From positions 1 through 23,910 of the IMG/VR virus record IMGVR_UViG_3300031857_001383: a stretch of DNA of 23,910 nucleotides; one strand, 5' to 3'. Of this stretch, positions 1-23,910 are shown piece after piece; position 1 is the first letter of the stretch; each line of letters begins with the position of its first letter. The notes beneath the pieces were generated by a model, which worked only from the letters and a program-made list of their open reading frames with translations, was not told the DNA's origin and searched no databases. The position numbers and the translations under genes were made by a program. This DNA is from a virus.

Positions 1-22
1 TATATATAAATATATTATATAT
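1..22. repeat. AT-only 22-bp repeat, copy 1
   Basis: The first 22 bases are A and T only and are identical to 11496-11517 in the other large non-coding region. The core AATATATT is palindromic and is flanked by alternating TA. A similar shorter TA run follows at 30-40. Such blocks can serve as DNA-unwinding elements or promoter -10 regions; which applies here is not shown by the sequence. Copy 1 lies at the very edge of the window, so its left flank is unseen. Confidence 0.6.
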
Positions 23-30
23 GGGGGCTA

Positions 31-60
31 TATATATAAAAGCCCTGGTCACAGGGCTAT
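31..60 (-). terminator. Hairpin terminator, best read on the minus strand
   Basis: AGCCCTG (41-47) pairs with CAGGGCT (52-58) around a 4-nt loop. Read on the minus strand the stem is followed by TTTTATATATA, which resembles the U-tract of an intrinsic terminator. Read on the plus strand the tail (ATTTAG) is weak. It would stop any leftward transcription leaving the control region, or act in both directions. Confidence 0.5.
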
Positions 61-228
61 TTAGCAGATATAACAGGAATTTTTTGGGTGAGTATAGTAA
101 TAATATAGGCGACATATTTAACAATGCCAGGGTCAAAAGTTCCCTGACGGGCAACTAATGCCGACCCTAGACCTTTACCTTAGAGTTAGACATTTCTTTT
201 GCCTATGTTTATTAACGATTTGATTATT

Positions 229-242
229 AAATGTCGACATTT
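229..242. promoter_or_regulatory. Perfect 14-bp palindrome, operator-like
   Basis: AAATGTCGACATTT is a perfect 14-bp palindrome with core TGTCGACA. The same 8-bp core recurs at 361-368. Paired palindromes upstream of an early promoter are typical of repressor or regulator sites, but no binding protein can be assigned from sequence alone. Confidence 0.45.
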
Positions 243-326
243 CAGAGCAACTAAAGAACTTAAACTCTTTTGATTCTTGGCTGACTATCTGCCTCGGCAA
301 TTCATCGGGGGGATTATCTTCAGATT

Positions 327-340
327 GTTGAAACTTCAAC
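327..340. promoter_or_regulatory. Short inverted repeat
   Basis: GTTGAA and TTCAAC flank a 2-nt centre (AC). It lies between the two TGTCGACA palindromes and may be a further protein-binding site. With 6-bp arms, chance occurrence is possible. Confidence 0.25.
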
Positions 341-359
341 TAATAGGCAAATAAGTAAA

Positions 360-369
360 TTGTCGACAA
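360..369. promoter_or_regulatory. Second TGTCGACA palindrome, operator-like
   Basis: TTGTCGACAA is a perfect 10-bp palindrome sharing its central TGTCGACA with the site at 229-242, 129 bp away. A half-site TCGACA follows directly at 371-376. The pair lies 90-230 bp upstream of the early promoter, a usual place for looping or upstream operators. Confidence 0.45.
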
Positions 370-455
370 ATCGACAGACACCCAAAGGGGAAGGTTCTCA
401 GATAATTCCCAGGTAGAGTTCATCTGTTGTTCATCTTGATAAGCGTGTTAGATAG

Positions 456-485
456 TTGACAAGCGGAAGCCCCACAAACGATAAT
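456..485 (+). promoter_or_regulatory. Sigma-70 type early promoter
   Basis: A consensus -35 box TTGACA (456-461) and a -10-like GATAAT (480-485) are separated by 18 bp. Transcription would start near 490-493, just ahead of a hairpin (495-518) and the first gene at 539. This is the best promoter match I saw in the window and probably drives the whole + strand operon. Confidence 0.6.
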
Positions 486-494
486 TGCGCCAGA

Positions 495-518
495 AGGTCA
501 GAGAACAACCTCAGACCT
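495..518 (+). other. 5'-UTR hairpin before the first early gene
   Basis: AGGTC (495-499) pairs with GACCT (514-518), and an inner GAG/CTC extends the stem past an A-A mismatch around an AACAAC loop. It would lie at the extreme 5' end of the early transcript and 6 nt upstream of the Shine-Dalgarno sequence, so it may stabilise the message. Confidence 0.4.
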
Positions 519-538
519 CAAGACAGGAAGGCAACAAA

Positions 539-811
539 ATGAAAATCGAAAACCTAAACTCAAAGGCAGTTATCTACACCAACGAGGCAGGGCTTCAAGT
601 AATCGCCCGCCCTTGCTCAGATTGCTCTAACCCTTTAGTGCCAGCCCTTCAATCACTCGACAGTTCACTTTGTAAGCGATGCTACGAAATCCTTTGGAAG
701 ACAGCCGCCAAAAAATCAAAGGTAGTCGGATGTTTGAATTGTGGATACAGAACCACAGACAGCCAAGAGATAGCAGATTGGACAGGTTGCCCCAACTGCT
801 CCAAGAACTAG
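539..811 (+). CDS. Small protein with two zinc ribbons
   Basis: A 90-residue protein, first gene of the early operon. Eight cysteines form four CxxC knuckles: C26/C29, C45/C48, C65/C68 and C84/C87. This is what two treble-clef or rubredoxin-like zinc sites would need, with a basic linker (KTAAKKSK) between them. I choose the ATG at 539 because AGGAAGG lies about 7 nt upstream; an in-frame TTG at 485 overlaps the -10 box and has no ribosome site. The function is not recognised. Zinc-ribbon proteins of this size often bind nucleic acid or host polymerase, but that is inference. Confidence 0.75.
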   Translation: MKIENLNSKAVIYTNEAGLQVIARPCSDCSNPLVPALQSLDSSLCKRCYEILWKTAAKKSKVVGCLNCGYRTTDSQEIADWTGCPNCSKN

Positions 812-816
812 CAAGG

Positions 817-889
817 AGCCTTGACCCGCTGGGGGTTCAAGTGGTTCAATTCCACTCAAGGCACGAGGCAAGGCAACCACGCCGAGCCC
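817..889 (+). ncRNA. Structured RNA element, copy A (three-way junction)
   Basis: Stem P1 GCCTTG (818-823) pairs with CAAGGC (857-862) and encloses two hairpins: P2 ACCC/GGGT (824-827 with 833-836) and P3 AGTGG/CCACT (840-844 with 852-856) with a 7-nt loop TTCAATT. The conserved tail AGGCACGAG follows, then a weak P4 (GGC/GCC, 872-874 with 881-883). Two further copies occur at 1366-1436 and 2267-2338 with different stem sequences but the same plan. It lies in the gap before the coiled-coil gene at 909. P3 resembles a tRNA T-arm, but there is no room for D and anticodon arms. Function unknown. Confidence 0.55.
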
Positions 890-908
890 ACAACGACAGG
901 AGCAACAA

Positions 909-1358
909 ATGCAATACAAAGATATGAACTACACACAGAAGCAAGAGTTCGAGAAGAGCCTAACAATCGGACAGCGTGCAAAAATGCGCCGATTGGAAAA
1001 AGAGTTCAAGGCACAGATTCAGCCAATCAACTGGGCAAGCCACGCAAGAGAAGAAGAAGTTCGCAGAGAGGCTTGGAAGAGCCTAAAAATCGGCGAGCGA
1101 GTCGATGCACTAGAAGCGGCACATTCTCCAAAGATTAACTCTTTGCGCGAGCAGATTGCAGCCTTACAGGAAGAACTAGACAAAACACGCGAAGAACTCT
1201 CAGAAGAGAGAAGCAAGATTCAGAGCGAACCTTGGCAGGTGGCTAGTAATGACCCAGAGGTCAAGGCGATGAATGCAATTTGGCGCAAGACTAAAGAAGT
1301 TCAAGAAATCAAGTTTCAGCAGTTGGTTGATAGTTTCGCCGAAAAGGTGAGCAACTAA
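909..1358 (+). CDS. Coiled-coil protein of unknown function
   Basis: A 149-residue, highly charged and mostly helical protein. Heptad-like stretches rich in E, K, Q and L run from about residue 50 to 110, predicting a coiled coil, and a TRP-containing segment follows. There are no membrane segments or cysteine motifs. The ATG at 909 follows AGGAG with 6-nt spacing. Its C-terminal VSN is encoded by GGTGAGCAAC, a ribosome-binding cassette that recurs at the ends of other genes here; downstream, the next gene is separated by RNA element copy B. I do not recognise the family; a scaffold or regulatory role is possible. Confidence 0.7.
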   Translation: MQYKDMNYTQKQEFEKSLTIGQRAKMRRLEKEFKAQIQPINWASHAREEEVRREAWKSLKIGERVDALEAAHSPKINSLREQIAALQEELDKTREELSEERSKIQSEPWQVASNDPEVKAMNAIWRKTKEVQEIKFQQLVDSFAEKVSN

Positions 1359-1365
1359 TAAAACC

Positions 1366-1436
1366 AGCCTCTCCCCGATTAGTCGGCACAGGTTCACGAC
1401 CTAGAGAGGCACGAGAAGGGGCAACAATGCGCCTTC
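1366..1436 (+). ncRNA. Structured RNA element, copy B (three-way junction plus P4)
   Basis: P1 GCCTCTC (1367-1373) pairs perfectly with GAGAGGC (1404-1410). P2 is CCGA/TCGG (1375-1378 with 1383-1386). P3 is AGG/CCT or AGGT/ACCT (1390-1393 with 1399-1402) with the loop TTCACGA. The conserved AGGCACGAG tail leads into P4, GAAGG/CCTTC (1415-1419 with 1432-1436). Compared with copies A and C the outer four P1 pairs are constant while the inner pairs change on both sides. It lies just upstream of the 56-residue gene at 1459 and overlaps a possible 11-codon leader ORF. Confidence 0.6.
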
Positions 1437-1462
1437 CAACTGATAGGAGAATAAAGAAATGA
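1427..1462 (+). CDS. Possible 11-residue leader peptide
   Basis: A minimal ORF (MRLPTDRRIKK) starts at an ATG preceded by AAGGGG and CAACA, the same spacing style as real genes here. It ends in an ATGA overlap with the gene at 1459. Its start codon lies in the P4 loop of RNA element copy B, so translation could respond to the fold of that hairpin. The ORF is short enough to arise by chance. Confidence 0.25.
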   Translation: MRLPTDRRIKK

Positions 1463-1629
1463 CAAAGAAAGATTACGAACTAATCGCAGAGGTAATCCTG
1501 AACTCTCAAGGCTTAACGCGTGGCGGAGTAATGGACACACTAGCCAAGCGAATGGCAGAAGCGTTAGCGGACACTAACCCTCGTTTCAATCGTGAGATGT
1601 TCCTCAAGGCTTGCGGGGTGAACAACTAA
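1459..1629 (+). CDS. Small phage protein, 56 residues
   Basis: Begins MTKKDYELIAEVI and ends with FNREMFLKACGVNN. This resembles a common small phage protein type with an N-terminal KKDYxLIAxV motif and a C-terminal FxREXFLxACG motif; no biochemical role is known to me. The ATG at 1459 follows AGGAGA at about 8 nt. The stop TAA shares its last A with the next start (TAATG), so the two genes are probably translationally coupled. Confidence 0.7.
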   Translation: MTKKDYELIAEVILNSQGLTRGGVMDTLAKRMAEALADTNPRFNREMFLKACGVNN

Positions 1630-1799
1630 TGAACGCGAGCGAAAAAGCGAAAGCAGATTACAAATATCGCTCCGAGATTTTAACTAACCACTTGCGCCGA
1701 GATGTCTGGCAGACAATCGCAAGAGCGTTAGAACTTAGCGGAAGCATAGGTCTAGCCCAAGACATAAACGAATTCCTAGAGTCAAAGGAGAGCAACTAA
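1629..1799 (+). CDS. Small hypothetical protein, 56 residues
   Basis: A small, mostly helical charged protein (MNASEKAKADYKYRSEIL...), coupled to the gene before by TAATG. The ATG at 1629 is preferred over an upstream in-frame start because the ribosome site GGGGTGAAC lies about 8 nt ahead and the overlap matches its neighbours. It ends with ESN, encoded by the recurring GGAGAGCAACTAATG cassette that supplies the next gene's ribosome site. No family recognised. Confidence 0.6.
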   Translation: MNASEKAKADYKYRSEILTNHLRRDVWQTIARALELSGSIGLAQDINEFLESKESN

Positions 1800-1966
1800 T
1801 GAAAATTACATACTCGCTCTGGCAAGGCTCTCGCCTGTTGTCTATCTATAACACAGCCACCAACATCAAGGAGATTGACGAAGTGGTAACCGAACTCAAC
1901 GCAAGCAACCTAGCAAAAGTTCAGAAGTTCTCAGCGAATATTCAAGAGATAAAGGTGAGCAACTAA
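1799..1966 (+). CDS. Small hypothetical protein, 55 residues
   Basis: Begins MKITYSLWQGSRLLSIYN and ends in KVSN. It starts and stops with TAATG overlaps to both neighbours and is preceded by GGAGAGCAAC. The body reads like a beta-rich start followed by a helix (ATNIKEIDEVVTELNA). No family recognised; accepted on gene-like overlaps, ribosome site and codon continuity. Confidence 0.6.
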   Translation: MKITYSLWQGSRLLSIYNTATNIKEIDEVVTELNASNLAKVQKFSANIQEIKVSN

Positions 1967-2163
1967 TGAAACTATCAACGAAGATAACACTAGGCGCGGG
2001 GGCTGTTGCCCTCGCCCTATTCCTCGCCTCTCTTGTGATTTGGCTTATGGGTCTAGCCTTTAACGGGCTTTATTGGTTAAGCACAGAGGGCGGATGTATG
2101 AAATACACCTTTAGCGAAACGCAACAATTAGACACCTGCGATGTTTACAAGGGGAACAAATGA
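1966..2163 (+). CDS. Small single-pass membrane protein, 65 residues
   Basis: A hydrophobic stretch from about residue 9 to 33 (ITLGAGAVALALFLASLVIWLMG) predicts one membrane helix, followed by a polar tail with two cysteines (C44 and C58) that could form a disulfide if exposed outside. A short basic N-terminus suggests an N-in topology. It is coupled at both ends, by TAATG to the preceding gene and ATGA to the next. Its function is unknown; superinfection exclusion or membrane modification are only possibilities. Confidence 0.65.
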   Translation: MKLSTKITLGAGAVALALFLASLVIWLMGLAFNGLYWLSTEGGCMKYTFSETQQLDTCDVYKGNK

Positions 2164-2252
2164 GCAACGACACATTGACCGCGAGCGCGTGGGCTTTCGC
2201 CCTTGTTCTTGTCCTCTTCGTTTCTTTAATAGACGGGGGCTTCATCTTCTAA
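2160..2252 (+). CDS. Tiny membrane peptide, 30 residues
   Basis: MSNDTLTASAWAFALVLVLF continues as a single hydrophobic helix to the end (VSLIDGGFIF). The start overlaps the upstream stop as ATGA, and AAGGGGAAC lies just ahead. It is too short for most gene finders, but the overlap and the clean membrane helix make it plausible. Together with its neighbour it forms a pair of small membrane proteins. Confidence 0.5.
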   Translation: MSNDTLTASAWAFALVLVLFVSLIDGGFIF

Positions 2253-2266
2253 GTGATAGAACTCAC

Positions 2267-2338
2267 AGCCTCAAACCCTAGACAGAGGGCGCGTGTTCAC
2301 GGCACGATTGAGGCACTAGGTAGGCGAGTGTCCTACCT
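2267..2338 (+). ncRNA. Structured RNA element, copy C (three-way junction plus P4)
   Basis: P1 GCCTCAA (2268-2274) pairs perfectly with TTGAGGC (2308-2314). P2 is CCCT/AGGG (2276-2279 with 2286-2289). P3 is CGTG/CACG (2292-2295 with 2303-2306) with the 7-nt loop TTCACGG. The tail AGGCACTAG is followed by a strong P4, AGGTAGG/CCTACCT (2318-2324 with 2332-2338). This is the best-folded of the three copies. It lies 28 nt upstream of the DUF7249-like gene start at 2367, just before a Shine-Dalgarno sequence identical to that following copy A. Confidence 0.6.
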
Positions 2339-2366
2339 TGCAAGACATCACGACAGGAGCAACAAA

Positions 2367-2690
2367 ATGTGCGAAGAATACAACGGCTGGACAAACAGAG
2401 AAACCTGGGCGGCTAACTTATGGATTGACAACGAACGCGGATTATATGAAGCAGTTCAAGAAGAGGCGGAGCGCATAGCGAAGACGGGAATATCTTTCGC
2501 TTATGTAGAACTAGCGCACTACCTTGAGGAAACAATTGAAGAACTCTTAGATATGGAAGAGGTTCTTTCTGCTCCACCTGCTCAACGCAAGGAACTCATA
2601 AGTATGAGCAAGGACATCGGCTCTCTCTATCGGGTGAACTGGTCTGAGATTGCCAAGAATATTATGAACGAGATAGAGGTGAGCGCATAA
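2367..2690 (+). CDS. DUF7249-like phage protein
   Basis: A 107-residue protein whose N-terminus (EEYNGWTNRETWAANLWIDN) carries the NGWTNRETWxxNLW signature common in phage and plasmid proteins of unknown role (DUF7249 type). The rest is helical and acidic. I choose the ATG at 2367 because GACAGGAGCAACAAA precedes it, exactly as before the gene at 909. The longer frame from 2253 runs through RNA element copy C and is not credible. It ends with EVSA, encoded by the GGTGAGCGCATAATG coupling cassette. Confidence 0.75.
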   Translation: MCEEYNGWTNRETWAANLWIDNERGLYEAVQEEAERIAKTGISFAYVELAHYLEETIEELLDMEEVLSAPPAQRKELISMSKDIGSLYRVNWSEIAKNIMNEIEVSA

Positions 2691-2821
2691 TGACAGCGGA
2701 AAAGTGGTTCATAGTAGAGGGAACAGACCCAGCGGGGCGAAAGTTCCGAGGGATTTATTCCGAAGAAGAAACCGCAGAACTTTTGCGGGATGAAACTAAT
2801 CAACTGATAGGAGAAAAATAA
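2690..2821 (+). CDS. Small hypothetical protein, 43 residues
   Basis: MTAEKWFIVEGTDPAGRKFR starts by TAATG overlap with the previous gene. It has a beta-like first half and an acidic helix at the end (SEEETAELLRDETN). The end of the gene holds GATAGGAGAAAA, the ribosome site for the next gene. No family recognised. Confidence 0.55.
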   Translation: MTAEKWFIVEGTDPAGRKFRGIYSEEETAELLRDETNQLIGEK

Positions 2822-3037
2822 GTGAGCGACTTACGGCAGATAGTTTTCGGAATTAACACGAATGTTTGGCACTTAGTTATTCAGTATGCGGTTTGGTTGT
2901 TGATTATCACAGCCGTTTATTATATCGTGTGGTGGCTGAGTGTAGTAATGAGCGACTATGTAAAGGCGGGTAAGGAAAGAGTCAGGAAATACGAGGAACG
3001 AGAAGCACGCAAACTACTAACGACAGGAGAAAAGTAA
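2822..3037 (+). CDS. Membrane protein with basic coiled tail, 71 residues
   Basis: GTG start directly after the upstream stop, with AGGAG 9 nt ahead. Residues about 17-43 (HLVIQYAVWLLIITAVYYIVWWLSVVM) form one membrane segment rich in aromatic residues, followed by a charged helix (YVKAGKERVRKYEEREARKL) likely in the cytoplasm. Function unknown. It ends at a TAATG overlap with the next gene. Confidence 0.65.
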   Translation: MSDLRQIVFGINTNVWHLVIQYAVWLLIITAVYYIVWWLSVVMSDYVKAGKERVRKYEEREARKLLTTGEK

Positions 3038-3150
3038 TGAGTCTTTGTTGTAATGCTTATATAACTTTCTTTGAATCTACTTTGGTTTGTAAGAAATGTT
3101 ATCAAGAACAAGATATAAAACTACTATTTAAGACAGGAGAAAGTAAATGA
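3037..3150 (+). CDS. Tiny cysteine-rich protein, 37 residues
   Basis: Contains C4-C5 and C18-x2-C21, enough for one small zinc knuckle. Overlaps both neighbours (TAATG upstream, ATGA downstream), and its start follows GACAGGAGAAAAG. Its own 3' end carries the GACAGGAG ribosome site for the next gene. Function unknown. Confidence 0.55.
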   Translation: MSLCCNAYITFFESTLVCKKCYQEQDIKLLFKTGESK

Positions 3151-3419
3151 AAGTAAAAGACCTAATACAAATGCTGACGATAGACTTCTCACCAGACGAG
3201 GAACTAATGGTGCTGTGGTGGGACTCTGCCTACTCTGAACGATTGGCGGGAACGTGGGAGCGAGCAGTAAAAGTCTTTGATGATGGTGGTATATCTACCT
3301 TCACAATGGATGAGCAAATCTCTGAACTGTTATCGGAATCAGAAGAGCAAGTAAGGGCAGAGTTAGCGATTGATTCCTACCTTGAGCAAGAAGACGAGAA
3401 GGAGTTAACTAATGGATAA
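3147..3419 (+). CDS. Acidic hypothetical protein, 90 residues
   Basis: Begins MKVKDLIQMLTIDFSPDEEL, a pattern seen in many small phage proteins in which a short helix precedes a PDEEL-type strand and a hydrophobic core (LMVLWWD). The C-terminal third is very acidic. The start overlaps the previous stop as ATGA and follows AGGAGAAAGTAA. Function unknown. Confidence 0.7.
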   Translation: MKVKDLIQMLTIDFSPDEELMVLWWDSAYSERLAGTWERAVKVFDDGGISTFTMDEQISELLSESEEQVRAELAIDSYLEQEDEKELTNG

Positions 3420-3555
3420 AGTTCAATCAGATTTTTATTGCGGAGATTGCGATAAAGATATGGAAGATGTATGGGCATTTGTTGGCGGAGGCATAGCCGT
3501 TTGGACTTGTCCTGAATGTAAGTATGAACACGAGGGAGCAACCCAACTTGGCTAA
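3412..3555 (+). CDS. Single zinc-ribbon protein, 47 residues
   Basis: Two knuckles, C10-x2-C13 and C33-x2-C36, frame a beta-rich core (VWAFVGGGIAVWT), the classical layout of a one-domain zinc ribbon. It overlaps the end of the preceding gene by 8 nt, with AGGAG 7 nt upstream of the ATG. Such stand-alone ribbons may bind RNA polymerase or nucleic acid, but the role is not shown. Confidence 0.65.
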   Translation: MDKVQSDFYCGDCDKDMEDVWAFVGGGIAVWTCPECKYEHEGATQLG

Positions 3556-3754
3556 GTTTCAGATTACACACAGAATTGAGGGCATACGAGTAACGGAAGT
3601 TACCTTGCCACTTGGCACAGAACTGCCCGAAGATTGGGATACATACGGCAACTTAGATAAAGATGAGTGGCTCTTCGAGCATCAGATTTATTCTAAGGTT
3701 AGATACGAAGATGTAGATTTTGCGGAAGCAAATGCAGTAGAGAGGTTAAGTTAA
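3548..3754 (+). CDS. Hypothetical protein, about 68 residues
   Basis: I choose the TTG at 3548 (MAKFQITHRIEGIRVTEVTL...) because GAGGGAG precedes it at a normal distance, while the in-frame ATG at 3524 has no ribosome site. With the ATG the protein would have 76 residues. The sequence is beta-rich at the start with an acidic end and no cysteines. Its stop overlaps the WhiB-like start as TAATG. Family not recognised. Confidence 0.6.
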   Translation: MAKFQITHRIEGIRVTEVTLPLGTELPEDWDTYGNLDKDEWLFEHQIYSKVRYEDVDFAEANAVERLS

Positions 3755-4101
3755 TGGCGATACCTAACTACCACAGAGAAGCACTATGCGGTAAAGATTA
3801 TGACCCCGACTTGTGGTCTTATATGTGTTCAGTAGAGCGCGATAAGCAACGAGTTATGGTCTACAACATTACAGTTGCCAAGAAGATTTGCGATATGTGT
3901 CCTGTAAAAATGGAGTGTCTAAAGGAAGGGCTACAAGAAGAGAACCTTAAGACACATCAGGGTGAGGGCTTAATATGGGGCGGATTGCTAGTATCTGAGC
4001 GTGCTTTGATGCTTAGAATCTCACCTTATTCAAGGATTGTTAGAGATGAGAGCATACTACGCAGAGAAGTTCAGAAACAATCTGCTAAAATAGGTCAATG
4101 A
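3754..4101 (+). CDS. WhiB-like iron-sulfur transcription regulator
   Basis: A 115-residue WhiB-family protein. The four cluster ligands are visible as C12, C46, C49 and C55 (C-Xn-C-X2-C-X5-C), preceded by the DxDPxxW-like stretch D17-P-D-L-W21. The GLIWGG turn (residues 72-77) matches the family's G[VI]WGG motif. WhiB proteins bind a [4Fe-4S] cluster, dock on region 4 of the actinobacterial principal sigma factor and redirect transcription; phage copies can block the host protein. The family is essentially actinobacterial, so this gene sets the likely host. The C-terminal 35 residues are basic and could contact DNA. It lies 0.9 kb from the convergent phage sigma-factor gene. Confidence 0.9.
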   Translation: MAIPNYHREALCGKDYDPDLWSYMCSVERDKQRVMVYNITVAKKICDMCPVKMECLKEGLQEENLKTHQGEGLIWGGLLVSERALMLRISPYSRIVRDESILRREVQKQSAKIGQ

Positions 4102-4523
4102 GAAAACGTATATTAGTTACCACTATGATAGTGGTCTTACTTGCTGTGGGGTTTCCCCCCACTAAGCAGGTTGACATTGAGGTAAAGGTTAAACAGCACA
4201 AGGAAAAGCCTGAACCATTGCCAACGCAAGCAACTTGGGCTGAGAAGAAAGCCAACAAGAAGATGGCACTAGCCTTCGCTCAAGCAGGGTGGGGATGGAG
4301 CAAACAACAGCAGGTATGTTTGGTGAAATTGTTCACCCAAGAATCTCGCTTCGACCATCTGGCAGACAACCCAGAAAGCACAGCCTTTGGTATCGGTCAA
4401 GTCTTAAGTGAGAAGTCAAGGGACCCTGCTATACAGATACTCAGGGCATACAAATATATCGAGCATCGCTATCAAACACCTTGCAACGCTTACAACCATC
4501 ACTTACGCAGAAACTGGTATTGA
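4098..4523 (+). CDS. Secreted lytic transglycosylase (SLT-like)
   Basis: A 141-residue protein with an N-terminal hydrophobic signal or anchor (residues 4-19), a charged linker and a catalytic domain. E82 in the QES motif is the expected general acid. GIGQ (98-101) matches the conserved G-[LI]-x-Q motif, and the end TPCNAYNHHLRRNWY resembles the TPC-AW-H-GWY tail of actinobacterial resuscitation or aggregation-promoting type transglycosylases. C74 and C129 could form the disulfide seen in that group. It would cleave peptidoglycan glycan strands outside the membrane. It is odd that it sits in the early operon, far from the CHAP endolysin and holin; a role in superinfection, wall remodelling or virion entry is possible. 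Confidence 0.8.
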   Translation: MRKRILVTTMIVVLLAVGFPPTKQVDIEVKVKQHKEKPEPLPTQATWAEKKANKKMALAFAQAGWGWSKQQQVCLVKLFTQESRFDHLADNPESTAFGIGQVLSEKSRDPAIQILRAYKYIEHRYQTPCNAYNHHLRRNWY

Positions 4524-4699
4524 TGTTTGACTTACAGGGAGAGCCGACCTTTGCCTGTATATGTGGTTGTCTTATGTTTGAGATTACTGTAATGTGGGAT
4601 AGAGAAGATAGAACGATAGGCTGGTATGACTTGAAACAAAAGTGTAAAGAATGTGGAACGCTAACAACAGCACCCACCCCGATAGATGGAGAGATGTAA
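4523..4699 (+). CDS. Small zinc-ribbon protein, 58 residues
   Basis: Cysteines in a CICGC cluster near residues 12-16 and CKEC near 42-45 suggest one zinc site around a strand pair (MFEITVMWD). The ATG at 4523 overlaps the previous stop as TGATG; the longer TTG frame from 4481 would run back into the transglycosylase. It overlaps the next gene as TAATG. Function unknown. Confidence 0.65.
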   Translation: MFDLQGEPTFACICGCLMFEITVMWDREDRTIGWYDLKQKCKECGTLTTAPTPIDGEM

Positions 4700-4875
4700 T
4701 GCCAACATATGAATATAGATGTGGTGAATGTAACGCACTACAAGTATTAAGTCGCAACGTAGATAACAGAGATAATGAAGTGCTATGTCCTATGGATTCT
4801 AAGGTAATGGAAAGAGTATGGAACCCAACGCCTACCCACTTTAAGACAGGTGGCTTCTACTCTACGGGGAACTGA
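4699..4875 (+). CDS. FmdB-like zinc-ribbon protein
   Basis: The N-terminus MPTYEYRCGEC is the signature of the FmdB/CxxC small zinc-ribbon family, in which MPxYxYxCxxC is nearly invariant. C8 and C11 are present. The second knuckle is C30-P-M-D33, so the last expected cysteine appears replaced by Asp, and zinc binding may be weak or use Asp. I choose the ATG at 4699 over the longer frame because of the family N-terminus and the TAATG overlap. FmdB proteins have been proposed as regulators, but their biochemical role is unclear. Confidence 0.8.
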   Translation: MPTYEYRCGECNALQVLSRNVDNRDNEVLCPMDSKVMERVWNPTPTHFKTGGFYSTGN

Positions 4876-5033
4876 TGACAAGAGAAGACATACTACAAAT
4901 CCGTGAGGAATATATTTCAAGAAGTAAATCTCACATCGCTACAAACATAATTGAATTAGCCAAGAGATACAAGGTTAGTCAGAATACAATTAGGAAAATT
5001 GCCCTGCGCCAAGTCTATAAAGATGTAGATTAA
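4875..5033 (+). CDS. Small helix-turn-helix protein, 52 residues
   Basis: LAKRYKVSQNTIRKIALRQVYKDV (about residues 28-51) is a helix-turn-helix of the type often found at the C-terminus of phage HNH endonucleases and in stand-alone phage regulators (LAxxYxVSxxTIxxI...W..V). Here it stands alone, so a DNA-binding regulator or a remnant of a homing endonuclease are both possible. The start overlaps the FmdB-like stop as TGATG. The stop shares TTAA with the stop of the convergent sigma-factor gene. Confidence 0.7.
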   Translation: MTREDILQIREEYISRSKSHIATNIIELAKRYKVSQNTIRKIALRQVYKDVD

Positions 5034-5671
5034 TCTTCTGTTGGTTCAGCAAAGTCATCATCACGATAGGGCTTGAAGCCACCAATCTTATTGATTAACT
5101 TTCTGATGGCACGCTTGTGCCGCATACGAGCAGTATCTTCTGATGTTAAACCAAGTTCGGTTGCTATATCTCCGAAGTCCATTGACTCTACATATCTAAA
5201 GAACAACAACTTGCGGTCAGGATTAGGTAGTTTCCAGTAAGCATAGTCAATCTCAATCATCATAGCCATAAGGTTTCCACCCTCAGCAGGGGCTGATTGT
5301 TTACCAGTATGACTGAGGTTTAACTTAGCAGTTACGTTGAACTCACCGCGTAGCACAGAGGGCAACAGAGCCTCAACCATATCTGCTTCATAAAAGAATA
5401 GGTCAGATGTTTCATAGCCACCAGACTTAGCCATCCAATACTGACAGTAATCTAATGCTTGGTTACGAAGAGAACGATAGATTAAATTCTTAGCATCCTT
5501 CTCACCGATTGCTTCCCAAGTATCTAACTTAACTGGATGCTCCAAGAACCATTGATATAGGGACTGACGGATGTCCGCTATATCAATCTCTTCATACTTG
5601 CGTGAATACTCAGAGGCAACAGCGTCAACTACATATTGCCAAGGTTCAATGCGGTTCCACTCTAGGTTCAT
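5030..5671 (-). CDS. Phage RNA polymerase sigma factor (sigma-70-like)
   Basis: A 213-residue protein whose end (166-197, FGDIATELGLTSEDTARMRH followed by KRAIRKLI) is a typical sigma region 4 helix-turn-helix. The preceding DRKLLFFRYVESMDF matches the stretch that leads into region 4. The N-terminal half is helical (IADIRQSLYQWFLE, YRSLRNQALDYCQ), in keeping with a diverged region 2 of an ECF-like factor, though I cannot align its core motifs with certainty. It is the last gene of the leftward operon, so it would be made after replication genes and could direct host polymerase to late promoters. ATGA overlap with the gene before. Confidence 0.75.
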   Translation of the reverse strand: MNLEWNRIEPWQYVVDAVASEYSRKYEEIDIADIRQSLYQWFLEHPVKLDTWEAIGEKDAKNLIYRSLRNQALDYCQYWMAKSGGYETSDLFFYEADMVEALLPSVLRGEFNVTAKLNLSHTGKQSAPAEGGNLMAMMIEIDYAYWKLPNPDRKLLFFRYVESMDFGDIATELGLTSEDTARMRHKRAIRKLINKIGGFKPYRDDDFAEPTED

Positions 5672-6054
5672 TTGATTTGTATTCCCATACTCAAAGGGAG
5701 GAAGGTAACTGGTTTCATTATCTTACTTTTGTTAGTGAACTCAGTAGTAACTGGCAACCATTTATCTTCCCATACAAAATCATTCTCATCATCTAACTTG
5801 AATGACCATACTCCAGAGGGCGTATAGTTTACATACCAAGCGGTAAGTCCTAACTCTTTTGCTTTAGTTACTAAGAAATCAAACTTCTTTTTCTCTAGCA
5901 ATAGAGTATCGTAGTGTGTGTTGCGGGACTTGAGTTCTATAAACATTCCAAACTTTATTGTTACACAATCAAAGCCATCATAGACTTGAGGTGAGTGTTC
6001 GAGGTCGGGGAAATGCTTTTCCTTGAGCCATTCAAACAACTCTTTCTCTTTCAT
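5668..6054 (-). CDS. PD-(D/E)XK nuclease-like protein
   Basis: A 128-residue protein with a recognisable nuclease core: D26/D29 in YDGFD, a strand, then E40-L-K42 in FIELKSR, giving the D...ExK pattern of the restriction-endonuclease fold. A helix with Y48 and K55-57 follows. It lacks extra domains and resembles small phage recombination or resolvase nucleases, but the substrate cannot be told. It sits between the DUF1599 gene and the sigma factor with ATGA overlaps on both sides, so it belongs to the replication operon. Confidence 0.55.
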   Translation of the reverse strand: MKEKELFEWLKEKHFPDLEHSPQVYDGFDCVTIKFGMFIELKSRNTHYDTLLLEKKKFDFLVTKAKELGLTAWYVNYTPSGVWSFKLDDENDFVWEDKWLPVTTEFTNKSKIMKPVTFLPLSMGIQIK

Positions 6055-6422
6055 TTATCCCATTTATCTCTTAACACTAGCAGTCCAATGACAGCGTAGT
6101 TAGCCATATCCTTGAAGGTATCCTCAAGAGATTCGTGCTGGGGTAGGCTGTTGTTATCTGTTAAGTTATTTAGGCGTGCGAGTTTATCCCATAGTCTAAC
6201 ACGTAATCCGTTGAGAGGACCGCCTGGGGATTGGCTGATGTTCTTTGGACCATAGTCTTTATGCTTGGATAGGAGCAGTTCTTCTAGTTCATCGAAGACA
6301 CTGGCTACTTCTGCGGGGAAACTATAAGGGGTATCTTTAGAGTTACCAGTAACGTATTCTCTTCCACCTGGTATTGGTTTATATCTAACCCCTGGTTCCT
6401 TAGATGTTCTATAATCTGCCAT
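6051..6422 (-). CDS. DUF1599 / Nmad1 domain protein
   Basis: A 123-residue protein matching the family PF07659 (nucleotide modification associated domain 1). KHKDYGPKNI (53-62), GLRVRLWDKLARLNNL (about 72-87) and ESLEDTFKDMANYAVIGLLV (about 97-116) are its three hallmark segments. The family is all-helical and related to MazG-like nucleotide hydrolases. In phages it is often found with enzymes for modified nucleotides. No thymidylate synthase-like partner is visible in this window. It would act on the nucleotide pool in the cytoplasm. The N-terminal 35 residues are extra and proline-rich. Confidence 0.7.
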   Translation of the reverse strand: MADYRTSKEPGVRYKPIPGGREYVTGNSKDTPYSFPAEVASVFDELEELLLSKHKDYGPKNISQSPGGPLNGLRVRLWDKLARLNNLTDNNSLPQHESLEDTFKDMANYAVIGLLVLRDKWDK

Positions 6423-6428
6423 ATCTCT

Positions 6429-6794
6429 TCATTCCTCGCCTTCATCCTTAGTTTCCTCTTCTAATAACTTCTTAAGACTTGAATCAAAGTCTTGAAGTGC
6501 TGACTTAATAACCATATCTTCAACGAGTTCATCTATTAAATCATAACCATTCTCAGCAGCGAACAAGGCTACATATGTTGACTGAGTTATATGTTTAATC
6601 TGTTCGGGGTTATCAGCGTTGCCATATAAGAACCTAAGCAATGAACCTAATAATAATTTATATCCACTAGGTAAGGCATAGTAAGGGTCGAACTCTTCAT
6701 CATCATCAAGAACGTGGTCAATTAATTCAAATGAACTATCAAAGACTTTACCACAATCATTACATTGATTGTTTGTAAACTCATCTTCGCTCAA
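6429..6794 (-). CDS. Hypothetical protein with N-terminal zinc finger
   Basis: A 121-residue protein starting with a C2H2-like finger (C11-x2-C14-GKVFDSSFELIDH27), followed by an acidic stretch (DDDEEFDPYY) and helices. The start is a TTG at 6794 that overlaps the primase stop (TTGA); no ATG lies nearby upstream. The very acidic end (LLEEETKDEGEE) could mimic DNA or bind a basic partner. Position next to the primase suggests a replication link, but the function is not recognised. Confidence 0.6.
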   Translation of the reverse strand: MSEDEFTNNQCNDCGKVFDSSFELIDHVLDDDEEFDPYYALPSGYKLLLGSLLRFLYGNADNPEQIKHITQSTYVALFAAENGYDLIDELVEDMVIKSALQDFDSSLKKLLEEETKDEGEE

Positions 6795-7411
6795 TCTATT
6801 CCTGCTTTCTCCTTTATATAACTTGCGCCATACTTTACAAAGGCAGAGTTTACGTCTTCTCCTTCTGGCAATTGCACGATAGTAACGGGGAGTTCCCTAG
6901 CCAGTGAGCGTGCGAATTCCGTGCCTGGTTGGTCGCCGTCTGCGAAGACGAATACTCTTTCAAAGTCCGCAAGTAACCTAGTATAATGTTTCTTCCAAGA
7001 ATTAGCACCAGGAACGCCGATGCAAGGGAAGCCAACACAATGGCTGAGAGTAATAGTATCCAGTTCACCTTCACACACTCCTATGTAATCACCTGCTCTA
7101 TCAATGTCTAAGACATTATACATTTTAGTTTCAGCACCAGTCATACCCATATATTTCGGTTCAACAGCAGGATTAAGACTGCGAAAACGCAAGTCGACAA
7201 CACCAGTCTTGGTAATATACGGTATGGATAATCTTCCTTGGAATGCTTCGTGTCCAACATCAGGCTCTGCGACTACGCCTAATGACATTAGACGCGCTAC
7301 TTCCCTTGTTATTCCCCTGCTTGCTAGGTAGCCTTCTGCCAGATGTATATGCTCCGCGTATTTCTCCGCTGCTTTCCCCAGTAATTCCTTCTGCGATGCG
7401 CTTTGCTTCAC
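6791..7411 (-). CDS. DNA primase, TOPRIM catalytic part
   Basis: A 206-residue protein carrying a full TOPRIM domain: EGELD (114-118) holds the catalytic acid and D158-G-D160 the metal pair, with the usual spacing. Residues 24-45 (LAEGYLASRGITREVARLMS) match the conserved segment between zinc finger and TOPRIM in DnaG- and T7-type primases. It lacks its own zinc finger, which is in the overlapping upstream ORF (7260-7637), one frame away. The GTG at 7411 has GAGAGGG about 9 nt upstream, so independent initiation is possible. Alternatively a +1 shift near the GGGG at about 7380 would fuse the two parts. Confidence 0.75.
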   Translation of the reverse strand: MKQSASQKELLGKAAEKYAEHIHLAEGYLASRGITREVARLMSLGVVAEPDVGHEAFQGRLSIPYITKTGVVDLRFRSLNPAVEPKYMGMTGAETKMYNVLDIDRAGDYIGVCEGELDTITLSHCVGFPCIGVPGANSWKKHYTRLLADFERVFVFADGDQPGTEFARSLARELPVTIVQLPEGEDVNSAFVKYGASYIKEKAGID

Positions 7412-7637
7412 GAAAATCTACCCTCTCTTGTAACTGGACAAGTTGAATACTGTTACCTTGAACACCACAGGCAAAGCAAATGTATATGTTCTTGTCAAGA
7501 TTTGCGCTACCACTTTGGTGTGTGTCGCTGTGAAACGGACACTTAAGGTTAACCTGCCCACGCGTAGCACGCAAGGTCGCGCCGTAATGTATAAGGATGT
7601 CCTTAACTGAAGGTAAGTCGTTATCAATTTTGTGCAT
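7260..7637 (-). CDS. DNA primase, CHC2 zinc-finger part
   Basis: A 125-residue ORF with the primase zinc-binding domain: C33-P-F-H36 and C54-F-A-C57, giving the CHC2 ligand set that recognises template DNA. Homology-like sequence continues to about residue 85 (DFREAKRIAEGITGE). The remaining 40 residues (basic, RRLPSKQGNNKGSS...) look like out-of-frame reading over the start of the TOPRIM ORF. The two ORFs overlap by 152 nt in a +1 relation. The ATG at 7637 follows AGGAG with no spacer, which is poor; an ATT at 7628 would be better spaced but is rare. A split primase, a programmed frameshift or a one-base assembly error are all open. Confidence 0.7.
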   Translation of the reverse strand: MHKIDNDLPSVKDILIHYGATLRATRGQVNLKCPFHSDTHQSGSANLDKNIYICFACGVQGNSIQLVQLQERVDFREAKRIAEGITGESSGEIRGAYTSGRRLPSKQGNNKGSSASNVIRRSRRA

Positions 7638-7989
7638 CTCCTGTCTTCTCTTTCATCCATTGGCTTAAGTCTTGAATGACCCAAGCATTTTCTATTCCAG
7701 CATTTCTTCTTTTAACTACAACATAATGCAACGGAACATCTTCAATGTCCCTAGCCTTAGCATAGTTAACTGCTTCTATTTCTGCTTCACGCCAGAACTC
7801 AGGCAATGAAAGTGTTGCACGATTCTTTAACTCAAGGATGTAAGACTTACCAGCAATGATAACAACCATATCGCCTTCGTCTTTAGCACCAGCCTTAGTC
7901 AGACGTTCTGCCATAGCACCCGCTTTGCGGAGCCACTTCATTACATCTGTTTCAAACTGTGCGCCCTTGCGCCCATTAGGATTAGCCAC
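7624..7989 (-). CDS. Holliday-junction-resolvase-like nuclease
   Basis: A 121-residue PD-(D/E)XK protein resembling archaeal and phage Hjc-type resolvases. E13 in GAQFET, D40 in EGDMVV and E53-L-K55 in YILELKN form the expected E...D...ExK site, and the end VVVKRRNAG is also typical. Such enzymes cut four-way junctions before packaging. The start is a GTG at 7989 with AGGTGG close ahead, overlapping the previous stop. It overlaps the primase zinc-finger ORF by 14 nt. Confidence 0.7.
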   Translation of the reverse strand: MANPNGRKGAQFETDVMKWLRKAGAMAERLTKAGAKDEGDMVVIIAGKSYILELKNRATLSLPEFWREAEIEAVNYAKARDIEDVPLHYVVVKRRNAGIENAWVIQDLSQWMKEKTGDAQN

Positions 7990-8476
7990 TTACCACCTGG
8001 TTCAAAGCATTGACATCACAGACAAATCTTTCACCATAACCATAGTTCTTTTCTTTACATACCTTGAGAAAATCTTCTCTTGATATATCACCCCATACTA
8101 TAAAGCGTGAGTCTATATGTGGTTGAGTTCTATCCCCAATAAGAGTTACTAATATTGCATAGTCAGCAGAAAATAATTCTTTACTATTAAATATTAATTC
8201 TTTTGTTACAGTAGTTTTTACTTGATAAGTTTTATCATCAACAACAAGGTCGTGTCCAGCATCTCCGCCAGTCAACACCCTATTATCAGTGGTTGTCTTA
8301 TATACTTTTGCAGCAGCAAGTTCACCTAGGTAGCCCATAAGATTGACAGCCCAAGAAGTATTCTTAGCATCAAACTTTTTATCAACTACATTATATTCTT
8401 TCTTGTCTTCACGCATTGCTTCAACAAATTGTAAAGCAGATTGAATTTCTTCTGGTGATAACTTAACCTCTACCAT
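7982..8476 (-). CDS. Restriction-endonuclease-fold protein
   Basis: A 164-residue protein with E52 in GYLGELAAAK, D76 in GGDAGHDLVV and Q85-V-K87 in YQVKTT, the layout of a PD-(D/E)XK core with Q in place of the second acid, as in several restriction enzymes. The later segment ADYAILVTLIG...RFIVWGDISRE fits the remaining strands of that fold. The target is unknown; cutting host DNA or processing phage DNA are both plausible. It overlaps both neighbours by a few bases inside the replication operon. Confidence 0.6.
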   Translation of the reverse strand: MVEVKLSPEEIQSALQFVEAMREDKKEYNVVDKKFDAKNTSWAVNLMGYLGELAAAKVYKTTTDNRVLTGGDAGHDLVVDDKTYQVKTTVTKELIFNSKELFSADYAILVTLIGDRTQPHIDSRFIVWGDISREDFLKVCKEKNYGYGERFVCDVNALNQVVSG

Positions 8477-8673
8477 TAAGAAGCACTCTTATCCTTGTTA
8501 AGAATGCGAGTAGCCCAATCTAATCCTTGGTTAAGACCGATAGACCATTCATCTTTCTCTTCTATCTTAGATGATTCAATCTTCTCAATAAACTTTCTAA
8601 CTTCCTTTGCTGTCTCCAGCATAACAAGCGCACGTATTTCTTGAGTCATATCATCTTCTTCTTCTCTTATCAT
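8476..8673 (-). CDS. Small acidic helical protein, 65 residues
   Basis: MIREEEDDMTQEIRALVMLE continues as helices (ETAKEVRKFIEKIESSK). I choose the ATG at 8673 because GGAGGG lies 4 nt ahead; the in-frame ATG at 8685 lies inside the helicase gene and lacks a site. The stop overlaps the next start as TAATG. It has no motif that I recognise. It follows the helicase, so a loader or accessory role is possible but unproven. Confidence 0.6.
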   Translation of the reverse strand: MIREEEDDMTQEIRALVMLETAKEVRKFIEKIESSKIEEKDEWSIGLNQGLDWATRILNKDKSAS

Positions 8674-8674
8674 A

Positions 8675-9460
8675 TTACCCTCCATTCTCTGGTATATCTT
8701 CCATATACATATACTCAGGGTTAAATGATAGCCAACAAACTAGGTTAGCGTTGGCATCGGCACGCCCATATCTATTCTTTACGGGAGCAATTGCCATACT
8801 AGTGCCAATGACACCAAGAGTGCAGATGAGGGCAGGAAGTTGTGCAACCTTACCTTGAAGGGCAGACCTTGGCTGGCAAGGACTACCCATAACAGCCTCA
8901 GAAGTGTGATGCAGAATAATGACGGCAGCATTAGTTGCACGAGCAAGGTATTTCAACTCCTTCATAATTGCACGCATTGATGCAAACTCTTCGCCACCAT
9001 CAGTGGCTATGTCCATTAAGTTATCTACGAAGATAGCAACAGGAGGACAACCCCATTGTTCTTCAAAGGCTAAGACTTCTTCATCTATATCTTGTAGACT
9101 AGGTGATGATTCAAATGACCAGACAATATGCGAACCCTTAGCAAGTGTTGCACGTGTCCAGCCTTGGTCTGTGTTCATCAGTTGTTCTACATCAGTTTGA
9201 TTCTTACCTGAAATCATAGAGGCTAGACGCATAGCCATAGTATGTGCATTGGTATCTGCTGATATGTATAGCGTTGGAACTTTCATCTTGAGGGCTAAAG
9301 CCAAAGCCAAGGTGGACTTGCCGACACCTGGAGTTCCAGCCAGCATAGATACTTCTGCCCTGCGTAGGATTATTTTGTTAGCATCAAATGCTTTGAACAC
9401 AGAGGGCAACGGCTCGCCACCGATGTCGGTCCTACCTATACTACGAACTAATGTTCTCAT
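8675..9460 (-). CDS. DnaB/RecA-like replicative helicase ATPase
   Basis: A 261-residue RecA-fold ATPase: Walker A GTPGVGKST (42-50), then LYISAD as the strand after it, Walker B near residue 140 (VAIFVDNLMD), and the LHHTS sensor with H2-like histidines. This is the motor domain of DnaB/gp4-type helicases or RadA-like proteins. It is short, about the size of one RecA core, with only 20-30 residues ahead of the Walker strand, so no N-terminal collar is present. The primase parts are separate genes downstream. It likely unwinds DNA at the fork. Confidence 0.8.
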   Translation of the reverse strand: MRTLVRSIGRTDIGGEPLPSVFKAFDANKIILRRAEVSMLAGTPGVGKSTLALALALKMKVPTLYISADTNAHTMAMRLASMISGKNQTDVEQLMNTDQGWTRATLAKGSHIVWSFESSPSLQDIDEEVLAFEEQWGCPPVAIFVDNLMDIATDGGEEFASMRAIMKELKYLARATNAAVIILHHTSEAVMGSPCQPRSALQGKVAQLPALICTLGVIGTSMAIAPVKNRYGRADANANLVCWLSFNPEYMYMEDIPENGG

Positions 9461-10017
9461 AACTTCTCAATCCAAACCTGGTATTCCTTAGTAAGAATAT
9501 TATACTCACCCTCGTGAAACTCAAGGAAGTTATCAATGGCTGGTCTAGGTGTGAGTTCAGGTTTCATATCTTGACCCCACATATAGTCATCAAATGCAAG
9601 GATGCCACCCTTCTTTAATAGTTCCCAAGAATACTCAGCGTCAGATGCAACAGCATCGGCTGTATGGTTAGCATCTACATAAATAAAATCATATTTACCA
9701 AATTTAGTTAGGGTAAAAAATTCTTTAGTTGTCATCTCGTGATATGACCTAGGCTTTTCAAATGTCTTAGCGATATATGTCTTAAAGACTTCATTGAAAT
9801 CTATACTTTTATGTTGACGTTCATCACTACCTTGCCAAGTATCAACATCACGTAGAAGACTACCTTCACCTGTCAGGATGTTATCGCATAACCATTCACT
9901 TGCATCACCTGTATATGCACCAAGTTGTAGAAACTTTAGATTAGGTAGACCTTTGAATCTTTCAAGATGTTCTTCAAAATTATATTTCTGTCCTTCAAAC
10001 CAATTCGGAAATTCCAC
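9457..10017 (-). CDS. SAM-dependent methyltransferase (class I)
   Basis: A 186-residue Rossmann methyltransferase. Motif I is visible as FLQLGAYTGDASEWL (29-43), and YDFIYVDANHTADAVASDAE with the following LLKKGGILAFDDYMWG matches motif IV/V of the Methyltransf_24 type. That group usually modifies small molecules, sugars or peptides rather than DNA bases, and no DPPY/NPPY DNA-methylase motif is present. The start is GTG with AGGAGCATT ahead. A leader hairpin lies upstream (10035-10081). Substrate unknown. Confidence 0.75.
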   Translation of the reverse strand: MEFPNWFEGQKYNFEEHLERFKGLPNLKFLQLGAYTGDASEWLCDNILTGEGSLLRDVDTWQGSDERQHKSIDFNEVFKTYIAKTFEKPRSYHEMTTKEFFTLTKFGKYDFIYVDANHTADAVASDAEYSWELLKKGGILAFDDYMWGQDMKPELTPRPAIDNFLEFHEGEYNILTKEYQVWIEKL

Positions 10018-10034
10018 AATGCTCCTGTCTTAAG

Positions 10035-10081
10035 TTGGAAGAGGGGCAACCACCTTCCCCGATTAATTACCCCTCAACCAA
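10035..10081 (-). other. Leader hairpin before the methyltransferase gene
   Basis: TTGG and GAGGGG (10035-10038, 10041-10046) pair with CCCCTC and CCAA (10070-10075, 10078-10081) around a symmetric AA/AA internal loop. A shorter alternative pairs GGGG with CCCC (10043-10046 with 10057-10060). It lies 18 nt before the GTG start at 10017 on the minus strand and could modulate translation or mark an RNA processing site. Confidence 0.4.
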
Positions 10082-10088
10082 TTCTATT

Positions 10089-10107
10089 CTAGTTCAAATT
10101 GAACTAG
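10089..10107. promoter_or_regulatory. 9-bp inverted repeat across a stop codon
   Basis: CTAGTTCAA and TTGAACTAG flank a single central A, a near-perfect 19-bp palindrome that includes the TAG stop of the upstream gene. It could be an operator for an internal promoter or a hairpin base. No U-tract follows, so a terminator is unlikely. Confidence 0.35.
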
Positions 10108-10481
10108 GCGTTTGCTGGCTTGCACTGCTCTGGACCCATTGGTAGTGGGCAACTCCAGAACGCGTAAGGTTTCCCCGTTGTCTTGCTCACTCCGCTTCGG
10201 AATGTTCTCGTTCCGTGAACGCAAGTAGGGGACACTGCCCCTGCCTGGGTTGCTGGAGAGGATACCGCTGGCGCGATGCTTGGCGTTGTAGGCGCTGTCC
10301 CCAAAGGGGCTGTTGCGTAAGATGCCCCAAGCAATCGTTGCGTTGCTGCAATCTGAACTGCGTAGTCGCCAACACCTTCTAACAAAACAGATAGTTCATC
10401 TGCTGTATTAGCACGAATGTTAATCATATCTCCGCTGCCAGTCTTATATGATACTTGTAACTTCCAGTTTTCTACTGTCAT
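10104..10481 (-). CDS. Hypothetical protein with C-terminal zinc ribbon
   Basis: A 125-residue protein. The first 55 residues (MTVENWKLQVSYKTGSGDMI...) form a beta-alpha domain. A low-complexity A/P/T/S linker (about 58-83) follows. The end CVHGTRTFRSGVSKTTGKPY...C..P...QC is a ribbon of the kind found at the end of topoisomerases and single-strand binding phage proteins. It is coupled by ATGA to the Cas4-like nuclease gene, so it probably assists in end processing or recombination. Exact function not known. Confidence 0.65.
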   Translation of the reverse strand: MTVENWKLQVSYKTGSGDMINIRANTADELSVLLEGVGDYAVQIAATQRLLGASYATAPLGTAPTTPSIAPAVSSPATQAGAVSPTCVHGTRTFRSGVSKTTGKPYAFWSCPLPMGPEQCKPANA

Positions 10482-11125
10482 TTTTTATCCTTAGTAAATT
10501 GGCAATGCTCTGTGAGTCCACAGAAATTGCACGATTGTAGGTTCGGTAGAAATATACCAGCCTTGCGAGCCTTATCAAAACCATCCACGAAATATTCGAG
10601 AGTGTCTATGGTATATCTACTTAAGTCAATCATTTCCCCTGTCCCTGATTCTCTGGACATCCAGTAGTTACCAAGGTTAACCTCAACCCCCAACATAAGT
10701 TCTACTCCTATTTTGTAGAAGCCAAGTTGTAAATCGGATTGAGGTCTGGTTCGTGATGTCTTGAGGTCGACAATCACAAGTTGTCCGTTAACCTCAAATA
10801 TCCTGTCAATAAACATCTTCACTGGCACGTCAGCGATGACAGGATTCAACTCTAATTCGATAGCCTTTACACCTTGAGGGGTGGTCCAGATTTTCCAATC
10901 AGGATTGTTCTTTCTCCAAGAGATGTAGTTGTCTACCCACTTAGAGCCATTCTCATTCCACCAAACAGCATCCTCTTTATTTGGATTTTCTTTGGTGGCT
11001 CTTCCTGCTACACGAGCAGTAGAGAAATCTAGGTCTTTAGTTTCTTTAGCCCAGGCTTTTGCCCATAGTTCATTAGTCATTGTCATAGTCATACAATTCT
11101 GCAGCATAGTGAAACGCTCTGCCAC
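10478..11125 (-). CDS. Cas4/RecB-like nuclease, catalytic and Fe-S part
   Basis: A 215-residue ORF (fewer if one of the ATGs at 11092, 11086 or 11080 is used) with the core of the PF12705/Cas4 exonuclease family: D107 in FIDRIFE, D120-L-K122 in VIVDLKTSR, and the Q133-x3-Y137 motif. Three cysteines, C199, C202 and C208, match the C-terminal Fe-S ligands. The family's first cysteine and motif-I histidine are missing here and lie in the overlapping upstream ORF (11073-11261) in another frame. No ribosome site is evident for any start. A 5'-3' exonuclease for recombination is the likely role if both parts act together. Confidence 0.75.
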   Translation of the reverse strand: MAERFTMLQNCMTMTMTNELWAKAWAKETKDLDFSTARVAGRATKENPNKEDAVWWNENGSKWVDNYISWRKNNPDWKIWTTPQGVKAIELELNPVIADVPVKMFIDRIFEVNGQLVIVDLKTSRTRPQSDLQLGFYKIGVELMLGVEVNLGNYWMSRESGTGEMIDLSRYTIDTLEYFVDGFDKARKAGIFLPNLQSCNFCGLTEHCQFTKDKK

Positions 11126-11261
11126 CAGCAGACCAGATGCTTGGTTCTTCAGGAACCTGCAATAACCTACCTAAATAATACTGATACCCACAAGTTAAAT
11201 AAGTTGTGAATGCTGAGTAAGATATATGTGCAGGTAATTCGTAGCCATCTAACTTAATCAT
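11073..11261 (-). CDS. Cas4/RecB-like nuclease, N-terminal part
   Basis: A 62-residue ORF with the start of the family: SYSAFTTYLTC24GYQYYL gives the first Fe-S cysteine in its usual YxxCxxxYY setting, and AGGRAFH51YAAELY the motif-I histidine. It stops in TAA at 11073-11075 just where the family continues; the next 200 residues are in the +1 frame (10478-11125). The ORF can also start at a TTG at 11264, but ATG 11261 has better spacing to AGGA. It overlaps the 48-residue gene upstream. Alone it cannot be an enzyme. Confidence 0.7.
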   Translation of the reverse strand: MIKLDGYELPAHISYSAFTTYLTCGYQYYLGRLLQVPEEPSIWSAGGRAFHYAAELYDYDND

Positions 11262-11400
11262 CAAGTCCTACAACATTGGCAAGATAATCTACTTCTTCAC
11301 GTAGTTCTTTAATGTTGCGTGATAGGTCTGCAATTTCTAGTGATAGTAAATCAACTAGGAATTCCAAATCCTGGAATCGGTCATTTGTTTTTTTTAGCAT
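11254..11400 (-). CDS. Small coiled-coil protein, 48 residues
   Basis: MLKKTNDRFQDLEFLVDLLS continues with LEIADLSRNIKELREEVDYL, a near-continuous heptad pattern that predicts a coiled coil for most of its length. GATAGGAGAAAAA ahead of the ATG is a strong ribosome site. It is the first gene of the leftward replication operon and overlaps the start of the nuclease N-terminal ORF. It may be an oligomerisation or regulatory peptide; family unknown. Confidence 0.65.
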   Translation of the reverse strand: MLKKTNDRFQDLEFLVDLLSLEIADLSRNIKELREEVDYLANVVGLDD

Positions 11401-11422
11401 TTTTTCTCCTATCGAATTGTTA

Positions 11423-11479
11423 TTACATAATCCTCCTGCGGAGGACAGGAGAGAACTCTAACACAAGAGGATTATGTAA
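11423..11479 (-). promoter_or_regulatory. 13-bp inverted repeat with a competing hairpin
   Basis: TTACATAATCCTC (11423-11435) and GAGGATTATGTAA (11467-11479) are perfect inverted repeats. A second hairpin, TCCTCC/GGAGGA with a TGC loop (11431-11445), uses part of the left arm, so the two folds exclude each other. It lies directly upstream of the first gene of the leftward operon (start 11400). It may be a switch in the 5' leader or a dimer-binding DNA site. Confidence 0.45.
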
Positions 11480-11495
11480 ATCTATTTAGTTTTTA

Positions 11496-11517
11496 TATAT
11501 ATAAATATATTATATAT
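11496..11517. repeat. AT-only 22-bp repeat, copy 2
   Basis: Identical to positions 1-22. On the minus strand it includes TATAAT-like hexamers and could supply a -10 box for the leftward operon. It lies between the 13-bp inverted repeat and the TTTCCC/GGGAAA hairpin. Confidence 0.6.
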
Positions 11518-11694
11518 ATTTCCCTGCGGGAAACTTGATTTAGGAAATGCCCCCCTACCCCCCATAAAAAAACTTATGGTTGGTAAGGTTGCGTATCCCC
11601 TGCGGTTGAACCGTCATTGAGGTTTCGCCCCCACTCTTGCGAGTAACAGGAGGATAGCAGACCCTTTGGGATGGTGTCAAATCAATGAGGGCAT

Positions 11695-11743
11695 AAAAAA
11701 AGAACCCCATCTCCTGGTATTTATACCAATTGATGGGGTCTTA
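11695..11743 (-). terminator. Strong intrinsic terminator of the late operon
   Basis: On the minus strand GACCCCATC pairs with GATGGGGTTC (11731-11740 with 11702-11711), and a second inner stem TGGTAT/ATACCA (11715-11720 with 11723-11728) stacks inside the loop. Seven T residues follow (11701 down to 11695). It is 50 nt after the stop of the last late gene (11789), so it ends the structural/lysis transcript. Confidence 0.85.
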
Positions 11744-11788
11744 GGGCTTCTAATGGGGCTTCTAGCCCGTTTTAGAGGGTATTAAGGG

Positions 11789-11980
11789 TTAGTTACTACC
11801 CTTGCCAAACTCTGGTGCTGACTTGTCTAGTGCCTTAAGCATAGGTCCGACTAGACCAGCAAGGAATGCGTTGACTAGAACCTTTGGGTCGTGTTGTCCT
11901 GCTGTGTAAAGAGCAATGACAGCAGCCGCTGATGCTCTTAAGTAAGACAATCCGATTTGCTTTAGTTTTTCCGTATTCAT
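11789..11980 (-). CDS. Holin-like membrane protein, 63 residues
   Basis: A small protein with a hydrophobic segment at about 12-27 (YLRASAAAVIALYTAG) and a second, weaker one around 35-48 (VNAFLAGLVGPMLKAL), followed by a polar end. Two short membrane helices in a 60-residue protein next to the endolysin gene suggest a holin, which opens the membrane at a set time. AAGGAGATAAA precedes its ATG. It is the last gene of the late operon. Sequence-only holin calls are uncertain. Confidence 0.6.
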   Translation of the reverse strand: MNTEKLKQIGLSYLRASAAAVIALYTAGQHDPKVLVNAFLAGLVGPMLKALDKSAPEFGKGSN

Positions 11981-11989
11981 TTTATCTCC

Positions 11990-12493
11990 TTAGTCTGCTT
12001 TGAAAGCAGGTCTTCCGAAACCTACCACAAATACTGGAGCGTTGCGCTTGTTCTTCGCCTTGAAAGCGCGAGTCCTAATTGCTACTTCTCCGCCATTTGC
12101 CTGAGAGCCAGTTGTCTTTTTCTCAGGTGAGGTATTGCCCTCAATGGTAGTGATTGTTCCGTCAGCATTATTCTTTAGAACTATGCCAACGTGCTCCACT
12201 GCTGCTCCGCCTGGGGCAAAGTCAAAGAACACAATGTCGCCTGGTTTTGGTTTAGCAGTTTCTGCATTACTCCAAGTGCCTAAGCCCTGGAATCCTGACT
12301 TACCCGCTGGTGTATACACACAGTTAGGAACTTTAAGTTTTACCTGTGCTGCACACCACATTACGAATGAACCACACCAAGGTTGAAAGTCCATCTTAGT
12401 GAACTTGCCATACTTGGTTTCATTTTCTTTTGGTCCCTCAGCAGTGCCGACTTCGGCTTGTGCTACTTCTAAGAACTTATCTACTTGGCTCAT
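11990..12493 (-). CDS. CHAP-domain endolysin
   Basis: A 167-residue single-domain enzyme of the CHAP family. C40 in WCGSFVMWC is the nucleophile, H101 in VEHVGIVL the base and N120 in IEGN the likely third residue. These amidase/endopeptidases cut the peptide part of peptidoglycan. No separate cell-wall-binding domain is present, which is short for an endolysin. It lacks a signal peptide, so it needs a holin, in line with the neighbouring small membrane proteins. AAGGAATAACG precedes the ATG. Confidence 0.85.
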   Translation of the reverse strand: MSQVDKFLEVAQAEVGTAEGPKENETKYGKFTKMDFQPWCGSFVMWCAAQVKLKVPNCVYTPAGKSGFQGLGTWSNAETAKPKPGDIVFFDFAPGGAAVEHVGIVLKNNADGTITTIEGNTSPEKKTTGSQANGGEVAIRTRAFKAKNKRNAPVFVVGFGRPAFKAD

Positions 12494-12495
12494 CG

Positions 12496-12741
12496 TTATT
12501 CCTTCTTTGCTCGCTTGTCCACAGAAGCAAATGCTTCATTGATTTCTGTTGCTGTTAACTTGCCATCATCTAGGAATGAACGGGCTAGTTTCTCAACTAC
12601 TGTTGCTACACCTAGAGTTCCTGCAAGGATTACTGCTTTGATTGTGCTGATACCAACTACTGCTCCAGCACCAATAACTGATAGACCAGAGGCAGCGAAG
12701 ACTGCCACTATTCTCATAAGGATATTGTTAAGGTTCTTCAT
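12496..12741 (-). CDS. Small membrane protein, possible second holin
   Basis: An 81-residue protein with one long hydrophobic region (about 8-50, VAVFAASGLSVIGAGAVVGI...), enough for two close helices, and a charged end (FLDDGKLTATEINEAFASVD) that reads like an EF-hand-type loop-helix. It is coupled to the gene before by ATGA and lies directly upstream of the endolysin, a usual holin place. Which of the small membrane proteins is the holin cannot be decided here. Confidence 0.6.
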   Translation of the reverse strand: MKNLNNILMRIVAVFAASGLSVIGAGAVVGISTIKAVILAGTLGVATVVEKLARSFLDDGKLTATEINEAFASVDKRAKKE

Positions 12742-12911
12742 TCTTTATCCTTTGGATTACGTAACCAATAAGTTGCTGACCACATAACCATTGTGAACAC
12801 AATGGCGTAACCAACTACTGTTTTGGCTGAACCGTCAAGGACAACCCAAGCCACGAACATTCCTAGTAAGGTCCAAGCCTGACCTAAGAAGTCTGATAAC
12901 CAATGTTTCAT
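12738..12911 (-). CDS. Small two-helix membrane protein, 57 residues
   Basis: MKHWLSDFLGQAWTLLGMFV begins the first hydrophobic helix, which runs to residue 25. A second covers about 31-50 (VVGYAIVFTMVMWSATYWL), and the end is charged (RNPKDKE). The start overlaps the preceding stop and its own stop overlaps the next start as ATGA. Another holin or antiholin candidate in the lysis group. Confidence 0.6.
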   Translation of the reverse strand: MKHWLSDFLGQAWTLLGMFVAWVVLDGSAKTVVGYAIVFTMVMWSATYWLRNPKDKE

Positions 12912-14155
12912 TATGGTTTTCTCCTATATGCTACGGTCCCCACTGATGCTGCTGCAGTTAAGGCAGACTGTGTGGCTATGCCACCTACGATTACTGCTGC
13001 AACGATTGTCTCTTGTGATTCTGCGCGTTCTTCCTCTGACATATCAGCACCAATACTTCCTAATGCTAGGAGTGCTTGACCTGGGTCAGAGAAGAGTGCT
13101 TCAACTAATGCCGCTGGATTCTCTAGCACTACAAGTGCTGCTGCTACTTCAGCGGTAATAACAACTTCGTTGCCGTTCTCATCTTGACGAACTTCAACTG
13201 GTGTTTCAGGTGGTAGGTCAGCATAGGTAAGTCCTGCTTCTGCTATTGCATCTGCAGTTACTGCCTCACCATCTGCTGCTTCTATCAAAGCCTCAGCAAT
13301 AATTTCTTTTTCTTCTTCAGTAGAATCTTCATCCGCTACTAGAGGTGGCTCTTCTGCTAGGGCAGGAGGCTCTTCTTCTATTGCAGGTGGTTCTTCTTCC
13401 ACTGCTGGAGGTTCTTCCTCTACTGGTGGTGGTTCTTCAGCCTCTACTGGAGGTTCCTCTGCTTCTACAGGGGGTTCTTCTACAGGTGTTGGTGGCTCAG
13501 GTTCCACGACTGGTGGCTCTGGCTCTTCAACGGGAGGTTCTGGCTCCACTACTGGCGGTTCAGGTTCTACCGCAGGAGGTGGGTCAGGTATAACCGCAGG
13601 GGGTGGGTCTGGAATAACAATAGGTGGCTCAGGTGGTGGGGTAGGGGCAACAGGGACTGGTTCAACTATTACAGTTACAGTTTCCTGTGTTGCAGTAGAT
13701 GTATCAACCACAGTGATTGTGTCCACAATTATTGTAGATGTGTCCACAATTACAGTAGGAGTATCTACGACCACAGTCGGTGTATCTACTACCACCGTAG
13801 GTGTGTCTACAACTGCAGTAGAAGTATCCTCTACTGGAGGTGCTTCAGGTTCTGGCTCTGGTTCTGGCGCAACTCCGTTATACCAACGTAATGATTCGTC
13901 AGTAAGGTTGTCAGATACATAGGTTGACTGATGCACTAACTCACAAAAGTGTGCAGCAATGTTTCCTTTATCAGCAAAGTATTGGTTTGAGTTATCCCAA
14001 CCTGTGCCAAATGTTCCATTGCTACAAGTTACCTGAACTGGACCAGTATTAACCGCGTCAGCGGATGGTGCATAAAATAAAGATGTTCCTAGAATTATTG
14101 CTAGTGTTACTAGACTACTTCTTACCTTCGCAAAGCAAGATGTAAATTTGGTCAA
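12911..14155 (-). CDS. Secreted proline-rich repeat protein with C-terminal anchor
   Basis: A 414-residue protein with a signal peptide (hydrophobic 14-28, likely cut after A34 in SADA-VN) and a small folded domain with two cysteines (about 35-92). A VDTPTVV/VDTSTII repeat block and a long P/E repeat region (EPEPPV, EEEPPA) reach about residue 275, followed by an acidic helical domain. A C-terminal hydrophobic segment (VAAVIVGGIATQSALTAAAS) comes before RRKP. The plan (signal, stalk, helix, membrane anchor) is that of a cell-surface protein, unusual among tail and lysis genes. Starts at TTG 14155, with GGAAG ahead, overlapping the gene before by 41 nt. Function unknown; surface display or exclusion of other phages is possible. 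Confidence 0.7.
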   Translation of the reverse strand: MTKFTSCFAKVRSSLVTLAIILGTSLFYAPSADAVNTGPVQVTCSNGTFGTGWDNSNQYFADKGNIAAHFCELVHQSTYVSDNLTDESLRWYNGVAPEPEPEPEAPPVEDTSTAVVDTPTVVVDTPTVVVDTPTVIVDTSTIIVDTITVVDTSTATQETVTVIVEPVPVAPTPPPEPPIVIPDPPPAVIPDPPPAVEPEPPVVEPEPPVEEPEPPVVEPEPPTPVEEPPVEAEEPPVEAEEPPPVEEEPPAVEEEPPAIEEEPPALAEEPPLVADEDSTEEEKEIIAEALIEAADGEAVTADAIAEAGLTYADLPPETPVEVRQDENGNEVVITAEVAAALVVLENPAALVEALFSDPGQALLALGSIGADMSEEERAESQETIVAAVIVGGIATQSALTAAASVGTVAYRRKP

Positions 14156-14315
14156 CTCGTTCTTCCAATCGGTTCACTTGGTCTTTAACGGAACCGCCCC
14201 CATTTGGTCTTAATTCATATAGATAATGTTTAACTAACCATCTAGTGAATCCAGCAAACCCTGCTGTTAGTGTCATAATGGCTACAAAGAAGCCAGCCCA
14301 TTCTGTGCCTGTCAT
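14115..14315 (-). CDS. Membrane-anchored coiled-coil protein, 66 residues
   Basis: One membrane helix (about 5-26, EWAGFFVAIMTLTAGFAGFTRW) is followed by a conserved-looking linker (YLYELRPNGGGSVKDQ) and a heptad stretch (VNRLEERVDQIYILL). This type is common between tail and lysis genes in actinophages, where it is usually called a membrane or holin-like protein. It overlaps the tail protein stop by a base or so and the next gene's start by 41 nt. Confidence 0.65.
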   Translation of the reverse strand: MTGTEWAGFFVAIMTLTAGFAGFTRWLVKHYLYELRPNGGGSVKDQVNRLEERVDQIYILLCEGKK

Positions 14316-16534
14316 TATACTGTCCTAATGGTTATGTCAATGACTCCACCAAAACCATCAAAGCGTTTATCAGGTGGTGTCATACGAGTGAATGAAGTTT
14401 GCTCAATAACAACTTGGCGCTGCTCGCCAGTAGTTAGGTCTTGCCAGGTAAGAACATCTCCGTTGCTTTCTAATTCTTCAAGAGCCAAAAGACGGGTCTG
14501 TGCTTTACCTTCGTAACCAACTTGAACATTGTATCTATCTGTTTCAACGTCAAAGCAATAGACTGGGAACTTCATAACGCGTTGACGTGGTGTAGCAATT
14601 GTTGCCTTAGCCTGATAGCCCTTGAATATAGGACCAGCAGATGTAGTTGTTGCATCACGATTTAGAATAAATTTATAGGCTACATATTCCTGGGCTGTGC
14701 TAGGTTGAGATGTAGTAACTTCAATCGGAAAGACAACAGAGTCATATGTAATATGGTCGTATTCAGTTCCGTCTTTGTCTACAGTCTCAAGAGTCATTGA
14801 ACCTTTAGTGTAATCACCACGCGCTAGAAGGCGCTTAAAGTTCTTAGGTTCCAGCGTGCCGTAGCGAATGTAACCACTGGTTAAAAAGCCAGTAGAAGTT
14901 AATGTTGCGCTTGCTTCTATATTGATACTACCTACCTTATTTACCTTACCAACAGGTGATACAGCAGTAGATGCTACGTTAGAAGCAGTCTTAGCGTAAG
15001 TAAATGTTGTGGTAGTTGGAACTCCAGTAACTGTATACTTACCATTGAATGTGGAATCAACACCTTCTACCCATACCTCATCGCCAACGGCTAAGCCGTG
15101 TGCTGCAGATGTAGTCAGGGTTGCTACGTTAGTTGTGAGTGCTTTGTTACTTACTGAACCAGCATTAAGTGCTGTAGTAGCAAATACCAATCGGTCTGTT
15201 GTCCCAGCAAATGCACAGGTTGTTGTGCTGTATCCACTAGTTCCGCTGACATATAAGTCATTAGCATAAGCAAAGCGCAAAGACTCTATCTCATTGCTAA
15301 GGTCAATACGGATAACTCCAGGTGCTCCGCCTACCCCAGTTGCACACCATATGTAATGGTTATTTGCTGCAAAGTCATAGCAAGGTTGGCTTGTTTCTAC
15401 AATAAGTGGACCGTAATTAATAGAACCGTCTTGGTCTGAAACAATTGCTGCACGAATACCCTTATTAGTTCCTATCATCATATAGCCTAGATAGTAATAA
15501 ATCTTATGGATAATCTCACCGACTGGCATTTCTGCTGCGGTTATTGCCGATGTAAGAGTTGGCATAACACCAGCAGTGCTGAGAGTAAACTTAAATATAC
15601 TTGACTGAGTTCCACTATAACCTGCTACATAGATGGCTGGACCAGAGGCAGTAATGCTTGAGAATACAATATCGGTATCGCTGTGTGTATATATAGGGGA
15701 TGGAAGGGTGGTTGCTGATGAGGATATTTCGTATATCTTATTATTAATACCCATAACAATGCGGTCTTTAATGTATTCCATAGTAGCGGTATCTACAGTA
15801 ATACCATTGTCGCTAATCATAAGAGTATCACCAGCGCCAGAGACTCCAGTTAATAACTTCTTGTATATACGCAGTCTTGGAGTTCCAGTATTTAAGACAT
15901 TGGTAATCCAGTAAGCATAAGTGCCGTCATCACACATAGCGTGAACAGGATATTCACTTCCAGAAGAGTAATCAATAAAGTGAGTAACTGTTCCGTCTGC
16001 TGCAATCTTATCTACATCATATTCATCCCACAACAGAATGCCATCAGTTCCGTTATACTCAATTGAACGAGCAATTTGGAATGGCTTACCGTTAGTTTGA
16101 ATTGGACCAGTTGTGTAGTGTGTAGTAGCAGTATCTTTAAGTAGTGTTACTTGTCCTTTAGTCCAGACATTGACACCTTTGCTATCTGTGAACCTATGTG
16201 CCACTGTTTCACCAGCAGATGGGTCATAGAATTTAATACCAGAACCACCGTGAAAAGATGATTGACTTCTTAGCCACCAACCAGTAAGTGATTGCTCACC
16301 TGGTTCTGCCCCGTTATCAAATTGTTCTTTACGGAATGGAGCAGTCTGCCTAATGTAAGGACGTGAGTCATTGATGGCATAGAAGAATGGCAAGCCACCT
16401 AGTGCAACATCGTAGGACTCGTTTGTATTCTGCCAGATTCCTCCAGTAGATACGATACCTACGTCAACCGCAATTGCTAAGCCAACATCAGGTGTTGATG
16501 AGCCACGACCTTCGGTAATATCACGACCTGCCAC
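14315..16534 (-). CDS. Large tail protein, 739 residues
   Basis: A 739-residue beta-rich protein. Its centre reads like repeated blades (ITASGPAIYVAGYSGT..., IYYYLGYMMIGTNKGIRA, NNHYIWCATGVGGAPGVIRI), which suggests a beta-propeller. A domain around 470-530 (ATLTTSAAHGLAVGDEVWVE) is a small barrel often inserted in tail proteins. The C-terminal part (MKFPVYCFDVETDRYNVQVG...) is beta-sandwich-like. GTG start at 16534 with AAGGAGTATAC ahead. Probably a minor tail or receptor-binding protein at the virion tip; the exact place is not known. Confidence 0.65.
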   Translation of the reverse strand: MAGRDITEGRGSSTPDVGLAIAVDVGIVSTGGIWQNTNESYDVALGGLPFFYAINDSRPYIRQTAPFRKEQFDNGAEPGEQSLTGWWLRSQSSFHGGSGIKFYDPSAGETVAHRFTDSKGVNVWTKGQVTLLKDTATTHYTTGPIQTNGKPFQIARSIEYNGTDGILLWDEYDVDKIAADGTVTHFIDYSSGSEYPVHAMCDDGTYAYWITNVLNTGTPRLRIYKKLLTGVSGAGDTLMISDNGITVDTATMEYIKDRIVMGINNKIYEISSSATTLPSPIYTHSDTDIVFSSITASGPAIYVAGYSGTQSSIFKFTLSTAGVMPTLTSAITAAEMPVGEIIHKIYYYLGYMMIGTNKGIRAAIVSDQDGSINYGPLIVETSQPCYDFAANNHYIWCATGVGGAPGVIRIDLSNEIESLRFAYANDLYVSGTSGYSTTTCAFAGTTDRLVFATTALNAGSVSNKALTTNVATLTTSAAHGLAVGDEVWVEGVDSTFNGKYTVTGVPTTTTFTYAKTASNVASTAVSPVGKVNKVGSINIEASATLTSTGFLTSGYIRYGTLEPKNFKRLLARGDYTKGSMTLETVDKDGTEYDHITYDSVVFPIEVTTSQPSTAQEYVAYKFILNRDATTTSAGPIFKGYQAKATIATPRQRVMKFPVYCFDVETDRYNVQVGYEGKAQTRLLALEELESNGDVLTWQDLTTGEQRQVVIEQTSFTRMTPPDKRFDGFGGVIDITIRTV

Positions 16535-16618
16535 GTATACTCCTTAAATTATTGATGCTTCTATTTCGTCTACTGCGTCATCTATTGTCCGATGTATGTC
16601 GGATGTTTCGTATATCAA

Positions 16619-16807
16619 TTATTCAGCAGGGGTTTCAGGTCCTGCTTCTCGTTCTACTTCATTAGCAATAACTGTTTCAGCAACTAATTTATAGTTACCA
16701 GTCTTACATCTATTGCAAATAGGAAAGAACAATGGCTCATCTGCAGCACGAATTTCTGTATATTCGTGTTCACAACAAGCAGATTTATATTCGTATTTAA
16801 CTGTCAT
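16619..16807 (-). CDS. Small cysteine-containing protein, third gene of adhesin cassette 2
   Basis: A 62-residue protein with C11-C12-x1-H14 and C31-x2-C34, likely one zinc site (CCEHEYTEI...ICNRCKTGNY), ending in GPETPAE. The corresponding gene of the other cassette (17991-18173) ends in APETPTE, although their bodies differ. AGGAGAATAAA precedes the ATG. It may assist the preceding adhesin. An 84-nt gap follows with a small TCCGA/TCGGA hairpin and no gene. Confidence 0.6.
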   Translation of the reverse strand: MTVKYEYKSACCEHEYTEIRAADEPLFFPICNRCKTGNYKLVAETVIANEVEREAGPETPAE

Positions 16808-16823
16808 TTTATTCTCCTAAGAA

Positions 16824-17669
16824 TTAGTAATATAGAAGGACACAGCCAGTGCCACCAGCAGCAGTGCTTGCAAAGTTTCCAGCAGAGGCTCCGCCTCCAC
16901 CGCCTCCTGCGCCGCCAGGTCCACCAGAACCAGTTCCAGCAGCACTACCAGCGGCTAAATAACCAGCGCCTCCACCTCCACCAGTTCCGTTACCTGATGA
17001 GTATGTGCCAGCAGCGCCACCAGAATAAGTTGATGATGCTCCGCCAGTTCCTCCTGCTGCGTTAGCGCCAGTTCCACCGCCACCGCCGCCAGCAAATACA
17101 CCAAATCCACCATTACCGCCAGTGCTACTGCCAGAACCACCGCCGCCTCCGCCAGAGTTTCCTCTACCGCCAACGCCACCGTTACCGCCACCATTACCAG
17201 CATATCCATTACCGCTGTTACCAGTAATTATAGCGGGTGCGCCATAATACGAAAGTCCAGCAGCACCACCAGTAGTGCCACCACCTCCACCTGCGCCACC
17301 TACAACACCAGCACCGCCAGTTCCAGCAGCACCGTTACCGCCCCCACCTGCAAATAAACCACCAAAAAATGTTGTTCCGCCTGTGTTAGTAGCAGAACCA
17401 CCAGCACCTATTGTTATAGGAGTAGTTGATGCGTCAGGAGTAACACGAACCCAACCTTGAGTTACGCCACCCGCTCCACCTCCACCAGGACTAGAGTTGT
17501 AAGTCATACCTCCTCCACCACCACCAATAAGAATAGCGTAGACCCATAAAGTTCCAGCAGGTATTGTTACAGTAGTGCCAGATGTAATTGTTTGTTGTAA
17601 TGTTAAATCTTTAGGTGCATATCCAGAAGAAACGCTTGCCGCTGGAACAGGGAATACTGATTGACCCAT
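16824..17669 (-). CDS. Glycine-rich tail adhesin 2
   Basis: A 281-residue protein. The N-terminal 50 residues (QQTITSGTTVTIPAGTLWVYAILIGGGGGG) form a beta start that leads into about 210 residues of GGxGG blocks. It ends in GTGCVLLYY. This matches the glycine-rich host-recognition proteins of phages (gp38/Gly-rich adhesin style), in which polyglycine II sandwiches carry variable loops (here SSPGG, TYSGGAAGTYSSGNG). It is the paralogue of 18186-18992, sharing the start, the glycine core and the LLYY/LVYY end. It is coupled to the 100-residue gene upstream by the TAATG overlap. It probably binds the host surface. Confidence 0.8.
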   Translation of the reverse strand: MGQSVFPVPAASVSSGYAPKDLTLQQTITSGTTVTIPAGTLWVYAILIGGGGGGMTYNSSPGGGGAGGVTQGWVRVTPDASTTPITIGAGGSATNTGGTTFFGGLFAGGGGNGAAGTGGAGVVGGAGGGGGTTGGAAGLSYYGAPAIITGNSGNGYAGNGGGNGGVGGRGNSGGGGGGSGSSTGGNGGFGVFAGGGGGGTGANAAGGTGGASSTYSGGAAGTYSSGNGTGGGGGAGYLAAGSAAGTGSGGPGGAGGGGGGASAGNFASTAAGGTGCVLLYY

Positions 17670-17971
17670 TACGCTATCTCCACTCCGCTAATGTGAAATC
17701 TAACTGTTGTTGCACTGGCTAAACCAGCAATAATTTTAGTTGTTGCAAGCACTTGTTTTAAGTCAAACATTGCTGTTGTATTGGCAGCCAGTGCTACATC
17801 TTTAAACAAATCAACAGAGTCTAAAGTAATAGTAAATGTAGCAGCAGATGTTGCTGAGTTGGTTACTACTATGTTAGTCACTACTGTTGTAGTTGAAGAT
17901 GGAACTGTATATAGGGTTGTGCTTGATGTTGCTGCTGCTGTTCTAGCCAGCGCCTTAGTTGTTGTAGCCAT
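17669..17971 (-). CDS. Small beta-rich tail protein 2 (paralogue of 18992-19321)
   Basis: A 100-residue protein rich in T, A, S and V (MATTTKALARTAAATSSTTL...). It follows the layout of the 109-residue protein at 18992-19321: an MATT start, a TLYTVPS/TLDTVPS motif at about residue 20, a VVTNIVVTN/VVSTIAVCN strand, a DSxxxxNxT loop and an end in SGVEIA/FGSEIS. Such proteins are often baseplate or fibre attachment subunits. Its stop overlaps the start of adhesin 2. Confidence 0.7.
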   Translation of the reverse strand: MATTTKALARTAAATSSTTLYTVPSSTTTVVTNIVVTNSATSAATFTITLDSVDLFKDVALAANTTAMFDLKQVLATTKIIAGLASATTVRFHISGVEIA

Positions 17972-17990
17972 TAGTTACTACCTTCCGTTG

Positions 17991-18173
17991 TTATTCTGTA
18001 GGGGTTTCGGGTGCAACAAATGTATTATTTACATAAGTCCACCCAATAATTATAGGACTATTGTCTTCGCGTTTAATGCAAAGACCACCAGTTGCTTCTT
18101 CTGCAACTTCTAATGAAGGTGCATTAATAATATTAACAACTTCATTATTTTTAATTACTATGTAATCATTCAT
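17991..18173 (-). CDS. Tail-fibre-assembly-like protein, third gene of adhesin cassette 1
   Basis: A 60-residue protein (MNDYIVIKNNEVVNIINAPS...) whose end IIGWTYVNNTFVAPETPTE matches the GWxYxxxxFxxP motif common to small tail-fibre assembly or fibre-tip proteins. AAGGAGATATAAATG precedes the start. It may help fold the preceding adhesin. The shared PETPxE ending with 16619-16807 suggests both came from one duplicated cassette or carry the same docking tag. Confidence 0.6.
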   Translation of the reverse strand: MNDYIVIKNNEVVNIINAPSLEVAEEATGGLCIKREDNSPIIIGWTYVNNTFVAPETPTE

Positions 18174-18185
18174 TTATATCTCCTT

Positions 18186-18992
18186 TTAGTAATAAACTAA
18201 TACTGCACCAGCACCGCCAGAACCACCAACGGCAGCATTGCCAGTTCCACCACCACCACCGCCACCTAAACCACCATTTTTATTAGTTGCACTTGCAACA
18301 ATACCTGCGCCTCCGCCATCTGCGTGACCACTAAATCCGTAGTAAGTAGAAGAACCACCACTTGCTCCACGACCAGCAGAGCCATTGCCACTACCACCAC
18401 CTGCAAAATATCCATTGCCACCAACACCACCTAAGCCAGCGTTGTAATAACTACCGCCACCGCCACCACCAGATGTAAATTCACCAGTGCCGCCTACTTT
18501 TCCAGCAGTTGAACCAGACGTTCCACCCGCTCCGCCGCCTACACCATCTGTAAAATTTATTGTAGACAAATATCTTATGGCTGCACTTGCTCCACCATTT
18601 CCACCGTTAGTGTCACCTCTTTGTCCACCAGCAGGAACAGGTGTATTAAATATGCTACTGCTAACACTTGTTGGATTACCGCTTCCACCATTATCATTTA
18701 CTGATGCGCAAACCCCACCAGCGCCAATTGTTGCTGTAGTAAACCTTGGAACCCAAGACATAAGAATTCCACCTCCGCCACCGCCTGCACCACCAGGAGT
18801 TCCGCCTCCACTACCAGCGCCGCCAGCACCGCCACCTGAAATCATTACAACAAAAACATAATCAGGTTGTCCTGTAATACCAGTTGTTGTAGTTGTGTAT
18901 GTATTTCTAAGTGTTAAACCAGTAGGTATGTATGCTTGTGGCATAAAAACTGGAGGATAAGTTGTTGCTACGTTAAGTTTAGATATAGCCAT
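18186..18992 (-). CDS. Glycine-rich tail adhesin 1
   Basis: A 268-residue protein. The beta start (LTLRNTYTTTTTGITGQPDY-VFVVMISGGG) leads to a glycine-rich core from about residue 50 to the end, which is GGSGGAGAVLVYY. It has the same domain order as 16824-17669 but differs in the loops. The two are separated by the 60- and 100-residue genes, so the set is a tandem cassette. Probably a receptor-binding adhesin. Confidence 0.8.
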   Translation of the reverse strand: MAISKLNVATTYPPVFMPQAYIPTGLTLRNTYTTTTTGITGQPDYVFVVMISGGGAGGAGSGGGTPGGAGGGGGGILMSWVPRFTTATIGAGGVCASVNDNGGSGNPTSVSSSIFNTPVPAGGQRGDTNGGNGGASAAIRYLSTINFTDGVGGGAGGTSGSTAGKVGGTGEFTSGGGGGGSYYNAGLGGVGGNGYFAGGGSGNGSAGRGASGGSSTYYGFSGHADGGGAGIVASATNKNGGLGGGGGGGTGNAAVGGSGGAGAVLVYY

Positions 18993-19321
18993 TAGGAAAT
19001 CTCGCTTCCAAAAGCAGAAAATGATAGGTTAGCAGTTGAAGCATAAACAGTAATAACATCTGCTGCTCCAAGAGTAATTCCAATAGTAAGCATTGTTGAA
19101 TCATTGGCAGCCACTGTAGAATCGTAAGCAATGTAATGCTCGTTAGCCAATGTTGCACCGCCAGGGCGGATAGCAATACGGTATGTTGCTGCAGTAGCAG
19201 CACGATTACATACAGCAATAGTAGATACTACGCATTGAGTAGCACTAGGAACTGTATCTAATGTAGTTGCTGTTGTTGCTGAAGGGGCTACTTGCCCCAG
19301 GACTTTATATGTTGTTGCCAT
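18992..19321 (-). CDS. Small beta-rich tail protein 1
   Basis: A 109-residue protein (MATTYKVLGQVAPSATTATT...), paralogous to 17669-17971 by its MATT start, TLDTVPSAT motif, VVSTIAVCNRAATAATYRIA strand pair and GSEIS end. It also has a longer loop (GGATLANEHYIAYDSTVAAND). Proteins of this look (repeated short strands, no charge) sit at the base of fibres in many phages. Its stop overlaps the start of adhesin 1, as in the second cassette. Confidence 0.7.
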   Translation of the reverse strand: MATTYKVLGQVAPSATTATTLDTVPSATQCVVSTIAVCNRAATAATYRIAIRPGGATLANEHYIAYDSTVAANDSTMLTIGITLGAADVITVYASTANLSFSAFGSEIS

Positions 19322-19324
19322 TGG

Positions 19325-19453
19325 TTATGCTCCCATTGTCATTAGTGCTGTCGGGGTTGAATCGGCTGCAGCGACTGCTGCAGTTACTTCTGAATCAGTT
19401 GCTAGAACTGTGGCTGAACCAGCCAGTGTTGCTAAATCTCTTGCTTTGCTCAT
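19325..19453 (-). CDS. Tiny tail protein, 42 residues
   Basis: MSKARDLATLAGSATVLATD runs on as an alanine/threonine-rich helix and ends in ALMTMGA. The start overlaps the stop of the 725-residue fibre (ATG/TAA sharing a base). Its last residues resemble the fibre's own end (TIMNIMGAY). SKARDLAxLA-type starts are common in phage fibre-tip domains, so it may be a detached tip segment of the fibre. Confidence 0.6.
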   Translation of the reverse strand: MSKARDLATLAGSATVLATDSEVTAAVAAADSTPTALMTMGA

Positions 19454-21630
19454 TAGTATGCTCCCATAATGTTCATTATAGTATTGTCGTTTTCAGTTGC
19501 TATTGTTGCGTATGAAGACAAATCAACAGCACTCCAGGTTAAGCCTGTAGCAGTAGATGAATCAGCCTTAAGAAAATATCCATTAGTTCCTACTGTTAAC
19601 TTACCAGCAGTGTCTGCACTAGTAGCAACAAGTATGTCACCTTTAGCGTCAAACAATGTAGGGCTAAGAACGTTGGCTAGTTCAAAAGCAGTAAAGGTAA
19701 TAATTTCAAGAATATCGCCAGCAGATAAGGCTGCAAGAGAAGCAATGCTTGTTCCATTAGTTGCTACATAATCTGTTGAGCGAACTAAAAGAACACCATT
19801 TAGATATACCTGTTCTTTGCCTACAATGTAGGAAAGGGTAAGTCCGTTATCATCTGTGCCTGACTTAGATGTTTCTCCACCTGTTGCTGTATAGCGGTAG
19901 CGGAAGATGTCAGATGTAGATGAGATAGATGCCCAAGCAGCACCATCCCACGCAAGCATTGCGTTAGATGTTGAGTTCCAATAAAGAGCACCTTCAATAA
20001 GGGCGTTGCCATCATTGTCTACGCTAGGAGCAGAAGCCTTTGGACCAAGGTAACGGTCATCAAATGAATCGTATGAAGCAGCAGCAGCGGTAGCACTTGC
20101 TGCAGCAGCGGTTGCAGAACCAGCAACGGTATCTACATAAGCCTTAGTAGCAGCGTGTAGGTCTACTGTAGGAGCACCTGACAAGGTAAGAGCACCTGTC
20201 ATAGTGGAGCCAGCCTTTAGGACAAAGGAGTCATAGACAGTTCCACCTGCTTGGATTGCTGTGGCAATTTCACCAAGAGTATCTAGTGTTCCAGGTGCAG
20301 AGTTAACAAGGTCAGCGACTTTAGTATCTACATAAAGTTTGGTAGCAGCATCAGCGTTATCTGTAGGTGTAGCAAGAGATGTTACCTTCTGGCTATTGAC
20401 AGATACTGAACCAGTAGGCGCAGCCATTTGGTCTAAGCGAGATGTTCTTACCTGTGTATCAAAATCTGAAACAGTTGCTGCTAGTTGAGTGCCAGTGTGG
20501 TTAGCACGGGCATATGGGTCAGTAACCATTTTGGCTGCGGTTATAGTTCCGTTAGCAATATCTGAGGCTACAATAGTTCCATCTACCAAGTCAGCAGATG
20601 TAATAGTTCCGCCAAGGTCTAATTTAGTCTTAGCGATAGCAGCACTAGCATTTATATCTGCGTTGACAATAGTGCCGTCAGCAATCATAGTTGATGTAAC
20701 TGTGCCTGTATCTCCAGCAGTAATTGCTGTGCCTGAAATCTTTGTCTTATCAATAGCAGCAGATGCGTTAATATCAGCATTGACGATAGCACCAGTGCCA
20801 ATTACAGTTGTAAGACTTACGTTGCCAGTGCCATCAAATGTAACTCCACTTGCTTCTACATCTCCAGTAAGTTGGAATGTGCGAGCAGTGGCTAAGGCTG
20901 TAGCAGTAGCAGCGTTACCTGTTGCACTACCAGCAGAACCAGTTACGTTACCAGTTACGTTACCAGTAAGATTACCTGTAAAGGTTCCAGCAATAGCACC
21001 TGTGCCAGTAATGGTTGGGCTAGTTAAAGATTTGTTTGTAAGTGTCTGAGTAGTATCTGTGCCAACTAAAGTTGTAGTAGCGTCTGGGATAGTTACTGTT
21101 CTATCTGCTGTCGGGTCTACAACTGTAAGGGTTGTTTCAAAAGCATTAGCAGTAGCACCTTCAAATACAATGCTGCCATCATTAAGAGTAAGGCTTGTGA
21201 CTACTGGACTTGTTAAAGTTTTGTTAGTTAAAGTTTGAGTAGTAGTGTCACCAACTACTGCCACACCTACTGCTAAACCGTGAACATTTGTTGATGCTTC
21301 AATGTGGTCATTGGCTTCTTGGTAATCTCTACCAATTGCCATATGTCGCACTACTGCGCCAGCAGAGTGAGCAGAACCAGTGCCAGGAGTTGCTGAGTCA
21401 ATACCTCTAGCAATTGTTAGTGTGTTGCCAGATGAATATACGGTAACATCTACAATTTCTTCAAGGGCTGTATCTGGGTCAATTACTACTGTATAGGTCT
21501 GTGTGCCAGTAAGTGTCTTACCACCCATAACTGCTGCACCATTGACTACTGTCATTGTTGTAGCCGTAGAGGTAATAGGAGCACTCAGTGTTGTTTGCTG
21601 GGCTTTTGAGGAATATTTTCTAGTTGTCAT
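19453..21630 (-). CDS. Long tail fibre protein
   Basis: A 725-residue fibre. The N-terminal attachment domain (about 1-115) is followed by TQTLTNKTLTSP repeats (two copies), a GNVTGNVTGSAGSA stretch, two copies of a GTIVNADINASAAIxKTK repeat, and a DxxTKLYVDTKV/HAATKAYVDTVA hinge pair. It ends with a tip (about 560-725). These repeats are the standard make-up of long trimeric fibres. The end NDNTIMNIMGAY is unusual. It is the probable host-range determinant together with the adhesins downstream. Confidence 0.85.
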   Translation of the reverse strand: MTTRKYSSKAQQTTLSAPITSTATTMTVVNGAAVMGGKTLTGTQTYTVVIDPDTALEEIVDVTVYSSGNTLTIARGIDSATPGTGSAHSAGAVVRHMAIGRDYQEANDHIEASTNVHGLAVGVAVVGDTTTQTLTNKTLTSPVVTSLTLNDGSIVFEGATANAFETTLTVVDPTADRTVTIPDATTTLVGTDTTQTLTNKSLTSPTITGTGAIAGTFTGNLTGNVTGNVTGSAGSATGNAATATALATARTFQLTGDVEASGVTFDGTGNVSLTTVIGTGAIVNADINASAAIDKTKISGTAITAGDTGTVTSTMIADGTIVNADINASAAIAKTKLDLGGTITSADLVDGTIVASDIANGTITAAKMVTDPYARANHTGTQLAATVSDFDTQVRTSRLDQMAAPTGSVSVNSQKVTSLATPTDNADAATKLYVDTKVADLVNSAPGTLDTLGEIATAIQAGGTVYDSFVLKAGSTMTGALTLSGAPTVDLHAATKAYVDTVAGSATAAAASATAAAASYDSFDDRYLGPKASAPSVDNDGNALIEGALYWNSTSNAMLAWDGAAWASISSTSDIFRYRYTATGGETSKSGTDDNGLTLSYIVGKEQVYLNGVLLVRSTDYVATNGTSIASLAALSAGDILEIITFTAFELANVLSPTLFDAKGDILVATSADTAGKLTVGTNGYFLKADSSTATGLTWSAVDLSSYATIATENDNTIMNIMGAY

Positions 21631-21638
21631 TTATTTAC

Positions 21639-22559
21639 CTATCGGCTGTAATGGACGCGGATTGGATAGAGCGTTTGTTGTCTTTGGGTTTCTTCGTTCA
21701 AGCGTTGTGTATATAGAGCGTAAAGTTGTTTAGTTGCAGTTTGTGATGAACCGTATGGTCGCTTGCTATCTGTCTCATCTGCTTGTGGGCTAACCTGTGC
21801 CGCACGTGCTGGGTCAAGGTAGGTAAGTAAACGATAAGCAGCACCAAGAGTTATGACATCCTTGCAAGATTCTGGCAATCCAGTTTGTGTTGAGAAGTCT
21901 TGAGCATTGGTTGTAAATGCTTCTGGGTCTGTAGCATAAACAACCTTTACAGTTCTACCAGGAGTAATGTAATCACCAATAGTTACAGTCTGAGCATTTG
22001 CTCCAAAGGCGGCAGTAGATGCTGCCGAGTCCCAAGACCAACGGCGAATAGGAATCCATTCTTCAGACGGACCAACTGATTGCCACATAATGGTTAGAAT
22101 ATTTTGAATATTTAAGTTATTAAATTCATAAGTTGTTTGAACTGGATTAAAGACAAAAGTGGTTGACTTAGCAGCAAAGATGCTAGAGCCTGTGGCTCTG
22201 ATAGTATCATTAATTGCTTTCTTAATTACATAGCGTGGGAATGTTGGTGAGATAGTAACCTTTAGGTCTGCAGCGTGGGTAGCAGCAGTAGTTCCTAGGT
22301 AGCCTCTACCAAATGGAGAGATAGTTGCTGTGTTAGAGATACGGTCAAATGAATCAATCCACATTAACTCTTCTTCAATTTCAATTACACCTTTACCTAC
22401 GTTTTCAGTAGAACCTAGTTCAAGGATGGTGGGTGATGCACTAGTTGATGTTGTTGTAGATACAGCAGTGCGAAGGTAGGTTGCTCGGTCCTGATTAAAG
22501 GTATAACCTGAAAGGTTAAGTTGAACCTCATCAATAATATCTGTTAATGTAGTTGTCAT
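21639..22559 (-). CDS. Neck or tail adaptor-like structural protein
   Basis: A 306-residue protein. An N-terminal helix (TLTDIIDEVQLNLSGYTFNQ) is followed by beta-rich domains with ILELGSTENVGKGVIEIEEE and GRGYLGTTAATHA, which resembles the turn seen in tail fibres (TIARGIDSAT) and tail adaptors. A helical end (KQLYALYTQRLNEETQRQQT) follows. It lies just before the fibre in transcription. A head-tail or neck connector is the best guess, but I cannot name the family. Confidence 0.55.
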   Translation of the reverse strand: MTTTLTDIIDEVQLNLSGYTFNQDRATYLRTAVSTTTSTSASPTILELGSTENVGKGVIEIEEELMWIDSFDRISNTATISPFGRGYLGTTAATHAADLKVTISPTFPRYVIKKAINDTIRATGSSIFAAKSTTFVFNPVQTTYEFNNLNIQNILTIMWQSVGPSEEWIPIRRWSWDSAASTAAFGANAQTVTIGDYITPGRTVKVVYATDPEAFTTNAQDFSTQTGLPESCKDVITLGAAYRLLTYLDPARAAQVSPQADETDSKRPYGSSQTATKQLYALYTQRLNEETQRQQTLYPIRVHYSR

Positions 22560-22822
22560 AGGTTTATGCTCCTTAAGGCTGCAGGGGCTGCTAAGCCAGT
22601 TGTTCCAGCAAGTTCATTACAGATGCCATCTAGGTCTTTGAACTTATCTCTTGTTCTAGATGATGATGCCTTGATATTCAAAGCGCCGACAGTTGGCATA
22701 CCAGTAGTTGAAGCCCAGGCATTAGCAGCGCCTTGTTCATCAAGGAATTTTGTTATATCAGTAATGCCAGCAAGACGATTAAGTTCTGCTGTAAGACTGC
22801 TACCTGCTTTGCCAAGTGCCAT
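22556..22822 (-). CDS. Hypothetical structural-operon protein, 88 residues
   Basis: MALGKAGSSLTAELNRLAGI is followed by TDITKFLDEQGAANAWASTT and a short helical end, with no cysteines or membrane helices. The overlap with the next gene is ATGA. Small proteins at this place in late operons are often minor capsid or neck components; no closer call can be made. Confidence 0.6.
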   Translation of the reverse strand: MALGKAGSSLTAELNRLAGITDITKFLDEQGAANAWASTTGMPTVGALNIKASSSRTRDKFKDLDGICNELAGTTGLAAPAALRSINL

Positions 22823-22830
22823 TTGTTTTC

Positions 22831-23544
22831 CTATCTAGGTGTAATCAGTTTTGACTTAGGTGCTTCTTTAGGCTTACCAAAAAATGCTTTGTAATAATGC
22901 TCATCTAATGAGAAGCGTTTCATATGTGGAGCAGTGGCTGCCGTATGGCAGTAGAGTGGAACTTCAGCCTTATCGCATAAAGCAAAGAAGAATATATCCT
23001 CACCTATGAACTTAGTTCCTCTGCCCATTTCCATAAACATCTGCCCCTCTGGGGCTACAGCACGGACCTTCTCAACCACACTGCGGTGCATTAAGACATA
23101 TCCCATACCTGCTGCATCAACCTTTATTAACTTGTTCTCTGGAAGTGGATGAACTCTGCTTAATCCAAATCCGCCTTCACCATCATTAGTAAAACTAAAT
23201 ACGGTAGGCATTGGAACCATTAAAGGTTCTTCAGGGTTATCTGTAGTGAAGTAAACACCAGTAACCATTGGTCGCTCTTTAACGTCTTTGTTATCCCATA
23301 GTAACTTAAATGTATCTGGGCTAATTACTACATCTGAGTCTACCCATAGTAGCCATTCGTAATCAGTCTTGTCATACCAGTATTCAATTACTGTTTGTCG
23401 CTGTCTTGCTATCTGGTTGCCTTGGCTTCGCAGTGAAGCATTGAATGTAATACCTGACTTAAGTAATACATCTGTAACACCTTGCATAAACTTGCCATCT
23501 ACCATACCGTTATCGCACCAGGCGATTGCTACTGATTCTTGCAT
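22831..23544 (-). CDS. Glycosyltransferase (GT-A, GT2-like)
   Basis: A 237-residue protein. D69-S-D71 in LLWVDSDVVI is the DxD metal/nucleotide-sugar site, IARQRQ (45-50) lies ahead of it as in GT2 enzymes, and GEDIFFFALCD matches the late ED motif that holds the base. No membrane helix. I choose the ATG at 23544 since AGGTGG lies 5 nt ahead; a GTG 9 nt upstream is less likely. The enzyme may glycosylate virion proteins or host wall sugars. It sits among head and tail genes, so virion decoration is a fair inference. Confidence 0.75.
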   Translation of the reverse strand: MQESVAIAWCDNGMVDGKFMQGVTDVLLKSGITFNASLRSQGNQIARQRQTVIEYWYDKTDYEWLLWVDSDVVISPDTFKLLWDNKDVKERPMVTGVYFTTDNPEEPLMVPMPTVFSFTNDGEGGFGLSRVHPLPENKLIKVDAAGMGYVLMHRSVVEKVRAVAPEGQMFMEMGRGTKFIGEDIFFFALCDKAEVPLYCHTAATAPHMKRFSLDEHYYKAFFGKPKEAPKSKLITPR

Positions 23545-23558
23545 TGTCCCCACCTTTG

Positions 23559-23711
23559 TTATTTTTTCTTGGCTGCTGCGTTGTCTATAAGATTTGGATA
23601 AGGTCGTCCAGCCCTTTTAGCCGCAGCCTTAGCCTTAGTCTTCTGTGCTGGAGTAAGCGGTGTTGATTTTTTATTAGGATTCTTTTTATCCCAAAATGCT
23701 TTCTTCTTCAT
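23559..23711 (-). CDS. Very basic small protein, 50 residues
   Basis: Begins MKKKAFWDKKNPNKKSTPLT, with 17 lysines and arginines in all, and ends NLIDNAAAKKK. The LTPAQKxKAKxxAxxAGRPYPNLIDN pattern is seen in small phage proteins next to capsid genes. It is probably DNA- or capsid-associated, but the function is not established. The start overlaps the upstream gene's stop (TAATG), a coupling typical of this operon. Confidence 0.65.
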   Translation of the reverse strand: MKKKAFWDKKNPNKKSTPLTPAQKTKAKAAAKRAGRPYPNLIDNAAAKKK

Positions 23712-23910
23712 TACCACTTAACCTTGTCTGCCCAATATGCGGCACTCATTTTACCTTTAGCAATGTTTGCTCTGTGACGTGCCTTGAATGATTTCTGACG
23801 AGCAGTAGGAGTCTTGTCTCCAGTAACTCCTTGTTGACCAAAGCGGATGGTCTTTACTTTGTCTCCAACTTTAGCCACAACAACGTGTGATTTTTCAGGG
23901 TGATTAGGGG
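23711..23910 (-). CDS. Small basic protein, partial (start outside window)
   Basis: Only the last 65 residues are in the window: PNHPEKSHVVVAKVGDKVKT, then IRFGQQGVTGDKTPTARQKS, then FKARHRANIAKGKMSAAYWA and DKVKW. The FGQQGVTG turn and the RQKSFKARHxxNIAKGKMSAAYWADKVKW end are conserved in a small phage protein of unknown role in many phages. It is read from beyond the right edge, and its stop overlaps the next gene's start. Confidence 0.7.
   Translation of the reverse strand, partial: PNHPEKSHVVVAKVGDKVKTIRFGQQGVTGDKTPTARQKSFKARHRANIAKGKMSAAYWADKVKW

Follow-up and report, generated by a model that had tools for sequence, protein, structure and literature searches.

Plant viral RNAs are well known for the tRNA-like structures at their ends, and tmRNA for its tRNA-like domain (TLD), which combines an acceptor stem, a T-arm and a GG-bearing D-like region and has no anticodon arm. 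In organelles and archaea, t-elements and tRNA punctuation place tRNA-like units between coding units, where RNase P and RNase Z could cut. Phage RNAs also carry tRNA-like cleavage signals; RNase P processes the phi80 M3 RNA, the P1/P7 C4 antisense RNA and some polycistronic mRNAs (PMC11143913). The enzyme reads the T-arm/acceptor stack as a ruler (PMC4919913), and it cleaves acceptor/T-arm minihelices, which are model hairpins (PMC4919913, PMC11143913). Cluster K mycobacteriophages contain SAS/ESAS, repeated intergenic elements near gene starts; ESAS consists of two imperfect 17-nt inverted repeats that are conserved in sequence and linked to GGGATAGGAGCCC (PMC12699233). Flaviviral xrRNA and the dicistrovirus IGR IRES are compact multi-helix viral RNAs that are in part tRNA mimics. 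Repeated intercistronic series of tRNA-like structures in phage DNA genomes appear neither in Rfam nor in the papers searched.

The window (the whole 23,910-nucleotide stretch analysed, an unannotated, actinophage-like 23.9 kb virus contig from freshwater in IMG/VR) contains three copies of an element that is an anticodon-less tRNA mimic, made of the acceptor stem and T-arm half of a tRNA. Elements of this kind occur in early-gene gaps of many actinobacterial phages, with as many as 17 in one cultured Gordonia phage, and probably mark points at which the long early mRNA is cut or shielded. The canonical members are nearly a minimal tmRNA TLD, but they lack an encoded CCA, a tag frame and visible alanine identity, and lie in many copies between genes. 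Whereas M3, C4 and the RNase P-cut mRNAs are single sites or antisense RNAs, these elements are repeated, covarying and set in successive gaps, and none matches a C4 family in Rfam. Unlike t-elements and tRNA punctuation, they belong to phage operons and have no anticodon arm, and their cleavage is a prediction. They fall outside the definition of ESAS, since their stems are 6–8 bp, their sequence is free and their geometry is what is conserved. No pseudoknot was found in them, and they differ from xrRNA and the IGR IRES in host, position and helix order. No description of the family was found in Rfam or the open-access papers searched, and the family is likely to be new.

Three elements in an early operon

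Genes in the window run on the + strand from 539 to 5033 and on the − strand in the remainder. The presence of a WhiB-type protein, a DnaB-like helicase, a primase, a sigma-like factor and an exonuclease suggests an actinobacterial host. No promoter-like sites were found in the gaps that hold the elements, and the three copies are therefore probably co-transcribed. The relevant features are listed below; models R1 and R2 are covariance models introduced in the following sections.

456..485, + strand: likely early promoter, TTGACA-18-GATAAT, 11/12 (consensus match only)
539..811, + strand: gene for a small zinc-ribbon-like protein, 5' of copy A; no Pfam match
818..867, + strand: copy A, canonical tRNA-like element (fold; sole R2 match in the window genome; weak Rfam match)
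818-823/857-862, + strand: acceptor P1 of copy A
824-836, + strand: D-like arm P2 of copy A, loop GCTGG
840-856, + strand: T-arm of copy A, with the 7-nt T-loop TTCAATT at 845-851
863-867, + strand: tail of copy A, ACGAG
867..888, + strand: P4 hairpin of copy A (fold, anchored-stem test)
909..1358, + strand: gene for a coiled-coil protein, between copies A and B
1367..1415, + strand: copy B, probable derived subtype (fold; model R1, 68.9 bits)
1367-1373/1404-1410, + strand: P1 of copy B
1375-1386, + strand: P2 of copy B
1390-1402, + strand: P3 of copy B, with loop TTCACGA at 1393-1399
1411-1415, + strand: tail of copy B, ACGAG
1415..1436, + strand: P4 hairpin of copy B (fold, anchored-stem test)
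1459..1629, + strand: gene for an MTKKDYE-family small protein, 3' of copy B; anchor for relatives
2268..2319, + strand: copy C, probable derived subtype (fold; model R1, E=6.5e-4)
2268-2274/2308-2314, + strand: P1 of copy C
2276-2289, + strand: P2 of copy C
2292-2306, + strand: P3 of copy C, with loop TTCACGG at 2296-2302
2315-2319, + strand: tail of copy C, ACTAG
2318..2338, + strand: P4 hairpin of copy C (fold, anchored-stem test)
2367..2690, + strand: gene for a DUF7249 protein, 3' of copy C (Pfam PF23907, E=8.8e-12)

A sequence-only reading had placed three copies of one structure in these gene gaps, with P1-to-P1' spans of 45, 44 and 47 nt and with P1 enclosing P2 and P3. All of this holds: the spans are 818-862, 1367-1410 and 2268-2314, and every copy folds as a three-way junction. 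In copy A, whose P1 begins 6 nt after the stop codon of the 539..811 gene, the innermost P1 pair competes with P3. The shared GACAGGAGCAACAA at which copies A and C were reported to end is simply a ribosome-binding site. Against dinucleotide shuffles, the junction alone has z values of −1.5 (A), −3.1 (B) and −3.0 (C). Such single-copy folding energies are modest evidence; the decisive evidence is comparative. The structure had been described as belonging to no recognised class, and the whole window indeed has 0 Rfam 15 matches at the gathering threshold, with no credible family below it. A weak Rfam match to Plastid-ycf2 is merely T-arm/acceptor similarity to an antisense tRNA; that similarity became the main clue.

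Covariation in uncultivated relatives

Neither the window nor the MTKKDYE protein found a cultured relative in BLAST searches of phages, and the DUF7249 protein matches only parts of Synechococcus phage proteins. The coiled-coil gene as an anchor led to the same species only, and a host genome search with a protein anchor returned 4 proteobacterial contigs only and no actinobacterial host. Anchoring on the DUF7249 and MTKKDYE-family proteins yielded about 100 related uncultivated contigs. A descriptor composed of P1, P2, P3 with a TTCA loop, and the tail gave 34 matches with the tail, versus 0 in reversed sequence. Model R1 was built on ten sequences, including copy B, whose score under R1 is to be read accordingly, and leaving out copy C. 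On the first 100 loci it gave about 60 matches at E<0.1, all sense to the early genes, with 1–4 per phage spaced about 350–900 bp apart and more in later sets. The model and scans together identified about 100 distinct relatives in IMG/VR, where all copies are on the sense strand.

In an alignment of 92 distinct sequences, 94.9% of cells are paired and 13 of the 17 pairs are changed at both positions. The covariation score of 0.528 compares with 0.02–0.104 after sliding of the 3' partners. Fitting the alignment to the model biases these counts in favour of the structure, but the difference is far larger than such a bias would give. Compensatory changes occur in about 37 distinct P1, 28 P2 and 34 P3 stems. 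The proposal of a conserved RNA, for which a covariance model and a contig search had been suggested as the check, is thus borne out in these homologues. Several details of the proposal were specific to the window. The constant GCCT/AGGC pairs of P1 give way in relatives to others (GTCCCCG/CGGGGAC, GCTCCTAC/GTAGGAGC), P1 is 6–8 rather than 6–7 bp, the P3 loop is mostly YUYRMGR and does not always begin TTCA, and the tail AGGCACKAG reduces to R-C-[GAT]-[ACG]. The P4 hairpin stands but is variable, being absent in some cultured-phage relatives.

A tRNA ruler without an anticodon

The anatomy was parsed on 104 distinct elements, which are mostly 41–63 nt. P1 has 6–8 bp and a first pair that is nearly always G-C or G-U, P2 is a hairpin of 2–5 bp, J23 measures 2–4 nt, and P3 has 2–5 bp, with a combined P3+J31 length of 2–6 nt. 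The P3 loop, L3, is 7 nt in 96/104 elements and has G-C closure in 96/104; rare copies have AGCGAGA loops. From the end of this loop to the tail there are 12 nt in 58 elements, 11 nt in 43 and 10 nt in 3, so that a ruler of 11–12 nt is kept in 101 of the 104 despite variable helices (11 nt in copies A and B, 12 nt in copy C and the canonical cultured-phage elements). The lengths of P1 and P3+J31 compensate for each other (r=−0.61); the variance of the summed lengths is 0.24 versus 0.63 when shuffled, and 0/10,000 shuffles are as low, although the sequences are related and the comparison gives no formal probability. A 5-bp P3 closed by a triloop was considered and rejected: positions 54 and 60 combine as U-A, U-G or C-A and in no case as C-G, which makes a loop motif likelier. 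Mutual information gave no clean signal of a tertiary contact between the loops, and an asymmetry of G-U versus A-C mismatches, being partly built by the parser, was excluded from the evidence.

The ends of the elements are equally regular. Position −1, which is A or C, pairs with 73 in 0/101 elements, leaving the helix end unpaired. Position 74 is C in 94/94 and 75 is never C, in a set from which elements with another base at 74 had been filtered beforehand; in the unfiltered parsed elements, 74 is C in 101/104. Since 75 is never C, no CCA end is encoded.

Compared with tRNA, the elements have an acceptor stem, a T-arm with a 7-nt loop and the proper length from loop to discriminator, in tRNA numbering G53-C61, 12 nt from C61 to 72, R73 and C74. 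The T-arm of copy A is perfect (AGTGG-TTCAATT-CCACT), and relatives have TGTGG-TTCGATT-CCACA, with a compensated base pair and an R57 change; the canonical T-arms of copy A and its relatives read GTGGTTCRATTCCAC. T-loop position 58, almost universally an A, is C in copies B and C and in most relatives from freshwater. The anticodon arm is absent, with only the 2–4 nt of J23 in the window family, and ARAGORN called no tRNA in the window or in the eight relatives checked. Thus, from the candidates listed earlier, the tRNA mimic is singled out.

Like tmRNA, the elements have a tRNA-like domain without an anticodon arm, but they have neither a tag frame nor an encoded CCA end (tails are R-C-G/A/U), and ARAGORN called no tmRNA in the window. 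The canonical T-arm and a YGG-bearing D-like region resemble the tRNA-like domain of tmRNA closely enough to raise the idea of a decoy or recruiter of host factors, such as the CCA-adding enzyme, modification enzymes, EF-Tu/SmpB or the ribosome. Host take-over or counter-defence could be the purpose of such a decoy. This idea is distinctly improbable, as a decoy needs no fixed place between stop codon and ribosome site and the element has neither an anticodon nor an encoded CCA. Compared with RNase P substrates, the elements share a tRNA-length acceptor/T-arm stack with an unpaired −1/73 step; in the R73-C74-C75 contact, R73 and C74 are kept and C75 is absent. That contact is not strictly required in all RNase P substrates.

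Members in cultured actinophages

The fully canonical T-arm of copy A offered a pattern route to cultured-phage relatives. The pattern searched in IMG/VR was a canonical T-arm followed by GGCACGAG, so that the tail was imposed; it found 25 ARAGORN tRNAs and, beyond these, dozens of sequences that have a complementary acceptor but no tRNA call, many of the examined ones lying after a stop codon and ahead of a ribosome site. Used as a BLAST query, one such element (L321) matched cultured actinophages, mostly in unannotated places. A further descriptor, to whose score the tail adds little, identified 16 elements at a score of at least 24 on the sense strand of the right half of VanLee, against none in reversed sequence; results were alike for Cafasso, MyraDee and Journey13. 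This descriptor found none in lambda and D29, and its three matches in phiC31 are a real tRNA, a tRNA-like stretch and a match by chance. R73-C74 without C75 is present in 25/25 canonical elements of four cultured phages. Among 14 aligned cultured-phage elements, 98.2% of cells are paired, 8/12 pairs are doubly changed, and the covariation score is 0.592, versus at most 0.161 when slid.

Model R2, built only from these Gordonia and Mycobacterium phage elements, reports 17 matches in VanLee, 10 in Morgana and 9 in Cafasso among Gordonia phages, 2 each in Journey13 and MyraDee and 1 in Phlei among Mycobacterium phages, 7 in one other IMG record, and no match in lambda, D29 or phiC31. In the window genome it matches in exactly one place, copy A (E=0.003). 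None of the 17 VanLee elements overlaps a gene and all 17 lie in gene gaps; of the 17 gaps in the VanLee early region that measure 70 nt or more, nearly all hold an element. P4 is present in about 10/17 of the VanLee elements and missing in 7/17. One element in Journey13 and one in Cafasso start on the final G of a UAG stop codon, which serves as G1. None of the cultured-phage records looked at has an RNA annotation of the elements. Members in cultured Gordonia and M. smegmatis phages make the family directly testable.

This distribution, with 1–17 repeats along early operons on the sense strand only and stem-loops joined by a short linker, recalls repeated cis-acting sites for antitermination or protein binding on the early transcript, comparable to HK022 put or lambda nut. 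Processive antitermination normally requires only one or two sites, whereas few large gaps are without an element here. What is conserved is what characterises the end of a tRNA, and some elements do without P4. We regard an antitermination site as quite unlikely.

Placement between stop codon and ribosome site

The distance from the upstream stop codon to P1 has a median of 8 nt and is 7–8 nt in most copies. By textbook footprints, this is about the edge of a terminating ribosome. From tail to ATG there are 34–62 nt; an anchored P4 hairpin, counted when it has 5 bp or more, follows in 69% of cases versus 17% of shuffles, and the SD is unpaired with a mean probability of 0.73. The genes 3' of the elements belong to at least 20 unrelated families, and two near-identical elements (L025 and L026) precede different genes. 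A gene-specific leader, either a riboswitch or an autoregulatory protein site, would account for the 5' position of the elements upstream of genes. It is highly improbable given this range of downstream genes, the lack of an Rfam match and the lack of consistent sequestration of the ribosome site; the riboswitch suggested earlier is disfavoured by the at least 20 gene families and the open ribosome site.

Other local roles were tried and rejected. SD sequestration by P1 would be possible in few copies only (L105 and B are complementary), the SD being mostly free. The elements have no U tract, and no terminator-like site was called at them, unlike an intrinsic terminator. P3-P4 loop kissing (GUUC/GAAC, seen by eye in L105) is not conserved, and for a C4-like antisense action no complementary seed was found among inverted repeats in the left 5.1 kb of the window.

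A fold that begins 7–8 nt past the stop codon, occupies the gap, keeps its shape as its sequence varies and leaves the ribosome site unhidden could also act uncut, as an intercistronic barrier that blocks 3' exonucleases or shields the upstream message, the tRNA shape being merely stable. REP elements and phage mRNA stabilisers would be the parallels. Such a barrier has no need for a 7-nt T-loop, for an 11–12 nt ruler that compensates between helices, for a helix end left unpaired or for a tail of the form R-C-[not C], and we consider it unlikely.

A putative processing signal

The best explanation, to which we assign about an even chance, is that actinobacterial phages use the elements as tRNA-like punctuation of their polycistronic early mRNA; a processing signal, one of the uses proposed earlier, is the likeliest. 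P1 is the acceptor stem, P2 takes the D-arm position and P3 is the T-arm, with a 3' end of R73-C74 and then G, A or U in place of CCA. Host tRNA-end machinery would measure the acceptor/T-arm stack; RNase P would cut ahead of G1, and RNase Z behind R73 with no CCA to block it, CCA being an antideterminant for RNase Z. The ruler, the unpaired helix end and the lack of an encoded CCA are what is expected of an RNase P and RNase Z cut site. The tRNA-like piece could be excised or retained as an end. Cutting would free the upstream message just past its stop codon and separate neighbouring cistrons, with a possible effect on mRNA stability, and in most copies the downstream mRNA would begin with P4 as a 5'-terminal hairpin followed by an open ribosome site.

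Some features of the elements argue against cutting. One base that RNase P contacts, C75, is missing from the tails, and most freshwater copies have C at T-loop position 58. RNase P usually favours U at −1 in its strong substrates, where the elements have A or C. A cut before G1 would break the stop codon in the Journey13 and Cafasso elements in which G1 is part of UAG, and the P4 hairpin is missing from some VanLee elements.

If true, tRNA-like punctuation would explain the puzzling gaps of about 100 nt between the tiny genes of these phages, provide a processing logic for their early mRNA and constitute a tRNA-punctuation system in a DNA virus of bacteria. The broader proposition, that unrecognised anticodon-less mimics are widespread and that actinobacterial phages use host tRNA-maturation enzymes to cut early mRNA gene by gene, is more tentative, at somewhat under an even chance. 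Annotation pipelines would gain a family that tRNA finders miss.

Two subtypes

Copy A is not reported by R1, and copies B and C are not reported by R2. Copy A has a canonical tRNA-like T-loop and GG in its D-like loop; in canonical members generally, a GG-bearing D-like stretch accompanies the canonical T-loop. Copies B and C lack both, and with moderate confidence they are therefore read as a derived subtype in which the geometry is retained and the loop sequence is not. The subtypes share spacing, tail, flank, placement, P4 and one common operon; this architecture and context, rather than model score, join them, and we infer a common origin.

A further link between the subtypes is one relative (L121), a hybrid in which the junction of copy A is joined to the P4 and gene of copy B, a fusion that looks as if it arose by recombination within the shared AGGCACGAG. 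Such a hybrid fits a DNA-level feature, either recombination repeats used in mosaic gene exchange or inverted repeats bound by a protein. This reading of the elements is scarcely credible beside the compensatory changes in P1, P2 and P3 and the sense orientation throughout.

Cassette exchange and possible recombination at the elements

In one related locus (L121, 304-420), a natural hybrid fuses the three-way junction of copy A to the P4 hairpin of copy B and the MTKKDYE gene that follows it, with loss of the gene between copies A and B. This arrangement suggests that the hybrid arose through recombination between elements. Two other related loci, L025 (3377-3470) and L026 (4528-4620), carry a near-identical element and ribosome site followed by different genes, DUF7249 and MKVITKSDVKRMRR; here the downstream cassette has been swapped at the start codon.

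Distribution and variants of the elements

The actinophages examined carry between 0 and 17 elements each. In D29, which resembles Journey13 in gene order, the segment at 25000-49127 contains no elements. Between gp13 and gp14 of phiC31 lies an unannotated 86-nt tRNA-like stretch (31424-31509) with a canonical D-arm, T-arm and 7-bp acceptor. A second repeat, CACGGCACCCAAC, is present between P4 and the ribosome site behind most P4-bearing elements in the right half of the VanLee genome. A minority of elements carry AGCGAGA or AGCGATA in place of the UUC-type loop, likewise 7 nt long and with the 12-nt spacing unchanged, in the following related loci:

L144, 4749-4801, AGCGAGA/AGCGATA-loop element
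L165, 5300-5353, AGCGAGA/AGCGATA-loop element
L152, 4126-4176, AGCGAGA/AGCGATA-loop element
L263, 3205-3255, AGCGAGA/AGCGATA-loop element

Probable left-end control region, and primase genes

The left end of the window probably serves as the early operon's control region:

41-58, minus strand, strong terminator-like hairpin
60-538, ~480 nt without a clear gene, to the right of the hairpin
456-485, likely promoter, near-perfect, towards the end of this stretch

Further along, two overlapping reading frames (6791-7637, minus strand) encode DNA primase of types phrog_360 and phrog_849. The two-frame arrangement, which also occurs in Journey13 and MyraDee (gp53/54 in each), may represent a conserved primase that is either split or frameshifted; unlike those of the window, the D29 frames (gp57/58) are adjacent rather than overlapping.
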